A stretch of DNA of 64,000 nt from Actinomycetes bacterium. Its GTDB lineage: Bacteria; Actinomycetota; Thermoleophilia; BMS3ABIN01. A program made the translations under genes and the position numbers. Below, in pieces: positions 1 through 64,000 of the stretch. The stretch is from assembly GCA_021787475.1 (NCBI GenBank), contig JAJYLW010000006.1, positions 1 to 64,000 on the forward strand, given 5' to 3'. How positions within the stretch are numbered: the first letter of the stretch is position 1; every line of letters starts with the position of its first letter. The notes under the pieces were generated by a model. That model did no database searches. It worked only from the letters and a program-made list of their open reading frames with translations, and was not told the DNA's origin.

Positions 1-32
1 CCTAATTTCCGAAGGAAATTAGGTCATGCCCC
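1..32. repeat. REP-like palindrome (copy 1, cut by window edge)
   Basis: A 10-bp perfect inverted repeat, CCTAATTTCC/GGAAATTAGG, with a GAA loop is followed by TCATGCCCC. It matches the right arm of the complete 43-bp palindrome at 31053-31095 and the right arm of the element at 9233-9263. The left arm probably continues upstream of the window. It lies just past the stop codon of the MglA-like gene and could end or protect that transcript. Confidence 0.7.
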
Positions 33-55
33 CTGGAAATATCCAACATCCGACT

Positions 56-667
56 TTATGATTGTTCGGCGTAACTCGGGGATGATTCTTCCGCCGTCCG
101 GGCAATTACCTGCTTGGTGACGCTTCTTAAGGCTTCGAACACTCCTCCGCCGGTAAGGGCGCAGGACTCAACTGCGGGCGACCCGGTCTGGTTGAGCAGT
201 TCGTCCAGGTCCTTGGCAGTGAAGACATCAGTCAGGTCCCGTTTGTTGTATTGCATCACCAGCCCCAAATCCATGGGGCTGTCGCCCTGCCCGGCAAGAT
301 TGTTCCACATATTCAGGTAGGCTTCCACGTTGTCATCAAGCCGGTCCAGCTGCGAGTCGGCCACGAAGACAATGCCGTCAACACCCTGGATCACCAGTTT
401 TCGGCTGGCGTTATATTGCGGTTGGCCCGGCACGGTGTACAAATGGAACCTTGTTTTCAGGCCTCTGACTTTCTCCAGCGTCAGCGGCAGGAAATCAAAA
501 TAGAGGGTTCTTTCTTCTTCCGTAGCGATTGAGACAAGCTTGCCTTTCACCTGGGGCGTAATCTTGCGGTAAACGTACTCAATGCTCGTTGTCTTGCCGC
601 CCAGGGCGCAGCCATAGTATACGATCTTGTAATTGATCTCGCCCGCTGCCAGATTAATCAGCGCCAC
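56..667 (-). CDS. MglA-like small Ras-type GTPase
   Basis: A 203-residue small GTPase of the MglA family, a cytosolic switch that sets cell polarity or motility in other bacteria. Visible motifs are the P-loop GCALGGKTT (residues 19-27), the switch segment TVPGQ (78-82) where many GTPases have DTPGQ, and the guanine-specificity motif NKRD (141-144). I start it at GTG 667. This codon is 7 nt after GGGAGG, and the protein then opens VALINLAAGEINYKIVYYG, as MglA proteins do. A longer in-frame start at 739 would overlap the previous gene by 86 bp and adds nothing conserved. It overlaps the Roadblock gene by 14 bp, so the two are translationally coupled. The role in this organism is not known. Confidence 0.85.
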   Translation of the reverse strand: MALINLAAGEINYKIVYYGCALGGKTTSIEYVYRKITPQVKGKLVSIATEEERTLYFDFLPLTLEKVRGLKTRFHLYTVPGQPQYNASRKLVIQGVDGIVFVADSQLDRLDDNVEAYLNMWNNLAGQGDSPMDLGLVMQYNKRDLTDVFTAKDLDELLNQTGSPAVESCALTGGGVFEALRSVTKQVIARTAEESSPSYAEQS

Positions 668-1163
668 GTCGTCCTCCCTGGGCGTTAAAGAGGTTGTCGA
701 TTGCCTTCCTGATCCCCTCGGCGTAACCGGGATCGTCATCCAGGCGGCCGGGGCGTCCGTCCGGCCCCAGCCTCAGCGCCTCGCAAAGTGTCCGGGCTGC
801 CCTGGCGGCCAGCAGCCGCACTTTGCCCAGCTCTGTGGCCCGACCAAAGCATATCACCAGCAGAACATCACCGGTAACCTGCTCGATGTAAATCTTGACC
901 TTGCTGCCCTCCTGAAACATAACGTTAAAATCGTAGTCGTCCATCAGCCGGGTCAACTGGCGCGTGGCCGCGAATGAGCCAGAGGCGAGCGACGCCAGCG
1001 AATCGACGTTTCCTTTAAAGCCGGCCGCGGAATAATACATGATGGTCTGACCGCTGGTTGTAATTAGGCCCAGGAACTGCGCCAGCAGTTCCTCGCTGAG
1101 CTCTCGAAGAACGCGGTCGGCGGCCTTTAGCTGGGATTTTAGAACTGTCTGGTTGTTGCTCAA
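654..1163 (-). CDS. Roadblock/LC7-domain protein, likely partner of the MglA-like GTPase
   Basis: 169 residues. The middle section (about 20-135) reads as a Roadblock/LC7 fold, with the typical central segment 'LGLITTSGQTIMYYS' and the hydrophobic strands around 'VKIYIEQVTGDVLLVI'. Proteins of this family (MglB and the actinobacterial Cvn Roadblock subunits) bind small Ras-like GTPases and act as activators or scaffolds. The GTPase gene starts inside its 3' end. The start is TTG at 1163, 6 nt after GGAAG. The C-terminal 35 residues are basic and poorly conserved in appearance. The family is clear. The GTPase-activating role is inferred from the neighbour. Confidence 0.75.
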   Translation of the reverse strand: MSNNQTVLKSQLKAADRVLRELSEELLAQFLGLITTSGQTIMYYSAAGFKGNVDSLASLASGSFAATRQLTRLMDDYDFNVMFQEGSKVKIYIEQVTGDVLLVICFGRATELGKVRLLAARAARTLCEALRLGPDGRPGRLDDDPGYAEGIRKAIDNLFNAQGGRRGAD

Positions 1164-1302
1164 TATTGACTTCCTGCGGAGCTGCGCTTGGCCCTAATAG
1201 AGCTATCGGCAGCTATGACCGCTGTCCCCAGCTTTGAAAAAAAATGCGAAGGCCATCCACACCACGTCAGATGCGCCTTTTGTTCGGTCTCTAAAGGTAA
1301 GG

Positions 1303-1331
1303 TTGAACCTTCGCCCAAGGGGGAATATAAT
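1303..1331 (+). promoter_or_regulatory. Sigma-A type promoter of the RsiG-like/FHA/FtsR-like operon
   Basis: TTGAAC (1303-1308), a 17-bp spacer, then TATAAT (1326-1331). It lies inside the longest possible reading frame of the next gene and so supports a start downstream of it, at TTG 1365. Confidence 0.65.
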
Positions 1332-1364
1332 GTTTCACAAAGACTGCTGAGCAGGGAGGATCAC

Positions 1365-1634
1365 TTGGATAATCTGCCGGAACTATCGAGCCTGTCCGAC
1401 CAGGATTTGAAAAAAATGATTCACGAGCTTGTTGCGGAGGAGCAGGAGCTTAGTTTCCAGCGCCGGATCCTGCACGGCAAGATCGATATTCTAAGAGCCG
1501 AGCTGGTTCAGAGACTTGCCAGGAAAAGAGGAGAGGGGGAGTCCCTGATCAATGACGATGACGTGACCATGCTCAGCGAGATTCTTTCCCGCAGGGAGCC
1601 ATTTCCCATGGGCGGCTCGCCCCGCGGCAAATAA
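1365..1634 (+). CDS. RsiG-like anti-sigma factor candidate (c-di-GMP-binding helix motif)
   Basis: An 89-residue helical protein. It carries E26, S30, R33, H37 and D41, which fit the c-di-GMP-binding signature E-x3-S-x2-R-x3-Q-x3-D of the actinobacterial anti-sigma factor RsiG, except that Gln is His. In Streptomyces, RsiG holds the sigma factor WhiG when c-di-GMP is bound; single-motif RsiG proteins from early-branching actinobacteria act as homodimers. Here there is one motif per chain. The frame is open back to 1188, but a good promoter (1303-1331) and GGGAGGA just before TTG 1365 favour the short form. Two GGDEF cyclases and one HD-GYP enzyme are encoded elsewhere in the window. No WhiG-like sigma factor is visible here, so the partner is unknown. 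Confidence 0.6.
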   Translation: MDNLPELSSLSDQDLKKMIHELVAEEQELSFQRRILHGKIDILRAELVQRLARKRGEGESLINDDDVTMLSEILSRREPFPMGGSPRGK

Positions 1635-1684
1635 GCCCGGGCCGCACCGGATCAATCATACCAATCTTGACAAGGGGAGTTGCT

Positions 1685-1936
1685 GTGCCTGACCAGGTTA
1701 TCCCGGCAATCGAGAGGCTCTTTCAAGACCTTGGCGTTGAGATAGTCGAAGAAAGAGTGCTTCACTTCATCATCCAGGAGATACACACGGGCAAAACGCT
1801 GGCGGAAGCGCTTCGGGAGCCCTATGTGGAAAATAATACCACCCCCGCCTGGAGGCGGCAGGTGCTCGAACGGCCCGTGCTTGTCAAGGCCGTTGAAGAA
1901 GAAATTGAAAGGTCGTTCAAGTCGCGCGGTGGATAG
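1685..1936 (+). CDS. Small conserved-looking protein of unknown function
   Basis: 83 residues, predicted mostly helical and acidic-basic mixed, with no membrane segment and no cysteines. I do not recognise a family. The core reads 'ERLFQDLGVEIVEERVLHFI', followed by a segment 'EPYVENNTTPAWRRQVLE' that looks like a compact conserved motif. The start is set at GTG 1685, 6 nt after AGGGGAG. An upstream TTG at 1667 has no ribosome site. It sits between the RsiG-like gene and the FHA gene in a tight same-strand operon, so a role in the same regulatory circuit is likely but unproven. Confidence 0.6.
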   Translation: MPDQVIPAIERLFQDLGVEIVEERVLHFIIQEIHTGKTLAEALREPYVENNTTPAWRRQVLERPVLVKAVEEEIERSFKSRGG

Positions 1937-1942
1937 AGAAGC

Positions 1943-2407
1943 ATGACCAGGGTTTATTGTCAGGAATGCGGCTACCGCAATGCGGCGGAAGGCAGGTATT
2001 GCAGCAAATGCGGCGCGTTGCTTTCCCGCGGCACGGGCTCGGAAACGACGATCAGGTTCTCTCCCGTGGTCGATGAAGAGCCCGACGCGGCCGAGTTGGG
2101 GGAGATTGTCAACGAGGGTGTTTCCCTCGTTGTCCGCAGCGGCGGCGGCATGGCCGGTGAGAGCTTCTCTCCTGAAAAAGACGAGACCTCCATCGGCCGC
2201 AGCCCTGACGGTGACATCTTCCTTGACGATATCACCGTCTCACGCCGGCACGCCCTCCTGATTCGCAAAGGCGACGGATATTACATCCAGGATCATGGCA
2301 GCCTTAACGGTACCTATGTCAACCGGGTGCGAGTCGAAACCCAGAGGCTGTCGGATGGTGACCAGCTGCAGATCGGCAAGTACAAGCTAACGTTTATCCA
2401 GCGATGA
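1943..2407 (+). CDS. Zinc-ribbon FHA-domain protein, GarA/OdhI-like
   Basis: 154 residues with two parts. Residues 6-23 form a zinc ribbon (C6-x2-C9 ... C20-x2-C23). Residues from about 75 to the end are a forkhead-associated domain with the conserved GR (IGRS), SRRH and NGTYVN motifs that bind phosphothreonine. Between them is E34-T35-T36. It resembles the phosphorylation motif ETTS of GarA/OdhI, the actinobacterial regulator of 2-oxoglutarate metabolism controlled by PknB/PknG kinases. GarA is normally followed by a MerR-family gene, and that is the arrangement here (4-bp ATGA overlap). The zinc ribbon is absent from classical GarA. A GarA-like function is an inference from motif plus context. 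Confidence 0.8.
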   Translation: MTRVYCQECGYRNAAEGRYCSKCGALLSRGTGSETTIRFSPVVDEEPDAAELGEIVNEGVSLVVRSGGGMAGESFSPEKDETSIGRSPDGDIFLDDITVSRRHALLIRKGDGYYIQDHGSLNGTYVNRVRVETQRLSDGDQLQIGKYKLTFIQR

Positions 2408-3120
2408 AAAGCGGCGCAGGCGGGGAGGAGCAATCAAAACCGCTCACCATTGGCGCCGTCGTCAAATTGCTGAAGGCGGACTTTGATGACGTCAGCATCA
2501 GCAAGATTCGCTACCTTGAAGACGAAAAACTGATATCACCGCGGCGGACGCCGGGCGGCTACCGTCTCTTTTCCAAAGCCGACATCGAGCGGCTGCGCAC
2601 AATCCTGACCCTGCAGCGCGAGGAATTTCTCCCTCTCAAGGTGATCCGCAAGGAACTTTCCCGGAAAGGAACCGTAGCTGTCAGGCCCGCCGGCACACGC
2701 CGTTTTAAAAAAATCAGCCTGCAGACGCAGCCGTCAGAGCCGCGCACCTACACCCTCGATGAGGCCCTGGAAACAGCCGGGGCGGATGCGAGACTGGTAA
2801 AGGAACTGGAGGACTATGGCTTGATTGCCGGCGCTTCCCGGGGCGGCGTCAAATATTACGATCAAACCGACGTCGAGGTGATGGCGGCGGCGTCGGATCT
2901 GGCCCGCTACGGCGTTGGCGCCCGGAACCTGCGCACGCTCAAGAGCTCCGTTGACCGCGAATCATCATTGTTATTACAAGTGCTGTCGCCGACGCTTCAG
3001 TCTCGCAACCCGCAGACGCGCAAGCAGGGGATCGCGGCCCTCGAGAACATGGCGACCGTCTCCTCGCATCTCAAGCATCTTCTGCTAATAAAGGACCTGC
3101 GGAATTTTACCTCGCGTTGA
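2404..3120 (+). CDS. MerR-family transcriptional regulator, FtsR-like
   Basis: 238 residues. The N-terminal 15-85 is a MerR winged helix ('LTIGAVVKLLKADFDDVSIS', then 'IRYLEDEKLISPRRTPGGYR'). A second, degenerate helical domain follows at 110-220. In Corynebacterium the MerR protein FtsR, encoded next to the FHA gene odhI, activates ftsZ; Mycobacterium has the same pair (garA-Rv1828). The present gene overlaps the FHA gene by 4 bp, which reproduces this synteny. The length and two-part layout fit FtsR better than metal- or drug-sensing MerR proteins, and there is no sensor cysteine pattern. Its target here is unknown. Confidence 0.75.
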   Translation: MKSGAGGEEQSKPLTIGAVVKLLKADFDDVSISKIRYLEDEKLISPRRTPGGYRLFSKADIERLRTILTLQREEFLPLKVIRKELSRKGTVAVRPAGTRRFKKISLQTQPSEPRTYTLDEALETAGADARLVKELEDYGLIAGASRGGVKYYDQTDVEVMAAASDLARYGVGARNLRTLKSSVDRESSLLLQVLSPTLQSRNPQTRKQGIAALENMATVSSHLKHLLLIKDLRNFTSR

Positions 3121-3178
3121 TTCCGCTGGTTTCCGCTGGTTTATTATGTGATAGATAAAAAACCGAAAGGAAGCAACC

Positions 3179-3700
3179 ATGGACCTGGCCGCCCGCATCC
3201 GCGATATACCCGATTTCCCCAAGCCGGGCATCATCTTTAAGGACATAACGCCGCTGCTCCAAGATGCGGAAGCCCTCCGCTACGCCGTCGACCAGATGGC
3301 TGAATTCGGAGTGGGGAAGAAGGTGGACATTGTCCTGGGCGCCGAGGCCAGGGGCTTCATTCTGGGGGCGACGCTGGCGTACACGCTGGGCGCCGGCTTC
3401 GTACCGGCTCGGAAACCCGGCAAGCTGCCGTTTGCCACGGTTGCGACGCAGTACGAGCTCGAATACGGCACCGACAGCCTCGAGATTCACGAGGACGCGA
3501 TCAAGCCGGGAAGCCGCGTACTGGTGCATGACGACCTGCTGGCGACAGGCGGCACCGCCAGGGCCAAGTGCGACCTGGTCGAGAAACTGGGCGGCGAAGT
3601 TGTCGGGCTTGCCTTTGTTATTGAGCTTTCGTTCCTGGGTGGCCGCGAAAAGCTGAAAGGTTACGACATGTTCAGCCTGGTTAAGATGGAGGCGGAGTAA
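3179..3700 (+). CDS. apt: Adenine phosphoribosyltransferase
   Basis: 173 residues, the usual length. It converts adenine and PRPP to AMP in purine salvage, in the cytosol. The PRPP-binding motif is VLVHDDLLATGGTA, and the amino end 'IRDIPDFPKPGIIFKDITPL' is the family hallmark. ATG 3179 is preceded by AAAGGAAG. A 10-bp unit is duplicated in the gap before it (TCCGCTGGTT twice, about 3121-3143). It follows the FtsR-like gene by 58 bp on the same strand and may be the last gene of that operon. The assignment is secure. Confidence 0.95.
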   Translation: MDLAARIRDIPDFPKPGIIFKDITPLLQDAEALRYAVDQMAEFGVGKKVDIVLGAEARGFILGATLAYTLGAGFVPARKPGKLPFATVATQYELEYGTDSLEIHEDAIKPGSRVLVHDDLLATGGTARAKCDLVEKLGGEVVGLAFVIELSFLGGREKLKGYDMFSLVKMEAE

Positions 3701-3777
3701 AAAATCCTGAAGATGGCAGGCTTTCCAGCACTCGAGCTAAGCAAGAGTGCCGCTGAAACTTTGAACCGGGAATCGGG

Positions 3778-4857
3778 CTAGTTATAAATCTCCGCCGTCA
3801 CGTAACCAATGCCATCCAGGCCAAGCGCCTGGGCGGCCGTATAGGAGAGGTCGAGAATGCGGCCGCCAACGTAGGGCCCGCGGTCATTGATCCTGACGAA
3901 TACAGAGCGGCCATTAAAGCTAACCTTAAGCCAGGTCCCAAAGGGAAGAGTCTTGCTTGCCGCTGTATAGGCGTACATGTTGTATGTCTCGCCGCTGGCG
4001 GTGCGCTGGCCGTTAAACCCGGGCCCGTACCAGCTGGCGACGCCGGAAAGAATTATGCCGGAGGGGTTGAGCCCCGCCGGTGGGCCGTCGCCGATAGAGA
4101 CAGTCGCGTCGCTGTCCTCCAGGCCGGCAATCTGGCCGTTCAGGGACTCGGCTGTGGCGGCCTGCGCCGCCTCGGCTTCTTCCCGGATCTTCGCCTGAGC
4201 AAGCTCTGTCGTGGCGTCGTTGATACTTTTCTGGCCGGCGCCAATCTGGCTCTCAAGCTGTGCTTTCTGTTCTTGAAGGCCGGCAAGGCCAGCGGCGCTT
4301 TCCTGCTTGAGTGTATCGACCTGGTGCTGCAGGGCCTGAATCTCCTCTGATTCTGACTTCACCCTGTTAACAAGCTTCCTATCATTTTCCGAAATGGTCG
4401 CCAGATACGAAAGGCGCGAAAGAGTGTCGCCGTAACCTTCGCTGGAAAAAATCACTGAGTAGGCTTCACCGCCGCCAAGTTTGTAGATGGCCGACAGCCT
4501 GCTCTCGAACATGCCCATGGTTGCGTCGTATCTGGCGCGGGCTTCATCCAGGCGGTCGTTTGCGTCCGCCAGCGCCAGCCGGTTCTGATCGAGGTATTGC
4601 TGGGCGTCGGCAATTTCGAGATCCAGGACCGCTGCCCGTGAACGCTCCTGTTCCAGCGCTACCTGCTGGGATTCAATCCTTGATTGAATATCAGCAGAGC
4701 TTTCCGTCGGTGCTCCGGCAGATGTATTTTCGGAAATCTGCGCCAGGGAAACAGAAGCGGCAGTTAACGCGACCACGGCAGCGATAATGACAAACGGGGC
4801 CGCTCCCAGCAATCTTCGTGTAAAAAAATTTATTGAATTGTCCTGGCGGGGTGTCAC
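3778..4857 (-). CDS. RlpA-like double-psi beta-barrel wall protein with long coiled coil
   Basis: 359 residues. A signal anchor lies at about 15-40 (AAPFVIIAAVVALTAASVSL). A long coiled coil spans about 50-235, in the style of CwlO/PcsB-type hydrolases that are gated by FtsEX. A C-terminal RlpA-like double-psi barrel (about 268-359) carries GVASWYGPGFNGQRTASGE and VRINDRGPY with a probable catalytic Asp. RlpA proteins are lytic transglycosylases acting on denuded glycan. The coiled coil plus RlpA barrel suggests a secreted, division-linked glycan hydrolase. It is monocistronic, facing away from the murT-gatD genes across a 316-bp gap. No FtsEX genes are in the window. Confidence 0.8.
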   Translation of the reverse strand: MTPRQDNSINFFTRRLLGAAPFVIIAAVVALTAASVSLAQISENTSAGAPTESSADIQSRIESQQVALEQERSRAAVLDLEIADAQQYLDQNRLALADANDRLDEARARYDATMGMFESRLSAIYKLGGGEAYSVIFSSEGYGDTLSRLSYLATISENDRKLVNRVKSESEEIQALQHQVDTLKQESAAGLAGLQEQKAQLESQIGAGQKSINDATTELAQAKIREEAEAAQAATAESLNGQIAGLEDSDATVSIGDGPPAGLNPSGIILSGVASWYGPGFNGQRTASGETYNMYAYTAASKTLPFGTWLKVSFNGRSVFVRINDRGPYVGGRILDLSYTAAQALGLDGIGYVTAEIYN

Positions 4858-5173
4858 GCTCGTTCTATCGTCTCCAAAGTAAAAGAGTTTAACATTAAAT
4901 AAGAGTCAGAAAAAATGGGGAAGGGGTGTGCCAGTCTATCAAACTCCGGAACTGGCCGCTTCAAAATGTCATGTTTACATAATGTTTATTATCGTGCATG
5001 GCCGGGGGGACCCGGCTTTACTGCAAACTGCCGGGGCTCTTTGTCACCTGCGCCGGCAGTCATTTCAGCCAGGGAGATGGCATGCGGTTGCATCTGCCCG
5101 TTGCTATACTAGCGAAGAACCGGCGATATTTTAGCGGAGAACGAAAGATCTTAAGCGGAAAAAACTGACGAAG
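4858..5173. other. Divergent intergenic region with two strong hairpins
   Basis: A 316-bp gap between the RlpA-like gene (minus) and murT (plus). It holds two perfect inverted repeats: GCCGGG/CCCGGC with a GGGA loop (5001-5016) and CTGCCGG/CCGGCAG (5028-5034 and 5053-5059). An AT-rich stretch (4970-4995, with the near-repeat ATGTTTACATAATGTTTAT) probably holds the minus-strand promoter. The hairpins would lie in the leader of the RlpA-like mRNA. I see no match to a riboswitch I know. Confidence 0.45.
5102..5110 (+). promoter_or_regulatory. Extended -10 promoter candidate for murT-gatD
   Basis: TGC-TATACT at 5102-5110 is an extended -10 element about 60 bp before murT. No good -35 box is present at 16-18 bp. 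Confidence 0.4.
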
Positions 5174-6586
5174 ATGAACAAAATAGATGAATTTACGCCC
5201 GGCATAAGCGCCAAGGTGGCCCTTGCCCGGGCTGTGGGCTCTCTCAGCAGCCGGCTTGGCTACGGCGGCACAACTCTGCCTGGGCGCATTATCCGTTTTT
5301 TCGATGGTGATATCTCCCAGCGTTTGATCAGCCGGATTAGCCAGGGCTGTATCCTGGTCTCGGCGACGAACGGCAAGACGACCACAAGCTCGATAATCGA
5401 CAGCATTCTTAAAGAAAATGGGGCTCAGGTTGCCAGGAACCGGGAGGGGGCCAATCTGGCCGCGGGGGTGGCCACGGCGCTGCTTAAAAACGCATCCTCG
5501 GGAGGCAGGCCGGCGGCTGATATCGGGTTGTTCGAGGTCGATGAAGCAGTTTTCCCAGAGCTGGCAAGCCAGCTCGATCCCAGGGCAGTCCTGCTGATCA
5601 ACTTGTTTCGGGACCAGCTTGACCGTTATGGCGAGCTTGAGCACATTGCCGAAATGTGGCGGGCGGCGGTCCAGCGGCTAGGCCGTGCTGTCTTGATCAT
5701 CAACGCCGATGATCCCCTGGTGGCTGGAATGGCAAAGCTGCGGCCGGAAGCTTCCCTTTGCTTCGGGATTGAGGACGCAGCCGCCGGCGGCCTCGTCATG
5801 CAGCACGCATCCGACTCCAAGTACTGCACCGTTTGCGGCCACTCGTTTGAGTACGAGGTCTTTTTCATGGGCCATCTGGGCAAATACCATTGCCCCAACT
5901 GCGGCAACAGGCGCCCCTCCCCCGCCGTCTCTGCCGAAAACGTGCGCCTGGACGGCATGCGTGGCTCTTCGTTCGACCTGGTCACGCCCAGGTGGCGCCA
6001 AACTATCAGGATTTCACTGCCGGGCCTCTACAATGTTTATAACGCTCTGGGCGCCGCCGCCTGCGGCTACAGCCTGGATGTGGCTCCCGAACAGATTAAA
6101 AGCGGTTTGGAGCGCTTTAGCGCCGCCTTTGGCAGGGTTGAGCGACTGAGAATCGGCGGCAAAACCGTCTGCCTGCTGCTGGTTAAAAATCCTGCCGGTT
6201 TTAATGAGGTTGTCCGCACCCTCCTGATCGAGCCGGGCCGGAAAAACCTGCTCCTGGCGTTAAATGACCGGATTGCCGACGGCCGGGACATATCCTGGAT
6301 CTGGGACGTCGACCTGGAGGCGCTTGGCGATAAGAAAGTCTCGGCCACTTGCACCGGCACCAGGGCGGCGGAAATGGCGATGAGACTAAAATACGCCGGG
6401 CTGGACGCCAGCAGGTTAAGGGTCAGGCCTGATTTGAGCGCGGCTCTCAAGGTGGCGATGGCCCACACGCGCGATGGCGAAACTCTCTACGTGCTGCCCA
6501 CCTACACGGCCATGCTGGCAATCAGGCGGATCATCCACAAGCATTTCCAGCCGGAAGATGAAATGGCAGACCTGGTTTGGAGATAA
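5174..6586 (+). CDS. murT: Lipid II isoglutaminyl synthase, ligase subunit MurT
   Basis: 470 residues, a Mur-ligase-family protein with the C-terminal DUF1727 domain. With GatD it amidates the alpha-carboxyl of D-glutamate in lipid II, giving D-isoglutamine, on the inner face of the membrane. Visible features are the ATP-binding loop ATNGKTTT (64-71) and a four-cysteine zinc ribbon (C218, C221, C240, C243) characteristic of MurT. The tail (about 330-470) matches DUF1727, with 'NDRIADGRDISWIWDVDLE'. gatD follows 75 bp downstream on the same strand. The pair is known from Gram-positive lineages. This supports a monoderm organism. Confidence 0.93.
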   Translation: MNKIDEFTPGISAKVALARAVGSLSSRLGYGGTTLPGRIIRFFDGDISQRLISRISQGCILVSATNGKTTTSSIIDSILKENGAQVARNREGANLAAGVATALLKNASSGGRPAADIGLFEVDEAVFPELASQLDPRAVLLINLFRDQLDRYGELEHIAEMWRAAVQRLGRAVLIINADDPLVAGMAKLRPEASLCFGIEDAAAGGLVMQHASDSKYCTVCGHSFEYEVFFMGHLGKYHCPNCGNRRPSPAVSAENVRLDGMRGSSFDLVTPRWRQTIRISLPGLYNVYNALGAAACGYSLDVAPEQIKSGLERFSAAFGRVERLRIGGKTVCLLLVKNPAGFNEVVRTLLIEPGRKNLLLALNDRIADGRDISWIWDVDLEALGDKKVSATCTGTRAAEMAMRLKYAGLDASRLRVRPDLSAALKVAMAHTRDGETLYVLPTYTAMLAIRRIIHKHFQPEDEMADLVWR

Positions 6587-6590
6587 CCCG

Positions 6591-6653
6591 GACTCTGGAT
6601 GCCGGACTCTGGATGCCGGATAACTGAGAAATGCAAAACTCGAAACGCGAAAC
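6591..6653. repeat. 7-bp periodic array A (nine units)
   Basis: Nine consecutive heptamers from 6591: GACTCTG, GATGCCG, GACTCTG, GATGCCG, GATAACT, GAGAAAT, GCAAAAC, TCGAAAC, GCGAAAC. The array ends 8 nt before the gatD start, and no Shine-Dalgarno sequence lies between them. Confidence 0.75.
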
Positions 6654-6661
6654 CAATTAAT

Positions 6662-7393
6662 ATGAAACTGCGGATTGCCCATCTTTATCCGGAGCTGATG
6701 AACATTTATGCCGACCGGGGCAATATCATCGTCCTGGTCAACCGCTGCCGCTGGCGCGGCATCGATGTGCGCGTCGATGAGTTCGGGCCGGGCAAGTCTC
6801 CGGCTTGGGATGATTACGATTTCTTTTACCTGGGCGGCGGCCAGGACCGCGAGCAGAAACTGGTGGCTCGGGATCTGGCCGCCAAGGGTGCCGGCCTGGC
6901 TGAAGCCGTCGAGCAGGGGGCGGCGCTGCTGGCAATTTGCGGCGGCTACCAGCTGCTCGGCCAGTATTACCGCACGGGAGCCGGCGAGACCATGGAAGGC
7001 GTGGGACTGTTCAAAGCGTACACCGTCGCCGGCCAGCGGCGGCTGATTGGCAATGTAGTGGCTAGGTCAAGCCTGGACGGCAACAACCTGGAACTGGCCG
7101 GGTTCGAGAACCATTCCGGAAAGACTTTTCTGACTGCGGGCGGTCAACCACTGGGCCGGATTATCTTCGGCTTTGGCAACAACGCCGAGGATGGGACCGA
7201 GGGGATCATTTACAAAAGCGCGGTCGGCACGTATCTTCACGGCCCCTTGCTGCCCAAGAATCCGGAGCTGGCCGATTTTCTCATAAGCCGCTCGCTGAGT
7301 CGCCGTTATGGGCAGGAGGCTGTCCTGGCGCCGCTTGATGACAACCTTGAGGAAGCAGCTCACCAGGCTGCCGTCAAGAAGACCCGGCGCTAA
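6662..7393 (+). CDS. gatD: Lipid II isoglutaminyl synthase, glutaminase subunit GatD
   Basis: 243 residues, the same length as Staphylococcus GatD. It is a class I (CobB/CobQ-like) glutamine amidotransferase that supplies ammonia to MurT. The nucleophile is C93 in AICGGYQLLG and the paired histidine is H193 in TYLHGPLL. The start is ATG 6662 (MKLRIAHLYPELMNIY, the family's normal beginning). An in-frame ATG at 6599 would only translate the heptamer array. No ribosome-binding site precedes ATG 6662. Translation may depend on coupling to murT or on the unusual leader. Confidence 0.93.
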   Translation: MKLRIAHLYPELMNIYADRGNIIVLVNRCRWRGIDVRVDEFGPGKSPAWDDYDFFYLGGGQDREQKLVARDLAAKGAGLAEAVEQGAALLAICGGYQLLGQYYRTGAGETMEGVGLFKAYTVAGQRRLIGNVVARSSLDGNNLELAGFENHSGKTFLTAGGQPLGRIIFGFGNNAEDGTEGIIYKSAVGTYLHGPLLPKNPELADFLISRSLSRRYGQEAVLAPLDDNLEEAAHQAAVKKTRR

Positions 7394-7491
7394 ATTAGAT
7401 TATTCTTAACTGATCATCCCGACGCCGCGGACCGGCCGGACATAGGCAGATCGAGGCAAGCCCCGAGCAAATACCTGAACGAACCGTATAA

Positions 7492-9180
7492 TCAGCATTT
7501 GTTTTTTATCAGATCAATTATCTTCGCTGCCGCCACCCCCGCTTCAAACTTGTATTCTTCCCCCCCGCGCCTTAGCCCTGCCTCGACTTGGCCGCCGGCC
7601 ACGGCGCGCTTTCCGATGGTGACCCGGACCGGGCAGCCCAGCAATTCGGCTTCGGCAAACTTGACCCCCGGCGAGACGGCGCGGTCATCCAGGAGCGCTT
7701 CGACGCCTAAAGCGGCAAGCTCCAAGTAAAGCTTCTCGGCCATTTCCGCCTGCCGGCCGTCGGCCGGCTGCACCAGCACGAGATGAACCGTAAACGGAGC
7801 AATCGCGGGGGGCCAGACAATCCCCTTGCCGTCGGCCAGCTGCTCGACGGCAGCGGCGGCGACCCGGGCGGGACCAATGCCGTAGCTGCCCATGATGACC
7901 GGCCTCTCACTGCCCTGCTCATCCAGATAGGATGCTCCCATCGGGCCGCTGTACTTCGTCCCCAGCTTGAAGATGTTGCCGATCTCAATGCAACGCTCGA
8001 GCTTCAGCGAAGCGTTGCAATGCGAACATTTTTCCCCCTCGCGCACCTGCCTGATATCGGCAAATTCAACCTGGAAATCGCGGCCGGGCACAACCCCGCC
8101 GATGTGGAAGCCGTTTCGGTTGGCTCCTATGACAAAGACGCCATCCCTGAGGCTTTCGTCGGCAATCATGCGGATATCAAGGCCCAGCGGCCCGGTAAAA
8201 CCGGCCTCGGCGCCGGTGATCTCTTTTACCTCGCCGGGATCCGCCAGGCGGTTGCTGCCCACAATGCGGGCCAGCTTTGCCTCCAGCAGATCCTGGTCGC
8301 CCCGGACCATCGCCAGTACCGGCCCCTGTTTTGTCATCACCAGCAGTGACTTGACAAGCAGGTCGGGGGTTAAAGTGAGGAATTTTGAAACCTCTTCAAT
8401 TGTGCGGGCGCCGGGTGTGGCTATCTCTTTGATTCCCGGCGCCGGAAACTGCGGCCTCGCCGGCTCAGAGCGGGCCAGTTCCACGTTGGCGGCGTAGCCG
8501 CAGCTTGGGCAGAGCGCGACCTCATCCTCGCCGGCGCTGCTTGGCGCCATGAATTCATGCGCCACGGCGCCCCCCATCATGCCCGGATCGCTCTCAACCA
8601 TGTAGAACTTAAGACCGGCGCGCTCAAAGATGCGGTTGTACGCCTGTATATGAAGCCGGTAGCTTTTCTCCAGAGATTCCTCGTCAGCATCAAAGCTGTA
8701 GGAGTCCTTCATGATGAACTCGCGCGTGCGCAGGACGCCGCTTTTGGGCCGGGCTTCGTCGCGGAGCTTTGTCTGAATCTGATACCAGATCTGCGGCAGG
8801 TCGCGGTATGAGCGGATCTCACGCGCCGCCAGCCAGGTGACGATCTCCTCGTGGGTCATTCCCAGGACCATGTCCCGTCCGCCCCGGTCCCTCAGCCGGA
8901 ACATCTCGGCGCCGATCTCGCCGTAGCGGCCGCTTTGCTGCCAGATCTCCGCCGGCTGCAGCACCGGCATCGACAGCTCCTGGGCGCCGATGGCGTTCAT
9001 CTCGTCGCGGATGATCGCGTTGACTCTGGCGATAACCCTGAGTCCCAGCGGCAGGTAAACATACAGGCCGGCGGCCAGCTGACGCACCAGCCCGGCGCGG
9101 ATCATCAGCTTGTGGCTGATCGCCTCGGCCTCGGCGGGATCCTCCTTATGGGTAGGGAAAAAAAGCCTGGATGCGCGCAT
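7492..9180 (-). CDS. proS: Prolyl-tRNA synthetase, bacterial type
   Basis: 562 residues, the standard size of the bacterial enzyme. It has the class II catalytic core split by the editing (INS/YbaK-like) domain at about 230-400, and a C-terminal anticodon-binding domain. Motif 2 region 'LRDEARPKSGVLRTREFIMK' and motif 3 'MGSYGIGPARV' are visible. It charges tRNA-Pro and its INS domain clears alanyl-tRNA-Pro. It is the last gene of the minus-strand super-operon. The 418-bp gap before it contains hairpins and a possible small RNA, so it may have its own promoter. Confidence 0.97.
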   Translation of the reverse strand: MRASRLFFPTHKEDPAEAEAISHKLMIRAGLVRQLAAGLYVYLPLGLRVIARVNAIIRDEMNAIGAQELSMPVLQPAEIWQQSGRYGEIGAEMFRLRDRGGRDMVLGMTHEEIVTWLAAREIRSYRDLPQIWYQIQTKLRDEARPKSGVLRTREFIMKDSYSFDADEESLEKSYRLHIQAYNRIFERAGLKFYMVESDPGMMGGAVAHEFMAPSSAGEDEVALCPSCGYAANVELARSEPARPQFPAPGIKEIATPGARTIEEVSKFLTLTPDLLVKSLLVMTKQGPVLAMVRGDQDLLEAKLARIVGSNRLADPGEVKEITGAEAGFTGPLGLDIRMIADESLRDGVFVIGANRNGFHIGGVVPGRDFQVEFADIRQVREGEKCSHCNASLKLERCIEIGNIFKLGTKYSGPMGASYLDEQGSERPVIMGSYGIGPARVAAAAVEQLADGKGIVWPPAIAPFTVHLVLVQPADGRQAEMAEKLYLELAALGVEALLDDRAVSPGVKFAEAELLGCPVRVTIGKRAVAGGQVEAGLRRGGEEYKFEAGVAAAKIIDLIKNKC

Positions 9181-9232
9181 AACAAGACCTCTTTAACTAA
9201 CCTGCTAAAACTGTGTACTCCTGGTCACGATA

Positions 9233-9263
9233 CTGATTTCTTGTGGAAATCAGGTCATGCCCC
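9233..9263. repeat. REP-like palindrome (copy 2, degenerate left arm)
   Basis: CTGATTTC and GAAATCAG form an 8-bp stem with a TTGTG loop, followed by GTCATGCCCC. The right arm matches copies 1 and 3 and the left arm has decayed. It lies in the leader region of proS. Confidence 0.6.
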
Positions 9264-9397
9264 TTGCCTATCCTGAGCAAGAGGATTGTCAGTCTCTTTT
9301 GCATCAACGTAGAATCATACTACAATTTCGCAAATTGGAAGCCGGAGAACGGAAATTGATGACCGAACTGATCAAAATAGAAGGTGGCGCGTAATTT

Positions 9398-9510
9398 TGC
9401 TAGAATAGTTAACTATAGCGTTCAGGATTCGATTTCTTACCGTGACGCAATCGGTTCCTAGCGCTATCTTTCGCATAAGCCGGGGCGCGCCTGCGCCCCG
9501 GCTTTGTGTT
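9398..9510 (+). ncRNA. Candidate small structured RNA (about 95 nt)
   Basis: On the plus strand an extended -10 element, TGC-TAGAAT (9398-9406), is followed by a segment that can fold. ATAGCG (9415-9420) pairs with CGCTAT (9462-9467), and an inner AGGA/TCCT pair extends the stem. It ends at a perfect 11-bp GC-rich hairpin (9478-9488 with 9493-9503) and then TTGTGTT. The T-run is weak and no -35 box is clear. No coding potential is visible and I recognise no known RNA family. Confidence 0.35.
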
Positions 9511-9528
9511 CCCTTCATACCTATCTCG

Positions 9529-9552
9529 ACGGGTGTATCCTGCTGCAGCCGG
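9529..9552. repeat. Dispersed GCAGCAGGAT repeat, fragment
   Basis: Read on the minus strand it gives GGCTGCAGCAGGATA and then ACACCCG, the core of the repeat seen in full at 62651-62700 and 20491-20545. The AATTCGTGGCG half is missing here. Confidence 0.5.
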
Positions 9553-9598
9553 TTGAAAAACCATTAAAAACAGATATTGGAACCCTTCCCACAGCCTT

Positions 9599-10657
9599 TC
9601 AGCGCCTGTCGCGGCGCTTTTTTTCAATCTCTGAAAACAGGGCGTCCACCAGCCCTGCTACAGCCGCTTTTCTTATCGGCCGGCCTTGCGCAAAAATGAG
9701 GCCCTCCCCCTTGCCGCAGGCGATGCCGAAATCGGCATGGCGGGCTTCGCCGGGACCGTTGACAACACAACCCATCACTGCCACTTCCAGATTCAAGCCG
9801 CCCTCCTGAAGCCGCTCTTCCACCTCAAGTGCAATCTCTTCCACATCAACTTCGGCTCGACCGCATGTAGGGCAAGATATCAAGTTTGGGCCGCGTCGTC
9901 GCAGGCCCAGGCTCTTCAGGATGTCGTAACCGGTGCGAACCTCCTCAACCGGGTCGCCTGTCAGCGAGACCCGGATCGTGTCCCCCACTCCCTGCGCCAG
10001 CAGCGCCCCGATGCCAACCGCGCTTTTGACCGCACCCGTCCTGACGGTGCCCGCCTCGGTCACGCCCAGATGAATGGGATAGTCCATCCTCGCCGCCAGA
10101 GCCAGATTGGCGTCAATAGTTTCCCTGGCCGATGATGACTTGGCTGATACCTTGAAATCCGCAAATCCAAGCTCCTCAAACATATGCACATATTCAAGCG
10201 CTGCCTCAACAAGCGCCCCGGCGCGGTCTTTTTCCGCCAATGGCCGCACTTCTTTCGGCAGCGAGCCGGAATTGACGCCGATGCGGATGGGCGCCCCGGC
10301 TTCCCGGGCCGCCTTGATCACATCCTCCACCCTGGCGCGGCCGCCAATGTTTCCGGGGTTGATGCGGACGCTGGCCGCTCCCGCAGTGAGGGCGCCAACC
10401 GCCAGACGGGCATGAAAGTGAACGTCGGCCACCACCGGCAGCGGCGACCCGGCAATGATTGCCGGCAGGCTGCTCAAAGCCTCGTCGTCAGGTATGGCAA
10501 CGCGCACGATCTCGCAGCCGTATGCGGCCAGGCTGCGTATCTGGCTTAGGGTCGCCTCGGCGTCACGGCTGTCGGTATTGGTCATTGACTGTACCGACAC
10601 CGGCGCCCCGCCGCCAACGGCCACATTGCCTACGTGTATCTGGACTTTACTGGCCAT
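9599..10657 (-). CDS. ispG: 4-hydroxy-3-methylbut-2-en-1-yl diphosphate synthase
   Basis: 352 residues, the short bacterial form of IspG (GcpE). It reduces MEcPP to HMBPP in the non-mevalonate isoprenoid pathway. An N-terminal TIM barrel is followed by a [4Fe-4S] domain with the cysteines of CPTCGR and GCVVNGPGEA. The opening 'VQIHVGNVAVGGGAPVSVQS' is typical of the family. It follows rseP on the same strand and shares the operon with dxr, another enzyme of the pathway. The start codon has no clear ribosome site; a heptamer array (10663-10697) lies immediately upstream. Confidence 0.96.
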   Translation of the reverse strand: MASKVQIHVGNVAVGGGAPVSVQSMTNTDSRDAEATLSQIRSLAAYGCEIVRVAIPDDEALSSLPAIIAGSPLPVVADVHFHARLAVGALTAGAASVRINPGNIGGRARVEDVIKAAREAGAPIRIGVNSGSLPKEVRPLAEKDRAGALVEAALEYVHMFEELGFADFKVSAKSSSARETIDANLALAARMDYPIHLGVTEAGTVRTGAVKSAVGIGALLAQGVGDTIRVSLTGDPVEEVRTGYDILKSLGLRRRGPNLISCPTCGRAEVDVEEIALEVEERLQEGGLNLEVAVMGCVVNGPGEARHADFGIACGKGEGLIFAQGRPIRKAAVAGLVDALFSEIEKKRRDRR

Positions 10658-10662
10658 AAATC

Positions 10663-10697
10663 AAGTTCAGAGTTCCGGGCTCAGAGTACGAGAAAAT
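10663..10697. repeat. 7-bp periodic array B
   Basis: Five phased heptamers: AAGTTCA, GAGTTCC, GGGCTCA, GAGTACG, AGAAAAT. The array begins 5 bp from the ispG start codon, which is on the opposite strand. Confidence 0.65.
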
Positions 10698-10755
10698 AAT
10701 AATGATTTGACAAAGCGAGGATTCATGGTTACGACTCCGGTCGGGTTTGAGTTTA

Positions 10756-10783
10756 ATCCATCATCCACCATCTACCATCCGGT
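10756..10783. repeat. 7-bp periodic array C
   Basis: Four phased heptamers: ATCCATC, ATCCACC, ATCTACC, ATCCGGT. It ends next to the stop codon of rseP. The same gap also holds array B. Confidence 0.65.
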
Positions 10784-10784
10784 T

Positions 10785-11852
10785 TTAGTGATTGAGGCCG
10801 AAACCATGGCCGAGCAGCTTCTGAATGTCATTCATTAACCCCATGATAAACAGGAAGGCAAACAGGGTCAGGCCGATGATGGAAACTCTTTCAAATGTCT
10901 CCCGCCGGATCGGCGAGCCTTTTATCTTCTCAATCAGGTTAAATAAAACATGCCCGCCGTCAAGTGGAAGCAGGGGGAGCAGGTTAAAAATTGCCAACTG
11001 CAGGCTGATAAGGCCGAGAACGCGGATATATATCCCCCAACCCAGGCTGATCGTCTCGGAGGAGACGGCGACAATGCCGATCGGCGAAGACAGCTGTGAG
11101 CGGCCCTGCTCGCTGATAAAAATATTCTTTATTGCTATAAACACTTCCTTGGTAATAAAACCCAGGTCGGAAACGGCATCCTTGCCAGCCTGAAATACCG
11201 GCATCGGCAAGGTTCCAGCCAGGTCCTCGCCAAAACCGATGCCCAATTGCCCCTGGCTGGCGTCGCCAGGATTGCGGCCGACAGTGGCCTTCAGAACCAT
11301 CTGGCGACCGCCGCGCTCAATCGCAACCGTCACTTTCTGTTCAGGATGCTGCTGAAGAAATGTTCGCATCGCCTCCGGATCGCCGGATTTAACGCCGTCG
11401 ACCGCCAGAATTTTGTCGCCGGGCCGGATGCCGGCGTTCTGGGCTCCGGATCCGGAAACCACTTGGGCAACCGTCGTGTTGGGACGGTAATTCGGCACTC
11501 CTTGATAATAAAACACAAAAAAAAGAAGCCCCGCCAGAAAGACGTTCATCAGCGGACCGGCGGCAATTGTCATGATTCTCTGCCAGACCGGCTGCGAGTA
11601 ATAAGCGCGCTGCTCCTCGCCGGCGGGAATCTCTTCCTCCCGGGTCATCCCCATGATTTTTACGTAGCCTCCCAGGGGAATAAAGCCGACCCCGTATTCA
11701 GTCTCGCCCATTTTCCTCTTCACCAGGGCCGGCGGAAAGCCAAGATAGAATTTCTCAGCTTTCATGCCAAACGCCTTGGCGGCCAGAAAATGGCCGGACT
11801 CATGAAACAGGATCAGCAGCCCGATGCCGACGATGGAGATAAAAATAAGCAT
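10785..11852 (-). CDS. rseP: Site-2 zinc metalloprotease RseP/RasP family
   Basis: 355 residues, an M50 intramembrane protease. The zinc site is HESGH (17-21) in the first membrane helix, a PDZ domain occupies about 125-200, and the second metal site is in LLPLDGGHVLF near the last helices. It cleaves anti-sigma factors and signal peptides within the membrane. It lies between dxr and ispG, a very common arrangement. An ECF sigma factor is encoded 16 kb away, but its anti-sigma factor looks soluble, so a link between them is not supported. Confidence 0.95.
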   Translation of the reverse strand: MLIFISIVGIGLLILFHESGHFLAAKAFGMKAEKFYLGFPPALVKRKMGETEYGVGFIPLGGYVKIMGMTREEEIPAGEEQRAYYSQPVWQRIMTIAAGPLMNVFLAGLLFFVFYYQGVPNYRPNTTVAQVVSGSGAQNAGIRPGDKILAVDGVKSGDPEAMRTFLQQHPEQKVTVAIERGGRQMVLKATVGRNPGDASQGQLGIGFGEDLAGTLPMPVFQAGKDAVSDLGFITKEVFIAIKNIFISEQGRSQLSSPIGIVAVSSETISLGWGIYIRVLGLISLQLAIFNLLPLLPLDGGHVLFNLIEKIKGSPIRRETFERVSIIGLTLFAFLFIMGLMNDIQKLLGHGFGLNH

Positions 11853-11861
11853 ACCGCAAGT

Positions 11862-13007
11862 CTATCTGACGAGGGCCTCCGCATGCCGGCGGGCTTCGGC
11901 GTCAATCGCCTCGACCTCGTCAAAGCTGGTGAGAGAGCTACCCAGCTCGCCGTCCATGGCTTCGAGGGTGCCTTCCACTAACGCGGCAATGCCCGGAAAA
12001 TCAACCCGGCCGGTAAGAAAAGAAGCAACCGCAATTTCATTGGCCGCGTTGAGGGCAATGGGGGCGCCGCCGCCGCGCCGGCCGGCTTCGATCGCCAAAT
12101 CCAGGCAAGGAAATGCTTGCCGGTCGGGTTTAAAAAACGTCAGATTCTTCTTTTCTGTCAAATCAAGCTTCGGCATTTCGACGGGCCGCCGCCGGGGGTA
12201 ATTCAGGGCATATGCAATCGGCAGCTTCATTGAAGGAAGCCCCAACTGCGCCATTACCGACCCGTCGTCAAACCTAACCAGCGAATGGATGATTGACTGC
12301 GGATGAATTATCACCTCGATATCATCATAGCCGATCTCAAACAGATGGTGGGCCTCGATCACTTCAAGCCCCTTGTTCATCAGGGTTGCCGAATCAATCG
12401 TGACCTTGCTGCCCATTTTCCAGCGAGGGTGAAGGAGCGCCTGATCGCGAGTGACCGCAACGAGCCCGGCCGGCGGCATTCCAAAGAAGGGGCCGCCGGA
12501 TGCGGTCAGGAAGATGCGCTCGGGCCGCGGTTGCCCTTCGAGGCACTGAAAAATTGCGCTGTGCTCGCTGTCGACGGGCAGGATCCGCGCTTTCCGCCGG
12601 CGGGCCATCCCCGTAACCAGCTCGCCGGCGACAACCAGGCTCTCCTTGTTGGCAAGCGCCAGGTCCAGCCCGCGCTCAAGCGCCGCCAGGGTCGCTTCCA
12701 GGCCAGCAGCCCCGACCACGGCATTTAGCACCAGGTCGGCCTCTACCTCATCCACTAGCCCGTGAATGCAGCCGGGGCCGGCGCAGACGGTGGCTTCGGG
12801 CAAAGCTTCGGCAACCTTGGCGCCCGCATTTTCATCCATGATTGCGACCTTGCCAACGCCAAACCGGCGCGCCTGCTCTATCAGCCGTAAAAAGTTTGCT
12901 CCGGCCGCCAGACCGGCAACTTCCAGCTCCGGATCCTGGGAAATAACCTCAAGCGCCTGGGTCCCGATCGATCCCGTAGACCCCAATATCAGAACACGTT
13001 TCCCCAT
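11862..13007 (-). CDS. dxr: 1-deoxy-D-xylulose 5-phosphate reductoisomerase
   Basis: 381 residues, the standard length. It converts DXP to MEP with NADPH, the committed step of the non-mevalonate pathway. The NADPH loop is LGSTGSIGTQ (8-17). The metal and substrate region includes PVDSEHSAIFQCL and 'ASGGPFFGMP', and 'KMGSKVTIDSATLMNKGLE' is diagnostic. The start codon is preceded at 6 nt by AAAGG. A heptamer array separates the gene from cdsA. No irregularity. Confidence 0.97.
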   Translation of the reverse strand: MGKRVLILGSTGSIGTQALEVISQDPELEVAGLAAGANFLRLIEQARRFGVGKVAIMDENAGAKVAEALPEATVCAGPGCIHGLVDEVEADLVLNAVVGAAGLEATLAALERGLDLALANKESLVVAGELVTGMARRRKARILPVDSEHSAIFQCLEGQPRPERIFLTASGGPFFGMPPAGLVAVTRDQALLHPRWKMGSKVTIDSATLMNKGLEVIEAHHLFEIGYDDIEVIIHPQSIIHSLVRFDDGSVMAQLGLPSMKLPIAYALNYPRRRPVEMPKLDLTEKKNLTFFKPDRQAFPCLDLAIEAGRRGGGAPIALNAANEIAVASFLTGRVDFPGIAALVEGTLEAMDGELGSSLTSFDEVEAIDAEARRHAEALVR

Positions 13008-13044
13008 CGCTTGCCTTTAGTAAAACCTCCGTATTTTTCTTAAT

Positions 13045-13072
13045 GCGAAACGCGAAACATAAAAACGAAACA
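13045..13072. repeat. 7-bp periodic array D
   Basis: Four phased heptamers: GCGAAAC, GCGAAAC, ATAAAAA, CGAAACA. It lies in the gap between cdsA and dxr and shares the GCGAAAC unit with arrays A and N. Confidence 0.65.
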
Positions 13073-13077
13073 TGTTT

Positions 13078-13869
13078 TTATCCAGCCCCCACCATGGCCG
13101 TGACAATGTAATAAGCCGCCACCGACGCAAACAGGAGCGAGTCAAACCGGTCCAGGATGCCGCCATGCCCCGGAATTATCGTACCCGCATCCTTTACCTG
13201 CGAAGCCCGTTTTATGTACGATTCAAACAGGTCTCCCAGCGGCGCCGCGACGGCGAGGACCACGCCAAGGACAAAGAACTGGCCGGAGGTCATCCAGCCC
13301 AGTGACTTTCCAGCCACCAGCACCACCAGAATCGTTCCCATAAACCCGGCAACGGTGCCTTCAATTGTTTTTTTTGGCGAGATCACCGGCGAGATCTGAT
13401 GGTGGCCGTAAAAATGCCCGACCGCATAAGCAACCGTGTCAGATGTCCAGGTGGCTAGCAGCACCACGATGGCCAGACTGATGCCATAGGCCGGATTTCG
13501 CAGGAGCAGCAGGTGGGCAAAGCCAACGCTCACATAAAATGAGCCAAAGAACGTTACCGCCATCTCTTCCACCATTTCGGCCTTGAGGCCGCGGATGGCA
13601 TGGAACAGAAAGGTAACGCCGAAAAGGAGCACGGCGCCGCGCAGCGCCCCCTCGAGCTGGCCCGTATAAGCGCCCAGCAGGATGAAGATGGCGCCAATAT
13701 AACCGGCCAGCCGGATCGGCTTGTGGCTGCGGGTCATCCGGTAAAATTCATGGAGACCCAGAAGAGAGAGAAGCATCAGCGAGATCAACAGGGCAGCACC
13801 GCCGGTATAAATGACGATGATCGCCAGGGGGACGCCCAGGATGCCGATTAAAGCCCGCGTGATCAGCAT
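13078..13869 (-). CDS. cdsA: Phosphatidate cytidylyltransferase
   Basis: 263 residues with about eight hydrophobic helices. It makes CDP-diacylglycerol from phosphatidate and CTP in the membrane. The family signature is seen near the C-terminus as LGDLFESYIKRASQVKDAG followed by IPGHGGILDRFDS, with the earlier SPKKTIEGTVAG. It lies directly downstream of uppS (6 bp) and upstream of dxr, the order found in most bacteria. Confidence 0.95.
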   Translation of the reverse strand: MLITRALIGILGVPLAIIVIYTGGAALLISLMLLSLLGLHEFYRMTRSHKPIRLAGYIGAIFILLGAYTGQLEGALRGAVLLFGVTFLFHAIRGLKAEMVEEMAVTFFGSFYVSVGFAHLLLLRNPAYGISLAIVVLLATWTSDTVAYAVGHFYGHHQISPVISPKKTIEGTVAGFMGTILVVLVAGKSLGWMTSGQFFVLGVVLAVAAPLGDLFESYIKRASQVKDAGTIIPGHGGILDRFDSLLFASVAAYYIVTAMVGAG

Positions 13870-13875
13870 GACGGC

Positions 13876-14619
13876 CTATCTTGCTCCAAAACGGCGGCTG
13901 CGCCCACCGAACTCGCGGAAGGCAGCGGCCAGATCATCCGGTCCAAAATCAGGCCACAGCTTATCAGAAAAGTAAAGCTCGCTGTAAGCACACTGCCAGA
14001 GGAGGAAATTGCTCAGCCTCTCCTCGCCGCTGGTGCGGATAAGGAGCTCGGGGTCATTCATCTCGGGGGCGTAAAGAAACCGCGAGAATTCCTCCTCACT
14101 GCCGGCAAATCCGGAGGCGGCGGCGGCGCGGGCCGCGTCGGCGATCTCGGCCCGGCCGCCGTAATTAAACGCGATATAAAGGCTCATGGCGCCATTGCCG
14201 GCGGTCAGCGACTCAGCCCAGTCGATCCGGCCGCGGATGCCTTCCGGCAGCTCCTCGCGCCGGCCGATAAAACGTACCCGCACCTCTTGCTCATGCAGTT
14301 CGGGCACTTCCTTTTTTATCAGATCGCCAAACATTTCCATCAGCGCATCGACCTCCGCCTTTGGCCGCCGCCAGTTTTCAGTTGAAAAAGCATATACGCT
14401 CAGCTCAAGCACGCCGGCCTGGCGCGCCGCCCGGATCGTGCGTTTCAGCGCCTTCGCGCCTTCACGGTGCCCCGCGATTGCGGGCAGCTTCCGCCGGGAT
14501 GCCCATCTGCCGTTTCCATCCATGATCACCGCCACATAGCGCGGCGCGCCGGTCAATAAAAAATCTTCGCGTCTGGATTTCCGCCAGCGAAGATTCATAA
14601 GGAGATCGCCCCAGCTCAC
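13876..14619 (-). CDS. uppS: Isoprenyl (undecaprenyl) diphosphate synthase
   Basis: 247 residues, a cis-prenyltransferase. It extends farnesyl diphosphate to the C55 lipid carrier used for peptidoglycan. The active-site loop VIMDGNGRWASRR lies near residue 30. The C-terminal 'DPELLIRTSGEERLSNFLLW' and 'LWPDF' segments are conserved. The protein has about 25 extra residues before the core (MSWGDLLMNLRWRK), so the true start may be one of the internal Met codons. It sits 1 bp downstream of frr. Confidence 0.95.
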   Translation of the reverse strand: MSWGDLLMNLRWRKSRREDFLLTGAPRYVAVIMDGNGRWASRRKLPAIAGHREGAKALKRTIRAARQAGVLELSVYAFSTENWRRPKAEVDALMEMFGDLIKKEVPELHEQEVRVRFIGRREELPEGIRGRIDWAESLTAGNGAMSLYIAFNYGGRAEIADAARAAAASGFAGSEEEFSRFLYAPEMNDPELLIRTSGEERLSNFLLWQCAYSELYFSDKLWPDFGPDDLAAAFREFGGRSRRFGAR

Positions 14620-14620
14620 A

Positions 14621-15187
14621 TCACACCTCCAGGATCTCCGCCTCCTTGTGCTTTAGCAACTCGTCGACCTGCCTGACGTGCCCGTCGGTGACTTTCTGCA
14701 GTTCATCCTCAGCCCAGTGGAGTTCGTCCTCGGAAATCTCTCCGTCCTTTTGCAGCTTCTTGATCTCATGGATGACGTCGCGGCGGATGTTTCTGACGGC
14801 AACGCGGCCGTTTTCCGCCAGGCCCTTCACAATTTTTACCAGCTCACGCCGGCGCTCCTCGGTCAGCTCCGGGATGGCCAGACGGATGACACTGCCGTCG
14901 TTGCCGGGATTAAGCCCCAGTTCCGATTCCATGATTGCGTGCTCGATCTCTTTGATTGCGGTTTTATCGTAGGGAGTAATCACCAGCAGCCGCGCCTCGG
15001 GCGCGCTGACATTCGCCAGCTGTTTCAGTGGTGTCTTCGCCCCGTAATAATCCACCGTGATACGGTCCAGCAGGGCAGTGGAAGCCCGGCCCGTGCGGAT
15101 GGTGTTAAACTCATTCTGGCAGGCGGTCGCCGCCTTGTCCATCCGCTCGCCGCCATCATTCAGAAATTCTGAAACCAGCTCATTCAA
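14621..15187 (-). CDS. frr: Ribosome-recycling factor
   Basis: 188 residues, the normal size. With EF-G it splits post-termination ribosomes. The hallmark 'FNTIRTGRASTALLDRITVD' and the basic 'ELTEERRRELVKIVKGLAE' are present. The start is TTG at 15187 and the usual ribosome site is missing; heptamer array E (15200-15234) begins 12 bp upstream. pyrH lies further upstream after a gap of about 115 bp. Confidence 0.97.
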   Translation of the reverse strand: MNELVSEFLNDGGERMDKAATACQNEFNTIRTGRASTALLDRITVDYYGAKTPLKQLANVSAPEARLLVITPYDKTAIKEIEHAIMESELGLNPGNDGSVIRLAIPELTEERRRELVKIVKGLAENGRVAVRNIRRDVIHEIKKLQKDGEISEDELHWAEDELQKVTDGHVRQVDELLKHKEAEILEV

Positions 15188-15199
15188 GGTAAATCAGAT

Positions 15200-15234
15200 T
15201 CTGGATCCTGGATACTGGATTCTGGAAACGAACT
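15200..15234. repeat. 7-bp periodic array E
   Basis: Five phased heptamers: TCTGGAT, CCTGGAT, ACTGGAT, TCTGGAA, ACGAACT. It lies between pyrH and frr, directly upstream of the frr start. Confidence 0.75.
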
Positions 15235-15303
15235 GCTCACCATGCGTGCGAGTCTATCATAGTCGGGGAAAAAGTTTCAGGCTCACGTTTAACGTCTGCC
15301 GCA

Positions 15304-16059
15304 TCAGGTTCTTACAATCGTCCCCGCTCTTTCGCCGGAAAGCACCCGCGGCAGGTTTTGCGGGTCTTTCATATTAAACACGAAAATTGGCAGTCTGTTG
15401 TCCATGCAAAGCGACAGGGCAGTCGTATCCATCACTTTCAGGCCGCGCTCGATTGCTTCCAGATGCGTGACCTCAGGAAGAAAGACTGCCTTGGGGTTAA
15501 CTTCCGGGTCAGAATCGTAGACGCCGTCAAACTTTCGCTTCGCCATCAGGATCGCCTCGGCGTTTATCTCGAGCGCCCTTAATGCCGCCGCTGTGTCGGT
15601 AGTGAAGTATGGATTTCCGGTGCCGGCGGCAAAAATGACAATCCGTTTCTTTTCCAGGTGGCGGATGGCGCGGCGACGGATGTATGGCTCCGCCACCTCC
15701 TGCATGTGGATGGCGGAAAGGACGCGGGTCTCGAGGCCCATTTTTTCCAGGCCGTCCTGGAGCGCGAGGGCGTTCAGGACAGTGGCGATCATGCCCATGT
15801 AATCGCCGGTGGCGCGGTCCATGCCGTGGGCGCTGCCGGCGACGCCGCGAAAGATGTTGCCAGCTCCGACAACAACTGCAATTTCCACCCGGCGCTCAGC
15901 CGCGGTCTCAATCTGCTCGCAAATTGAATGGATCTTCTCGGCGCCGATACTGTGACGGTCTTCACCTTGAAGCGCCTGGCCGGAAAGCTTTATCAGCACC
16001 CGTTTAAAGACGGCCGGCGGCGGCGCCTTGCGGGGAGCAGATCTTGACGTCCCCGCCAC
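15304..16059 (-). CDS. pyrH: UMP kinase
   Basis: 251 residues. It phosphorylates UMP to UDP and belongs to the amino-acid-kinase fold rather than the NMP kinases. 'VLIKLSGQALQGED' (about 21-34) and 'VVGAGNIFRG' mark the ATP and UMP sites, and 'TGNPYFTTDTAAALRALEI' is diagnostic. The start is a GTG that shares one base with the tsf stop (TAGTG). About 15 residues precede the conserved core, so a slightly later start is possible. Confidence 0.95.
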   Translation of the reverse strand: MAGTSRSAPRKAPPPAVFKRVLIKLSGQALQGEDRHSIGAEKIHSICEQIETAAERRVEIAVVVGAGNIFRGVAGSAHGMDRATGDYMGMIATVLNALALQDGLEKMGLETRVLSAIHMQEVAEPYIRRRAIRHLEKKRIVIFAAGTGNPYFTTDTAAALRALEINAEAILMAKRKFDGVYDSDPEVNPKAVFLPEVTHLEAIERGLKVMDTTALSLCMDNRLPIFVFNMKDPQNLPRVLSGERAGTIVRT

Positions 16060-16655
16060 TAACCCTTTCCCAGCTCGAAGCGGACAAAGCGTTTGATCTC
16101 GATGTTCTCACCCAGCTTCCCCACCAGCTCTCCGCGCAGCTGCTCGACGGTTATCTTGTCGTCCTTGACAAACGGCTGCTCCAGGAGGCAGACCTGCTGG
16201 TAGAACTTCTCCAGCTTTCCCTGGGCAATTTTTTCGAGGATGTTCTCCGGCTTGCCTGTTTCCCGGGCCTGTTCCCGGTAAATACAAAGCTCTGCCTCAA
16301 CCTCATCGGCCGGCACATCGTCGCGGCTGACATACCGGGGATCCGCCGCCGCCACGTGCATCGCGATATCGTGAACAAAGGCTCTGAACTCATTGGTTTT
16401 GGCGACGAAATCAGTCTCGCAGCCGATCTCTATCAGGACGCCGATCTTGCCGCCGGCGTGGATATAACTGTCAACGAGCCCCTGGGTGGTCGTGCGGCCG
16501 CTGCGCTTCGCGGCGGCGGCAAGGCCTTTTGTCCTCAGCAGCCGAACCGCTTCCTCCACGTCCCCCCCGGCCTCCGCCAGGGCTTTCTTGCAATCCATCA
16601 TGCCGGCCCCGGTCTGATCCCGCAGCTGTTTTACTTCCTTGGCGCTAACTGCCAC
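16059..16655 (-). CDS. tsf: Elongation factor Ts, short form
   Basis: 198 residues, about two thirds of the E. coli protein. This is the short form known from Thermus, with a single core subdomain. The UBA-like N-terminus 'VKQLRDQTGAGMMDCKKAL' and the TDFVA segment that inserts into EF-Tu are intact. It catalyses GDP release from EF-Tu. It is coupled to pyrH by a 1-bp overlap and follows rpsB by 18 bp. Confidence 0.96.
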   Translation of the reverse strand: MAVSAKEVKQLRDQTGAGMMDCKKALAEAGGDVEEAVRLLRTKGLAAAAKRSGRTTTQGLVDSYIHAGGKIGVLIEIGCETDFVAKTNEFRAFVHDIAMHVAAADPRYVSRDDVPADEVEAELCIYREQARETGKPENILEKIAQGKLEKFYQQVCLLEQPFVKDDKITVEQLRGELVGKLGENIEIKRFVRFELGKG

Positions 16656-16673
16656 TTTAACACCTCGCTGATT

Positions 16674-17762
16674 TCAGTCTCCGGCCTTTTCCTTGCCATC
16701 ACTGCCGGCCTTTTTTTCATTGTCTTTCGCAGCCGCTTTTTCTTTGCCCTTTGGCGCGCCTTTCGCGGCAGACGCTTTGGCCGCGGCCGTTTTTGACCTT
16801 GCGGCCGCCTTGGGCTTGCCCTCGACCGGACCGGCGTCGGGACCTTCCTTGCCGGCGGCAGCACTAGCTGTTTTTGCCGCCGGTTTCGGCGCCCTTTTTC
16901 GAGAGTCCTCTTTCCCCACGGACGCAGCCTCCTTTCCGGCTGCCGATGCCGCGTTGGCCTTCTCCCGCGCTTTTGCGGCCTCCCCGGAGGCGGCCTCGGC
17001 TTCCTTCCTGGCGGCAGCAGCCTGCGCCGCTGCTTCTTCCTGCTGTTTGGCGGCGGCTGCCTGCATCTCCTTTTCCAAAAAGAGCTGCCTGCCATCGACG
17101 ACGCCATCGGCAACAGCCCTGATGATCAGGCCGCAGGAACGGATGGCGTCATCATTTCCAGGGATGACGTAATCGACCTCATCGGGATTGCAGTTGGTGT
17201 CCACCAGCGCCACGACCGGGACGCCCAGTTTCCGGGACTCCCGGATTACGATTGCCTCGCGGCGGGGGTCGATCACAAACACCGCCGCCGGCAGCCTGTC
17301 CATTTCGGCAACGCCGCCCAGATTTTGCTCCAGTTTGCGCAACTCCGCCAGCCGGTTCATGTGCTCCTTTGTGGGCAAAAGGTCGAGCTGGCCCTCGTCG
17401 CGCAGCCGCCTGAGCTCGTGCATCCTTTTGATACGTTGAGAAATAGTCGCATAGTTGGTAAGAAGGCCGCCGAGCCAGCGATGGGAAACAAAAGGCATGC
17501 CGGCCCGGTTTGCCTCGGCGCTGATGGTGTCCTGGCACTGTTTCTTTGTGCCAACAAACAATACCATTTTTCCATCTGCAGCCAACCCCCGGACGAAGGC
17601 ATAGGCCTCCTCAATCAAACGGATGGTCTTCTGCAGATCGATAATGTAGATTCCGCCCCGCTCGGTGAAGATGTAGGGCTTCATGCGCGGGTTCCAGCGG
17701 CGGGTCTGGTGTCCGAAGTGGACGCCTGATTCGAGCAGTTCCTTCATTGTTACAGCAGGCAA
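16674..17762 (-). CDS. rpsB: Ribosomal protein S2 with a long Ala/Lys-rich C-terminal tail
   Basis: 362 residues. Positions 1 to about 228 are a complete S2 (start MPAVTMKELLESGVHFGHQ, 'VPVVALVDTNCNPDEVDYVI'). The remaining 130 or so are low complexity, rich in Ala, Lys, Glu and Gly, and predicted helical then disordered and basic. Bacterial S2 is normally 230-260 residues. The tail is in frame through a single stop at 16674 and is followed by a well-spaced tsf, so it is not an obvious frameshift. It probably projects from the solvent side of the small subunit. Confidence 0.95.
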   Translation of the reverse strand: MPAVTMKELLESGVHFGHQTRRWNPRMKPYIFTERGGIYIIDLQKTIRLIEEAYAFVRGLAADGKMVLFVGTKKQCQDTISAEANRAGMPFVSHRWLGGLLTNYATISQRIKRMHELRRLRDEGQLDLLPTKEHMNRLAELRKLEQNLGGVAEMDRLPAAVFVIDPRREAIVIRESRKLGVPVVALVDTNCNPDEVDYVIPGNDDAIRSCGLIIRAVADGVVDGRQLFLEKEMQAAAAKQQEEAAAQAAAARKEAEAASGEAAKAREKANAASAAGKEAASVGKEDSRKRAPKPAAKTASAAAGKEGPDAGPVEGKPKAAARSKTAAAKASAAKGAPKGKEKAAAKDNEKKAGSDGKEKAGD

Positions 17763-17806
17763 ACCGAGATCCTTTCACTCGACTTTAATTGCCGCTCCCT
17801 AGGAAG

Positions 17807-17839
17807 GCGCCTGCGGCAGGACGGCTTCCGCCGCAGCGC
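17807..17839 (-). promoter_or_regulatory. GC-rich hairpin in the rpsB leader
   Basis: GCGC-C-TGCGGC (17807-17817) pairs with GCCGCAGCGC (17830-17839), a 10-bp stem with one bulge and a 12-nt loop, 45-77 nt upstream of rpsB. S2 operons are often self-regulated through their leader. Whether this hairpin does so is only a guess. Confidence 0.3.
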
Positions 17840-17897
17840 TTTTGCATGTGACTTGACCGGACCAAGCGGTCTGAATCATGGTATTTTAACATAAAAT

Positions 17898-17918
17898 CAG
17901 AGTTCCGAGTTCAATGCA
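17898..17918. repeat. 7-bp periodic array F
   Basis: Three phased heptamers: CAGAGTT, CCGAGTT, CAATGCA, about 40 bp before the CoA-binding protein gene. Confidence 0.5.
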
Positions 17919-17958
17919 TCCATGTTAATCTTTCACAATGCAAACGACGGAGCAAAGA

Positions 17959-18342
17959 ATGAAAGCGGTTTTAGCGGCCGCCAGCACGATAGCTGTGGTT
18001 GGCGCCTCGCCCAATCCCGCCAGGCCAAGCAACCGGGTGGCGCAATATCTTCTCCGGCACGGCTTCGAAGTAATCCCGGTCAGGTCAAAGGTGGAAAAAA
18101 TCCTCGGCAGGAAATGCTATCCGCGGCTGGATGATATCCCGGAGCCGGTTGATATCGTCGATGTTTTTCGCCGGCAGGAAGCCTGCCCCGAAGTGGCCTG
18201 CGCGGCGGTGGCAATTGGCGCCCGGGTGTTGTGGCTGCAGGAAGGAATAATCAGCGAGGAAGCCGCCCGGATAGCCAGGTCCGGCGGCCTGGAGATATTC
18301 ATGGACCGCTGCATTAAAAAACCCCACCAGAAATTTCTTTGA
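17959..18342 (+). CDS. CoA-binding domain protein (YccU type)
   Basis: 127 residues from ATG 17959, preceded by GGAG at 6 nt; an in-frame ATG at 17938 has no ribosome site. It is a single Rossmann CoA-binding domain of the succinyl-CoA-ligase type: IAVVGASPNPARPSNRVAQY, then 'EPVDIVDVFRR' and 'VLWLQEGI'. Such small proteins bind CoA and often carry a covalent CoA mixed disulfide. Their physiological role is poorly defined. It stands alone on the plus strand, divergent from rpsB. Confidence 0.8.
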   Translation: MKAVLAAASTIAVVGASPNPARPSNRVAQYLLRHGFEVIPVRSKVEKILGRKCYPRLDDIPEPVDIVDVFRRQEACPEVACAAVAIGARVLWLQEGIISEEAARIARSGGLEIFMDRCIKKPHQKFL

Positions 18343-18369
18343 TTTCATATGTAAAATTGTTATTAAAGT

Positions 18370-18382
18370 TTGTATAGTACAA
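18370..18382. promoter_or_regulatory. Possible BlaI-type operator
   Basis: TTGTA-TAG-TACAA, a perfect 5-bp dyad overlapping a TATAGT -10 candidate, directly before the BlaI-like gene. BlaI/MecI operators are built from TACA and TGTA half-sites, though usually in the opposite order. Autoregulation is an inference. Confidence 0.4.
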
Positions 18383-18388
18383 TAAGCT

Positions 18389-18850
18389 ATGTCCCCAAAG
18401 CCGCGAAAGCAGATAAAGCGCCTCGTTACCCTGAACCTGAGAACCTCTCGAAAAGGCATCCGCCAGGTTCTTGGCGACCTGGAAGCCGACATCATGGAGC
18501 TTCTTTGGAAAAACAGCCCTGTCACAGTCCGCGATGTGCACACGAAACTGGCAAAAAAGCGCACAATCGCCTATACCACCGTCATGACGGTGATGAGCCG
18601 GCTAGCGGAAAAAGGCCTGCTTAAGCGCGAGCATCGGGGGCGGGCATATCTTTATTCTCCCACCCAGAACCGGGAAGAATTTTGCTCTGATGCCATCAGC
18701 ACTGTGATGACAGGCCTGCTTGGAGGCTTTGGCGAGCCGGTTCTGTCTCACTTCGTCGATACGATCGGCTCGGAAGACAGGGAAAACCTGGACGAGCTGA
18801 TTCGCCTCATCGAAACCAAGAAGAAAAACGAGGAAAAATCAGCTACCTGA
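18389..18850 (+). CDS. BlaI/MecI/CopY-family repressor
   Basis: 153 residues. A winged-helix domain spans about 25-100 ('LGDLEADIMELLWKNSPVTV', 'RTIAYTTVMTVMSRLAEKGL'), followed by a helical dimerisation tail. In characterised systems this repressor is cleaved by a partner M56 sensor protease. The next gene is that protease. The N-terminal 20 residues (SPKPRKQIKRLVTLN) are an extension not usual in BlaI. The 3' end overlaps the expected beginning of the protease reading frame. Confidence 0.9.
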   Translation: MSPKPRKQIKRLVTLNLRTSRKGIRQVLGDLEADIMELLWKNSPVTVRDVHTKLAKKRTIAYTTVMTVMSRLAEKGLLKREHRGRAYLYSPTQNREEFCSDAISTVMTGLLGGFGEPVLSHFVDTIGSEDRENLDELIRLIETKKKNEEKSAT

Positions 18851-18933
18851 CGCTGGCTATCTCCTACCTTGTCATCCTCTCCAGCCCCTGGATTATCAAG
18901 CACTGGCTGGCCGGTCATCTGCGCCCGCGCCCG

Positions 18934-19884
18934 GTGGCGCTGCTCTATTTTTTTTCTATCATCGCTGCCGGCGCGGCCACATGCACCAGCCTCGCCCTGC
19001 TCTTGCTGAAGTTTCTGTCGGCTTCGCTTCTCGTTGACATGGGGAACACATGCAATGGTGTGTTCGCATTTGGCCACGGCTTCCTGGCGGCCAGCCGCTT
19101 GAATTACCTGTTTGCCTTGGGGCTGGCGACGGTTTTTCTGTTTCAACTGGCTTTTTTACTCGGCGGCGCCACCAGGCTCATTCACGCCAGTTACCGTCTG
19201 GGCAAAAAACGCGTTTCCGGTGGGGCGCGCTGCCCGGCGCTGCCATTGATAAGCGGCAAGCCTTGGACCAGCAAGGTTTACATAACGCCCGAAGCCGGCA
19301 TTGACGCCCAGACAACGGGTCTGTTACTTTCCAAAATCCATATTTCGCCGGTGCTGGTGCGCCGGCTCCCCAGGAATGAGCTCATGGCTGTCATCTCGCA
19401 CGAAAGAGCCCACTGCTCGGGGAAGGACAATTTTCTGATGGCTGCAGCCCGGGCGGTTTCGCTGGCTATGTTTTATCTTCCCGGACAGCGCATGGCTTGC
19501 CGGGAAATGCGTCTATGCCTGGAGAAAGCCGCTGACCAAAAGGCAGCCTCCCAGACGGGCGGCCCGCTCGCGATCGCACGGGCGCTGGCGCGAATCGCTT
19601 CTTCCAGAAGGTCAACCGGGCAGGGACTTCCAGCCGCCATGCATGCTTCCGGCGGGGAGGATGTGACTTCCCGCCTGCAGGCGCTTGCCCGTGACGGCGG
19701 TGAAAAGGGCCGCCGCCGGCCGCGGCTTTGCCTGTTTCTCCTTCTGGCGGCGGCGTCCGTTTGCTTTTTTGCATCCAGCGCCTTTGCTGCAACCGGCGCC
19801 GACCAGCGCCAGGCTTTCATTTGCTACGTGAATCACCAGCAGGGCGGCGGCAAGATTTGCAAGCCGGACCATTCGCAGCCTTGA
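18934..19884 (+). CDS. BlaR1/MecR1-type M56 membrane metalloprotease (start uncertain)
   Basis: At least 316 residues with about four membrane helices and the zinc motif HERAH in 'VISHERAHCSGKDNF'. No C-terminal penicillin-binding sensor domain is present; the protein ends shortly after the last helix (LCLFLLLAAASVCFFASSAF). The GTG at 18934 is the first ordinary start codon, but the frame is open back to 18832 and encodes a further membrane helix (LAISYLVILSSPWIIKHWL). So translation may begin at a rare codon such as ATC 18838 or CTG 18847, overlapping the repressor gene. The signal sensed is unknown. Confidence 0.8.
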   Translation: MALLYFFSIIAAGAATCTSLALLLLKFLSASLLVDMGNTCNGVFAFGHGFLAASRLNYLFALGLATVFLFQLAFLLGGATRLIHASYRLGKKRVSGGARCPALPLISGKPWTSKVYITPEAGIDAQTTGLLLSKIHISPVLVRRLPRNELMAVISHERAHCSGKDNFLMAAARAVSLAMFYLPGQRMACREMRLCLEKAADQKAASQTGGPLAIARALARIASSRRSTGQGLPAAMHASGGEDVTSRLQALARDGGEKGRRRPRLCLFLLLAAASVCFFASSAFAATGADQRQAFICYVNHQQGGGKICKPDHSQP

Positions 19885-19935
19885 AAAAGGCCTGCCGGCC
19901 TGCCCCCGCGCCTACGCCCGCCGGGCAGCCACTGA

Positions 19936-20340
19936 CTAATCGATTGCCTCCTCGAGCATCCAGCACTCCAACACGTTAAAATGGCAATCATCCTCAACCT
20001 CAACAGCTCCTTCAGGCGAGTCGCAAGTCACCGCCACCGAGATGGGGTAGCCTGCGCACCTTCCCAGATTACGGCTGCGGCAATCCAGTTGCCTGTCTGA
20101 CAGCTCCAGAATATCACCGCCGGCCGGTTTCTCAGCCTCAAGATCTGTATCCGTTGCGCCTGGCGCGGTTCTGGCAACAGCTCCTTTTTGTTTCTCGCTG
20201 CCCGGGCTTGAAACACCGGCCGACTTCCAGGCAGCCACCCAGATCATCCCGTCTTCCGGAGCAATGATCACGAACCTCTCCAGCCGCGTGTCGTCCTGCT
20301 TCTCGGGAATGACTGTGCAGGTTATCTCAAAAGCAGTCAT
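19936..20340 (-). CDS. Hypothetical protein
   Basis: 134 residues from ATG 20340, which follows GGGAGG at 5 nt; an ATG at 20361 lies upstream without a site. I do not recognise a family. It is soluble, acidic in its C-terminal half, with six cysteines, and ends in a Glu/Asp/Cys/Trp-rich segment (DDCHFNVLECWMLEE). A variable middle part (45-80) is Ala/Gly/Thr rich. It is convergent with the M56 protease gene and has no same-strand partner close by. Confidence 0.5.
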   Translation of the reverse strand: MTAFEITCTVIPEKQDDTRLERFVIIAPEDGMIWVAAWKSAGVSSPGSEKQKGAVARTAPGATDTDLEAEKPAGGDILELSDRQLDCRSRNLGRCAGYPISVAVTCDSPEGAVEVEDDCHFNVLECWMLEEAID

Positions 20341-20490
20341 AACGCCTCCCTTTCGTCTCAACCAGCCGTGTTTAAATCAAGAGCATTTCCACTTTTGCTT
20401 TCCACTAACACTTTCGGCCGCACACAGAAAGGGATAAGAGATTTGGGTAAGTTCAGGGCTGGCGAAGCCTGGAAGCGTCGATAACAGCCC

Positions 20491-20545
20491 GGCAGGCAAT
20501 TCGTGGCGAGGCCGCAGCAGGATGCGCCCGGCGGGATAGTCTTAA
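20491..20545. repeat. Dispersed GCAGCAGGAT repeat, full copy
   Basis: Reads GGCAGGCAATTCGTGGCGAG, then GCCGCAGCAGGATGC, then GGCGGGATAGTCTT. It aligns with 62651-62700 along its whole length. It lies in the gap downstream of the phosphoribosyltransferase gene. Confidence 0.6.
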
Positions 20546-20549
20546 GTTT

Positions 20550-21206
20550 CTACGCCTGACCGCCCTGCGCCTCGCGCGCCAGCTTCAGGCTCTGAATGAC
20601 TTCATCGTCGGTTACCTGGGCAAAGTTGCGGTAAAACTCCCCCACAGCGCTAAAATATGAAGGGGTTGACAGGCAGGCAATTTCATCCGCCATCCGGTCC
20701 AGCTTTTTTTTGACGCGCGGAGAAGTAACAGGTATAGCGCAGACAATTTTAGCGGCGCCGGCATTTCTAACCGACTTGAGCGCGGCCATCATCGTGTATC
20801 CAGTGGCGACGCCGTCATCGACGACCAGGGCCGTCTTGCCGCTCACATCGGGAGCAGTATCAACACCGCGGTATTCCTGATAGCGACGTTTTATCTCCTC
20901 CGTCTGCAGACCGGCTTCTTCGCGGATGTACCGGTCGCTGACCTCGTAAAGCTTGACGGTGTTCTCATCAAGAAGCAGGTTGCCATCCGAGTCCACAGAG
21001 CCGATCGCCAGCTCCGGGTTCAACGGCGCCCCGATTTTGCGCGTCACCCACACGTCAAGCGGCAGCTTCAGCGCCAGCGCAATCTCAAGCGCCACCACCA
21101 CCCCGCCGCGCGGCAGGCCCAGGACGATGGCGCCGGCGGCGGCCCGGTACTCCTCCACCATCGACACCATTCGCTGGCCGGCGTCTTTTCGATCGTCAAA
21201 GAACAT
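20550..21206 (-). CDS. Phosphoribosyltransferase-domain protein
   Basis: 218 residues with a type I PRTase fold. The PRPP motif is ALVVDDGVATGYT and an N-terminal 'IVLGLPRGGVVVALEIA' is present. This subfamily is common in bacteria, often in stress or mobile contexts, and its substrate is not established. An insertion with Lys/Arg and Glu (EAGLQTEEIKRRYQEYRG) sits where the flexible hood would be. The start ATG has no ribosome site; heptamer array G (21212-21246) begins 6 bp upstream. It stands alone, 200 bp from tsaD. Confidence 0.75.
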   Translation of the reverse strand: MFFDDRKDAGQRMVSMVEEYRAAAGAIVLGLPRGGVVVALEIALALKLPLDVWVTRKIGAPLNPELAIGSVDSDGNLLLDENTVKLYEVSDRYIREEAGLQTEEIKRRYQEYRGVDTAPDVSGKTALVVDDGVATGYTMMAALKSVRNAGAAKIVCAIPVTSPRVKKKLDRMADEIACLSTPSYFSAVGEFYRNFAQVTDDEVIQSLKLAREAQGGQA

Positions 21207-21211
21207 GAACC

Positions 21212-21246
21212 GGACTTTGGATCTTGTGCTTTGGATATGGGACTAA
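21212..21246. repeat. 7-bp periodic array G
   Basis: Five phased heptamers: GGACTTT, GGATCTT, GTGCTTT, GGATATG, GGACTAA. It ends 6 bp from the phosphoribosyltransferase start codon on the minus strand. Confidence 0.7.
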
Positions 21247-21343
21247 ATTAATAACGCTCATTTAATTACTATCACTTTGTGGGGGCCAATGGAGGCCGTC
21301 ATGATTTAATAAAACAACCTGAATGATTTAGATGGATTACATT

Positions 21344-21378
21344 ATTTTATCCATAATCCAATGTCCAGTATCCACTTT
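21344..21378. repeat. 7-bp periodic array H
   Basis: Five phased heptamers: ATTTTAT, CCATAAT, CCAATGT, CCAGTAT, CCACTTT, located 3' of tsaD. Confidence 0.65.
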
Positions 21379-21407
21379 AACATCGTTCACAATAAAACTG
21401 CGAAGTA

Positions 21408-22406
21408 CTAGACAGGCAGTCCGGTGGCCTGCGCGCCGAGGGACAGCCGTTCCGGATAGGGCAGGTCCGGCAGAAACCTGGCGGCGCTGGCGATCATGGC
21501 GGCGTTGTCGGTGCAAAGCCCGGGAGGCGGAATCCTCAAATCTATCCCTCGCGCCTCAGACTGCTGCCGCAGACGCCGGCGCAGCAGCGAATTGGCGCTG
21601 ACGCCGCCAGCGAGGCAGACGAGCCCGCAGCTGAGGGATTCGGCGGCTGCGACGGTCTTTTTGACCAGCGCCGATATTACCGCACTCTGATAGGATGCGG
21701 CGATATCAGCGCGGCGCTCCCTTGCCAGCGCCGGGGCAGCATCCCTCAAGTAATAGTAGAGCGCTGTCTTGACGCCGCTGAAACTGAAATTAAAGTTCCC
21801 GGGGCGGTCAAGGCCGACAGGAAAACTGGCGAAGCCGGGATCGCCGGAGGCCGCCAGCGCATCCAGCGCCGCGCCTCCCGGGTAATCCAGCCCCAGCAAC
21901 CTGGCGCCTTTGTCAAGCGCCTCGCCGGCGGCGTCATCGAGCGTCTGGCTGACAGTGCGAAAACTCCTGTCCTTCTCCACATAAACCAGGGAAGTATGGC
22001 CGCCTGAAGCAATCAGGCACAAAAAGGGAGGCTCAGCAGCACCGGGCGGCAGGTAGTTGGCGGCAACGTGGCCTTCCAGGTGGCTTACCGCCACCAGGCG
22101 GGCGCCGGTTGCGAACGCCACCGTCTTGGCGGTGGCGACCCCAACCAGCAGGGCGCCGATCAGTCCCGGCCTCGTTGTCACGGCGACCCTTCCGATCCGG
22201 CCCAGGTCAACGCCGGCATCGGCCAACGCCTCGTCCATTACCGTATTTATCAGCTCCAGATGATGCCGCGAGGCCACTTCTGGCACCACGCCGCCGTAGC
22301 GGGCATGAAACAGCGTCTGCGAGGAAACAACGCTGGCCAGCAGCCTGTCTCCGTCAAGAACCGCGGCGCAGGTATCATCGCACGATGTCTCAATGGCGAG
22401 GATCAA
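21408..22406 (-). CDS. tsaD: tRNA N6-threonylcarbamoyladenosine transferase subunit TsaD
   Basis: 332 residues of the Kae1/TsaD family. It transfers the threonylcarbamoyl group to A37 of tRNAs that read ANN codons. The metal ligands are in HLEGHVAANYL, the nucleotide site includes 'CLIASGGHTSLVY', and the start MILAIETSCDDTCAAV is diagnostic. It is the last gene of fmdB-tsaE-tsaB-rimI-tsaD and overlaps rimI by 4 bp (ATGA). tsaC is not in the window. Confidence 0.97.
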   Translation of the reverse strand: MILAIETSCDDTCAAVLDGDRLLASVVSSQTLFHARYGGVVPEVASRHHLELINTVMDEALADAGVDLGRIGRVAVTTRPGLIGALLVGVATAKTVAFATGARLVAVSHLEGHVAANYLPPGAAEPPFLCLIASGGHTSLVYVEKDRSFRTVSQTLDDAAGEALDKGARLLGLDYPGGAALDALAASGDPGFASFPVGLDRPGNFNFSFSGVKTALYYYLRDAAPALARERRADIAASYQSAVISALVKKTVAAAESLSCGLVCLAGGVSANSLLRRRLRQQSEARGIDLRIPPPGLCTDNAAMIASAARFLPDLPYPERLSLGAQATGLPV

Positions 22407-22855
22407 GCCAGCATATCCTCAGAATCCTTCCACATGATGAGCGCGTCCTCGCCGTTGTCGCTGTAATAGGCCTTGCGCAGGCCGGTGCAGATGAATCCAA
22501 AGCCCTCGTACATTTTGATGGCGCCCCGGTTTGACTTTCTCACCTCAAGCGTGTAGCCGCGGTGCGCTTCCTGACCGCAAAGCTCAAGAATCTGCTCCAG
22601 TAGCTCGGTGGCGATGTACCGGCGGCGGTAGTCCTCGTGCACGGCCAGGTCCAGCAGGTGCCACACCTCGACGTACTGGGTGGCGATGGTGTAGCCGACG
22701 ACGTGTCCATCAACCTCAGCCACCAGGCAGATGCTTGCGTCATTGGCCATCTGTGTTATAAAAGCGTTCGCCGACCACGGCCGCGGAAACGAAGCCTCTT
22801 CAATCTTGACAACTTCCTTCAGGTCGGCAAGCCGCATGGGCCTGATTATTGCCAT
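22403..22855 (-). CDS. rimI: Ribosomal-protein-alanine N-acetyltransferase RimI-like
   Basis: 150 residues, a GNAT fold with the acetyl-CoA loop as 'DYRRRYIATELLEQILE' and the beta-bulge strand 'YTLEVRKSNRGAIKMYEGFG'. RimI acetylates the N-terminal alanine of ribosomal protein S18, and in actinobacteria has wider targets. It lies between tsaB and tsaD, as in many genomes, overlapping both. It is assigned by family and context; the substrate was not tested. Confidence 0.9.
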   Translation of the reverse strand: MAIIRPMRLADLKEVVKIEEASFPRPWSANAFITQMANDASICLVAEVDGHVVGYTIATQYVEVWHLLDLAVHEDYRRRYIATELLEQILELCGQEAHRGYTLEVRKSNRGAIKMYEGFGFICTGLRKAYYSDNGEDALIMWKDSEDMLA

Positions 22856-23571
22856 GTCCCTTTCTTCCTTAAAAGCACTGTCTTGTCAGCATCCGGCTCC
22901 CTGATATAAGCCGGCAGCACTTTCAAAAGCGCTTCGGCGCTGTATTTCATTCTTGATTTTTCTCCCGGCAAATGATAAAAAGACCGCACTTGGTGGCGCT
23001 CGTCCTCAGGCGGCAACGGCCTGACCCCGGCGGCGCCGTAAAAAACTTTCTTATAGGCAATCACGCCGTCGCCGGCGGCGACAACCGGGCCGGTTGACGC
23101 CACTGTCACTACTTCCACCAGCTCTTCCGGCTTCAAACAATAAACTGCCGATGCGGGGAAAACCGTCCGTTTGCTTTTTCTGTAAAGCCGGGCAAAAACC
23201 TGGCCCCGGCGGGCATTAATCACCGCTGCCAGGTTCTGCTGCTCATCAATCAGGCAGCTGGCCGCGCCTGCCGCCAGCGCCGCCAGCGAGCTCGAACCCG
23301 CGATCGGGATCGCCAGAGCCTGCGACAGGGCGCGGCAAGTGGCGACGCCAACCCTAAGGCCGCTGAAAGTTCCCGGACCGGTTCCGGCGACAATCTGCTC
23401 GAGCTGCCGCACGCTCAGGCCCTGCCGGGCAAGCAGCCGCTCAAGGGCAGGCAGCAGCATCTCCAGATGCGACCTGCCCGCCACGAAACTTGTTTCGTCA
23501 ATCAGGTGCTCGCGATTGCCTAGGGCAATGCTGCAAATCTCAGTGGCGGTGTCAATGGCGAGCGCCAGCAA
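22846..23571 (-). CDS. tsaB: tRNA threonylcarbamoyladenosine biosynthesis protein TsaB
   Basis: 241 residues from TTG 23571, which follows GGAGG by 6 nt. The frame is open further upstream, but only this start gives the family beginning ([17 protein letters not shown]). TsaB is an actin-fold pseudo-enzyme that scaffolds TsaD and TsaE. 'GTGPGTFSGLRVGVATCRAL' is characteristic. The gene overlaps tsaE upstream by 20 bp and rimI downstream by 10 bp, which implies tight translational coupling. Confidence 0.93.
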   Translation of the reverse strand: MLALAIDTATEICSIALGNREHLIDETSFVAGRSHLEMLLPALERLLARQGLSVRQLEQIVAGTGPGTFSGLRVGVATCRALSQALAIPIAGSSSLAALAAGAASCLIDEQQNLAAVINARRGQVFARLYRKSKRTVFPASAVYCLKPEELVEVVTVASTGPVVAAGDGVIAYKKVFYGAAGVRPLPPEDERHQVRSFYHLPGEKSRMKYSAEALLKVLPAYIREPDADKTVLLRKKGTWQ

Positions 23572-24037
23572 CGAGCTCCTCCACGCCTTTTTCCAGGCCT
23601 TCCCTGATCTGCGAAAAAGAAAGGCGGCGGCTGTTCTCGTCAACGTGCTCCAGCTTCACCACCAGGGCCGGCTTTGGCAGAAAATCATCCGCTCGCTCGG
23701 GCCATTCAACAAAAGTGATTGCATCATCACCAAAATACGGCTCCAAGTCAAGAGCGTCGCTATCGCGAAAGCTTATCAGGCGGTAGAGATCAAGATGATG
23801 AATCGTGCGACGGCCGGCATAGGTTTGGGCGATGGTAAAACTGGGACTGGTTACCAGGCCGCGCATGCCCAACGCCCGGGCTGCCGACCTGATGAAGACT
23901 GTCTTGCCTGCTCCCAGCGGACCGGAAATAAAAACAACGTCGCCAGGCTCAAGCAGCCGCGCCAAGCCGGCCGCGAGCGCTTCGGTCTCACTTTCCCGGC
24001 TGAGAACGGCGCTTAAGCGCGAAGAACAATCAGCCAC
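23552..24037 (-). CDS. tsaE: tRNA threonylcarbamoyladenosine biosynthesis ATPase TsaE
   Basis: About 161 residues. A P-loop ATPase of the TsaE family that drives cycles of the TsaBD complex. The Walker A motif is GPLGAGKT. '[10 protein letters not shown]' and the HLDLYRL segment are conserved, and 'FVEWPER' closes the site. The start is uncertain: the frame runs back to 24139 through the FmdB coding sequence. I favour GTG 24037, overlapping the FmdB stop by 8 bp, although no clear ribosome site precedes it. Confidence 0.9.
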
Positions 24038-24248
24038 AGCTGGAACAGGCGCTTCCCGAACAGGAGCCGCAGCTTTTCCCTGAGCCGCCCCCGCCCGAGG
24101 AAGAGAAGGAAAATGATGAGAGCAGCCGCTCAACCTCACCGGAGCCGCATTCAGGACACTTTACGCCGGCTCCGTTTATGCTGCTTGAGCGAACCAGCTC
24201 TTCAAACGCCGTCCCGCAGGAACGGCAGCAAAATTCATAAATCGGCAT
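24030..24248 (-). CDS. FmdB-family zinc-ribbon protein with Ser/Gly/Cys-rich tail
   Basis: 72 residues. An N-terminal zinc ribbon (C8, C11 and the KCPECG pair near 30-34) gives the FmdB/CxxC regulatory-protein fold. From about 48 the chain is only Ser, Gly and Cys with one Lys, ending in five spaced cysteines. FmdB-like proteins were named for a suspected role in formamidase expression; their function is not known. It is the first gene of the t6A operon and its stop overlaps tsaE. A second FmdB-like gene is at 28615. Confidence 0.8.
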
Positions 24249-24352
24249 GATTCTTTCCAGCTGTTACTTGCCCGATTGTAATTTCTCCCTGCAAAACAAG
24301 GAAATTTCCTTTCAACCTGCCTCAGCTTTACTTTAATTTATCAAAGTGGCCT

Positions 24353-24381
24353 TTGCAAGAACGAGGCCGGTTTATTATTCT
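24353..24381 (+). promoter_or_regulatory. Promoter candidate for the pan operon
   Basis: TTGCAA (24353-24358), a 17-bp spacer and TATTCT (24376-24381), about 100 bp before the panC start. The leader between them shows no recognised regulatory RNA. Confidence 0.4.
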
Positions 24382-24485
24382 TTTTCTATGGAGCAGCCGG
24401 CCGGTTAGGTCAAGCTGCCATCCAGCAGTAAAAATCAGCCAGCCAAGGTCTGGTATCTCCCGGAGAACTGGAACGGAGGAGGACT

Positions 24486-25463
24486 GTGCAAAGCAGGTCG
24501 AGCAAAAACCCGTCTGCCGCCGGCATGGAAGCCGGCGCCCTGCCTGGCAAAGATAAAAGCCGCCTCACTTCTGCCGCCTCTATCGGTGATTCTGTCACGC
24601 CCGTAACTGTGGCACGCTCGATTGCCGATGTCCACGCGCAGCTGGATGCGCACCGGAAAGACGGCGAAACTGCCGGCCTCGTGCCGACGATGGGATTTCT
24701 TCACGAAGGCCATCTGAGCCTGATCCGGGCAGCCCGGGCCGATTGCCCGCTCGTGGTGGTAAGCATTTTTGTTAATCCAATCCAGTTTGGCGGTAGTGAG
24801 GATTTCAATACCTACCCCCGTGACCTGGGCCGTGACCTGAAGCTGGCCGCATCCGCCGGCGCCGGTGTAGTGTTTGCGCCGGCGGAAGCCGAGCTTTATC
24901 CGAACGGCTTTGACACGATGGTCGTCCCGGGAAAAATCGCAGAAGGGCTTTGCGGCGCAACGCGGCCGGGCCATTTCCAGGGCGTAGCCACCGTGATCGC
25001 GAAGCTGTTTAACATCATCCAGCCCAGCGCCGCCTATTTTGGCCAGAAGGATGCGCAGCAGGTCGCCGTGATCAAACGCACGGCCGCGGACCTGAATTAT
25101 AATGTCAGGATCAGGGTATGCCCTACTGTCAGGGAGCCGGACGGGCTGGCGACAAGCTCCCGCAATTCTTACTTAAGCGAAGCCGAGCGCAGCCAGGCGC
25201 CTGTCCTTTACGAGGCGCTCATGGAAGCAAAGGCTGCAGTCTCGGCCGGGCAGACGGGCGCCGCCGCTCTGAGACGGCAGATGAAGAGGAAGATCGCCGG
25301 CAAATACCTGGCCGAGCTGGAGTACGTCAAGATTGTCGATCCCGGGACGCTCGAGCCGGTCCCGGAAATAAAAGAAGACGCTTTGGCCGCCGTCGCCGCC
25401 AGGTTCGGCCGAGCCAGGCTGATTGACAACATGATCCTGTCGCCGGGAGGAGAGAATGCTTAG
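24486..25463 (+). CDS. panC: Pantothenate synthetase with N-terminal extension
   Basis: 325 residues; most PanC proteins are about 280. It ligates pantoate and beta-alanine using ATP. The nucleotide site motifs are 'TMGFLHEGHLSLI' and 'FGQKDAQQVAVIK', and 'SRNSYLSEAER' is conserved. The family's normal start falls at about residue 38 (VARSIADVHAQLDAHR). The first 37 residues are Ser/Lys/Ala-rich and unlike PanC. A very strong GGAGGAGG 5 nt before GTG 24486 indicates that the extension is translated. It overlaps panD by 8 bp. Confidence 0.95.
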   Translation: MQSRSSKNPSAAGMEAGALPGKDKSRLTSAASIGDSVTPVTVARSIADVHAQLDAHRKDGETAGLVPTMGFLHEGHLSLIRAARADCPLVVVSIFVNPIQFGGSEDFNTYPRDLGRDLKLAASAGAGVVFAPAEAELYPNGFDTMVVPGKIAEGLCGATRPGHFQGVATVIAKLFNIIQPSAAYFGQKDAQQVAVIKRTAADLNYNVRIRVCPTVREPDGLATSSRNSYLSEAERSQAPVLYEALMEAKAAVSAGQTGAAALRRQMKRKIAGKYLAELEYVKIVDPGTLEPVPEIKEDALAAVAARFGRARLIDNMILSPGGENA

Positions 25464-25851
25464 GAACATGCTAAAAAGTAAGATTCACGGCGCCCGCGTC
25501 ACCGCCGCCAGCGTCGATTACGAGGGCAGCATCACCGTAGACCGCGGCCTGCTTGAGACGGCCGGCATCCTGCCCTACGAGGAAGTGCATGTGCTCGACC
25601 TGGAAAGTGGCGCCAGGCTGACGACCTACGCCCTGCCTGGCCAGGCGGGGGAGGTCTGCATCAACGGCGCCGCCGCCCGGCTGGTGAAGGCCGGCGATCA
25701 GGTGATAATCTTGACCTACGCCTCTTTGACGCCCGCGGAACTGGAAGATTATGAACCTGTGGTGATTCGGCTGGATGAAAACAACAGGCCGGTCGCGAAG
25801 ACCAGGGCGGGCGCGGCCGTGGGCCGGCCCGAGAGCGGGCTGCCGCAATGA
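25456..25851 (+). CDS. panD: Aspartate 1-decarboxylase proenzyme
   Basis: 131 residues. It makes beta-alanine from aspartate and self-cleaves at G24-S25 (in YEGSITVD) to produce the pyruvoyl cofactor. The catalytic 'NGAAARLVKAGDQVIIL' region is intact. It supplies the second substrate of PanC, which is encoded directly upstream. The C-terminal 15 residues after the fold are basic and variable. panB is not in the window. Confidence 0.96.
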   Translation: MLRNMLKSKIHGARVTAASVDYEGSITVDRGLLETAGILPYEEVHVLDLESGARLTTYALPGQAGEVCINGAAARLVKAGDQVIILTYASLTPAELEDYEPVVIRLDENNRPVAKTRAGAAVGRPESGLPQ

Positions 25852-26300
25852 CCGTTAAAAAGAAAGCCCGGGCCGGCCCCTCGGGCGTGTATACGCATGA
25901 GCTCGAATACCCAATGCGGAAAGAGCTTGACCTAGCCGACATTACCGCCGGTGTGACTAAAGCGGTACAAAAAAGCGGTTTTATCAACGGCACGGCAACC
26001 GTTTTTGTGCCCGGCGCCACTGGCGCCGTCACCTGTCTGGAATACGAGCCCGGCGTGATCGCCGACTTTAAGGAAGCGCTGGAACGGGCTGCGCCGCGCG
26101 CCGGCCAGTATGAGCACAACCGTTACCAGGCCGACGGCAACGGCCACTCACATGTGCGCGCCGGCCTCATTGGCCCATCGCTTGCCATACCGTTTGTGGA
26201 CGGCCAGCTAACATTGGGCGTCTGGCAGCAGGTGACGCTTGTCAATTTTGACAACCGCGGCCGCAGGCGGCGGGTGATCGTCCAGGTAGTCGGCGCCTGA
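25848..26300 (+). CDS. YjbQ/UPF0047 family protein
   Basis: 150 residues. The conserved active-site-like motif is RYQADGNGHSH, followed by 'LIGPSLAIPF' and 'LGVWQQV'. These are family hallmarks with three invariant histidines in related proteins. E. coli YjbQ has weak thiamine-phosphate synthase activity; the physiological role is unsettled. The gene overlaps panD by 4 bp and is 8 bp from the hexulose-phosphate synthase gene. The N-terminal 13 residues are Lys/Ala-rich. Confidence 0.88.
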   Translation: MTVKKKARAGPSGVYTHELEYPMRKELDLADITAGVTKAVQKSGFINGTATVFVPGATGAVTCLEYEPGVIADFKEALERAAPRAGQYEHNRYQADGNGHSHVRAGLIGPSLAIPFVDGQLTLGVWQQVTLVNFDNRGRRRRVIVQVVGA

Positions 26301-26308
26301 GAACAGCT

Positions 26309-27598
26309 GTGGCTGCCCCCGTCCTCCAGCTTGCCCTCGATTTTCTTGACCTCCCCCGCGCCCTGGCCGTGGCCGGTGAAGCCGTGCGCGGCGGCGCCGA
26401 CTGGCTGGAGGCGGGCACGCCGCTGATCAAAAGTGAAGGGCTGGAGGCTGTACGCCAGCTCAAGCGCAGCTTCCCGGACAACGTCATCATCGCGGACCTG
26501 AAGACGATGGACGCCGGCCGATTTGAGATGGAATCGGCGGCCAAGGCCGGAGCCCGCATTGCCGGCGTGCTCGGAGCTGCGTCCGACGCCACCATCGCCG
26601 AGTGCATCGAGGTCGGCCGCAATTACGGGCTTAAAATCAATGTTGACATGATCGAGGTGCCCGATCCGGTGGCGCGGGCCCGCCAGGTGGAGCAGATGGG
26701 CGCCGATTACGTCGGCATCCATACCGCCATCGACCAGCAGATGCGCGGCGAAGCCCCTCTGGACTTGCTGCGCCGGGTGAAGGCGGCGGTTCAGATTCCC
26801 ATCGCCGTTGCCGGTGGCATCAACTCGGAGACGGCGGCGGAGGCGGCCCGCGGCGGCGCCGATATCGTCATCGTCGGCGGCGCCATCATCAAGGCCGCCG
26901 ACGCCGAGGCGGCGGCGCGCCAGATAAAGCAGGCAATATCAACCGGAAGGGGCGTCAAGACCACTCTTTACAAACGTGCTACCGGCGAGACAATCCGCAC
27001 GGTCCTGGCGCAGGTGTCAACCGCCAACCTCTCCGACGCGATGCACCGCAGCGGCGATCTTCCAGACTTAAGGCCGGTTTTTCCGGGGGCGAGGATGATG
27101 GGACCGGCGGTGACGGTAAGGACGTTCCCCGGCGACTGGGCCAAGCCGGTGGAGGCGATTGACCGGGCCGGCAAGGGCGAGGTGCTCGTGATCGACGCCG
27201 GCGGCTGCGGCCCGGCGGTCTGGGGCGAGCTTGCCACTCACAGCGCCCTCAAGCGCGGCCTGGCCGGGGTTGTCATTTTCGGCGCCGTCCGGGACACGCC
27301 AGAAATCCGCCGGCTTGAATTTCCCGCCTTCGCGAGCATGATCACGCCCACGGCGGGGGAGCCGAAAGGGTTTGGCGAGATCGGCGTGCCGGTAAACGCC
27401 GGCGGCGTCAAAATCAATCCGGGAGACTGGCTGGTCGGGGATGACGATGGCCTTGTCCGGCTGCCGAAAGCAAAGGCGGCCGAGATCGCCAACCGGGCGA
27501 TGGACGTACTCGAGCGTGAGAACCGCCTCCGCCAGGAGATCGATGCCGGCAGCACGCTCAGCCAGGTAGCATATCTGGAAAAGTGGGAAAAAACCTAG
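26309..27598 (+). CDS. 3-hexulose-6-phosphate synthase fused to an RraA-like domain
   Basis: 429 residues. Residues 1 to about 210 are a TIM barrel of the HPS/KGPDC family, with the DLKTMDAGRFE metal site and a C-terminal phosphate loop 'AVAGGINSETA'. Residues 225-420 are an RraA-like domain with 'VLVIDAGGCGPAVWGELATH' and 'GVVIFGAVRDTPEIR'. HPS condenses formaldehyde with ribulose 5-phosphate, or in archaea runs backwards to make pentoses; the RraA part is probably a metal-dependent aldolase or decarboxylase-like domain, not an RNase inhibitor. The start is GTG 26309. No 6-phospho-3-hexuloisomerase gene is nearby. Confidence 0.85.
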   Translation: MAAPVLQLALDFLDLPRALAVAGEAVRGGADWLEAGTPLIKSEGLEAVRQLKRSFPDNVIIADLKTMDAGRFEMESAAKAGARIAGVLGAASDATIAECIEVGRNYGLKINVDMIEVPDPVARARQVEQMGADYVGIHTAIDQQMRGEAPLDLLRRVKAAVQIPIAVAGGINSETAAEAARGGADIVIVGGAIIKAADAEAAARQIKQAISTGRGVKTTLYKRATGETIRTVLAQVSTANLSDAMHRSGDLPDLRPVFPGARMMGPAVTVRTFPGDWAKPVEAIDRAGKGEVLVIDAGGCGPAVWGELATHSALKRGLAGVVIFGAVRDTPEIRRLEFPAFASMITPTAGEPKGFGEIGVPVNAGGVKINPGDWLVGDDDGLVRLPKAKAAEIANRAMDVLERENRLRQEIDAGSTLSQVAYLEKWEKT

Positions 27599-27621
27599 CG
27601 AATGTCAGTGGCACTAGTTAC

Positions 27622-27843
27622 TTATTTCAGCTTAATAACCTTGTGCAGGCGCAGGCGCGCCTCGTCTGGCAGACGCTCGCAGGGGATGGAATGGTACAAA
27701 GCGACAGTCCGTCGCATTGTATCGATAACAACGCGGCAGTTATGGCATGTGGTCAAGTGGCGCTCCAGCTCCCGGCACTTGGCCTGCGCCAGTTCCTGAT
27801 CGATATATTCCGACAGCGCCTCAAATATCTCCTGGCAATCCAT
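27622..27843 (-). CDS. Zinc-finger anti-sigma factor (ZAS type)
   Basis: 73 residues, soluble, with no membrane segment. It has the anti-sigma zinc motif H29-x3-C33-x2-C36 (HLTTCHNC) together with C3. ZAS proteins hold ECF sigma factors and in redox-sensing members release them upon disulfide formation. It follows the sigma factor gene by 10 bp on the same strand. The lack of a membrane anchor suggests a cytoplasmic signal such as thiol stress, but this is inferred. Confidence 0.85.
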   Translation of the reverse strand: MDCQEIFEALSEYIDQELAQAKCRELERHLTTCHNCRVVIDTMRRTVALYHSIPCERLPDEARLRLHKVIKLK

Positions 27844-27853
27844 TTAAATTCTC

Positions 27854-28456
27854 CTACTCTTCCTCTCCAAAATACCCCGACAGCCTGTTCCTTAAATAGA
27901 GCCGCGCCCGGTGCAGCCTCGACTTTACCGCCGGCACCGACAGGTCGAGCACTTCGGCCACCGCGGCGGCAGGCAGGCCTTCCACATCGCGCAGAACAAA
28001 CACGGCCCGGTAGATCTCCGGCAGCTCATTTATCGCCGTCGCCATCTGCCGGCGCGCCTCTTCGTCCAGAATCCTGGTAGCCGGGTTTGACGACCAGTCC
28101 GGCAGCACCGCTCCGGCATGAGCCGCCTCCTTTACCGCATAAACGTCATCAAGAAACTCGCTCTCGCTCTTTTCGCGTCGGCTCCGCTTCCTGATCTTGG
28201 TCAGCGCCGCATTGGCGGCAATCCGGTAAAGCCAGGTCGAGAAGCTGGACTGGCCCCGGAAGCTGTCCAGGCCACGGATGACATTCAAAAAAGCGTCCTG
28301 AAGAACATCCTCGGCGTCCTGGCGGCTGGAAAGCATCCGGTAAGCCAGATTGTACACCCTGTCTTCATAGCGGGAAACAAGCTGCTCGAGAGCCTCGTTA
28401 TCCCCCCTCCTGATCCTTTCAATTAGTTCTTCATCGGTGGGAACTAATGGCTGCAT
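27854..28456 (-). CDS. ECF (RpoE-like) RNA polymerase sigma factor
   Basis: 200 residues. Region 2 spans about 25-95 ('VYNLAYRMLSSRQDAEDVLQ') and region 4 about 140-190 ('LPEIYRAVFVLRDVEGLP', 'LDLSVPAVKSRLHRARLYLR'). Between them is a charged 30-residue linker. It is cotranscribed with a zinc anti-sigma factor. A probable ECF promoter (28459-28489) places the transcription start at or next to the ATG, so the mRNA may be leaderless. The regulon is unknown; thioredoxin, ferredoxin and an L,D-transpeptidase are neighbours. Confidence 0.93.
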   Translation of the reverse strand: MQPLVPTDEELIERIRRGDNEALEQLVSRYEDRVYNLAYRMLSSRQDAEDVLQDAFLNVIRGLDSFRGQSSFSTWLYRIAANAALTKIRKRSRREKSESEFLDDVYAVKEAAHAGAVLPDWSSNPATRILDEEARRQMATAINELPEIYRAVFVLRDVEGLPAAAVAEVLDLSVPAVKSRLHRARLYLRNRLSGYFGEEE

Positions 28457-28458
28457 TT

Positions 28459-28506
28459 GTTAGACTTGGTGTTGATATAAAGGGTTCACTGCCCCAGAAG
28501 TCTAAC
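28459..28506 (-). promoter_or_regulatory. ECF-type autoregulatory promoter within a 9-bp inverted repeat
   Basis: On the minus strand GTGAACCC (28489-28482) resembles the ECF -35 consensus GGAAC and GTCTAAC (28465-28459) the -10, with 16-17 bp between. The element GTTAGACTT (28459-28467) recurs inverted as AAGTCTAAC (28498-28506). The -10 lies 7 nt from the sigma-factor ATG. Confidence 0.5.
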
Positions 28507-28614
28507 ATGATCCGGGGCGTTTTCTTAAGAAGGCGTGAATCTTTCCCCAGCCTTTTGCATCAAAAGGCTTGTTAATCCAAAGAGCGTTTAGGGCTCGGCT
28601 GACGGAGGCAGAAA

Positions 28615-28803
28615 TTGGCGATTTATGATTTAAAGTGCGAAGACTGCGGCTGGGAGTTTGAGGAGTTCAAGACCGGATTTCTGACTGAGGACGACAAGAA
28701 ATGTCCCCAGTGCCAGAGCGAGAATGTAAAACAGGTCTATTCTGGCTCATTTGGCATCGGTTCGTCCTGTTTTGGCGGCTACGGGGGCGGAGGCTTCACC
28801 TGA
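28615..28803 (+). CDS. FmdB-family zinc-ribbon protein
   Basis: 62 residues from TTG 28615, 5 nt after GGAGGC. The zinc ribbon has CEDCG and KCPQCQSENV pairs, and the tail is Ser/Gly-rich with one Cys. It is shorter than, but clearly related to, the FmdB-like protein at 24030-24248. Function unknown; it may bind nucleic acid or deliver metal, but nothing in the sequence settles this. It stands upstream of the ferredoxin gene, separated by heptamer array I. Confidence 0.75.
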   Translation: MAIYDLKCEDCGWEFEEFKTGFLTEDDKKCPQCQSENVKQVYSGSFGIGSSCFGGYGGGGFT

Positions 28804-28836
28804 GGATAGGCGTGCGGCCCGTGCGGCCAAAGAACC

Positions 28837-28906
28837 GGATGGTGGATGGCGGAAATGCCGAATTTCCGAATGTCGAATGAAAGACCCAAAATCCCAAGCC
28901 GAAAAA
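28837..28906. repeat. 7-bp periodic array I (ten units)
   Basis: Ten phased heptamers, the longest well-kept array: GGATGGT, GGATGGC, GGAAATG, CCGAATT, TCCGAAT, GTCGAAT, GAAAGAC, CCAAAAT, CCCAAGC, CGAAAAA. It ends 15 bp before the ferredoxin start, which lacks a ribosome site. Confidence 0.75.
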
Positions 28907-28921
28907 ACATGTTGAGTAATT

Positions 28922-29116
28922 ATGCAGCAGGCAGTTATAGATTACAGCCGGTGCGAAGGGCACGATCCGTGCCCGGCAAGGGAAGCGTGCCCGACTAAGG
29001 CAATTATCCAGATGGACCGCGGCGAGGTCGCCATCGTCAACGGCGCCCTTTGCCTTGGATGTGGCGACTGCGTTCCTGCCTGCCCGGACAAGGCGATCAA
29101 GGTTCGACATTTATAA
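28922..29116 (+). CDS. Ferredoxin, 2[4Fe-4S]-like with a substituted ligand
   Basis: 64 residues. The second motif is canonical: C44-x2-C47-x2-C50-x3-C54-P. The first is C11-x2-H14-x2-C17-x5-C23-P, so the middle cysteine is His and the last cysteine is two residues further away. In Pyrococcus ferredoxin the same position is Asp and the cluster is labile. This protein therefore probably holds one stable [4Fe-4S] and one [3Fe-4S] or unusual cluster. It is a soluble electron carrier. Its partner is unknown. Confidence 0.85.
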   Translation: MQQAVIDYSRCEGHDPCPAREACPTKAIIQMDRGEVAIVNGALCLGCGDCVPACPDKAIKVRHL

Positions 29117-29186
29117 TCGGGGTATGATAAACCTAATCGTCAGCCGCGTATCCGCGGCGATGTTTCCAAAGTGAAAGGAGATGAAG

Positions 29187-29510
29187 TTGGCGGTCGAAGT
29201 TTTAGAAGTAAGTGACGCGACTTTCCAGTCGGAAGTGCTGGAGTCTGATTTGCCGGTTATTGTTGACTTCTGGGCGGCCTGGTGCGGTCCCTGCCGTATG
29301 GTCGGCCCGCTGGTTGAGGAAATTGCCAGCGATTACGAAGGCAAGGTGAAAGTGGCAAAGCTCAACGTCGATGAAAACCGGGAGACGGCCAGCAAGTACG
29401 GCATCATGAGCATTCCCACGATTCTTATGTTCAAGGAAGGATCAGTCTCCAAGCAGGTTGTCGGCGCAATGCCAAAAAGCGCGCTGGTTTCAGAGCTGGG
29501 GTTATCATAA
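29187..29510 (+). CDS. trxA: Thioredoxin
   Basis: 107 residues from TTG 29187, 6 nt after AGGAG; the ATG at 29181 touches the ribosome site and is unlikely to be used. The active site is WCGPC, the cis-proline segment is '[10 protein letters not shown]', and the fold is complete. It reduces protein disulfides in the cytosol. A strong terminator follows. The ECF/ZAS pair is encoded about 1 kb upstream on the other strand, a reason to suspect a common redox theme. Confidence 0.95.
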
Positions 29511-29543
29511 CGGCCGCAGTTGGCGGAGAACAAGCTTGACCGG

Positions 29544-29576
29544 ACAGCGGCCGGATTCGCGGCCGCTGTTTTTTTA
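29544..29576 (+). terminator. Rho-independent terminator of trxA
   Basis: A 10-bp perfect stem, ACAGCGGCCG (29544-29553) and CGGCCGCTGT (29560-29569), with a 6-nt loop, then a run of T to 29575. It separates trxA from the convergent L,D-transpeptidase gene. Confidence 0.85.
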
Positions 29577-30968
29577 TCAGTAGTGAATCTTGACTATAGT
29601 GCCGATCGGCGTCCAGTTGAAGAGCCACTGCGCGTCCGGCACCGGCAGCCCGACGCAGCCGTGGCTAGTGGGCACGCCAAACCGGGTGGCCCAGTAATTT
29701 CCATGAATGGTGTAATCGCCGTTGAACATCAGGACCCATGGAACGTGGGGGGCAAAATAGCCGGGCCCGCTCATGTCGACTGCGGGCGATTTGGCATAAA
29801 TGGCGTAGGTGCCGGTCAGGCTGGGAGTTGCCTTCGAGCCGCTGGAACAGATGATCGTCTTGATGAGCTGGCCATTGTCGTAAGCGCGCACCCTTTGCTC
29901 CGCGAGGTTGACATCTATCACTTTTTCAGTCAGGACCGTAAATGAGCTTTGCACATCCTCGCGCAGAAAGCTGCCGCTGACGCCTCTGAGCGCGTCCTGC
30001 CCCCCCTTAAGATGAATCGTGATCTTCGCCGCTTGGCTAAACTCCTGCGCCGGCTTGAATTCAAGCCTGTTGGGCGCCACCCAATCCCATGCCCCCGGCG
30101 TCGCCGGATCAACAGAGACCAGCTTCTGGGCGTCATCGGGATTGCGGATGTTTTCTGAAAAAGTGAGGGTGGGGCGCTCTCCCTGGCTGACGCCGGACTC
30201 GCCGTCGCCGGGAACAAACTCCACCTTGAGCGGGTCGGTTGTCGCTATTTTTTGCGTATACGGCTGCTTGAGCTGAATGCCGTCCTTGCCTGTGGCCGCG
30301 GTGATCGTGAGGTCGTATTTCTGCCCCTGCTGGTAATCGCCGCCAAGGTTGATATAGGCCTTTGTCGGATTTTTGCCATCGATACTGGAGGTTGTCTTAA
30401 GGTCAGGGTCAATGTGATAGCTAAAAGAACTGATCGGTGTGTTGAATTCCACCACGATTGGCTCCCCGGCGGGCACAACCTGCGTCTCCTGAGAGAAAAG
30501 CGGCGCCGGCGTCGTGATCGTCTGGAATGTGGCCCGCTCGGTCACCTGACGATGATGAGGACCCGTCAGGGTAAACTGAAGCAGGCTGGCGCTGACCGAA
30601 ACCTCGTAACGGGTATCGGACTTGAACTGAAGCGGGCCCGACGGCGTCACGAACACGCCGTTTTCCATGTGGCCTTCGATCTGCTTTGCGCCCGTGGAGG
30701 CGCCGGCGGGGTCGAGCGGTATTTCCTTAACCTGGACGCTGTTGATGCTGCCTCTCAACCAGCTGGCCGAGACATGCAGTTGCTGGCCGGCGGGAACATC
30801 CATACTGCCAACCGCCGGGCTGATATCGATGCCGGCAGGAAACAGGGACGCCAGGGCAGCGTAAAGAACCATAAGGGCCACCGCCGCCGAAACGGCCAAC
30901 ACGGCCGGCTTGCGTCTGCCGTCGGTGCGAAAGGTGCGGCGGCCCGGTAAAGTTGTTGCTCTACTCAT
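29577..30968 (-). CDS. L,D-transpeptidase with Ig-like domains
   Basis: 463 residues. A membrane anchor lies at about 20-45 (AVLAVSAAVALMVLYAALAS). Two or three beta-sandwich (Big_5/Ldt Ig-like) domains span about 50-335, and a YkuD catalytic domain occupies 340-463 with SHGCVGL holding the nucleophilic Cys. These enzymes form 3-3 cross-links in peptidoglycan or attach proteins to it, on the outer face of the membrane. The layout resembles mycobacterial and other actinobacterial Ldt proteins. It is monocistronic, with the trxA terminator just past its stop. Confidence 0.93.
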   Translation of the reverse strand: MSRATTLPGRRTFRTDGRRKPAVLAVSAAVALMVLYAALASLFPAGIDISPAVGSMDVPAGQQLHVSASWLRGSINSVQVKEIPLDPAGASTGAKQIEGHMENGVFVTPSGPLQFKSDTRYEVSVSASLLQFTLTGPHHRQVTERATFQTITTPAPLFSQETQVVPAGEPIVVEFNTPISSFSYHIDPDLKTTSSIDGKNPTKAYINLGGDYQQGQKYDLTITAATGKDGIQLKQPYTQKIATTDPLKVEFVPGDGESGVSQGERPTLTFSENIRNPDDAQKLVSVDPATPGAWDWVAPNRLEFKPAQEFSQAAKITIHLKGGQDALRGVSGSFLREDVQSSFTVLTEKVIDVNLAEQRVRAYDNGQLIKTIICSSGSKATPSLTGTYAIYAKSPAVDMSGPGYFAPHVPWVLMFNGDYTIHGNYWATRFGVPTSHGCVGLPVPDAQWLFNWTPIGTIVKIHY

Positions 30969-31315
30969 ATTCGCCTGAAATGGTCGGTCGGGGCTTTAAT
31001 TTAGTGCTTTATTATAACTCTCTTTAACGAACAGGAAAAATACCAGTTGATCGGGGACATGACCCAATTTCCTTCGGAAATTGGGTCATGTCCCCAGTTT
31101 TCCTAAAGGAAACCAACAAGATCATGTAGAAATACATGCTGCGGCTGGTTTAAGATCATCGAAAGCCGCGCCTTTCGTTTGACCCTGCATAAGAGGCTAT
31201 CTTAACATGATAGACTTTTGAGATAGTCTTCAAGACCATGATCGGGCTCCGGCATGCCTGGACTTGTGCACGATTGGTCCAGGGAAATACGGCAAAAACA
31301 TCGGACAGGAGGAAA
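30969..31315. other. 347-bp intergenic region with REP palindrome and promoter candidate
   Basis: The gap holds a perfect 43-bp palindrome (31053-31095), a small GTTTTCC/GGAAAC hairpin just after it (about 31097-31113), and a promoter candidate TTGACC-N18-TAACAT (31179-31208) for the downstream gene. Longer reading frames here have no family character. Confidence 0.5.
31053..31095. repeat. REP-like palindrome (copy 3, complete)
   Basis: A perfect 20-bp inverted repeat with a TTC loop: GGGGACATGACCCAATTTCC (31053-31072) and its exact complement ending at 31095. It begins with GGGG and shares AATTTCC and CATGyCCC with copies 1 and 2. Confidence 0.85.
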
Positions 31316-31768
31316 ATGGATATTCAGGAAATGATCGATCGCCGGATTGCCGAACTGGAGTCGGAGCCAACTGTTGCCAGAGTCCGGCCTGATGCCGCCG
31401 GCCAGGCAGCCGGCCACTCTCCCGGGGCCGCACGGGAACTAAAGGAGTTTGGCCGCATGATGGACGCGGCGCTGGCGCAGGTCGCCGCCGGCGTGCTGGA
31501 GATCAGCGAAAGGATTACCGGCGATTATTCCCGCATGGAAAGAAACATCCTTAGATCGAGGCTGGAGGCGCTGGAAACGATTGAATCAGTGCTGGATGTT
31601 ACCCTCCGGTTGAGAAGCGAGACGATGCGCAGACTTGGCGCCGTAAGCAGCAGGCTGGAAGACATCTCCACGGGGCCGGATCCGAGCGTGACGGAGGCGC
31701 CGGCCGGCGGAAATCACATAAGCGCGTTGCAGGGTGGAATGGCGGCGCTGTTCAAGAAAACCATCTGA
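31316..31768 (+). CDS. Coiled-coil protein of unknown function
   Basis: 150 residues from ATG 31316, 4 nt after AGGAGG; the frame is open further upstream but has no ribosome site. The protein is almost all helix, with heptad-like runs around 62-115 (RMMDAALAQVAAGVLEISER and following). There is no membrane segment and no cysteine. I do not recognise the family. It precedes a GGDEF protein gene by 180 bp on the same strand and could be a partner of it; this is a guess from position only. Confidence 0.55.
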   Translation: MDIQEMIDRRIAELESEPTVARVRPDAAGQAAGHSPGAARELKEFGRMMDAALAQVAAGVLEISERITGDYSRMERNILRSRLEALETIESVLDVTLRLRSETMRRLGAVSSRLEDISTGPDPSVTEAPAGGNHISALQGGMAALFKKTI

Positions 31769-31780
31769 GATGCGCAGTGC

Positions 31781-31815
31781 TGATTTTGGAATGCGGAATG
31801 AGAGCTTATCCCGGA
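31781..31815. repeat. 7-bp periodic array J (weak)
   Basis: GGAATGC, GGAATGA, GAGCTTA, TCCCGGA in phase (31788-31815), preceded by a less regular stretch. Weaker than the other arrays. Confidence 0.4.
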
Positions 31816-31951
31816 ATGATGCACCTGCCAGGTTAGGCTCCAAGGTAGAACATTGCGCAATGGTATTTGTTTAACTACGCCATCCCGGTGACAAAATAAC
31901 CGGGATCGTTGAATGTTGAACCTGTCACAAATATGATTTTGGATAAACTGA

Positions 31952-32977
31952 ATGAACCGGGATTCTGAAACTGCCGCAAATTTCACATCCAGCCAGGTCC
32001 CGGACGTCCGGATTGTCGCTCAAAAAGCAAGCGGGTCATTAAGCCGGCATCAGGGCGAGGTGGTCAGAAACTGGCTTAGCGATGAAATTGAAAGCCTGGA
32101 CCTCGCCTCGCTAAGGTCGTTTCCCACCGACGAACTTGCCGCCGGGCTTCCGGAGTTGGTGGCCGCCTTGGCGCGCTTGATCGGCGAGCCCGGCGAGGAT
32201 CTTGCCGCCAATCCCGACCTAAAGCTGGCGGCTGCCCGAATCGCCACCCTGCGGCGGGATGAATCAGACTCCGGCATGGTTATTGACGATTACATGCGGT
32301 TAAAAAAGATGATCGTTGAAGCCGCCGGACGCCGCCTGCGGGCCTCGGACAGAATGGCTCTGGTCGTCTCTGAACGGCTTGACGACGGCTTTGGTCAAAT
32401 CCTGAAGACGGGTTTCGAGGCGTTTATTGACCGGCGCTCCCAAAAACTGCAGCAGGAGGCCAACACCGACAGCTTGACAGGTCTTTACAATGTCCGTTTT
32501 TTTCGGCGGCAACTGCATCAAAATCTGGAAATGTACAAACGTTATCACATCCCTTTTTCGCTCCTGATGATCGATCTGGACCGGCTGAAGCAGCTGAATG
32601 ACGCCCGCGGGCATCAGGCCGGCGACGCGGCGCTGAGGCATCTTGCATCCATCCTGTCAGCTGAAAAAAGGGAGACGGATGTCGCCGTCAGATATGGTGG
32701 CGATGAGTTCTTCATGGTGATGCCCGGCGTTCTCAGCGAGGATGCCGAGCGTCTGGCGCGGCGCGTCAGCAGCAAGGCGCAGTCATTGAACCTCAAGAGC
32801 GGCGGGCGGGAAATGACCGGCGTCTCGATTGGAATTGTGGCCTGTCCCACGGACGGCACTGACGTTGGCGCGCTAAGGTCAAAAGCTGATCGCGCTCTTT
32901 ATCTCGCCAAATCCCTCGGCGGCGCCACGGTGGCCGGCTACCGGGAGTTCAGCCTGGAACCGCAGGCCGTATTTTAA
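31952..32977 (+). CDS. Diguanylate cyclase (GGDEF), soluble
   Basis: 341 residues. The N-terminal 165 form a soluble helical region, possibly a globin-like or other sensory fold, with no membrane helix. The GGDEF domain spans about 175-335, with an intact YGGDEF active site and an inhibitory I-site R-E-T-D exactly five residues before it. It should make c-di-GMP from two GTP and be product-inhibited. It is the first of two cyclases in the window. No SD is obvious before ATG 31952. Confidence 0.92.
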   Translation: MNRDSETAANFTSSQVPDVRIVAQKASGSLSRHQGEVVRNWLSDEIESLDLASLRSFPTDELAAGLPELVAALARLIGEPGEDLAANPDLKLAAARIATLRRDESDSGMVIDDYMRLKKMIVEAAGRRLRASDRMALVVSERLDDGFGQILKTGFEAFIDRRSQKLQQEANTDSLTGLYNVRFFRRQLHQNLEMYKRYHIPFSLLMIDLDRLKQLNDARGHQAGDAALRHLASILSAEKRETDVAVRYGGDEFFMVMPGVLSEDAERLARRVSSKAQSLNLKSGGREMTGVSIGIVACPTDGTDVGALRSKADRALYLAKSLGGATVAGYREFSLEPQAVF

Positions 32978-33072
32978 AAAGTTCCGGATTGCCGTGGAAA
33001 TGAATCGTTGCGAGGGCTTGCCGGGATCTGGCCGTACGGAAGCCGAAGCGTTGCAAGGAGGACGGCAGATTG

Positions 33073-33897
33073 CTATGCCTGGCATGACGGGCAAAAGAAT
33101 GTCCCCCTGCCCCCCACTCTGATCTTCTTCACCGTGCCGCCGCAGCCGGGGCATGGCTCTCCCACCCGCCGGTGAACGCGGAAAGTCTCTTGAAAGCGGC
33201 CCCGCCGGCCGCGCGTGTCGCGGTAAGTGTCAACTGAGCTTCCCGCCAGGCTGATTGCCTCCCTGAGCGTTTCCTTGATGGCGCGGCTCAGCCGGCCCGC
33301 CTCGGCCGCTGACAAGCTTCCCGCCGGACGGAGCGGATGCAGCCCGGCGCGGAAAAGCGCTTCATCGGCGTAAATATTGCCAATGCCGGCAATGATCGAC
33401 TGGTCAAGTAAAAAAGACTTCAGCGGCCGTTTGCGCGAATCGAGCAGCCTTTTTAGCACATCCGGCGTAAAGGAGCGCGCGAGTGGCTCCGGGCCCAGCC
33501 GGACAAAAAAACTCCCCGCCTCGCCGCACGCAAGGATGCGGGCCGTGCCGAACCGGCGCTGGTCGCGGAAATAGAGGCAACCGCCGTTGCTGAAACACAG
33601 CTTGAGGCGCAGGAAGCGCTTCTCCGGCTTTTTATCATCTTTCTGCACAAACGACAACACCCCCGTCATCCGCAGGTGAATCACCAGCATGCCGCCTCCA
33701 TCCAGCTCCAGGCGCAGGTACTTTCCCCGCCGCGATACCGCCTTTATTTTTTCGCCCCGCAGCCGGCGCCCAAACGCCTGCGGCGACAGCGGCGCGACGA
33801 CAGCGGGGTCGGGAACGCTGATGCCAATGATTGTTTTTCCCGCCAGAAAAGGCTCCAGTTGGCGGCGCACCGTCTCAACCTCCGGCAGCTCGGGCAC
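33073..33897 (-). CDS. mutM: Formamidopyrimidine-DNA glycosylase
   Basis: 274 residues, standard length. It removes 8-oxoguanine and other oxidised purines from DNA and nicks the strand. The N-terminal MPELPEVETVRRQL provides the catalytic Pro and Glu. The zinc finger at the C-terminus has CPGCGG and FFCPSC. The helix-two-turn-helix with 'IAGIGNIYADEALFRAGLHP' is intact. It follows the MFS transporter gene by 3 bp on the same strand. Confidence 0.97.
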   Translation of the reverse strand: MPELPEVETVRRQLEPFLAGKTIIGISVPDPAVVAPLSPQAFGRRLRGEKIKAVSRRGKYLRLELDGGGMLVIHLRMTGVLSFVQKDDKKPEKRFLRLKLCFSNGGCLYFRDQRRFGTARILACGEAGSFFVRLGPEPLARSFTPDVLKRLLDSRKRPLKSFLLDQSIIAGIGNIYADEALFRAGLHPLRPAGSLSAAEAGRLSRAIKETLREAISLAGSSVDTYRDTRGRRGRFQETFRVHRRVGEPCPGCGGTVKKIRVGGRGTFFCPSCQA

Positions 33898-33900
33898 GGC

Positions 33901-35142
33901 TCAGCCTCTCCCCGCACTCGCGGGCCGGCCGAGGCGCTTAAGGAGAACAGCCCGTGAATAGATGACAAACAGCATGGCAATCAGAAACACGCCGACATCG
34001 AGCACCAGCGGCGCCGCGCTACTTAAATCACGCCACAACAGCGGCGCCATCAAGGCGCTGCCAATAATGCTGCCCCATTCGCCGAAAGATCCCACAAATC
34101 CGGTGACAGCGCCGCGCTGCGCCTGGGTGGTGACGTCCCCAATTAGCGAAAAGAATGCGTTGAAATAAGCGGGCGCTCCCAATCCGCCCGCCGCGAAGGC
34201 CACCAGCGTTATCGCCGTGCCCGGGTGCAGCAGCACAAACAGGCTTTGAATCGCCATTATTGCCAGGCCGGCGGCCATCAGCCGGATCCGGCCCCTGAGA
34301 TCGGCAAGTTGCCCCAGGAGCGGGCTGGATATGGCCGACACGGCGCCGCTGGCTGCCAACGCCACTGCAACCAGGCCCACGCCCCAGCCGAGCTTTTCGG
34401 CTGTAATGATTGGCGCCATCGTCAGAAAGATGGCCACGCCCATCCACTGGAGAAAGTGCACCAGCGACAGGGAGAAAGCAGGCAGGCAGAAAACAGTCGT
34501 CAGCAGGCGTTTGCCGGCGGCATTCCTGAGCAACGGCCGCCCCCTCGGTCGCGGCCCGGCGCCGGATGAAGGAACGAAAAGACTGAGGACAAAACAGCCG
34601 GCGCCGAGCGCGCCGGCGAACCAGAAGGGCGTCCTGATGGAATAAGCCTGGGATAGAAATCCGGCCAGCAGGGGCCCGGCCACCACCCCCGCATTGATGG
34701 CGCTGCTGTTGACTCCATTGGCAAGACCGCGGATGTTGACCGGAGTCCGGTCGTTGATGTATGCCTGGGACCCAACCGCAAATGCCGACGCCGCCATGCC
34801 GGAAAGCAGCCTGAGGCTAATCATCGCCGCCGCCACGGTCGTGACGGCATAAGCTGCAGTTGCCGCCGCAAACAGAAACAGGGCCGACCACATGATCAGC
34901 CGGCGGCCTATGTAATCGGACAGGATGCCGACCGGGAATTCAAACAGCACCCGGCCGATAAAGAACGAACCTATCAGCAGGCCAATTTGAAACTGGTTAA
35001 AGCCAAGCTGATCGGCATAGCGCGGCAGCAGCGGCAGCACCATCATGAACCCGGTCATGATGACGCCGTTTGCCAGCGCCAGAATAAAAATGCTTCCGTG
35101 AAGCTGCCTTAGGGATCTCAGCATCTGGCCGCCACCCGGCAA
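33901..35142 (-). CDS. MFS transporter
   Basis: 413 residues with about 12 hydrophobic helices. The loop between helices 2 and 3 has the MFS signature (FPVGILSDYIGRRLIMW). It looks like a drug-efflux or multidrug-type member of the superfamily, but the substrate cannot be read from the sequence. It is encoded between argS and mutM on the minus strand with gaps of only 3-6 bp, so it is cotranscribed with both. Confidence 0.88.
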   Translation of the reverse strand: MPGGGQMLRSLRQLHGSIFILALANGVIMTGFMMVLPLLPRYADQLGFNQFQIGLLIGSFFIGRVLFEFPVGILSDYIGRRLIMWSALFLFAAATAAYAVTTVAAAMISLRLLSGMAASAFAVGSQAYINDRTPVNIRGLANGVNSSAINAGVVAGPLLAGFLSQAYSIRTPFWFAGALGAGCFVLSLFVPSSGAGPRPRGRPLLRNAAGKRLLTTVFCLPAFSLSLVHFLQWMGVAIFLTMAPIITAEKLGWGVGLVAVALAASGAVSAISSPLLGQLADLRGRIRLMAAGLAIMAIQSLFVLLHPGTAITLVAFAAGGLGAPAYFNAFFSLIGDVTTQAQRGAVTGFVGSFGEWGSIIGSALMAPLLWRDLSSAAPLVLDVGVFLIAMLFVIYSRAVLLKRLGRPASAGRG

Positions 35143-35148
35143 ACACAG

Positions 35149-36864
35149 TTACATGGACTGAGGCGCGGAAACGCCGATCAACTCAAGACTGGTGGCGATC
35201 GTACTGCGGACCAGCCGGCAGAGGTCAAGGCGAAATGAAGCCGCCTGCGGCTCCGCCCCCAGCACCGGACAATTGTGGTAAAAAACGTGGAAGGAGGCTG
35301 CCAGCGCGCGCCCGTACGCCGTCAGCCGGTGCGGCTCCCGCATCCGGCCGGCGCCATCCACCACTTGCGGGAAAAAAAGGACGTCCATGATCAGCTGCCT
35401 TTCCTGGTTTGACAGGCCGCTGTAACCGTCATAGTTAATCATTCTGAAACCATCGGCCTCCGCTTTTCTGACGATGCTGCAAATGCGGGCATGCGCGTAC
35501 TGGACGTAATAGACGGGATTTTCTTCCGACTTTAGCTTTGCCTTTTCCATGTCGAGATCCATGGCGCTGTCATGACTGCGATCAACGAGGAAGAACCTGG
35601 CGGCGTCGACGCCGATGCCCGTCAGAAGCTCTTTCAGCGTCACCATCGTCCCCTTGCGCTTGGACATCTGCCTGCGCTCCCCTCTTTCGATCACGTTTAC
35701 CAGTTGGCCAATGATGATCTCCAATTGCGGTCTCTCATTTTCCGGGACAAGCGGCTCGAGCGCCTGCATGGCCGCCTTCATCCGGGCGACGTAACCATGA
35801 TGGTCGGCGCCCCAGATATTGATAAGGCGGTTGAAATGTTGAGGACGGGTTGCTTTGTCAAAATGGTAGGCGATGTCCGACGCAAAATAGGTCGGCTCGC
35901 CGTGTTTACGGATAAGGACACGGTCCTTGTCGTCGCCGTAACGAGTGGTCTTGAGCCATAACGCCCCCTCCCTGGTTTCAGTCTCGCCCGGACCCTTCAG
36001 TTTATCGACAATCTTTTGGGCGGCGCCGACGGCGTACAGGGACGCCTCCGAAAACCAGCTGTCAAAATCAACCCGGAAGCCGTCAAGCTCGGCTTTCATT
36101 TCCGCCAGCACGATCTCACATCCCCGCTCCCTGAAAAAATCAATCGCCGCGGCGCTGGGGGCCGGCGTCACCTCGTCCCGCAGCCTGTCGCCTATCTCGC
36201 CGGCGATCCTGGCGGCGACCCGGCGGGGGTAGTCACCTCTGTAACCGTCCACGGGAAGTTCCGCCTCAAGGCCGAGCGTCTGCGCGTACCTGGCCGCCAG
36301 CGAGCGGCCAAAAATCTCCATCTGAGCGCCGTAATCGTTGATATAAAATTCTGTCGTGACATCATGGCCCAGGAAAGCAAGAACGCGCTTGAGGGAGTCG
36401 CCGTAGGCGGCGTAGCGGGCATGTCCTACGTGCAGTTGGCCGGTGGGATTGGCGCTGACAAACTCGAGCAGGATTTTTTCAGGATGGTCCGGATCCCCCG
36501 AGCCGAAGTGGGTTCCCAGCGCCAGCGCACTCCCGACGGCGCCGACCAGCGCATCCTCTTTAAGGAAAAAGTTGATAAAGCCGGGGCCCGCAACCTCGAA
36601 ACGGGTCAGTTCTTTCAATCCTTGATTAGCCTGCATCGCCGCAACCAGCTCCTCAGCCAACTGGCGTGGCGGATGGTTGATCATGCCCGAGGCAACGAGC
36701 GCCATGCTCGTGGCAAGGTCGCCGTGGCCGCGCCTTGACGCCGGCTCCAGAGTATACATATCAGCCAGCTTCTCAATTCCCCAGCCTGCCAGCAAACCCC
36801 TGACTGCTTCACTTACCAATTTGTAAAAAAATGAGATGAAATCGGCAGAATCCTGCATAACCAT
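35149..36864 (-). CDS. argS: Arginyl-tRNA synthetase
   Basis: 571 residues, a class I synthetase. HIGH appears as HVGH in 'SANPTGQLHVGHARYA', and the KMSKS region as QMSKRKGTMV. The N-terminal Add-1 domain (1-110) and C-terminal anticodon-binding DALR domain (about 450-571) are complete. It charges tRNA-Arg. The start overlaps the stop of the DUF3006 gene (TGATG); a second in-frame ATG follows two codons later. Confidence 0.97.
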   Translation of the reverse strand: MVMQDSADFISFFYKLVSEAVRGLLAGWGIEKLADMYTLEPASRRGHGDLATSMALVASGMINHPPRQLAEELVAAMQANQGLKELTRFEVAGPGFINFFLKEDALVGAVGSALALGTHFGSGDPDHPEKILLEFVSANPTGQLHVGHARYAAYGDSLKRVLAFLGHDVTTEFYINDYGAQMEIFGRSLAARYAQTLGLEAELPVDGYRGDYPRRVAARIAGEIGDRLRDEVTPAPSAAAIDFFRERGCEIVLAEMKAELDGFRVDFDSWFSEASLYAVGAAQKIVDKLKGPGETETREGALWLKTTRYGDDKDRVLIRKHGEPTYFASDIAYHFDKATRPQHFNRLINIWGADHHGYVARMKAAMQALEPLVPENERPQLEIIIGQLVNVIERGERRQMSKRKGTMVTLKELLTGIGVDAARFFLVDRSHDSAMDLDMEKAKLKSEENPVYYVQYAHARICSIVRKAEADGFRMINYDGYSGLSNQERQLIMDVLFFPQVVDGAGRMREPHRLTAYGRALAASFHVFYHNCPVLGAEPQAASFRLDLCRLVRSTIATSLELIGVSAPQSM

Positions 36865-37082
36865 CAGCTCTCTGAGTCCAGTTCCTGCCGTAACCGCCCG
36901 ATCTCGCCGGCGCTGCGGCCCGTTTTCTCTTTGTTGACCTCCATCAGGAACGTGACGAAATCGCCTTCGCGGATGTCCTCAGGGAGCAGGCTGCGGGGGA
37001 AATTGAACTCGGCGGCGGCGCCAATCAGGACAGCATAATCGCCTTCGAAACGGTCAAGGTAAAGATCAATCTTATTTGTCAA
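36864..37082 (-). CDS. DUF3006-domain protein
   Basis: 72 residues. The short beta-rich core 'YLDRFEGDYAVLIG', followed by an 'FNFPRSLLPEDIREGDFVTF' segment, matches the DUF3006 pattern. The domain is small and of unknown function; in Firmicutes and Actinobacteria it is often found beside hydrolases or metabolic genes. It overlaps the K+ channel gene by 4 bp and argS by 3 bp. The C-terminal 20 residues are charged and helical. Confidence 0.75.
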   Translation of the reverse strand: MTNKIDLYLDRFEGDYAVLIGAAAEFNFPRSLLPEDIREGDFVTFLMEVNKEKTGRSAGEIGRLRQELDSES

Positions 37083-38095
37083 CTTACCGAGGAAGCGCCG
37101 GCAGGAGCGAAGAGCTGCTCGAGTGAATGAATTTCAGCCGGCGTGCCCACGCTGATGAGGACATCATTCTCAGCTAGGGTTGTCTCCGGATCAGGATTTG
37201 TGTCAAACTTGCCGCCCGGCTTCCTCACCGCGAGCACGATCGCGCCGGTAGTCTGGCGGATCTGGAGGTCGACAATGCTTTTGCCGATTGCCGGAGAGCC
37301 TGCCGGCATGGTGAACTCTTCCACTCTCAACTCCAGCTCGCCGCCGCCGGTGACCACATCGAGGTAATCGCTCACCATCGGCTTCATTATCAGCGTCGCC
37401 ATCTCGCGACCGCCGATGGCGTAAGGCGAGACAACCTTGTTGGCGCCCGCCTTTTCCAGCTTGCCGTAGGATTCCTCCATATTGGCCCGGGCGACAATCC
37501 AAAGCCGGGGAGACATTACCCGCGCCGAAAGCGTCACGTAGACATTGTCGGCATCAGAGTCAACACAGGCCACCAGGCCCTTGGCCCGCTTCAGGCCGGC
37601 ACGCACAAGGGTTTCATCGTCAGCCGCATCCCCCTCCAGGCAGAGGACGCCCATGGCCCTGCAGCGGGCGATGCTTTCCGGGTTTGAGTCGATTACCACA
37701 AATGGCTCGCCGGACCGCATGAACTCCCTTGCCACCTGTTCTCCCACCCGGCCGAAGCCACAGACAAGATAATGATTCTCAAGCTCGGAAATTTTTTTCT
37801 TCACGCTCCGCTCCCCCAGCATCTCGCCGAAATAACCCGCCATGAAAAACTCGATTACCGTGCTGAAGGCGTAAATCAGGGTCCCCACGCCCCCGGCAAT
37901 CAGAGCCACGGCGAGCAGCTTGCCGGCCGCCGAGACCGGGGCTGATCCCATTCCCACCGTGGAGATCAGGACCACGGTCGTAAAAAAAGCGTCAACGACG
38001 CTGTCGCCCTCCACCAGCATAAATCCGCCCGTCCCGGCGATCACGATCAGGACCAGCACCGCCGCCAAAATCAATATGCGTCTGAAGGGAATCAT
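37079..38095 (-). CDS. Potassium channel with RCK domains and an unusual TVGMG filter
   Basis: 338 residues. Two membrane helices (about 6-28 and 60-82) flank a pore loop. RCK_N (TrkA-N) follows at about 108-230 (LVCGFGRVGEQVAREF, a Rossmann NAD-binding start) and RCK_C at about 250-330. The selectivity filter reads TVGMG where nearly all K+ channels have TVGYG, and the next residue is Ser, not Asp. This is the MthK-like arrangement of gated channels. The gating ligand is unknown. It is followed by DUF3006 and argS. Confidence 0.88.
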   Translation of the reverse strand: MIPFRRILILAAVLVLIVIAGTGGFMLVEGDSVVDAFFTTVVLISTVGMGSAPVSAAGKLLAVALIAGGVGTLIYAFSTVIEFFMAGYFGEMLGERSVKKKISELENHYLVCGFGRVGEQVAREFMRSGEPFVVIDSNPESIARCRAMGVLCLEGDAADDETLVRAGLKRAKGLVACVDSDADNVYVTLSARVMSPRLWIVARANMEESYGKLEKAGANKVVSPYAIGGREMATLIMKPMVSDYLDVVTGGGELELRVEEFTMPAGSPAIGKSIVDLQIRQTTGAIVLAVRKPGGKFDTNPDPETTLAENDVLISVGTPAEIHSLEQLFAPAGASSVS

Positions 38096-38245
38096 GAACC
38101 AGCCCGAAGCAGTCCCAGTCTACTTAAAGGACCAGGTGTTTTCAACGTGACTGAATCTGCTTCTTAAGAATGCTTTAACGATACGGGCCGCGCCGGCTTT
38201 TCGGACTGTGGTGAAATGGAAGGCAGAAATGCCGGAGTTGCGCGG

Positions 38246-38944
38246 CTAGAGGAAAGGAATATCGATGATGCGCTCGCCGTCCTCGTCGAGGCGCGGCCTT
38301 TCCGGTGAGAAGAACGATTCCCTGACCACGACCGACATGTTGCGCCACAAACAAATGCCATCTTTAAGGTATTTGTCTTTCTGCTCGTCGCTGCAATTGG
38401 CGGAGCAAGTGGCGCAGAGATCATCGCCGGCAGGGGTGGCTTTTTTCCGGCTGGGCCGCTGGCCTTCGTCCAGCCGCCTGCTCGTCTCCAGGAGAAGATG
38501 CTGGACGTTGATCCGCGGCGAAGCGGTGAAAATCGCTGGCTGCCGGGGAACGATAAACTTGAAGGTGCCCTCGACCCAGTTTGACAATTCTAGAGTATTG
38601 TCATAAGCCTGTTCGGAAATCGTCCGGGCAAGCATTTCGGGCGCGACCAGTCCGCTCTTCATCAGCGTCAGCCCCAAGAACTCGCGCTTGCTGTCCTTAA
38701 GGGTGGCGGCGAGGATGGTCTTCCTCAAATCGGACTGCGAGATGTGGCCGGCCTTGACCAGCTTGGATCCGAGCATGTGATCGGAGCGCGGCACCGAAAC
38801 CGCGTCGACCAGGCCTTCGGTGAGGAAGATGGTTGAGCGCTCTTCGTTGTCCTCGAGCTCCAGCAGACCGGACTTGCGATCACTGGCAAGCAGCTGGAGC
38901 ACCATAAACACGGAAAAATGGCTTATCTTGCCCCAGAGTATCAT
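38246..38944 (-). CDS. DUF4388-domain protein
   Basis: 232 residues. The N-terminal 100 form the DUF4388 (PatA N-terminal) fold, with 'FMVLQLLASDRKSGLLELED' and 'RSTIFLTEGLVDAV'. A helical region follows, then a cysteine cluster (CATCSANC, then C at about 198), perhaps a metal site. DUF4388 domains occur with response regulators and with Roadblock/MglA polarity modules. An MglA-Roadblock pair is encoded at the start of this window, but not next to this gene. No output domain is visible. Confidence 0.8.
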   Translation of the reverse strand: MILWGKISHFSVFMVLQLLASDRKSGLLELEDNEERSTIFLTEGLVDAVSVPRSDHMLGSKLVKAGHISQSDLRKTILAATLKDSKREFLGLTLMKSGLVAPEMLARTISEQAYDNTLELSNWVEGTFKFIVPRQPAIFTASPRINVQHLLLETSRRLDEGQRPSRKKATPAGDDLCATCSANCSDEQKDKYLKDGICLWRNMSVVVRESFFSPERPRLDEDGERIIDIPFL

Positions 38945-39095
38945 CTTTCAAGAGGGGAAGCAGGCAACCTGTTGCTCGCAAATCACCTTGTGAACGGGAC
39001 GATAATATTATCGGCCGGGCGCTCCGCAGCTTGAAACAGGATTCCCGCCTTCCCCCGGCCGCCCTTAAGAAAAGCTGACCATTCCCGGCGCTTCG

Positions 39096-40064
39096 CTAAT
39101 CGACTGCCTCATCGGCGGCAATCATGCCGGTTGCCTGATGAGCGGTCCGGATAATCGCCTCATGCGGCGTTTTCTCCTCGAGGTCAACGTCGCCGATGTA
39201 AACCAGATTCTTGCCCATTGCCTTCGCCCGGTACATGCGTGCGTCGGCAATCTGAACCAGCTTGTCCGCCGAGTTCGAATCCCGGCCAAAGGTTGCCAAG
39301 CCGATCGACACAGTAATGCTGCGCCGGATCAGGCGGTCGGCAAAAGTCGAACAGCGCTGCTCAATGTCCGCCCGCAGCCGCTCGGCCACCCGGCAGGCGG
39401 TATCAAAGTCACAGCCCACGATCAGGGTGAATTCCTCGCCGCCGTATCTTGAGGCGACATCCTCGCCGCGGGCGACGAGGCGCATCGTCTCGGCAACTTT
39501 CTGCAAAACATAGTCGCCTTCCTGATGCCCGAACCTGTCGTTGTAGTCCTTGAAGTCATCGATATCAAGAAACAGGACGGTAAGCTCCGTGCCGTCTGTC
39601 TTGAGGCCGGCCACCCGGTTGACAAGATAGGTGCGGAAGAAACCGTGGGTGTAAAGCCGGGTGAGATCATCAGTGGTAGATTGCAGGCGCAACTTGAGCG
39701 TCTCCCTGTGCTCAGCGTTGTACAGGTAGTAAAACCCGGCAGCAAACAGGATGGCAAAAATGGCCTCGGTGGCCTCATAAAGACCTTCCACTTCGAACGA
39801 TCCCAGTTCCTGCAGGGTGCCGATAATCTCGGCAATGGCGAAGGTGATCGCCGCCAGGCTCAAGAGCAGCCAGGACCTTTTCCTCACGTCCCGGGAAATC
39901 GAAGGCAGCACCCTCAAGGCGAAGAAAAACGCCACTATGGCGGCGGCCAGATTAAACGCCTCGAGCGTTGCCGGGACAAGCTCTTCTTTTTCCTCTCCGG
40001 AAACCTCGCCCGCCAGCCGGGCAAGGTGGGAGCCAAAATCAAATAAAAAATGAAACTCTGACAT
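39096..40064 (-). CDS. Membrane-bound diguanylate cyclase (GGDEF)
   Basis: 322 residues. The N-terminal half holds about three membrane helices (33-52, 64-82, 98-115) but no large extracellular loop. The GGDEF domain (about 130-290) has an intact GGEEF active site and the I-site R-G-E-D exactly five residues before it. It should make c-di-GMP. It is encoded just upstream of the HD-GYP phosphodiesterase's 3' end, on the same strand, and downstream of a DUF4388 gene. Confidence 0.92.
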   Translation of the reverse strand: MSEFHFLFDFGSHLARLAGEVSGEEKEELVPATLEAFNLAAAIVAFFFALRVLPSISRDVRKRSWLLLSLAAITFAIAEIIGTLQELGSFEVEGLYEATEAIFAILFAAGFYYLYNAEHRETLKLRLQSTTDDLTRLYTHGFFRTYLVNRVAGLKTDGTELTVLFLDIDDFKDYNDRFGHQEGDYVLQKVAETMRLVARGEDVASRYGGEEFTLIVGCDFDTACRVAERLRADIEQRCSTFADRLIRRSITVSIGLATFGRDSNSADKLVQIADARMYRAKAMGKNLVYIGDVDLEEKTPHEAIIRTAHQATGMIAADEAVD

Positions 40065-40076
40065 GTTCCTTCTCTT

Positions 40077-40102
40077 GGAACCTCGCCACGAATTACCTGC
40101 GG
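40077..40102. repeat. Dispersed GCAGCAGGAT repeat, half copy
   Basis: Read on the minus strand it gives GCAGGTAATTCGTGGCGAGG, the left half of the repeat at 20491 and 62651. The GCAGCAGGAT half is missing. Confidence 0.45.
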
Positions 40103-40255
40103 GGATAGGCTCTTAGATGATTACCGATGCCCCGCTGCTTAAGCTGATCTGGCATATTGTCAACCTCTTCCAGCTAGCCGTGCTTTGACATGCCGCATGG
40201 CCGCGATAGAAATTACCGGCCATCGGCTGAAAAATGTGAAAGCGGCATTGCGTTA

Positions 40256-42766
40256 TCAAGCGCCCATCTTCATCTGCCGCTGGTAGCTGCTGCCGGCCAT
40301 TATCACTTTGGCGAAAACATCCGCAACCCGGGGGTCAAACTGGGTGCCCTTGTTCGCCATCAGCTCCTTGAGGGCCCGCTCGGCGGTGTGAGCCTTGCGG
40401 TAGGGGCGGTCCGAAGTCATCGCTTCGTATGCGTCCGCCACCAGCAGAATCCTGGCGCCCAGCGGGATCTCTTCCCCGGCAAGGCCGTCCGGGTACCCTT
40501 TGCCATCAAACCGTTCATGATGATGACGGACAATTGGCTGAACCGGAAATGGAAAACTGACCGGTTCGAGAATGCGCTCGCTCCGCACAGGGTGCTTTTT
40601 AATGATATTAAATTCCTCCAGCGAAAGCTTGCCCGTTTTGGACAAAATGGCGTCGGGTATGCCAATCTTGCCGACATCATGCAGATAGCCGGCATACCGG
40701 ACAGTCCTGAGCTCTTCACTTCCCAACCCGAGCCCTCGGCCGATGGCCTCGGCATAAAGTGAGACTCTCTCCGAATGCCCGCGGGTGTACGGGTCCTTAG
40801 CGTCGATCGTCTCGGCCAGCGAACGGATGGTGCCGACAAGCGCTTCCTGCAAGTCCAGGTACATGCGTGCATTTTCAATGGCAATGGCGGACTCGTTTGC
40901 GGAGGTCGCCAGCAAATCAATCTCGGCTTGGTCGAACTTGCGCGGCTCGGCGAAATAGATGCAGATAACACCAATGCTTTCGTTCTTTGCAACCAGAGGC
41001 AATGCGATCAGTGAAGCGTAACCCTGCATCGAGGCAATATGCTTCCACTGTTCGTAGCTGCGATCGGAAAAGACGTTTTCCACCACAAACGGCTTCCGCT
41101 CCATGAACGCTTTCCCTACCGGGCCCGCCCCCATCGGCATCCGCCGTTTTTTGTTAATCGCCCAGATATATTCTCTGGAGAGGTTAAAGCTGGCTACAAT
41201 TTTCAGATTGCGGCGTTTTTCATCAGGAATGAGGACGGAAGCGAACTGGGCGCCAAAAAGGCTGCCCACTTTCTGCGCCACCGCATTGATAACCTCCTGA
41301 TAATTGAGCGTCGAGGTAAGCGCCTGACTGATATTGTGCATTGCGGACAGCTCCCGCACCTGCCGCCCCGCCTTTTCATACAGGCGGGCGTTATCGATGG
41401 CGGTGGCCGCGTGGTTGACGAGTGTGCGGTAAAACTCCGTTTTGTTGCTGGAAAAGGTCGCACGCTTCCACGACCTCACTTCGCCCAGGGTGACGACGCC
41501 GATAATGTCATCGCCGGCCCAAAGGGGAAGCAACAGGGCCGATTGCGTATCCGGCGTCAGCACCCAGTCCCATTCCCGGCCCCGATCCGCGGTGGAAAGC
41601 CCGTCTTTCTTTATCAAAACCAGGCTGCCGCAATTTAACACCTGCGAGTGATAATGGGCGTCCTCCAGCCGGAATTTGTCGCCGACACGGTAATCCCACT
41701 CTACGGGCCGGGCGGCCGCGACCGCCTTGATGACCATCATGCCGGTTTCGGGCTCGAGCAGCGAAACACGGCAGAATGTCACTTTCCGAGAGCTGGCAAT
41801 CTTGTTACATAATGTCTGCAATATTTTGTCAACTGACAGCGACGAAGAGACCGAGGCGCTGGCGGCCAGCAGCAGGCCCACCTCTTCGTCCCGCCACTTC
41901 AGCGACAAGGACAGATCGTTAACGGCCAAAGCCAGTTCGCCAATTTCGTCGTGGCGATCAATCCCCGGCACCGGATCATACTGCCGGCCGCTAATTTGTT
42001 TCGTTTTCTCTGTCAGCTGCCGCATCGGCCGGAGCATAAACCGGTTAAAAGCGAAGTAAAACAGGCCCAGCAGCGCCAGCAGCCCCAGATTGGTAATCAG
42101 GCCAAAGCGGATTTGCTCGGAGCGGATGAGGTTGTCCCGCTCGGCGGTGTTGAGGTACACGCCGATTGAGGCAATTACATTGCCTTTAGTATCGCGAAGC
42201 GGCGAGATCATCTCAATGGCGTTCCGGGGCAGGGGCGCCACCGTGCCGCGATCGCCGCCTGAGCCGGCCGGGTTGGCGCCGGCGGTTGCGGCAGTGGTTT
42301 TCTTGTCTTCATCGCATTTTGACATGAACCTGGTGCCGCCGCCGCTTAAGGGAGCGGCGTCGGCCTCCGCGGCTAGCTTGCCCACCTGGCTGCGGTCGCT
42401 GCTGGCGACGTCGCGGACGGATCCTCCCACGGGCGCATAAATGTTGATCTTCTCGACATCCTCATTCTGTCGCATGAGGGAGTCAATATGGCCCTGCATC
42501 GATTTGTCCATGGGCATCCCCCCCATATTGGCCATCGCCGCATCGAAGAAACCGGCAAAAGCCTCAGCCCGCTGGCAGTATTCCTGGTTGATGGTCTGGC
42601 TGAGATATTCTGAAGAATAGTAAGTAAGAGCGGCAGCAATGATCATCACCACTGCCCCGACCATAATAAAAAGCTTGCCCCGCAAGCCCATGTGAAGTTT
42701 ATTCTTTAAGCTCATCCGCCCCAGCATTTCAGGGTAAACCCCGACCCCGCCCGGTAATGCCCTCAT
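40256..42766 (-). CDS. Membrane sensor with two GAF domains and an HD-GYP phosphodiesterase
   Basis: 836 residues. Order: membrane helix at about 30-50, periplasmic sensor loop to about 225, second helix at about 228-248, HAMP-like linker, two GAF domains (about 300-460 and 480-640), and HD-GYP (about 650-825). The catalytic HD is in HDVGKIGIPDAI, and the GYP motif is GKGYPDGL. HD-GYP enzymes degrade c-di-GMP. The sensor loop is Gly/Ala/Pro rich with one CDE motif. The N-terminal start is uncertain; MSLKNKLH at residue 18 is possible. Confidence 0.92.
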   Translation of the reverse strand: MRALPGGVGVYPEMLGRMSLKNKLHMGLRGKLFIMVGAVVMIIAAALTYYSSEYLSQTINQEYCQRAEAFAGFFDAAMANMGGMPMDKSMQGHIDSLMRQNEDVEKINIYAPVGGSVRDVASSDRSQVGKLAAEADAAPLSGGGTRFMSKCDEDKKTTAATAGANPAGSGGDRGTVAPLPRNAIEMISPLRDTKGNVIASIGVYLNTAERDNLIRSEQIRFGLITNLGLLALLGLFYFAFNRFMLRPMRQLTEKTKQISGRQYDPVPGIDRHDEIGELALAVNDLSLSLKWRDEEVGLLLAASASVSSSLSVDKILQTLCNKIASSRKVTFCRVSLLEPETGMMVIKAVAAARPVEWDYRVGDKFRLEDAHYHSQVLNCGSLVLIKKDGLSTADRGREWDWVLTPDTQSALLLPLWAGDDIIGVVTLGEVRSWKRATFSSNKTEFYRTLVNHAATAIDNARLYEKAGRQVRELSAMHNISQALTSTLNYQEVINAVAQKVGSLFGAQFASVLIPDEKRRNLKIVASFNLSREYIWAINKKRRMPMGAGPVGKAFMERKPFVVENVFSDRSYEQWKHIASMQGYASLIALPLVAKNESIGVICIYFAEPRKFDQAEIDLLATSANESAIAIENARMYLDLQEALVGTIRSLAETIDAKDPYTRGHSERVSLYAEAIGRGLGLGSEELRTVRYAGYLHDVGKIGIPDAILSKTGKLSLEEFNIIKKHPVRSERILEPVSFPFPVQPIVRHHHERFDGKGYPDGLAGEEIPLGARILLVADAYEAMTSDRPYRKAHTAERALKELMANKGTQFDPRVADVFAKVIMAGSSYQRQMKMGA

Positions 42767-42800
42767 CGGTATACAGGTGGAAACGCTTTAGGCAGGCAAG

Positions 42801-42829
42801 AAAAATGCCCGACGGGAGCGGGCATTTTT
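42801..42829 (-). terminator. Terminator of the iscS-iscU operon
   Basis: An 11-bp stem, AAAAATGCCCG (42801-42811) and CGGGCATTTTT (42819-42829), with a 7-nt loop. It lies 20 bp past the iscU stop on the minus strand. It could also work for plus-strand transcripts. Confidence 0.8.
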
Positions 42830-42848
42830 AAATGATTTGCAGTTTGGG

Positions 42849-43226
42849 CTAGTTTCCGTGCCGGGAGCGGTAGTCCTCGATCGCTTTGCGAAGGCCGTCC
42901 GAAGCCAGGTTGGAGCAATGCATTTTCTGCGGCGGCAGGCCTCCGAGGGCGTCGGCGACAACCTTTTTGGAGATCTCCTGGGCCTCATCCAGCCGCTTGC
43001 CCTTTGCAAGTTCGGTAACCATGCTGCTAGTGGCGATGGCGGCGCCGCACCCGAGCGTCTTGAATCTGACGTCCTCGATGCGGTCTTCCTTCTCATCGAC
43101 CTTGATCGTAATCCGCATCACATCACCGCACTGCGGGTTCCCCACCTCGCCGACCCCGTCAGGGTTCTCAACCTCGCCCATGTTGCGCGGGTTCTGGAAA
43201 TGGTCCATAACTTTCTCTGAGTACAT
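42849..43226 (-). CDS. iscU: Iron-sulfur cluster scaffold IscU/NifU-like
   Basis: 125 residues. The three scaffold cysteines are C33 (NPQCGD), C60 (TLGCGAA) and C104 (MHCSNL), with the conserved D35. It assembles [2Fe-2S] or [4Fe-4S] clusters from IscS-derived sulfur and passes them to apoproteins. An ATG at 43226 follows AGGAGG by 7 nt. It is cotranscribed with iscS and the Rrf2-TusA gene, and a terminator follows. Confidence 0.95.
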   Translation of the reverse strand: MYSEKVMDHFQNPRNMGEVENPDGVGEVGNPQCGDVMRITIKVDEKEDRIEDVRFKTLGCGAAIATSSMVTELAKGKRLDEAQEISKKVVADALGGLPPQKMHCSNLASDGLRKAIEDYRSRHGN

Positions 43227-43256
43227 AATTATCCTCCTGGTTGCCTTAACCGGCGG

Positions 43257-44510
43257 TTAACCGGCAGCCTCGCAGTCACAACCTTCCGTTTTGTCAAAAG
43301 CGGCGCATTTCTTGTTCCCGCGCTTATAAACCGGGGACATTTCCCGAAGTCGCCCGGCGACAGCCGCGATCGCTTCAAGGGCGTAATCTATCTCTTCCCG
43401 CGTTTCCCCTTTCGCCATCGAGATTCTGACAGAGCCGTGCGCCAGCTCCGCCGGCATGCCCAGCGCCAGCAGGATGTGCGACGGCTCCAGGCTCCCGGAG
43501 ACGCAGGCCGAACCGGTCGAGATGAAAACCGGCCTTGCCCCTTCGGCCGTGGGATAGGACAGCGACAGCATGATTGATTCGCCTTCGATTCCTTCCAGGG
43601 AAAAATTAACGTTATTGGGAAGCCGACGGCGGCGGTGTCCGTTGATGCGTACGTCCTCGATGTTTTCCTCCACCCAGGCAAAGATATAATCCCTGAGGCT
43701 GCCAAGCTGATCGGCTTCAGCCACCAGGTCGCGGCTGGCAATCCGGGCGGCCTCGCCCAGGCCGACGATGCCGGGCACGTTGTGGGTGCCGGCGCGGCGC
43801 TTCTTTTCCTGGCTGCCTCCATGAAGCAGCGGAATAATCCGGACGCCGCGCTTGATGTAGAGGGCGCCCACTCCCTTGGGGCCGTAGAATTTGTGCCCGG
43901 AAAGTGACAGCAGGTCTGCACCCAGCGCCTGAACATCGACCGGGATATGGCCGACGGTCTGGGCGGCATTAACATGAAAGGCTACGCCGCTTTCACGGGC
44001 AATGCGGCCAATCTCTGTAATTGGCTGGATGGTGCCAATCTCATGGTTGGCGTGCACCATCGTAATAAGCACCGTGTCGGGACGAATAGAGGCTGCGACC
44101 GCATCCGGATCAACGAGGCCGTCGGAATCGACGGGCAGATAGGTCACATCCCAGCCCTTTTTTTCCAGGTGGCGTAGCGGCATCAGGATGGAGTGATGCT
44201 CGGCTTCGTTGGTGATAATATGCCTTCCCTTTCCCGCCCGCGCCTCAGCGACTCCCTTGATGACCCAGTTGTTCGATTCGGTGGCGCCGCTTGTAAAGAA
44301 AATATCCTTGGACTCGGCGCCAATCAGCCCGGCCAGGCTCTGGCGGGCTGACTCAATTGCCTGCTTCGCCTCGGAGCCCATCGAATACAAGGTGGCGGGG
44401 CTGCCAAAGTTCTGCTCAAGCCATGGCAGCATTGCCGCCACCACTTCCGGATCGGTCCGGGTAGTTGCGGCATTATCAAGGAAAATAGCTGAATTTGTTG
44501 ATTTTCCCAT
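43257..44510 (-). CDS. iscS: Cysteine desulfurase with Cys-rich C-terminal tail
   Basis: 417 residues, about 30 longer than usual NifS/IscS. The PLP lysine is in SLSGHKFYGPKG and the catalytic cysteine in STGSACVSGSLEP. It yields sulfane sulfur from cysteine for IscU and thiolation routes. The C-terminal extension ends 'KRGNKKCAAFDKTEGCDCE', with three more cysteines, and could hold a metal or take part in persulfide transfer. It lies between iscU and the Rrf2-TusA fusion. Confidence 0.94.
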   Translation of the reverse strand: MGKSTNSAIFLDNAATTRTDPEVVAAMLPWLEQNFGSPATLYSMGSEAKQAIESARQSLAGLIGAESKDIFFTSGATESNNWVIKGVAEARAGKGRHIITNEAEHHSILMPLRHLEKKGWDVTYLPVDSDGLVDPDAVAASIRPDTVLITMVHANHEIGTIQPITEIGRIARESGVAFHVNAAQTVGHIPVDVQALGADLLSLSGHKFYGPKGVGALYIKRGVRIIPLLHGGSQEKKRRAGTHNVPGIVGLGEAARIASRDLVAEADQLGSLRDYIFAWVEENIEDVRINGHRRRRLPNNVNFSLEGIEGESIMLSLSYPTAEGARPVFISTGSACVSGSLEPSHILLALGMPAELAHGSVRISMAKGETREEIDYALEAIAAVAGRLREMSPVYKRGNKKCAAFDKTEGCDCEAAG

Positions 44511-44519
44511 TTTCTTGCC

Positions 44520-45239
44520 CTAGTTGCCGGCGACGCCAGCGCCGGTTTTGCGAATAATGAACTTTGTCTTTCTGCCGAATGGCTCATGACCGAGAAAATC
44601 ATTGCCTGTTCCCAGGCACCAGGCGGGAATATCGGCCTTGGCGCCCTCATCGTCAGCCCATATTTCGAGAACCTGCTGCGGCGCTAGCTCTTTCATCTTT
44701 CTGGCGATTCTGACAATTGGAAGCGGGCAGGCGTCGCCAACGCAGTCCAGCTTCCGGTCGGCGGCTCCGGTTTCCGCCAAGGCCACAGCCGGCCCGTCGG
44801 GTTTTGGCGGGTTTAATGGCTGGCTCTCGCTGCTTTCAGAAAGAATATCCATCAGGGTTGTTTTTTCCAGCACCTGCTCGCTCGCGCTTTTGAGCCGTGA
44901 CCAAACTCCCGCCAAGCCGCAGCCTTTCATCCTGTCGCATTGCCCGTCATGGCTGACAGAGGCGCAATTTGCGGGATCGACGCGTCCCTGGAGCGCTGTT
45001 ATGACCGCCAGCAGGCTGATTTCTACCGGCGACCGGCTCAGGCTGTACCCGCCGGACGGCCCCCTTGTGCTGATCAGCAGGCCGCCGCCCACAAGGCGGC
45101 CAAGCAACTGTGTCAAAAACGGCAGCGGAATCTGCTGCCGGCTGGCAATGCCGGCCCGCCCCACAGGGGTTTTCCCGCCCTGAGCGGCAATATCCATCAT
45201 GGCCCGCAGGCCGTACTCGCTTTTTAAGGAAATCAACAT
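44520..45239 (-). CDS. Rrf2-family regulator fused to a TusA-like sulfurtransferase domain
   Basis: 239 residues. Residues 1-135 are an Rrf2 winged-helix protein with cysteines C92, C101 and C107, comparable with the cluster ligands of IscR (C92, C98, C104). Residues 163-232 are a TusA fold with the active CPLP motif (C171). IscR senses [2Fe-2S] status and represses isc genes. TusA accepts persulfide sulfur from IscS. Here both are on one chain and in one operon with iscS and iscU. A sensor for both cluster and sulfur supply is a likely but untested role. Confidence 0.85.
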   Translation of the reverse strand: MLISLKSEYGLRAMMDIAAQGGKTPVGRAGIASRQQIPLPFLTQLLGRLVGGGLLISTRGPSGGYSLSRSPVEISLLAVITALQGRVDPANCASVSHDGQCDRMKGCGLAGVWSRLKSASEQVLEKTTLMDILSESSESQPLNPPKPDGPAVALAETGAADRKLDCVGDACPLPIVRIARKMKELAPQQVLEIWADDEGAKADIPAWCLGTGNDFLGHEPFGRKTKFIIRKTGAGVAGN

Positions 45240-45279
45240 AATAAAAACAAATTCCGGTTAAGCTAGGTTCTGTTTTAGT

Positions 45280-45308
45280 TTAATAATGTATACCTTGGTA
45301 GTCAACAA
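45280..45308 (-). promoter_or_regulatory. Promoter and operator candidate of the Rrf2-TusA/iscS/iscU operon
   Basis: On the minus strand TTGTTG (45308-45303), a 17-bp spacer and TATTAA (45285-45280). Within the spacer lies TACC-AA-GGTA (45300-45291), an inverted repeat well placed for repression by the Rrf2 protein. Confidence 0.45.
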
Positions 45309-45455
45309 TTTTTCTTTTTTCCCTTTTTCCCTTCTTCTAAACTCAACCATCCGATCAGATGGCAAGAAATAAGCATTGCTGATGACATGATAATGTGTTA
45401 AATTGCAGGCTATTTTATCCATAATCAGCTCATTTGATCAAGTGAATAACCAGCT

Positions 45456-46265
45456 TCAGCCGGGCTTCAGCCGGTTGAAAGCGCGGCTGAAATTCGCCAG
45501 GACCTGTGCGGCAAACGCTGCTTCGCTCAGCCCGCGCAGCCGCGCAATCTCCGCAGCGGTGAACTGGACGTATTCGGGCCGGTTGGGCTTGCCGCGGTGC
45601 GGCACCGGCGCAAGATACGGGCTGTCGGTCTCGGTAAGGAGCAAATGGAACGGAATTGACGCCGCCGCCCTGCGCAGCTCATCCGCCTTTTTGTAGGTAA
45701 CGTTCCCGGCAATCGACATATAATAACCACGGCGGGCGCATTCCTGCACTTGATCCCATAGAGAGAAACAATGAAGAATTACGGTCAGCCCCGCCGCATC
45801 GCTTGCCAGGATCTCAAGTGTGGGGCCGGCCGCCTGGCGGGTATGAACCATCAGTGACAGATCTTTTTCGCGCGCCAGCGCGATCTGGCGGCGGAAGAGA
45901 TCGATTTGCGCCTGCCGCGGCGCCAGCTCCCGGTAAAAATCAAGCCCGGTTTCGCCTATGGCGGCCACCCGGGGGGATGCCGCCAGATTTCTCAGTTTGG
46001 TAAATAATTCCCGGTCAACAGAAGCGGCTTCGTGGGGATGGATGCCGGGGCAGGCCAGCACTTGCGGGAATTTCAGCGAGAACTCCACCGCCCGGCGGCT
46101 GCTGGCAAGATCAGTGCCAACAGCAATAATTCCGGCTACTCCGCTTGCGAGCGCATCGGCGACAGCCTTGGACGGATAATCCAGAAGGTCCAGATGCGCA
46201 TGCGCGTCAACCAGCACCGGCTGTCTGTCCAGCCTTCCAGCCAAGGCGTCTTTATTCCCGCGCAA
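45456..46265 (-). CDS. tatD: TatD-family deoxyribonuclease
   Basis: 269 residues, a metal-dependent TIM-barrel hydrolase. The metal ligands are in DAHAHLDLL, 'AIGETGLDFYR', 'VHTRQAAG', and 'ILHCFS', and the C-terminal TETDSPYLAP is typical. TatD enzymes are 3'-5' exonucleases or removers of D-amino acids from tRNA; the exact role is open. It overlaps metG by 14 bp, the usual metG-tatD pairing. The N-terminal 15 residues before DAHAHLD are a mild extension. Confidence 0.94.
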   Translation of the reverse strand: MRGNKDALAGRLDRQPVLVDAHAHLDLLDYPSKAVADALASGVAGIIAVGTDLASSRRAVEFSLKFPQVLACPGIHPHEAASVDRELFTKLRNLAASPRVAAIGETGLDFYRELAPRQAQIDLFRRQIALAREKDLSLMVHTRQAAGPTLEILASDAAGLTVILHCFSLWDQVQECARRGYYMSIAGNVTYKKADELRRAAASIPFHLLLTETDSPYLAPVPHRGKPNRPEYVQFTAAEIARLRGLSEAAFAAQVLANFSRAFNRLKPG

Positions 46266-47778
46266 ACTTCGGAAAGAGAGGGCTGCTTGCGGTAACGCTC
46301 ACGCCTGGCAACAGGCCGCCCCACTCCGCTTCTTCCAGGGAAAAATCACGCTCCTCCTCCGGCTGGCCGAGGCGTCTCATGATCTCAACCGACGTCCCGG
46401 GCATATACGAATGCAACAGGAGCGCACAAAGCCGGATGCCCTCCGCCAGGCTGCAGAGCACGGCGGCGAGTTCACTGCTCCGGGAGCCGTCCCTGGCGAG
46501 CGCCCAGGGTTTTTTCTCTTCGACAAACCCATTGACCCGCCGAACGATTTGCCATATGGTTTCCAGCGCCCCGGTCAGATCAACCTCGGCCATTGCCGCC
46601 TGCATGTCATTTATGCCGCTCGTAACCGGCCCCGCCAGTTCTGCGCCCTGCCCGGCCGGACTCTCCGGAATAATGCCACTGTGGTACTTGTCAATCATGG
46701 CCACAGTCCGGCTGACAAGGTTGCCAAGATCGTTGGCCAACTCGGCGTTGTAGCGCGACTCAAACCCTTCTGGAGAAACAATCCCGTCCTGGCCGAAGGC
46801 GACCTCGCGGAAACAGTAAAACCGGAAGGCGTCAACGCCGTAGCGGCCAATAATGTCAACAGGGTCGAGGACGTTCCCGCGCGTCTTGCTCATCTTGTGC
46901 CCGCCCATCAGCAGGTAACCGTGCACGAACAGATGCCGGGGGAGATCATAACCAAGCGCCAACAGCAGCGCCGGCCAGATTACGGCATGAAACTTGAGGA
47001 TGTCCTTGGCCATCAGATGATAATCGGCAGGCCAAAACCTGCTCAAGTCGGCGTCCTCGCCCCCGATCTCTAGCGCGGTAATATAATTGAGCAGCGCGTC
47101 AACCCAGACATACACCACCTGGCTTTCATCCCAGGGAACGGGAATTCCCCATTTGAGGGCCGCCCTGCTGATGCTGATATCTTCAAGGCCGGCGCTGATG
47201 AAGCTGCTGGCTTCGTTGAAACGGACACGCGGCCGGACGAATTCGGGATTGTCCCGGTAATGTTTGAGCAGCCTCTCCCGGTATTGGGAAAGCCGGAAGA
47301 AATAATTTTCCTCCTCCACTTCTTCGGCGACCGTGCCATGGTCGGGGCATTTGCCGCCGATCAGGTCCTTCTCAGCGTAAAAAGCCTCACAGGCGGCGCA
47401 ATAAAGCCCCTTGTAAGATTTGAGATAGATATCTCCCCGGTCATAAAGCTGCTGCATGAATCCTTGCACCGCCGCCACATGCCCGGGATCGGTGGTGCGG
47501 ATGAAAAAATCATTGCTGGCGTTAACCAGCGCCGCGAGGTTGATGAACTTCTCCGCCATCTCGTCGGCGTGTTCCTGAGGCTTGAGCCCCCGTCGCTCCG
47601 CCGCTCTGGCGACGGGGTTGCCGTGCTCATCCGTCCCGGTGAGAAAAAAAACGTCTTCTCCAAGTTGCCGGTGATAACGGGCGAGGACGTCGGCGGCAAT
47701 TGTCGTGTAGGCATGGCCGATATGAGGCGCATCGTTGACGTAATAAATTGGCGTGGTAACGTAGAAACTTTTGCTCAT
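46252..47778 (-). CDS. metG: Methionyl-tRNA synthetase
   Basis: 508 residues. HIGH is in APHIGHAYTT, KMSKS is HKMSKTRGNV, and the zinc-binding insertion has CAACEAFY ... KCPDH. The C-terminal tRNA-binding (EMAP-like) dimerisation domain is absent, so this is the short monomeric type. It charges both initiator and elongator tRNA-Met. Its 5' flank on the minus strand carries a direct repeat CTATATCA (47823-47807) just before the gene. Confidence 0.96.
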   Translation of the reverse strand: MSKSFYVTTPIYYVNDAPHIGHAYTTIAADVLARYHRQLGEDVFFLTGTDEHGNPVARAAERRGLKPQEHADEMAEKFINLAALVNASNDFFIRTTDPGHVAAVQGFMQQLYDRGDIYLKSYKGLYCAACEAFYAEKDLIGGKCPDHGTVAEEVEEENYFFRLSQYRERLLKHYRDNPEFVRPRVRFNEASSFISAGLEDISISRAALKWGIPVPWDESQVVYVWVDALLNYITALEIGGEDADLSRFWPADYHLMAKDILKFHAVIWPALLLALGYDLPRHLFVHGYLLMGGHKMSKTRGNVLDPVDIIGRYGVDAFRFYCFREVAFGQDGIVSPEGFESRYNAELANDLGNLVSRTVAMIDKYHSGIIPESPAGQGAELAGPVTSGINDMQAAMAEVDLTGALETIWQIVRRVNGFVEEKKPWALARDGSRSSELAAVLCSLAEGIRLCALLLHSYMPGTSVEIMRRLGQPEEERDFSLEEAEWGGLLPGVSVTASSPLFPKFARE

Positions 47779-47893
47779 GGCCCCGATGCCGGATTAACAG
47801 GCGTTGATATAGCGCTGATATAGTAGCAGGTTTAAACAGAGGTTGTTCAATTAGCTGATCTTCCAATTCGTTCGGAATGAACTCGGGCGCGCC

Positions 47894-48964
47894 CTACGGG
47901 AATGCTGATATAGCAAGCGCGTCATGTTTCTCCCTGAGCCTTGGGGTGGCGGCGGCGCGGCGGGTCGCTGCTGCGGCAGCCGCCGCGGCTGCAATGATAA
48001 TCCCGACCGAAGCAAGGACTGCCCCCGCCCCCGGAAGGCCCGATCTGCCATGACTTCGCCCGGCTCCTGATTCGACCTTTATTTTTTCGGCGGCGCCGGC
48101 TGGTGATTCCGGACGGTCGTGAAACTGATAATTGAGGACCCGGGACCGGGAAAAGCCGGGGTCGGAAACGGTCGTCATACTTAACGGCTGGCCGGGCTTG
48201 AGCTCCTTGCGTTCGGACGTTCGGACGCTTGCAGCCACCGGATGACCGGCGGAAAACGTACCTCTATCAGGCTGCCGCACCGGCGAGCGGCTGGCGGCGG
48301 ACGCCGCTGCCGCCCCCGGCTTGGCAGCCGGCTGCGGCACCGAAGCCGGCACGGGAGGCGCGGGTTTTGCCGCAGCCGGCGGAGTTTCCGGCTGGCTGAC
48401 CGGGGCCGGTGCTGCCGCCGGTGGAGCAGCCTGTTCCGGCGGAGGAACCGGCTCTTTTTCTTCCAGAAGCTCCAGCGGATTCAAATATCCGGCGCCGCTG
48501 CTCATCTTAACGCCAAAGTGCAATGCCGGACCGGCGCTGGTCCCGATCACTTGGCCGCGGGCAACACTTTGACCTGCTGTTACATTTGTTTGCGCCAGAT
48601 GCAGATAGGTGCTTTTAAGCCCAGATAGATGATTTATGGCGATCGTCTGGCCTCCGCCTTCGGCCGGGGTAAACCCGACAAAGGAAATCACTCCATCCTC
48701 GGCTGCCCTGATACTGCTGCCCGCAGCCGCCTCAATATCGATTCCCCGGTGGCCTTGGCCCGTGGCGCAGTCGAGGCTCCAGGACCTCACCACGCCGCCG
48801 TCGACGGGCCAGGCCATCTTTTGGCCAAGCGGGGGTATTTTACCCGCGCATGAAGCGACTGGCCCGGCCAAAGCTTTCTGCGCACCAGCGCCCAGGAATG
48901 CTGCGAAACAAAACAACAATACCGAAACCCACAACCACGACCGCTTCCACGTCCGCATTCGCAT
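47894..48964 (-). CDS. M23-family peptidase, membrane anchored at both ends
   Basis: 356 residues. A signal peptide or anchor lies at about 8-35. The M23 (LytM) domain spans about 45-180, with the zinc motif HRGIDIEAAAG and the second site as LHFGVK. A Pro/Ala/Gln-rich linker follows (180-260), then a short region and a C-terminal hydrophobic stretch (about 310-335, Ala-rich). M23 enzymes cut peptide cross-bridges of peptidoglycan, or activate amidases. Its distal end overlaps nothing. The extra C-terminal helix is unusual for M23. Confidence 0.85.
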   Translation of the reverse strand: MRMRTWKRSWLWVSVLLFCFAAFLGAGAQKALAGPVASCAGKIPPLGQKMAWPVDGGVVRSWSLDCATGQGHRGIDIEAAAGSSIRAAEDGVISFVGFTPAEGGGQTIAINHLSGLKSTYLHLAQTNVTAGQSVARGQVIGTSAGPALHFGVKMSSGAGYLNPLELLEEKEPVPPPEQAAPPAAAPAPVSQPETPPAAAKPAPPVPASVPQPAAKPGAAAASAASRSPVRQPDRGTFSAGHPVAASVRTSERKELKPGQPLSMTTVSDPGFSRSRVLNYQFHDRPESPAGAAEKIKVESGAGRSHGRSGLPGAGAVLASVGIIIAAAAAAAAATRRAAATPRLREKHDALAISAFP

Positions 48965-49083
48965 GCCGCTACCTCCGTCAGCTCCATCGTTGTCAATATA
49001 GACGACGAAAGAAAAATATCACTCTGACGCGGCGCAGGCAAGAGAGGGCGTTGGCATTAACAAGCCCTTCTTAGCAAATAGCG

Positions 49084-50598
49084 TCATATTTCTGATTCAG
49101 GCTCGCGCCTCTCGCCTTGCTTTATTGCTATCCGTTTTACCTCCTCGGCATCGTTAAACGGCTTCGGGCCCGAGGCCATTATCTGGGTCCGTTCGTGCCC
49201 CTTGCCGGCAATCAGCACCAGGTCACCGGGGGCCGCGGCGTTCAGGGCAGCCTCAATGGCCGCCCCCCGGTCCGCGATACGCAGGTAACGGCCACCGGAC
49301 TGGATCAGACCCTGCTCGGCAGCGTCAAGTATCCGCTTCGGCTCTTCCGCGTAGCAGTCATCCGTTGTCAGCACAGACAAGTCCGCGCGCGAGCCGGCGA
49401 TTTTTCCCATCCGGGGGCGCTTGTAACAGTCGCGCTCTCCCGGGCAGCCAAAGACAAGAATCAGCTTTCCGCTGGTGAATTGCCTGGCCGTCTGAAGCGT
49501 TCTTTCCAGCCCGTCTTCATTGTGCGCGTAATCAACCACGACTTCGTACTGCCTGCCGACGTCAACCGGCTCGAACCGTCCGGGCACGGAGCGCAGTGAC
49601 GCCAGCCCGGCCGCCATTGCCTCAAGCGGCAGCCCCAGCAGGTGCGCTGCTGCCGCCGCCGCCAGCGCATTGTCAATATTATGCCGCCCCGGCAGGTGAA
49701 AGCTTACCGGAACCGACCCTGCCGGGGTAACCAGCTCAAATCTGCTGTCCCAGGCGTGGCCGCGAAGATTTTCTGCGCGCACCTCCGCCGCCGCCGCCGA
49801 ACCAAAGCTGGCAACCCGCCCAGGACCAAGCTCATCAAGGAGGCGGCGGCCGTGAACATCACCCATATTAACAGCCGCCCGCGGCGCTTGCCCGCCCTTG
49901 CACGTTGAAACGCCGTTCTTCGGTGCGGGCAAAAACAGCCGCCGCTTGACCTGAAAATAAGACTCCATGTCCTGGTGAAGATCAAGATGATCGTGGGTCA
50001 GGTTGGTAAAAACAGCGGCGGTAAAAGGAACGCAGTCCAACCGGCTAAGCTCGATCCCGTGCGACGAGGCCTCGATAACGGCAAATTCAAAATCGGCCTC
50101 AACCATCTCCGCCAGCAGTCGCTGAAGATCGGGAGCTTCGGGAGTTGTGCGCTTCGATCTGGTCACGCCGGCCGGCGTCCGGTTCTCGACGCCGCCGACC
50201 AGCCCCGTTTTTCTCCCGGCCGCCCTGAATATGCTGTCCAGCAGAAATGTGGTGGTGGTCTTGCCGTTGGTGCCGGTGACGCCAACAACTTTGAGCCGGC
50301 GCGCCGGCTGGCCGTAGAAATTGGCCGCGGCCTGCGCCAGGGCGCGCCGGCTGTTCTCAACCTGTACCTGAGAGGCCCTTAACCCGGCCAACCATCGCTC
50401 CGTCACAATGGCGGCGGCGCCTCTTTCCAGGGCGCCGGCGGCGTAATCATGCCCATCGGATTTGAACCCGGGCAGGGCAATAAAGAGGGAGCCCCTTCCC
50501 GCCTGTCTTGAATCATACATAACTGACGTTATGTCAACGTCAAGATCGGCAGCGTGCCTGATGATTTTGACTCCCTGAAGTACTTGCGCCAGTCTCAT
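49084..50598 (-). CDS. MurE-family ligase with altered substrate motif
   Basis: 504 residues with a complete Mur-ligase fold: N-terminal UDP-binding domain (1-98), central ATPase with GTNGKTTT (109-116) and carbamylated K218, C-terminal domain (345-504). MurE adds the third residue of the peptide stem. The region that selects the amino acid, DNPR for meso-diaminopimelate, here reads DDCY (413-416); the nearby GGDRD site is GERDCYKRP. So the usual diaminopimelate signature is missing, and the added amino acid, or even the reaction, is uncertain. It is not in a mur operon but lies between an AI-2E permease and an M23 peptidase. Confidence 0.8.
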   Translation of the reverse strand: MRLAQVLQGVKIIRHAADLDVDITSVMYDSRQAGRGSLFIALPGFKSDGHDYAAGALERGAAAIVTERWLAGLRASQVQVENSRRALAQAAANFYGQPARRLKVVGVTGTNGKTTTTFLLDSIFRAAGRKTGLVGGVENRTPAGVTRSKRTTPEAPDLQRLLAEMVEADFEFAVIEASSHGIELSRLDCVPFTAAVFTNLTHDHLDLHQDMESYFQVKRRLFLPAPKNGVSTCKGGQAPRAAVNMGDVHGRRLLDELGPGRVASFGSAAAAEVRAENLRGHAWDSRFELVTPAGSVPVSFHLPGRHNIDNALAAAAAAHLLGLPLEAMAAGLASLRSVPGRFEPVDVGRQYEVVVDYAHNEDGLERTLQTARQFTSGKLILVFGCPGERDCYKRPRMGKIAGSRADLSVLTTDDCYAEEPKRILDAAEQGLIQSGGRYLRIADRGAAIEAALNAAAPGDLVLIAGKGHERTQIMASGPKPFNDAEEVKRIAIKQGERREPESEI

Positions 50599-50634
50599 TT
50601 TACATTCGGGCTCCGGCCGAGGCCGGATGGACTG

Positions 50635-51765
50635 TCATTCCTCAGCTACTTGCTCCGCCGGCGTTGGCTCCTCTTTTTGGCGCCACTTTTCCAGGCTGAG
50701 CCTGGCGCGGAAAAAGGAGGTGATTTCTCTGCCCAGCGCAACCATCGGCAGAGCAAGGATTATGCCGATCACGCCGTGAACCTCGGCGCCGGCAAGCATG
50801 GCGAAGATGACCACCAGTGGGTGCACGCCCACCGCCGAGCCCATGATGTTGGGCACGAGAATATGGGCTTCCACTTCCTGGATGAAGATAAAGACGCCGA
50901 CCACCGCCAGCGCCGCCCAGGGTGATACGAACAGGGCGGTGAGCACCGGCGGGATGGCGCCCAGGATTGGCCCCAGGTAAGGGATAAACTCGGTCAGTCC
51001 CGCCCAGGCGCCAAAGAAGGCGGAATAGCTTGAGCCCTCGGGCCAGATTCCCAGCATGCCCAGAAACCAGATGCCCAGCCCGACGCTAAGCCCGATGATG
51101 AAGCTAAGCAGCGCCTGCGCCTGAATCCAGTGCGTGACCGCCTGTTGCGTCCTTGTGACAAACTCGTCTGCATCGGCGGAGTACCGTTTTGGAAACAGGC
51201 TCCTGACGAAGCGGCCGATGCGCTTGGCGTCAAGCAGCATGTAGATGGAAATGACAATCACGATAAAGAACTGCGTCAGGGCGCCCACGAGGTTAATCGA
51301 GTAAGCCAGAATTTGGGGACCGAGGTCAACGAGGGCGCCGGATAGCTTGTCAGCCAGATTGTTCGCCTGCTGGCCGACATCGAAGGGCAGGTTGAGCCCC
51401 TGCAGCGTTGACTTCCAGTTTTCGATCTGTTCCCGCACCATCTCGGCATAATTGGGCAGGTTGTTAATGAGCTGCTGCAGCTGCGTCAATGCCGGCGGGA
51501 TGACGATGATAAAAAAGAGGACAATTGCCGCCAGCAGCCCGAGGTAGACAATGAATACGCCAAGGTAGCGCGGCACTTTGAGCCATTCCAGACGGTTGAC
51601 AAGCGGATTCAGCATTAGCGACAGCAGCGCCGCGCTCAGAAAAATGAAGATCGCCGTCGTGATCACGGAGGCGGCAAACCAGATCAGTAGGATCAGGATG
51701 GGCAGGCCCACCATCTGCATCCACTTGGGAATTTTTATAATCATGCCTTGCTGCTGTTTTTCCAT
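50635..51765 (-). CDS. AI-2E family transporter
   Basis: 376 residues with about eight membrane helices. The family core includes 'LFVSPWAALAVVGVFIFIQE' and 'NIMGSAVGVHPLVVIFAMLA'. Members carry diverse functions such as Na+/H+ antiport or export of small molecules, and few use autoinducer 2. It ends 37 bp upstream of the MurE-like gene on the same strand and may be in its operon. The C-terminal tail is short and acidic. Confidence 0.85.
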   Translation of the reverse strand: MEKQQQGMIIKIPKWMQMVGLPILILLIWFAASVITTAIFIFLSAALLSLMLNPLVNRLEWLKVPRYLGVFIVYLGLLAAIVLFFIIVIPPALTQLQQLINNLPNYAEMVREQIENWKSTLQGLNLPFDVGQQANNLADKLSGALVDLGPQILAYSINLVGALTQFFIVIVISIYMLLDAKRIGRFVRSLFPKRYSADADEFVTRTQQAVTHWIQAQALLSFIIGLSVGLGIWFLGMLGIWPEGSSYSAFFGAWAGLTEFIPYLGPILGAIPPVLTALFVSPWAALAVVGVFIFIQEVEAHILVPNIMGSAVGVHPLVVIFAMLAGAEVHGVIGIILALPMVALGREITSFFRARLSLEKWRQKEEPTPAEQVAEE

Positions 51766-51872
51766 TAGTTCCGCTCTGGCAAAGAAATCTGAATTGACTG
51801 AGATTAATTAATTGTATCTTATTAGCACAAAGGGGGTTGAAAAAAATCAAACAGATGGTTTAATTACCTCCG

Positions 51873-52616
51873 ATGGCTTCCCAGCCCCACACTATACAGC
51901 GGCAAGCAAAAAAATACAGGTTCAAATGGCACTCCGCAATTTTCCTCGCGATCATGTTCGTTATCGCCATGCTTGCTTTTACCGCCTCCATCGTATCTTC
52001 GAGGGCGATTTCCACTCCCCTGCTTGATAACGAAACGATGTCGGCCGCGAGGGAAGTGGCTTCAACAAAACTCCCTGAGCGCGTGCCGCTGGCGCAGGCA
52101 GAGGGGCTTAAACTGATGCTGCCGGTTTACGGCAGAGAAGTCACCGCAATCGGCTTTCATCCCAGCGCCGACGACGACGCCGTCGAGCTTGATCCAATTG
52201 GCCAGCAGGTCGACTCCCCGTTTTCCAACAGCCCGGGGCAGTTTTTTTCTCAAGGCGGAACCCAGTATGTTGTCATGAGCGGCGACGGGTCGATAAAGGC
52301 CATGGACGTGGGAGCGCCAGCCGAGACCAATGTCTATGCTCCGGTCGATGGCGTTGTCACGGGCATCCGGCAGTATCAGGCGGACGGCCAGTGCCCGGAC
52401 ATCGAAATAAACATCCAGCCGCAGGCGCAGCCGCGGCTGACAGTCGCCCTCTCCCACATCGATTATCCCCAGGTGACGCTGGGGCAGCCGGTCCGGGCCG
52501 GCACCAGCCGCATCGGCGCGGTCAGGGCCATGGATGGTTGCCTTAATCAACCGCTGCGCCAGTACACCTACGACAATGGCAACCATTTGCAGATGCAGGT
52601 TGACCTCGCCAGATGA
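51873..52616 (+). CDS. Membrane-anchored protein with a degenerate M23-like domain
   Basis: 247 residues. A membrane anchor lies at about 22-45 (AIFLAIMFVIAMLAFTASIV). The C-terminal half (about 145-247) resembles an M23/duplicated-hybrid fold with 'VYAPVDGVVTGIRQYQADGQ', 'LSHIDYPQVTLGQPVRAG' and 'GNHLQMQV'. The histidine of the first zinc motif (HxxxD) is absent: the position reads K-A-M-D. It is thus likely inactive and may act as a regulator or wall-binding protein. It overlaps the MTAP-like gene by 4 bp. Confidence 0.6.
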   Translation: MASQPHTIQRQAKKYRFKWHSAIFLAIMFVIAMLAFTASIVSSRAISTPLLDNETMSAAREVASTKLPERVPLAQAEGLKLMLPVYGREVTAIGFHPSADDDAVELDPIGQQVDSPFSNSPGQFFSQGGTQYVVMSGDGSIKAMDVGAPAETNVYAPVDGVVTGIRQYQADGQCPDIEINIQPQAQPRLTVALSHIDYPQVTLGQPVRAGTSRIGAVRAMDGCLNQPLRQYTYDNGNHLQMQVDLAR

Positions 52617-53446
52617 ATCCTGATCGCGGTGCTGCTGCCGGGATCCCGGCGGCGGCGTGGATGATTATCGGCGGCTCCGGAACCCGCTCCTGCTCCTTTC
52701 CCGAAGACGCTGACGCCGGCGCCCGCGTTATTGACATAAATCTTGTTTTTGATACCCCATATGGCGCCTCGCCCGCCTTCAAGCTTTTTGAAAGCGCCGG
52801 CGGCCGCCGCTGCCTCACCGCGGAGTTGCACGGCTGGCGCCCGGGAACAAGCAGGGGCGAAGCCTCGCGGCAATTGTTCTGGGTTCTGGCAAAGGCGGGG
52901 GTAAAACATATCCTTGCCGAAGCCGGCGTCGGCAGCCTCAACCCGCTGCTGGACCCGCGGGATATTGTCATTCCCGATGATTTTGTTGACCTGACTACCC
53001 ACCGGAACCCGGATCCCGTGGCTGGCGGCCATCTCCTGATTATGCGTAATCCTGTCTGCCCGGCGCTGGGGCGGGCGCTTTTCAAAGCGGCGAGAGAGCA
53101 CAGCCGCGCCAGGGTTTTCGAGCGTGGAACCTGCGTTGTCACCGAAGGCCCCCGTTTTGAAAGCAAGTCCGAAATCAGGATGATGCAAGCCTGGGGCGAC
53201 ATCATCGGCCAGAGCATGTGCCCCGAGGTATGGCTGGCGCGAGACATCGGCGCCTGCTACGCCGCCCTTTACCTTGTCGTTAACTACGCCGAGGGCGTCT
53301 TGCGCGACTGGGAACATTCGCTGTTGAAAGAGATATTCGAAAAAGATGCCATTAATCAGTCACGGATTCTGCTGGCCGCCCTGGACGCCGCCGATGAGGA
53401 GCGCCAGTGCGCCTGCGCCGGCCTGCGGAAGCCGACGCTGTTTTAA
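52613..53446 (+). CDS. MTAP/PNP-family nucleoside phosphorylase
   Basis: 277 residues. The family's 'VVTEGPRFESKSEIRM', 'MCPEVWLARDIGACYAALYL' and 'VNYAEG' segments are present, together with the phosphate-binding GGSGTRS near residue 20. It would phosphorolyse methylthioadenosine or a purine nucleoside. The sequence does not decide between MTA and inosine/guanosine. The C-terminus (DEERQCACAGLRKP) has a C-x-C pair. It is the second gene of a two-gene operon with the M23-like membrane protein, an odd pairing. Confidence 0.85.
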   Translation: MNPDRGAAAGIPAAAWMIIGGSGTRSCSFPEDADAGARVIDINLVFDTPYGASPAFKLFESAGGRRCLTAELHGWRPGTSRGEASRQLFWVLAKAGVKHILAEAGVGSLNPLLDPRDIVIPDDFVDLTTHRNPDPVAGGHLLIMRNPVCPALGRALFKAAREHSRARVFERGTCVVTEGPRFESKSEIRMMQAWGDIIGQSMCPEVWLARDIGACYAALYLVVNYAEGVLRDWEHSLLKEIFEKDAINQSRILLAALDAADEERQCACAGLRKPTLF

Positions 53447-53470
53447 GGGAGCTACCCCGAGTGGTCCTGG

Positions 53471-53530
53471 AGCCAACCCGGCAGGTGTATCCTGCTGCGG
53501 CCGGCGGCAAAGGCCTCGACGCGAATTATT
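53471..53530. repeat. Dispersed GCAGCAGGAT repeat, copy with an insertion
   Basis: On the minus strand: TAAATAATTCGCGTCGAGG, about 10 bp of extra sequence, then GGCCGCAGCAGGATACACC and TGCCGG. It lies between the convergent MTAP-like and SLT genes and overlaps the first bases after both. Confidence 0.5.
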
Positions 53531-54924
53531 TACGAGACAAGCTTTTTGCTCCGGCTGCTCGATGCCCTGAGTTTGTCAGCAAGATAAATCAACCTGTCAA
53601 CGGCGCTTTGATACGTGTCCTCAAGCGCGGTGCTATCCAGCGGTGGACCCTCCGGCAGCAGCGCCAGGTCCGCCGGCGGCATCAGCGTGATTGCCTCTGC
53701 TTCTAACCCCAAATCATTGAATGTGTCCTTGTCGGGAATCAGACGCCTGCTGCCGTCCCTTGCCAGATAAAATGGCCCGGCCGGAGAAGACGCCACGATC
53801 TCGCCGTTTTCGGTAATGGGAGCGCCGAGCGGCAGCAAGTCAAGCTTTGCCGCCGGGATTGTTCTGACGTCCTGGGGATAATAAAGGTCGCCGTCGTCAG
53901 GGTCGTTGACGTTGAAGTTGGGGATGAGATGCCTGAAGCCGCCTTTCATGACATAAACCCCGCCGCCGGCCGGGCCTTTCACCAGCACGCCGTCATGGTT
54001 GTCGGGCCAGGTAACGCTCGGCACTTGCCGGCCGGCCCGGTAGCCCTCGAGAATCAGGTCTGAGGCAGCGACCGGACCGCCCCCCAGGCTCCGGTCCAGG
54101 CTCGCCAGGGTCGGCCCATCCGGCACCAGCCGCCTGCGGCCGCGCTCGATAATGAACACCTGCCCCTCCGGATCCTGAACGCGCATATTCTCGGACAGGT
54201 TAACTGGCCTTTGCTTTTGCGGCTTCGCAGGCACAGGCGGTGCCGGGGCCGGCGGTTGGGGCGCCGGTTTGGGCGTATTGAGGGCATGAGCCGGCTGCGG
54301 CGTCGGAACCGGCACGCCGATGCCATTCTCAAGCGCACCCGCCGGAATAGCGCTAACCGGAACGCCGGCCCAGAGCCCCCCGGCGCCGGAAGCAATCAGA
54401 CTCCAGACCTCGTATGGATAAGGGTTGTTGCGGGTCCAGCCGTTGTAGGCCCAGACGGCGTAAAACCAGTTTTCGTAGACGGACTTGTTGCCGTCGCCGA
54501 TCCTTGGCGTTTCCGCCAGCTTCCCCAGCAGGATATCGGCGCCGGCGTTAATATTGTAATCAATGTCCGTTTGCAGCCTGCCGACATCGTAATTGCCGTA
54601 TGACGTAACCTGCATGACGCCAATGCCGCCGTCCGGGCTGACCAGGGTGTGGCCGCCGGAATCAAGCTGCCTCCAGCCGCTTTCCCAGTAAGCAACCGCA
54701 TAGAGGATCTCCGGGGGAATGCCGCGCGCCAGGGCGGCAGCGGCAAGCTTGTCCTTTACCTGGGAGAATGGCGGATTGGCAAGAGCAGGTAACGCCGGCT
54801 GGGGGCTGCCGTCCTGGCCGGCGGCGGTTGCGGCAAGCAATGGCGCAATCAACGCCATTGCCAAAATCGCGGTTAAAGCAAACAGGACCGGGCGATGAAG
54901 CGCCCAAGCGAACAGAATCCTCAT
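53530..54924 (-). CDS. Secreted SLT-type lytic transglycosylase with three C-terminal repeats
   Basis: 464 residues. A signal peptide (about 1-35) is followed by a lysozyme-like SLT domain (50-200) with catalytic E81 in YWESGW and 'DGGIGVMQVTSYG'. A Pro/Ala/Gln linker (215-245) leads to three repeats of about 50 residues (about 252-300, 318-370, 380-440), each with a 'G-x-V/F-Y/I-x-I/L-x-x-G-x-R-x-L-I/V-P' core. The enzyme would cleave glycan strands and the repeats probably bind wall polymer. It has two strong charged features at its C-terminus (SSRSKK). Confidence 0.85.
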   Translation of the reverse strand: MRILFAWALHRPVLFALTAILAMALIAPLLAATAAGQDGSPQPALPALANPPFSQVKDKLAAAALARGIPPEILYAVAYWESGWRQLDSGGHTLVSPDGGIGVMQVTSYGNYDVGRLQTDIDYNINAGADILLGKLAETPRIGDGNKSVYENWFYAVWAYNGWTRNNPYPYEVWSLIASGAGGLWAGVPVSAIPAGALENGIGVPVPTPQPAHALNTPKPAPQPPAPAPPVPAKPQKQRPVNLSENMRVQDPEGQVFIIERGRRRLVPDGPTLASLDRSLGGGPVAASDLILEGYRAGRQVPSVTWPDNHDGVLVKGPAGGGVYVMKGGFRHLIPNFNVNDPDDGDLYYPQDVRTIPAAKLDLLPLGAPITENGEIVASSPAGPFYLARDGSRRLIPDKDTFNDLGLEAEAITLMPPADLALLPEGPPLDSTALEDTYQSAVDRLIYLADKLRASSSRSKKLVS

Positions 54925-55142
54925 GGATCGATAATGTTTTTGGAGGCTTTAAGCAGAAGTAATCGGCTCGGCGTCTGGTTTTTTTTCTGAAGATGTCTTT
55001 CTGGGAGATGCGGATTAAAAAACAATCAACAATCCGTTGTGCGGAGCGAACTTGATGCTACCAAAGGAAAATGAAAGTTAAAAGAGTTTTTTATTAACTT
55101 ATGTTAAGGGAGGTGAAACAGGTAAGACAAATCTGCCGGGAG

Positions 55143-56594
55143 TTATCCTTTCACCACCCCCAGCGGGCGCAACTTTGCCACCTTGTGCGAGATGCCGGCT
55201 TTGTGGCACAAATCGACTACTTTGTTAACATCCTTGTAGGCCTCCGGCGCCTCCTCGGCGAGCCCTTTGATGCTGCCGGCCCTGACGGTGATGCCCTGGG
55301 CCTCTAGCCGCGCCTTGAGCTCATGGCCCCGGATCATCCGCCTGGCGGCCCGGCGGCCCATGACCCGGCCGGCGCCGTGGCAGGTGGAGCCGAAGCTCAG
55401 GCTCATTGCTTCTTCGGTTCCCTTGAGCAGATAAGAGGCAGTACCCATGTCGCCAGGGACGATCACGGGCTGGCCTGTCTGCCTGTACCTTGCCGGCACG
55501 TCCGGATGGCCTCCCGGGAAAGAGCGGGTCGCCCCCTTGCGGTGTACGCACAGGCGCATCTTCCTGCCCCCGACCTGGTGCTCTTCGAACTTGGCCACGT
55601 TGTGCGACACGTCATAAACGAGCTCAAGTCCCAGCTGCTCGGCTGATGACTTAAAAACATACTCAAACGACCGGCGGATCATGTGCGTCATCACCTGGCG
55701 GTTGCAGCGGGCGAAGTTAACGGCGCATGCCATGGCGGCATAATACTCCTTGCCCTCGCGGCTGCCGATGGGCGCGCAGGCCAACTGCCGGTCCGGCAGG
55801 ATGATGCCCTCCCGCGCCGCCGCTGGGCCCATGATCTTCACGTAATCGGTGCAGACCTGGTGCCCCAGCCCCCGCGAGCCTGAATGCAGCATGACACAAA
55901 GCTGGTCCTTGACGATGCCGAAAACAGCCGCCGACTCTCTGTCGAAAATTTCCTCCACCACCTGCACTTCAGCAAAATGGTTGCCGGCGCCAAGGGTGCC
56001 CGGCTGGCTAAAGCCCCGCTCGCGGGCGCGGGCGCTCACCAGGGACGGATCGGCGCCGGCAAGCACTCCCCCGTCCTCGATGGCGTCAACATCATCCGGC
56101 CGGCCAAATCCCCGCTCAATGATCCAGGGAACGCCACCCGTCATCAGGTCATCCATCTCTTTCGGTTTCAGCCGCAGATTCCCCCGGCTCCCCACTCCGG
56201 CCGGAATCATGCGGGCGAGCTCATGCACCAGTCCGGGAATAGCTGTGTTTACTTCCGGCGCCAGCAGGTTTGTGCGCAGCAGCCTCACCCCGCAGGCAAT
56301 GTCGTAACCGACGCCACCGGGCGAAATGACGCCCTCATCCATAGCAAACGCGGCGACGCCGCCGATGGCGAAACCGTAGCCCCAATGGATATCGGGCATG
56401 GCCAGCGAGGCGGTCACTATTCCCGGCAGGCAGGCGACGTTGGCCACCTGCTCCAGCGCCCTTTCCTCGCGCGCCTTCTCCATCAGCTGGCGGTCGGCAA
56501 AGATGCGGCCCGGCACCCGCATGGCGCCCGACGGCGGGATTTCCCACAAATAAGGGTTTATCTCAATAAGGTCCGTGTTCAACAAAGTTTCCAT
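55143..56594 (-). CDS. rtcB: RNA-splicing ligase RtcB
   Basis: 483 residues, full-length. It joins 2',3'-cyclic phosphate or 3'-phosphate ends to 5'-OH ends with GTP and Mn2+. The metal ligand C101 is in DIACGVRLL. The guanylated histidine is in TCHGAGRVMGR, and 'HSGSRGLGHQVCTDY' is conserved. No intein is present. The archease gene lies immediately upstream in the same orientation, so activator and enzyme are cotranscribed. Its start has no strong ribosome site; heptamer array K precedes it. Confidence 0.97.
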   Translation of the reverse strand: METLLNTDLIEINPYLWEIPPSGAMRVPGRIFADRQLMEKAREERALEQVANVACLPGIVTASLAMPDIHWGYGFAIGGVAAFAMDEGVISPGGVGYDIACGVRLLRTNLLAPEVNTAIPGLVHELARMIPAGVGSRGNLRLKPKEMDDLMTGGVPWIIERGFGRPDDVDAIEDGGVLAGADPSLVSARARERGFSQPGTLGAGNHFAEVQVVEEIFDRESAAVFGIVKDQLCVMLHSGSRGLGHQVCTDYVKIMGPAAAREGIILPDRQLACAPIGSREGKEYYAAMACAVNFARCNRQVMTHMIRRSFEYVFKSSAEQLGLELVYDVSHNVAKFEEHQVGGRKMRLCVHRKGATRSFPGGHPDVPARYRQTGQPVIVPGDMGTASYLLKGTEEAMSLSFGSTCHGAGRVMGRRAARRMIRGHELKARLEAQGITVRAGSIKGLAEEAPEAYKDVNKVVDLCHKAGISHKVAKLRPLGVVKG

Positions 56595-56601
56595 TTTTTT
56601 T

Positions 56602-56650
56602 CTGTCCTGTTTCCGGTTTCTTGATCAAAAACTGGGAACCGAAACCTGCT
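56602..56650. repeat. 7-bp periodic array K
   Basis: Seven phased heptamers: CTGTCCT, GTTTCCG, GTTTCTT, GATCAAA, AACTGGG, AACCGAA, ACCTGCT, filling the 54-bp gap between archease and rtcB. Confidence 0.65.
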
Positions 56651-57065
56651 ACACATCAAATATCACCTCCGCCATCCACCCCTTTTCGGTCCGGGCTACC
56701 TGTAACTGGTAGTAAGTGACCGCTTTAATGTCGGTCTTGATCTCGTGCCGGGCCGGATCGATGAGGCTGCCCCGGGCCGAGGCCTCGAGCCGTGTATCCT
56801 CTAGCCGGCTAATTTGAAACTTCTTCAGCAGCACTCCCCTGCTTTCATAAATGTAAAGAAGCTCGTTCAGCCACTCCACCAGCAGTGTCTCCCGGTCCTC
56901 GGCTTCCACCGATACCGGAAACTCTTCTTCTTCGCCAACCAGCTCAAGGTCGGCAAGAAGGCTGAACATGCCCACGGCGGCGTTCTCAAACGCCTCGGCC
57001 TCAGTGGCGCCAAATGACCGCACGCCGATATCGGCGGTATGCTCAATTGTTTCAAATGCCTTCAT
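56649..57065 (-). CDS. Archease (RtcB activator)
   Basis: 138 residues, an archease fold ('IEHTADIGVRSFGATEAEAF' at the N-terminus and ending 'GWMAEVIFDV'). Archease accelerates RtcB and lets it use other NTPs; its metal-binding Asp residues are in the N-terminal segment and the C-terminal IFDV. It sits 54 bp upstream of rtcB, a pairing known from archaea and several bacteria. An Rrf2 gene is divergently transcribed upstream. Confidence 0.95.
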   Translation of the reverse strand: MKAFETIEHTADIGVRSFGATEAEAFENAAVGMFSLLADLELVGEEEEFPVSVEAEDRETLLVEWLNELLYIYESRGVLLKKFQISRLEDTRLEASARGSLIDPARHEIKTDIKAVTYYQLQVARTEKGWMAEVIFDV

Positions 57066-57098
57066 TTGCAGGTATTAATATAATGTGGCCGAAAATGC

Positions 57099-57127
57099 TT
57101 GACATGTTTTATTCAAATGGATATAAT
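57099..57127 (+). promoter_or_regulatory. Consensus sigma-A promoter of the cysteine/sulfur operon
   Basis: TTGACA (57099-57104), exactly 17 bp, TATAAT (57122-57127). It lies 49 bp before the Rrf2 start. The AT-rich stretch TTATATCTAATTAA between the -10 and the ribosome site is a reasonable place for an Rrf2 operator. Confidence 0.85.
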
Positions 57128-57175
57128 TCGCATACATAAAAGCTGATAAATTATATCTAATTAACTGGAGATTCC

Positions 57176-57616
57176 ATGAACATTTCTGCAAAAAGCAAGT
57201 ACGCCGTCAGGGCCCTTGTTGAGCTGGCGCAGCATAACGACGGTCTGCCGGTTCCAATTGGCGATATCGCCTCCAAGCGTGATATCCCTCTCCAGTTCCT
57301 CGAGCAACTTTTCTCTAGTCTCCGCAAAGCAGGAATCCTAAACAGCCACCGCGGCGTTCGCGGCGGCTTTAGTTTCAAGCGGCTACCCGAAGATGTCAGC
57401 GTTCTTGACGTCATTGAGATTCTGGACGGGAATATCGCTCCCGCCGCCTGCACCATCGGCACCGCCTGCGACAAGGCCGAGCGCTGCGCCGTTAAGGGCG
57501 TCTGGATGGACGCCAAAAACAGCCTCGAGGGCGTCCTTGCCGCCTCCTCCATCGCGGAGCTGGCCGACAAGGAAATGATGATGCAGGATCAGGCCGAGGA
57601 AATGTACTATATTTAA
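57176..57616 (+). CDS. IscR-type Rrf2 regulator of the sulfur locus
   Basis: 146 residues. The winged helix spans 1-80 and the cluster-binding cysteines are C92, C98 and C104 (C-x5-C-x5-C), the numbering and spacing of E. coli IscR. It probably binds an Fe-S cluster and controls the operon starting at 57099. CymR, an Rrf2 protein without these cysteines, governs cysteine genes in Bacillus by binding CysK. cysK follows directly downstream here. An IscR-like sensor of cysteine supply is a reasonable inference. Confidence 0.9.
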
Positions 57617-57657
57617 AATTGAGCAATAAGTCAACAAAACAAGGTTGGAGGGAAAAG

Positions 57658-58626
57658 ATGAGCACCGTCGATACGGGGACCAATTTGATCGCAGATAATA
57701 TTATTGAGCTGATCGGCAACACGCCCCTTGTGCGCTTGAACCGGCTTACTGAAGGTCTGGGCGCCAGCGTTGTTGTGAAGCTGGAGAGCTTCAACCCCGG
57801 CGGCAGCGTCAAGGACAGGATCGGCATCGCCATGATTGAGGCGGCCGAGCGCGACGGCCTGATCGTTCCGGGCAAGACGACCATCATCGAGCCCACCAGC
57901 GGCAATACCGGCATCGCCCTGGCGATGGTCTGCGCCGCCAAGGGCTACCGTCTGGTGTTGACGATGCCGGAGACGATGAGCATCGAGCGCCGCGGCCTCC
58001 TGAAAGCGCTGGGGGCGGAGATGGTCCTCACGCCCGGCCCGGAAGGGATGCGGGGCGCCGTCGAGAAGGCAGATGAGCTTCTTGATACATTCAGCGACGC
58101 TTTTGTGCCGCAACAGTTTAACAACCCGGCAAATCCGGAGATCCACCGCCAGACCACAGGCGAAGAGATCTGGCGCGACACGCGGGGCGCCGTCGATATT
58201 TTTGTGTCCGCGATCGGCACCGGCGGCACCATCACCGGCGTGGGTGAAATTTTAAAGGAACGCAATCCTTCGGCATATGTTGTGGCTGTCGAGCCCGAGA
58301 CGTCGCCGGTGCTTTCCGGCGGCGCCCCCGGGCCGCACCGGATCCAGGGGATTGGCGCCGGATTCGTGCCGGAAGTTCTGAATACCGCCATCTACGATGA
58401 AATAATTACCGTCAGCAACGATGATTCCGAAGAGACGGCCAGGCAACTGGCCCTTCAGGAAGGGATTCTCTGCGGCATTTCTTCCGGGGCCGCCGCTTAT
58501 GCCGCCCTTGCACTTGCCAAACGACCCGAAAATAAGGGTAAAATGATTGTTGTAGTCTTGCCGGATACGGGAGAGCGCTACCTGACGACGCAACTGTTTA
58601 ACGAAGCGAGGGCGTCTTCCCGTTAA
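57658..58626 (+). CDS. cysK: Cysteine synthase, O-acetylserine (thiol)-lyase type
   Basis: 322 residues from ATG 57658, 6 nt after GGAGGG; the frame extends to 57619 but with no site. A PLP fold II enzyme: the PLP lysine is in 'GGSVKDRIG', the phosphate loop is TSGNTGIA and GTGGTITG. It makes cysteine from O-acetylserine and sulfide or a carrier thiocarboxylate. Its neighbours, a TusA, a ThiS-like carrier and a JAMM protease, suggest that a protein-bound sulfur is used, as for mycobacterial CysM. The sequence does not separate CysK from CysM. Confidence 0.93.
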
Positions 58627-58650
58627 TGCCCAGCAAGGGAGACAGCAGTC

Positions 58651-58890
58651 ATGGACATAAACGAGGATTTCCTGCTTGATGCGCGCGGGATGAAATGTCC
58701 GATGCCGTCAGTCAAGACAGCGCTGGCGCTGGAGCAGCTTGACGGCGGCGGCATCGTGAAAGTATTGATTGACGATCCCGTCAGCAAGAATGACCTGCCC
58801 ACCTGGGTGAAAAGCAACGGCCACCAGGTCCTGAGAGTGGAAGACCGGCGGGATTACTTCGAAGTTTATGTGAAAAAAGCGCAGGTTTGA
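58651..58890 (+). CDS. TusA-family sulfur carrier protein
   Basis: 79 residues. The CPMP motif (C16-P-M-P) follows 'LLDARGMKCP', the standard TusA active site that accepts persulfide sulfur. The C-terminal segment 'DYFEVYVKKAQV' completes the fold. It lies between cysK and the ThiS-like gene (1 bp before it). In several bacteria such proteins pass sulfur to biosynthetic thiolation or to assimilation. A second TusA domain is fused to Rrf2 at 44520. Confidence 0.92.
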   Translation: MDINEDFLLDARGMKCPMPSVKTALALEQLDGGGIVKVLIDDPVSKNDLPTWVKSNGHQVLRVEDRRDYFEVYVKKAQV

Positions 58891-58891
58891 T

Positions 58892-59173
58892 ATGCCAAAC
58901 AATGATTCAATAAATGGCCCGCGGTTGCTTGAGCGGGAAGATGGCCTGCCACCGGCCAGCCCGGGCCTCAGGCTGATTGTCCAGGGGGGGGAACGCATTT
59001 ATTCCGGCCCCCCGGACGTGCGCTCGCTACTGGAAGCCCGCGGTGAGAATCCCGCCTACGTTAACGTCCGCCTCAACGGCGAGGTTCTGAACCGGCGCGA
59101 TTTTGAGAAAATCACACTGCGCGAAGGCGACAAGGTTGATTTCCTTTATTTCATGGGAGGCGGAGTTGTTTAA
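58892..59173 (+). CDS. ThiS/MoaD-like ubiquitin-fold sulfur carrier ending GGGVV
   Basis: 93 residues. The beta-grasp fold ends in 'DKVDFLYFMGGGVV'. ThiS and MoaD end in Gly-Gly, which is adenylated by an E1 and turned into a thiocarboxylate. Here two valines follow the glycines, so a protease must trim the tail first. QbsE in pseudomonads and HcyS in Wolinella are processed by JAMM proteases, and one is encoded two genes downstream. The N-terminal 30 residues (NDSINGPRLLEREDGLPP) are an extension. The likely substrate route is cysteine. Confidence 0.85.
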   Translation: MPNNDSINGPRLLEREDGLPPASPGLRLIVQGGERIYSGPPDVRSLLEARGENPAYVNVRLNGEVLNRRDFEKITLREGDKVDFLYFMGGGVV

Positions 59174-59981
59174 CCTTTCCGAAGAGGAAATAGAACGCTA
59201 CTCGCGGCATATCATCCTGCCGGAGGTTGGCGGCCGCGGTCAGCAAAAGTTGAAAGAGTCGAGCGTGCTCGTCATCGGCGCGGGCGGCCTCGGCTCGCCG
59301 GCCCTGCTTTATCTGACAGCCGCCGGCATCGGCCGCATCGGCGTCATTGAGGACGACGTTGTTGACCTCACCAACCTCCAGCGGCAGGTGCTGCACGCCA
59401 CTCCCGACATCGGCAAAGCCAAGGCCAGGAGCGCCGGCGAGACGTTGCAGCAGATCAATCCCCACGTCGAGATTGACATCTACCAGCATCGGTTGACCAA
59501 AGAAAATATATTTGATATTATAGCGCCCTATGACGTCATCGTTGACGGCGTTGACAATTTTCCCACCCGCTATCTGCTCAATGACGCCTGTGTGATGAAA
59601 AAGAAGACCCTGGTCGAGGGAGGCATCCTCCGGTTCATGGGTCTGATCATGAGCATCCGTGGTGGCGAGTCGGCCTGCTACCGCTGCGTTTTTGAGGAGC
59701 CACCCCCTCCCGGCACCGTTCCCAGTTGCGCCGAAGCCGGAGTGTTAGGCGCGGTTGCCGGCGTGGTGGGGACGCTGCAGGCCACCGAGGTGCTGAAGAT
59801 ACTGGCAGGAATCGGCAAGCCGCTCTACAACCGTCTGCTCCAGTTTGACGCCGAGGAGCTGCGCTTTCACGAGGTGAAGGCAAAACGCAATCCCGGCTGC
59901 CCGGTTTGCGGCAAGAAGCCGACGATCACCGAGCTGGTCGAGTACGATTACGCCTGCGAGACCCAGGCGCCCAAAACCTGA
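59166..59981 (+). CDS. ThiF/MoeB-family E1-like adenylyltransferase
   Basis: 271 residues from TTG 59166, 5 nt after GGGAGG and overlapping the carrier gene by 8 bp. It has the nucleotide loop VIGAGGLGSPAL, the arginine-finger region 'QRQVLHATPDIGK', the transfer cysteine in GTVPSCAEAGVLG, and zinc pairs (CYRC and CPVCG). It would adenylate the C-terminal glycine of the ThiS-like carrier. There is no rhodanese domain, unlike MoeZ, so sulfur must come from another protein, perhaps TusA. Confidence 0.92.
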   Translation: MFNLSEEEIERYSRHIILPEVGGRGQQKLKESSVLVIGAGGLGSPALLYLTAAGIGRIGVIEDDVVDLTNLQRQVLHATPDIGKAKARSAGETLQQINPHVEIDIYQHRLTKENIFDIIAPYDVIVDGVDNFPTRYLLNDACVMKKKTLVEGGILRFMGLIMSIRGGESACYRCVFEEPPPPGTVPSCAEAGVLGAVAGVVGTLQATEVLKILAGIGKPLYNRLLQFDAEELRFHEVKAKRNPGCPVCGKKPTITELVEYDYACETQAPKT

Positions 59982-60406
59982 TGCCGGCGTCGCTGCGGCT
60001 CACCCGGGCGCAGCTGGAAGCCGTCCTCGGGCATGCCCGCGCCTCGTCCCCCAAGGAAGCGTGCGGCGTCCTGGCGGGTGATCCTGACGGCACTGTCCGC
60101 CGGGTGTTCACCATGGAAAACTCCGCCTCAAGCTCAACTTTTTATCTGATGGACTCGCGAGAGCAGTTCCGCGTTTTTGACCAGATCGAGCGGGAGGGGC
60201 TTGAGCTGGTGGCGATTTTTCATTCCCACCCCCACTCCCCGGCCTTTCCCTCGGGCCGCGACACCGAGCTTGCTTTTTACCCTGATTCACTTTATTTAAT
60301 CGTATCGCTAATGTACGACAAGCCGGAATGCCGCGTTTTTAAAATCGTGGACGGGAAAGTCGAGGAAGCAGAAATGGTAATCGTTGACCGTCAGGGTACG
60401 GAATGA
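59981..60406 (+). CDS. JAMM/MPN+ metalloprotease (Mec+-like)
   Basis: 141 residues. All JAMM residues are present: E26 (KEACGV), H81 and H83 (HSHPHS), S91 and D94 (SGRD), in the H-x-H-x7-S-x2-D spacing. In Mycobacterium, Mec+ frees cysteine from CysO; in other operons the protease trims the carrier tail. Here both jobs may be done by one enzyme. The start codon overlaps the E1 stop (TGATG) and larE starts inside its own last codon. Confidence 0.93.
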   Translation: MPASLRLTRAQLEAVLGHARASSPKEACGVLAGDPDGTVRRVFTMENSASSSTFYLMDSREQFRVFDQIEREGLELVAIFHSHPHSPAFPSGRDTELAFYPDSLYLIVSLMYDKPECRVFKIVDGKVEEAEMVIVDRQGTE

Positions 60407-61251
60407 TGTCAGGAACGCCGGCGAACAAAAACGGGCCCGGGACCGTCGCCTTCTTGTTAAAACGACTGCTTGATGACATAAGACCGCTAGGAAGCGTAGC
60501 GGTGGGCTTCTCAGGCGGCGTTGACTCAACCGTTGTCGCCGCAGCGGCGGCAACGGCCCTGGGGCGGGACAAAGTCCTGGCGGTTACGGCCGCCTCCGAG
60601 ACGCTGCCGGCGCGGGAACTGGACGAAGCGCGCCGGTTGGCCGCCGGCCTCGGCATCCGCCTGGCGGTGATTCAGACGGGCGAGCTGGACAACCCGGATT
60701 TTGCCGCCAACGGTCCGGACCGCTGTTATCACTGCAAGTCGGAGCTATGGAGAAAAGTCTGTCTTGTGGCTGCGGAAAATGAACTGGCGCATCTCGCCGA
60801 CGGCGTCAATGCCGACGATCTTGGCGACTTTCGCCCCGGGATCAGGGCAAGCGATGAAGCCGGCGTCATCCACCCGCTGGCGCGGATCGGGGCGGGCAAG
60901 CAGCAGGTGCGGAAGCTGGCGCACCGGCTGGGGCTGGAAAACTGGGACAAACCGGCTCAGGCCTGCCTGTCTTCGCGGTTTCCCTATGGCGTCAGGCTAA
61001 CGCCGGCCGGCCTGGCCCGCGTTGAGCAAGCGGAGGAATTTCTGCGGGGGCTGGGATTTGAGGAGCTGCGGGTGCGGGATCATGGCAGCATCGCCCGCAT
61101 TGAAGTCCCCGCCGGCGAGCTTGCCCGCCTGGCCGCTGCCGGCCTTAAGCGGCGGGTGGTGACGCGCTTGAAGGAGATTGGCTACACCTACGTTGCCATC
61201 GATCTGGAGGGCATCCGAAGCGGCAGCATGAATGAAACCCTAAAACAGTAG
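60403..61251 (+). CDS. larE: LarE-family ATP-dependent sulfur transferase
   Basis: 282 residues with a PP-loop SGGVDS (37-42). Cysteines C108 and C111 (RCYHC) and C188 (PAQACLSSRF) are present. C188 is the position of the sacrificial cysteine of Lactobacillus LarE. The extra CxxC pair suggests the [4Fe-4S] variant seen in Thermotoga, which uses a cluster-bound sulfide and is not consumed. LarE thiolates the nickel-pincer precursor; larB and larC are absent from this window. It overlaps the JAMM gene by 4 bp and completes the sulfur operon. Confidence 0.9.
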   Translation: MMSGTPANKNGPGTVAFLLKRLLDDIRPLGSVAVGFSGGVDSTVVAAAAATALGRDKVLAVTAASETLPARELDEARRLAAGLGIRLAVIQTGELDNPDFAANGPDRCYHCKSELWRKVCLVAAENELAHLADGVNADDLGDFRPGIRASDEAGVIHPLARIGAGKQQVRKLAHRLGLENWDKPAQACLSSRFPYGVRLTPAGLARVEQAEEFLRGLGFEELRVRDHGSIARIEVPAGELARLAAAGLKRRVVTRLKEIGYTYVAIDLEGIRSGSMNETLKQ

Positions 61252-61278
61252 TTCCGGGTTCCAAGCTCCAAGAAAAAA
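61251..61278. repeat. 7-bp periodic array L
   Basis: Four phased heptamers, GTTCCGG, GTTCCAA, GCTCCAA, GAAAAAA, just after larE. Confidence 0.55.
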
Positions 61279-61361
61279 CCCTGATTCACGATTGCATCCG
61301 GCAGGCTAGAATGACATTTTTCTGATGAAGGCCGGACAAGATCAGGCAGATGGATGATTTT

Positions 61362-61389
61362 AACTCAGAACTCGAAACTGGGAACTACC
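61362..61389. repeat. 7-bp periodic array M
   Basis: Four phased heptamers, AACTCAG, AACTCGA, AACTGGG, AACTACC. It abuts the stop codon of the NIL gene. Confidence 0.65.
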
Positions 61390-61390
61390 T

Positions 61391-61627
61391 TCATTCAACG
61401 AATGATTCTAGAAACTCGACCTCTATTCCCAGTTCCTGCAAGTGCCGGATTGCTCCCTCCAGATCGGATTCCTTGCCGCTCAGCTCGAGAACCATCCAGC
61501 CGAACTTCTCATCAACATTGGCGCGCCTGATGTTGGGTATAACATTGTCCTCTTTTACCAATCGATAAATAATTGGTTTTTTTATCAAATTTTCGGGAAA
61601 GGTTAATTCGATTCGTTCGGTTTTCAC
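61391..61627 (-). CDS. NIL-domain protein
   Basis: 78 residues, a free-standing NIL domain (an ACT-like ferredoxin fold) with 'ELTFPENLIKKPIIYRLV' and 'FGWMVLELSGKESDLEGAIR'. NIL domains occur at the C-terminus of methionine ABC ATPases and are found as separate genes beside sulfur-assimilation modules. Start GTG 61627, 7 nt after GGAGGTG. It is convergent to larE and divergent from cysE, so it lies inside the sulfur locus but outside its operon. Role unknown. Confidence 0.9.
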   Translation of the reverse strand: MKTERIELTFPENLIKKPIIYRLVKEDNVIPNIRRANVDEKFGWMVLELSGKESDLEGAIRHLQELGIEVEFLESFVE

Positions 61628-61798
61628 TCGGCCGCACCTCCTTGCGGCGGCCTGCCTGCCGCTGCGGGTATGCTAATATTAGGTACAGAAAGATACTAAA
61701 CGGATCGTCAGCAAAGTTCAAAGGGAAAGCCTGAATATTCAGCTTTTGCCTGTCGTTATCCTTAGAGGCTGCCCCATAAGGCTGTTCGTGGAAGACAA

Positions 61799-62635
61799 AT
61801 GAGGTTTTTTAAAAAATCGGCCCTGTTTCTGACCACCGCCACCACCGGCGGCGCTTACCTGCTGCTTAACCGGAAAGGCAGCCTTCGCCGGACGCTGAAG
61901 GCGGTAAGCAGTGACCTCGAGGCCATCCGCGAGCGGGATCCGGCCGCGGCAAACCTGCTGGAGGCGCTGACCTGCTACTCCGGGCTGCACGCCATCCTCC
62001 TCCACCGGATGGCGCATTTTCTTTACGAGCAGGAGTTGCCGTTGGCGCCGCGGCTTGTCTCGCAGCTGAACCGCTTTCTCACCGGGATCGAGATACATCC
62101 GGCGGCGCGCATTGGCGATGGCTTTTTCATTGACCACGGCGCCGGCGTCGTGATCGGCGAAACCGCCGAGGTGGGCGAAAACGTTACCCTTTATCAGGGC
62201 GTAACCCTGGGCGGCACGGGCAAGGAAACCGGCAAGCGCCACCCCACGCTGATGGACGGCGTCACCGTCGGCGCCGGCGCCAAGGTCCTGGGCGCGGTCA
62301 CCGTCGGCGAGAACGCGAAGATCGGCGCCGGCAGCGTTGTCATCCATGACGTTCCCGCAAACTCAACCGTGGTGGGAAATCCGGGGCGGCCCGTGCGCGA
62401 GCGCGGCCGCAAGGTGGGCGCCGCCGACATCGACTGGACGCACCTTCCCGACCCGGTGGCCGACGCCATGCAATCGCTGGTTCGCCGGGTAGTGGAGCTG
62501 GAGAACGAGTTCAAGCAGGCATTCCCGGATAAGAGCGATGAAATTGAGCAAGCGCAGCGTGAAGGCGAGCAGGCCCTCGACAAAGTGTTTGATTACTACC
62601 ATGAGCAGGAGATAAAAAAGGCGGGTCAGCCTTAA
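61799..62635 (+). CDS. cysE: Serine O-acetyltransferase
   Basis: 278 residues, a left-handed beta-helix of the hexapeptide family. The acetyl-CoA/serine site is 'FIDHGAGVVIGETAEVG' and 'GGTGKETGKRHP'. It makes O-acetylserine for CysK. The typical CysE start would lie near residue 35 (SDLEAIRERDPAA); a hydrophobic 'ALFLTTATTGGAYLLL' in the first 25 residues may be a membrane anchor. A Glu/Gln-rich C-terminal helix of about 60 residues extends past the fold. It stands alone downstream of the divergent NIL gene. Confidence 0.92.
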   Translation: MRFFKKSALFLTTATTGGAYLLLNRKGSLRRTLKAVSSDLEAIRERDPAAANLLEALTCYSGLHAILLHRMAHFLYEQELPLAPRLVSQLNRFLTGIEIHPAARIGDGFFIDHGAGVVIGETAEVGENVTLYQGVTLGGTGKETGKRHPTLMDGVTVGAGAKVLGAVTVGENAKIGAGSVVIHDVPANSTVVGNPGRPVRERGRKVGAADIDWTHLPDPVADAMQSLVRRVVELENEFKQAFPDKSDEIEQAQREGEQALDKVFDYYHEQEIKKAGQP

Positions 62636-62650
62636 GCGCCTGCCTCAATC

Positions 62651-62700
62651 GGTAATTCGTGGCGGGTGGCTGCAGCAGGATATACCTGCCGGATAGTCTC
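62651..62700. repeat. Dispersed GCAGCAGGAT repeat, full copy
   Basis: GGTAATTCGTGGCG, GGTGGCTGCAGCAGGATATA, then CCTGCCGGATAGTCTC. It is the best copy of the family and lies between cysE and the DUF211 gene. Confidence 0.6.
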
Positions 62701-62792
62701 TGAGTCCGTGCGGCTCCGGGCTGACGCAGCCCGGCGGCGTTTGATATTATTGGGAGAAGCATAACCACTATTCACTGGAGCGTGAATCATAA

Positions 62793-63101
62793 TTGAGTAA
62801 GGTACGGAGGCTGGTGCTGGACGTGCTTAAGCCCCACCAACCAACGATTCTGGACCTGGCTGTCAAACTGGGCGACCTGGAGGGCGTGGAGGGAATCGAC
62901 GTGGTCCTGAACGAAATCGACAGTAAGGTGGAGACGATCAAGATCACGCTGGAAGGATCGCATATCAACTACGATGAAGTTGCCGCCGTGATCCAGGAGA
63001 GCGGCGGCAGCATCCACAGCATCGACAAAGTCTCAACCGGCCGTGCGCTGATTGAGGAAGCAAATACTCCACAGGACGCCTCGGCACGCTGGATGAGATA
63101 A
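62793..63101 (+). CDS. DUF211-domain protein
   Basis: 102 residues from TTG 62793, without a clear ribosome site. The DUF211 fold (archaeal MTH889-like) is recognised from 'RRLVLDVLKPHQPTILDLA', 'LEGVEGIDVVLNEIDSK' and 'ESGGSIHSIDKVSTGRALIE'. Homologues are common in archaea and form oligomeric ferredoxin-like rings that may bind metal. It is 22 bp upstream of a VIT-family transporter. A metal-sensing or chaperone role for that transporter is an inference. Confidence 0.85.
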   Translation: MSKVRRLVLDVLKPHQPTILDLAVKLGDLEGVEGIDVVLNEIDSKVETIKITLEGSHINYDEVAAVIQESGGSIHSIDKVSTGRALIEEANTPQDASARWMR

Positions 63102-63122
63102 GAAGGGGGCATCTCCCTTTCC

Positions 63123-63713
63123 TTGAAGCTTCCCAGCATCCGCACTCTTCGTGAGTACCACCGCATTGCCCGCGTTGGTGAAATAGCACGGCGCTACTTT
63201 GCCCTCAACGCATTTGATGGCGCCCTGACCATTCTGGGCGTTCTTGTGGGAAGCTATTTCGGCCAGATCCGCAATGGCGGCTCAGTGATAACGCTGGTGC
63301 TGACCGCTTCCTTCGCCATTGGCATCTCCGGCTTTTACGGCGCCTACATGATCGAGCGGGCGGAGCGGCGGCGGGCGCTGGCCGAGCTGGAAGAATCGAC
63401 GCTCAGCAGCCTCAAGGACACCGAGATCGGCCACGCCTCCGTTTACGCCACCATCGTGGTTTCGCTCGTGGACGGTCTTTCCCCCTTTGCCGCGTCGATT
63501 GTGGCGGTCTCGCCTTTTTTCCTGGGCAGCCAGGTCAGCATCAATGCCGCCTTCGCGGCAGCTTTTACCCTCGCCTTCGCCGAGCTGTTCGGGCTCGGCA
63601 TTTTACTGGGTGTGATCTCCAGGGAGAATATGGCTTTCTCTGGCCTTAAAATGGTTGTGGCGGGACTTCTCTGCGTACTCATCGGTTATTTGCTCAAAGG
63701 CGCAGCGCTCTAA
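63123..63713 (+). CDS. VIT1/CCC1-family membrane protein
   Basis: 196 residues with about five membrane helices. It resembles VIT1/CCC1 iron and manganese transporters, with 'NAFDGALTILGVLVGSYF' (helix 1) and 'MIERAERRRALAELEES' as a cytoplasmic metal-binding-like helix, shorter than in VIT1. Members move Fe2+ or Mn2+ out of the cytosol. Start TTG 63123 is poorly supported by a ribosome site; the upstream in-frame stop is at 63099. It is paired with the DUF211 gene. Confidence 0.8.
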   Translation: MKLPSIRTLREYHRIARVGEIARRYFALNAFDGALTILGVLVGSYFGQIRNGGSVITLVLTASFAIGISGFYGAYMIERAERRRALAELEESTLSSLKDTEIGHASVYATIVVSLVDGLSPFAASIVAVSPFFLGSQVSINAAFAAAFTLAFAELFGLGILLGVISRENMAFSGLKMVVAGLLCVLIGYLLKGAAL

Positions 63714-63714
63714 A

Positions 63715-63798
63715 ACAGTTTCGTGTTTCGTGTTTGGCGTTTAGCGTTCTTAGAGATGAGGTTTTCAACACGAAACGCGAAACACGAAATACAAAAAG
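63715..63798. repeat. 7-bp periodic array N, forming a long hairpin
   Basis: Phased heptamers run from CGTGTTT (63722) to CAAAAAG (63798). The left part (CGTGTTT, CGTGTTT, GGCGTTT) and right part (CGAAACG, CGAAACA, CGAAATA) are complementary, so about 17 bp can pair with one mismatch. The array ends 6 bp before the uvrD-family start. Confidence 0.75.
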
Positions 63799-63804
63799 AT
63801 AATT

Positions 63805-64000
63805 ATGACAAAATTCCCAAAATTAAAAACCGATCTAGCTCTGTTGCTGCAGGGTTTAAACGAGCCGCAACGCCGGGCGGTGGAGTGCCCGGGCGGGCCC
63901 CTGCTGGTCCTTGCCGGCGCCGGCAGCGGCAAGACGCGCGTGCTCACCCACCGGGTGGCCTTCTTGATCGCCGCACACGGCGTGCGGGCCCAGGAGATCC
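63805..64000 (+). CDS. UvrD/PcrA-family DNA helicase (5' end, cut by window)
   Basis: The first 65 codons from ATG 63805, open to the window edge. '[20 protein letters not shown]' is the Q-motif region and [14 protein letters not shown] is the Walker A motif of superfamily 1A helicases. PcrA/UvrD unwinds DNA in repair and replication restart. The start codon has no ribosome site and is preceded by array N. Which paralogue (UvrD, PcrA or Rep) cannot be told from this part. Confidence 0.88.

Follow-up and report, generated by a model that had tools for sequence, protein, structure and literature searches.

Between ispG (9599–10657, minus strand) and proS (7492–9180, minus strand), both identified by Pfam, a gap of 418 bp contains a foldable element that reads on the plus strand, and the question raised by this locus is whether the element is the gene of a small RNA (sRNA) and on what such an RNA would act. 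The window, that is the whole stretch of 64 kb that was analysed, is contig C15 of genome G000 (1.84 Mb). The first-pass annotation had described a plus-strand unit, opposite in direction to the flanking genes, composed of an extended −10 box, a foldable body and a GC hairpin, and this composition was confirmed in the sequence at 9398–9508.

Architecture and predicted fold

The extended −10 promoter element TGCTAGAAT (9398–9406, plus strand) lies inside the invariant block TTTGCTAGAATA, and no good −35 box was seen upstream of it. The predicted sRNA has a length of about 96 nt (9411–9506, plus strand); its 5′ end, at about 9411–9415, was placed from the spacing to the −10 element, and its 3′ end was placed from hairpin 2. 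In the predicted fold, hairpin 1 (9415–9467, plus strand) pairs ATAGCGTT..AGGA..TCGATT with AATCGG..TCCT..AGCGCTAT, and its closing pairs are formed by ATAGCG (9415–9420) and CGCTAT (9462–9467), which is the body pairing that had been reported before. Hairpin 2 (9477–9504, plus strand) consists of AAGCCGGGGCGC (9477–9488) and GCGCCCCGGCTT (9493–9504) around a GCCT loop; the stem is perfect, as annotated at first, but its length is 12 bp and not 11 bp. The TGTGTT that directly follows hairpin 2 gives it a terminator-like appearance with a weak T tail, and T-poor tails follow this strong GC hairpin in all three genomes that carry the element (G000, G001 and G002). A simple promoter and terminator scan called neither this −10 element nor hairpin 2, presumably because a −35 box, and a tail with more T, are required for a call.

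The plus strand at 9409–9508 folds with an energy of −50.4 kcal/mol (z = −7.8), whereas the minus strand of the same interval folds with −44.5 kcal/mol (z = −5.0); neither value was equalled by any of 200 shuffles. The same is true of the hairpin 1 body alone (9413–9466, plus strand; z = −3.35, 0 of 200 shuffles). At the gathering score, the covariance models of Rfam 15, which include 6C, T-box and others, gave no match in the 64 kb window, and at an E value of 10 the gap gave three matches, the best of which (E = 1) was to a yeast snoRNA family; the earlier statement that no known family was recognized agrees with this outcome.

A dispersed repeat with the core CAGGATACACCTGCCGGGA is found at 9524–9542 (minus strand), 20518–20536 (plus strand) and 53476–53494 (minus strand) of the window, and also at L002:1509, L003:1535 and other places. 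With up to three mismatches it has 31 matches in G000 versus none for the reversed control, and the counts are three in G002, four in G003, one in G001, none in G004 and one in G005. In some of its copies (15 contexts were read) the core belongs to an inverted repeat (CCTATCCCGGCAGGT...ACCTGCCGGGATAGG), of which it is the 3′ arm. The repeat is REP- or MITE-like and has no Rfam match in the window.

Distribution and conservation

In a BLAST search of 99 genomes, including its own, with the 126 bp element as the query, the only full-length relatives among the matches listed were those in G001 (85%) and G002 (91%), on contigs G001:C38 and G002:C51, respectively; both are uncultured actinobacteria of the same genus as G000. 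The other listed matches, at E values of up to 1, were short, and many were pieces of the GC hairpin. The records of the two closest relatives of the element are JAJYIM010000003.1 (Actinomycetes bacterium) and JACWAD010000101.1 (Thermoleophilia bacterium). An exact 21-mer of the core was found in two stretches of the genome_contigs collection (84,980 species genomes), which are these two relatives, and had no match in viral contigs; the element was also without a BLAST match in the phage collection.

Within the family, ispG was found in 18 of 19 genomes, including G000, and proS adjoins it in 17 of the 18 loci read, the exception being G006, in which this was not seen. The element is present downstream of ispG in three of these 18 loci (G000, G001 and G002), while 14 of the 17 ispG–proS loci are without it, their genomes also being without a match to the covariance model built for the element; no second copy of the RNA was found in other family members. 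Across 299 genomes of the class, including G000, the covariance search, for which the stricter filters of Infernal were used with at most 12 candidates scored per genome, such that diverged relatives could be missed, gave seven genomes with E ≤ 0.01, three of which were G000, G001 and G002. The four further matches were weak; three of them were rejected as relatives, since they comprise hairpin 2 only (model positions 75 or 78 to 114), and in the nominally full-length match of G094, the stretch that was read shows a GC hairpin. The ispG–proS gap of G004 (L072), in which the RNA has no match, contains a GC hairpin of another sequence (GCCGGGGCGTC...GATGCCCCGGC).

Alignment of the three genomes shows conservation from TTTGCTAGAATA through to where hairpin 2 ends, whereas the remaining gap aligns poorly. 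TTTGCTAGAATA itself is invariant, and the block of 13 columns around it shows 0–1 differences per pair of genomes. The core of 40 nt (9437–9476, plus strand), comprising the loop, the 3′ arm of hairpin 1 and the linker, shows no differences in any of the three pairs, whereas 14, 15 and 7 of the 29 columns of the hairpin 1 5′ arm and 3, 5 and 6 of the 33 columns of hairpin 2, with gaps counted, differ across the three pairs. The four-fold sites of ispG are 58.0, 61.0 and 61.2% identical across the three pairs, and those of proS are 58.8% identical between G000 and G002. At the rate of the four-fold sites, 40 unchanged positions would be very unlikely, being expected in less than one in a million cases per pair by our estimate. 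Mainly because the 40 nt core is unchanged while the four-fold sites have diverged by about 40%, we judge the element to be, very probably, a real RNA gene that is under selection. The edges of conservation coincide with the extended −10 element and with the end of the GC hairpin, which supports the small-RNA reading of the first-pass annotation, and a plus-strand sRNA gene is the supported best fit to these limits.

The evidence for conserved pairing within the RNA was considered separately. The folding energy of hairpin 1 is about −20 kcal/mol in all three genomes and is thus retained in G001 (−20.5 kcal/mol) and G002 (−19.4 kcal/mol) despite the fact that 15 and 14 of the 29 columns of the 5′ arm differ. 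None of the 29 RNAalifold pairs shows a two-sided compensatory change in the three sequences available, which have identical 3′ arms, and covariation support was not obtained. When the substitutions of the 5′ arm were placed at random, 136 and 67 of 3,000 sequences paired as well, which looked significant, but this test used nine and 11 substitutions, fewer than the actual 14–15 differing columns. When only the letters at the changed columns were randomized, 1,163 and 636 of 5,000 sequences folded as well, which is not significant, and because this position-matched test is the fairer one, conserved pairing is not claimed. The hairpin structure is compatible with the data but is not proven by them.

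A cytochrome gene start as the candidate target

The 3′ part of the core matches in antisense, by BLAST, the start of a long gene, G000:C35:27538, and the equivalent sites in G001, G002 and G003. The product of this gene, MRKIALVTLIALPVVLLLAFATSAYA..., contains several CXXCH motifs and matches Pfam Paired_CXXCH_1 (2.6e-16). The new feature reported here is that the core is antisense to the region in which this multiheme cytochrome c gene starts. Next come the genes of a lipoprotein-like protein (so named by our reading, as Pfam gave no match), of a TPR protein and of an NHL-repeat protein. The cytochrome gene with the lipoprotein-like, TPR and NHL-propeller genes behind it (L052:500–4458), together with a relative of the cytochrome (G000:C35:34879–35205) that is contained in a 1,374-codon open frame some 6 kb further downstream, is a possible electron-transfer cluster.

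The putative antisense seed (9463–9477, plus strand) is the reverse complement of TATGCGAAAGATAGC at the cytochrome start, and the complementarity comprises 14–15 exact pairs with an extension. The exact 14-mer GCTATCTTTCGCAT occurs at exactly two sites in each of G000, G001 and G002, one within the RNA and the other where the cytochrome gene starts. With 9419–9479 as the query in whole-genome BLAST searches at E values of up to 10, G001 and G002 gave no match besides the RNA itself and the cytochrome start (E = 0.0021 for the latter in each), and in G000 the cytochrome start was the best of three non-self matches (E = 0.015, compared with 0.34 and 0.63), the one with E = 0.63 lying about 4 kb downstream of the cytochrome start in the same cluster. 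In 467 kb of G000 there is no other run of at least 13 bases complementary to 9411–9478, and runs of 12 bases occur at four other places; hairpin 2 has complementary runs of 13 to 16 bases elsewhere in G000, taking the longest run per stretch and strand. The cytochrome start was chosen as the target after the search, and by our estimate one or another 14-mer of a 96 nt RNA should find a chance match about once in a genome of this size; the weight therefore rests on the extension and on the position at the start codon.

Ranking of the duplexes of the whole RNA with 120 nt windows had no discrimination: 6,291 of 30,772 windows, those on the antisense strand of the element itself included, were as good or better. 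The GC hairpin probably dominates such duplexes, and the test was therefore restricted to the core. The duplex between the core and the target, with −45.4 kcal/mol, was equalled or bettered by one of 26,443 background windows from 464 kb of G000, by none of 2,000 dinucleotide-shuffled versions of the core and by none of 330 starts preceded by a ribosome-binding site, a comparison for which the ranks alone were used, as the mean was spoiled by a few windows that were probably cut at sequence ends. The net cofold energy, defined as the duplex energy minus both self-folds, is −7.7 kcal/mol, which was reached by ten of 329 starts and 39 of 2,318 windows, placing the target only in the best 2–3%. 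In G000, G001 and G002 an in-frame ATG lies 12–13 codons upstream of the pairing site, behind AAAGGAGG; translation may in truth begin at this ATG, in which case the pairing site would fall within the coding sequence.

Conservation of the cytochrome start is not due to the RNA, since it is also present in genomes in which no RNA was found: ATGCGAA(A/G)ATAGC or a close form stands at the start in nine of the 14 cytochrome loci of relatives that were scanned, where the model finds no RNA. Outside the genus, the 15-mer has eight matches with 0–1 mismatches, six of them at cytochrome gene starts and one in G011. The eighth, in G016, stands at the start of an unrelated gene, which from its translation we read as similar to cyclopropane-fatty-acid synthase. 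A one-mismatch match in G004:C25 was rejected as a cytochrome start; it reads MPKIAHDLNG... and has no clear Shine–Dalgarno sequence. Close orthologues of the cytochrome (at least 78% identity) are found in G000, in G001, in G002, where a contig ends within the gene, and on G003:C96, whereas G004 has a relative with 40% identity and G005 has none at an E value of 1e-10. The stretch G003:C96:1–332 is identical to G002:C18:34116–34447 (332 bases at contig ends; L055 and L036). The identity of ispG to that of G000 is 72% for G003 and 85% for G002, and G003:C96 may be misbinned or recently transferred, given 332 identical bases in two genomes with such divergent ispG proteins. Should the contig truly belong to G003, this genome would have the target without the RNA.

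Proposed mechanism and alternative explanations

The reading that we favour, although tentatively and with somewhat less than even confidence, is that of a trans-acting antisense sRNA that represses translation of the multiheme cytochrome. As far as can be seen from sequence, the RNA would be transcribed from an intergenic promoter of its own, at a distance from its target, the extended −10 element being conserved in the gap and the target being on another contig. Transcription, termination, pairing in the cell and repression, all of which we infer, would proceed as follows. The extended −10 promoter would drive an RNA of about 96 nt, in which the linker UCUUUCG would be unpaired while the remainder of the seed would be held in the 3′ arm of hairpin 1 and in the foot of hairpin 2. 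The linker would serve as a toehold on the mRNA of the multiheme c-type cytochrome, the sRNA would then pair across AUGCGAAAGAUAGC and further into the cytochrome coding sequence, and this pairing would block or slow the initiation of translation. A more speculative proposal, which we regard as unlikely, is that the sRNA originated when approximately 35 bases from the start of its own target gene were copied in inverted orientation, that it then gained a promoter and a self-pairing 5′ arm, and that a trans antisense regulator of electron transfer thereby arose inside one genus. If true, these proposals would provide a named and testable sRNA–target pair in an uncultured lineage, as well as a case in which the origin of an RNA from its target could be traced.

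It is a real possibility that the element is a genuine plus-strand sRNA with other mRNAs or a protein as its main partners, the cytochrome match being a coincidence or a by-product. The conservation of the sRNA is independent of the idea of a cytochrome target, the invariant loop TTACCGTGACG is unnecessary for the cytochrome duplex, the pairing is only moderately favourable once unfolding is counted and, as seen in G016, ATGCGAAAGATAGCG can stand at unrelated gene starts. However, apart from the RNA itself, the core matches nothing in G001 and G002 but the cytochrome start, which is also its best match in G000, and the antisense match falls exactly on a possible start codon. The loop TTACCGTGACG has, among the sites listed, one further single-mismatch site per genome, each a different variant, and no shared second target was seen.

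A cis-acting element of the minus-strand ispG–proS transcript, for example a proS leader, in place of a plus-strand gene would account for the occurrence in the same ispG–proS gap in all three genomes and for the good fold of the minus strand (z = −5.0), but is improbable on several grounds. The plus-strand extended −10 element stands inside the invariant block and marks its edge, and the plus strand folds better than the minus strand. The spacing between the element and proS is not constant, at 218 nt in G000 but about 120 nt in G001 and 230 nt in G002, the intervening sequence aligns poorly, 14 of 17 loci with proS beside ispG are without the element, and there is no match to T-box or any other Rfam family.

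The element might also be non-functional, a terminator-like hairpin beside chance sequence, and short pieces of GC hairpin like hairpin 2 do make up many of the matches listed for the rest of the class, but the absence of differences at all 40 positions of the core in three species makes this very improbable. Least credible is that the element is a short minus-strand protein gene, starting with ATGCGAAAGATAGCG (MRKIALGTDCVTV...), or that it is what remains of a decayed copy of the start of the cytochrome gene. An open frame with a common MRKIALGTDCVTV is present in all three genomes and resembles the cytochrome start, but the proteins and stop positions diverge after the common codons, with no open frame common along the length of the element. 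The shared 40 nt contain no synonymous change, although identity at four-fold sites elsewhere is about 60%. Directly upstream there is a GC hairpin in place of a Shine–Dalgarno sequence, and invariance is not expected of a decayed copy.

Comparison with known systems

Searches of the open-access literature found no paper on small RNAs of Thermoleophilia, those that name both being, by their titles, on plant rhizospheres, and none joining a small RNA, a multiheme cytochrome and antisense; for an sRNA in an ispG/proS intergenic context, only papers on Zymomonas and Mycobacterium were returned, as judged from their titles. The 6C RNA is an actinobacterial sRNA of two hairpins with C-rich loops. 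The predicted ispG–proS sRNA resembles it as an actinobacterial sRNA of two hairpins, but differs from it in its loops, which are UUCUUACCGUGACGC-like and GCCU, and in having no Rfam match.

The sRNA scr5239 of Streptomyces coelicolor is reported to repress translation by binding an open reading frame at its 5′ end (PMC4365011). The pairing proposed for the ispG–proS sRNA is also located at the 5′ end of a reading frame. scr5239 is an experimentally studied RNA of 159 nt with metE and dagA as its targets (PMC4365011), whereas the ispG–proS sRNA is predicted from sequence. Of the systems compared, scr5239 is the nearest mechanistic parallel that we have seen for the putative ispG–proS sRNA.

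Follow-up and report, generated by a model that had tools for sequence, protein, structure and literature searches.

An Rrf2 repressor domain and a TusA domain are joined in one chain in the window (the whole 64,000-nucleotide stretch of actinobacterial DNA that we analysed), and the gene for this fusion is the first of an rrf2tusA-nifS/iscS-iscU operon whose genes all lie on the minus strand (Table 1). The reading we favour, which we would put a little below an even chance, is that the protein is an IscR-like, probably Fe-S-binding autorepressor of the isc operon, whose tethered TusA domain would dock on, or be loaded by, IscS and would add an input of sulfur supply.

Table 1 Features of the fusion locus in the window
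Feature	Position	Strand	Basis
Rrf2-TusA fusion gene, 239 aa plus stop	44520..45239	(-)	ORF list, Pfam, full-length fusion also in 15 further genomes of the order
Rrf2 winged-helix domain, residues 4-134	44838..45230	(-)	Pfam PF02082 (1.6e-32), invariant cysteines, AlphaFold2, Foldseek
Variable flexible linker, about residues 137-156	44772..44831	(-)	pLDDT <50, low identity
TusA domain, residues 163-231	44547..44753	(-)	Pfam PF01206 (1.2e-19), fold match, constraint
Operator-like dyad, 27 bp	45281..45307	(-)	Family consensus TAATGT-N15-ACATTA, overlaps promoter
Sigma-A-like promoter inside dyad	45277..45305	(-)	TTGACT (45305-45300), 17 bp, TAAACT (45282-45277), read from sequence
Cysteine desulfurase, class V, NifS/IscS type	43257..44510	(-)	Next gene after fusion
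IscU/NifU-type scaffold	42849..43226	(-)	TIGR03419 198.9 bits, above cut-off

Domain architecture of the fusion protein

The original prediction had read Rrf2 and TusA as one chain, and both Pfam domains were found intact and over their cut-offs, with 112.8 bits against 30 for PF02082 and 70.3 bits against 28.6 for PF01206; the protein also passed the Rrf2 superfamily model TIGR00738 (109 vs. 73.3). No NCBIfam equivalog cut-off was reached, so the curated names "IscR" and "TusA" are inapplicable to the fusion, which scored 81 against 207.55 for TIGR02010 and 68.9 against 275 for NF008110 (both IscR), 38.6 against 78 for NF001423 (TusA), and 73.2 against 195 for NF047409 (CymR). The key cysteines were where they had been predicted, with C92, C101, and C107 of the Rrf2 domain spaced C-x8-C-x5-C in the window protein and C171 (codon 44727-44729) in the CPLP motif of the TusA domain, and alignment of 14 homologs showed that these four, together with C166 and C208, were invariant.

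An AlphaFold2 model built on the family alignment (mean pLDDT 75.9) was confident in the winged-helix and TusA regions, while the cluster loop (residues 89-111, which hold C92, C101, and C107) and the linker (137-156) were disordered; the pTM was 0.49, and the relative placement of the two domains in this model is unreliable. The best Foldseek matches of the Rrf2 part were CymR (2y75, at the top), RsrR, and the IscR of Thermincola potens, and the TusA part matched E. coli TusA from the IscS-TusA complex (3lvj_C) with an rmsd of 2.0. A chance domain match was ruled out by the Pfam E-values and these fold matches, and an assembly or frame artefact was ruled out because the fusion recurs in separately assembled genomes with conserved synteny.

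Operon and neighbouring genes

The fusion had been placed in the operon of the desulfurase itself, and the next genes on the same strand were indeed those for a class-V desulfurase and a scaffold protein. The desulfurase keeps the PLP lysine, the catalytic histidine, and the cysteine (equivalents of E. coli K206, H104, and C328), and the scaffold has its three cysteines in NPQCGD, LGCGAA, and HCSNL. The gene order MetG-TatD-[Rrf2-TusA]-NifS-IscU-large gene recurs in relatives wherever the contig reaches and the genes are recognisable; in the window, the large gene after IscU encodes a HAMP-GAF-HD protein. Besides the fusion, the genome of the window has four TusA genes. A separate cluster for sulfur assimilation, which has an Rrf2-TusA association of its own, lies on the plus strand at 57176-62635; there a second Rrf2 gene comes before a cysK-like PALP gene, TusA, ThiF, Prok-JAB, and an ATP-pyrophosphatase-like gene, with a serine acetyltransferase-like gene further on.

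Distribution of the fusion and its loss in one genome

The order, which consists of a single family, is represented by 19 genomes, and the search for the same two-domain architecture recovered the full-length fusion in 16 of them (that of the window and 15 others) and in no other sampled genome. The homologs in the order share about 58-71% identity, and the named relatives are MAGs assigned to Actinomycetes, Actinobacteria, Thermoleophilia, or Gaiellales, including BMS3Abin01, SURF_19, and DeMMO3_11. Neither G017 nor G018 gave a match, an absence that is uninformative as these genomes are 85 and 78% complete. In a sample of 396 genomes from the phylum, fusions were confined to this order; none were found in other phyla by a pattern scan of GTDB genomes, which is sensitive to close relatives only, or in the phylum of G414, where 297 genomes were searched without a positive control. 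A mobile or viral origin was not supported, as no relative was found among viral contigs, and the sole plasmid match covering 80% of the query was a plain Rrf2 protein. Other TusA-containing architectures were seen in two oxidoreductase-rhodanese-TusA-DsrE2 proteins (L050 and L052) and in four Binatia proteins (L053-L056), where a TusA-like C-terminus with neither CPxP nor Rrf2 stands behind an uncharacterised N-terminal region.

The remaining genome of the order, G002, has the Rrf2 part only. Its ORF (L048, 10001-10492) stops at 163 aa just past the linker with nifS directly after, so that the operator-like element, Rrf2, and the operon including the downstream nifS are kept and the TusA domain is cleanly absent. 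In the Rrf2 tree G002 was nested within the fused clade, which means that the TusA domain was lost in G002. The TusA gene count was four in G002, and four standalone genes plus the fused one in G000.

Origin of the two halves

The nearest unfused Rrf2 proteins (families f69 and f51) head rrf2-nifS-dsrE2-tusA operons, and the Rrf2 tree placed the fused domains in one clade with the Rrf2 of these operons (support 100/99). Since unfused relatives already head isc-type operons, the TusA domain is an addition. In many families across the phylum, nifS-iscU-dsrE2-tusA operons end in the gene for one of the nearest unfused TusA proteins; the gap between iscU and dsrE2 is wide enough for a small gene, which in L166 encodes a zinc-ribbon protein. 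In the TusA trees, of which the first version was rebuilt without E. coli TusA, a misplaced long branch, the fused domains formed one clade (99/99) apart from the other TusA paralogs of the same genomes and grouped with isc-operon TusA. Recruitment from the genome's own standalone TusA gene was therefore unsupported. A long stem leads to the fused clade, which also has invariant residues of its own. In L179 (genome G266), rrf2, nifS, iscU, and tusA are present as four separate genes, and the Rrf2 encoded there is no close relative. By these phylogenies and gene orders, the two halves go back to genes that stood apart in isc-type operons, and the fusion most likely arose a single time, when the ends of one such operon were brought together at the base of the order. 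The position of TusA as the 3' gene of relatives' isc operons also ties the fused TusA to this desulfurase.

The NifS proteins of the unfused operons with tusA lacked the PLP lysine in all 16 alignable cases (L083, L084, L086, L166-L168, L170-L174, L176, L178, L179, L181, and L182), with L, M, or Q at the position of E. coli K206, and kept the catalytic cysteine, and the histidine where it was checked. In Archaeoglobus fulgidus, an IscS likewise without this lysine is inactive as a desulfurase (PMC7585200). Such lysine-less NifS-IscU pairs may receive sulfur from another source through DsrE2-TusA.

Selective constraint on the TusA domain

Mean pairwise identity was 65% for the Rrf2 domain, 16% for the linker (residues 135-161), and 74% for the TusA domain. 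In pairs with unsaturated dS, dN/dS was 0.06-0.22 for Rrf2 and 0.04-0.16 for TusA, and that of the linker lay between 0.04, in one pair whose dS was near saturation, and about 0.46 and was above the flanking domains in most pairs. The TusA domain is thus the most conserved part of the protein, and purifying selection on it is at least as strong as on Rrf2. Its identity, its dN/dS, and the invariant C171 indicate that the TusA tail has been maintained by selection.

Operator-like element and promoter

A putative binding site had been proposed at 45280-45308, and it coincides with the 27-bp element that is conserved upstream of the homologs. All 16 aligned upstream regions (15 fusions and G002) had the pattern TGT[T/C][G/T]ACT-N10-ACA at fixed spacing, and the dyad score was not reached in 2000 column permutations. 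A scan of the genomes with the operator pattern found it at the fusion-locus promoter in 16, with 15 exact matches (including the tail-less gene of G002) and one mismatch in G009; the element of G008 was too divergent for the pattern, and the scan found none in G018. Elsewhere in the genomes of the order, there was only one weak match in G006 and one in G017, so a wider regulon was rejected. With essentially one operator-like site per genome, upstream of the fusion, the element looks like a dedicated autoregulatory site, and because the dyad lies across the promoter and would occlude it, repression is the expected effect. A similar promoter element was found in L083, the locus of an unfused Rrf2 relative.

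Several homologs have TTGACT-17-TAAAAT with the start codon within about 10 bp of the -10 box. In L011, L017, L018, and others, about 6-10 bp separate the -10 box from the fusion start codon, which suggests leaderless transcripts. L018, L021, and others have a second overlapping dyad, TTGTA ... TACAA, which is shifted relative to the main dyad and was the second-best palindrome centre in the upstream alignment; the two dyads are possibly two binding registers.

Putative contact surface between TusA and IscS

The contact positions were mapped with the E. coli IscS and TusA sequences, whose numbering agrees with the published account of the complex. In that account, mutations of TusA M24, R27, R31, and F58 abolish IscS binding, F58 stacks on IscS W45, and R27/R31 pair with E49/D52 (PMC2854127). 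At these four TusA positions the fused domain has mostly V, A or S, mostly R or K, and G, respectively, so that three of the four tabulated binding residues (M24, R27, and F58) are not conserved and only position 31 is largely kept. The TusA31/IscS52 pair remains mostly basic/acidic, and the TusA58/IscS45 pair is F/W in E. coli, G/S or G/A in the fusion, K/D in the aligned nifS-iscU-dsrE2-tusA operons, and A, S, or E with E in other unfused operons. The IscS of G002, which has no TusA tail to contact, has T45 and E49, and other genomes of the fused lineage have S/A and Q/I there. Such concerted changes at both sites are what a maintained contact would look like, although they comprise few independent changes and are confounded by shared ancestry.

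Proposed mechanism and alternative explanations

In the favoured mechanism, the IscR-like repressor would act on its own rrf2tusA-iscS-iscU promoter and probably bind an Fe-S cluster, and the tethered TusA would dock on the co-encoded desulfurase and take persulfide sulfur from it. Loading or docking of TusA would alter the occupancy or cluster loading of the repressor at the operator, and expression of the operon would thereby be tuned to sulfur supply and cluster status. For the fusion we infer cluster binding, sulfur transfer, the effect on DNA binding, and the sign of regulation. Such a sensor is reasonable because the Rrf2 regulator CymR does its sensing when complexed with the enzyme CysK (PMC2869319, PMC9338935), by analogy the closest mechanistic precedent, and because TusA modulates IscS activity and competes with IscU in vitro (PMC11302665). 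A stricter form, a one-chain version of the predicted sulfur-flux sensor in which the repressor accepts sulfur from the enzyme it represses and integrates C171 persulfide with Fe-S status to set isc operon expression, is possible and rather doubtful. The G002 locus speaks against a mandatory role of TusA, since it has neither the domain nor an obvious replacement and keeps Rrf2, operator, and nifS, which means that the regulation can do without the TusA domain. The unfused Rrf2 relatives at the head of similar operons, one of them with the similar promoter element, count against such a role too, and the mostly unconserved E. coli contact residues weigh against the favoured mechanism.

The same loss, with regulator and operator left intact, favours an explanation without sensing, in which TusA is a carrier that moves IscS sulfur to tRNA thiolation, molybdenum cofactor, or other acceptors, was fused to a neighbouring regulator within one transcription unit, and leaves Rrf2 to regulate through its cluster alone. 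We regard this as a serious contender, nearly as likely as the sensor explanation: many relatives have tusA as an unremarkable 3' gene in their isc operons, the catalytic cysteine and fold of the fused TusA are intact, and unfused Rrf2 relatives manage without the domain. However, the stoichiometry would be poor, as repressors are normally scarce and a carrier should be abundant, and the genome already has its four other TusA genes. It is also the fusion, and not mere co-transcription, that has been kept across the order, and the long stem and clade-specific invariant residues suggest a changed role. TusA might instead bring sulfur, or IscS/IscU, to Rrf2 so that the repressor's own cluster is assembled first, serving the cluster sensor and not itself reporting sulfur flux. 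The tether places TusA beside a cluster loop with three invariant cysteines, IscS and IscU are encoded in the same operon, and the in vitro effects of TusA on IscS and IscU fit such local loading, but to our knowledge no role of TusA in donating sulfur to cluster assembly has been established in E. coli, and we consider this explanation improbable. That the domain has no function and has simply been carried along by chance would agree with its loss in G002 and is very unlikely, given its low dN/dS, its identity far above that of the linker, and the invariance of C171 across the order.

Comparison with known systems and biological meaning

Like the IscR proteins of E. coli and Thermincola potens (4cic), the fusion has the Rrf2 fold with three cysteines near 92-107, heads an iscS-iscU operon, and has, by conservation, a binding-site-like dyad over its own promoter. 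It differs from IscR in the additional C-terminal TusA domain, in the dyad TAATGT-N15-ACATTA, and at residue 43, where Glu43 of IscR (numbered on the E. coli sequence), which takes part in site selection, is replaced by a Thr43 that is invariant in the homologs. CymR-CysK of Bacillus and Staphylococcus also couples an Rrf2 protein to a sulfur enzyme, but CysK is a separate protein, whereas the fusion has a built-in TusA and its likely partner is IscS. E. coli TusA (YhhP) shares the fold and the CPxP cysteine, but the fused version is joined to a repressor and most of its IscS-contact residues are changed. The actinobacterial rrf2-nifS-dsrE2-tusA and nifS-iscU-dsrE2-tusA operons contain a similar gene set and the nearest relatives of both domains, but as separate genes, and the PLP lysine missing from their NifS is kept by the fused operon. 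We found no published description of an Rrf2-TusA fusion, or of TusA with regulators, in the literature searched, which included few subscription papers; the predicted novelty agrees with this, but "class" overstates a protein of one Actinomycetota order.

The best-known regulator of isc genes, IscR, responds to the clusters, which are the end product. If the TusA tail of the fusion signals how much persulfide the desulfurase puts out, or whether the desulfurase is occupied, the cell would be gauging a step further upstream, the supply of sulfur, and would do so through a tethered acceptor of the very enzyme being controlled. With the fusion and the tail-less sister species, part of the question of how cells divide IscS sulfur among clusters and its other destinations becomes testable. 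The finding ties TusA to isc operons across Actinomycetota even if the tail does no more than carry sulfur.
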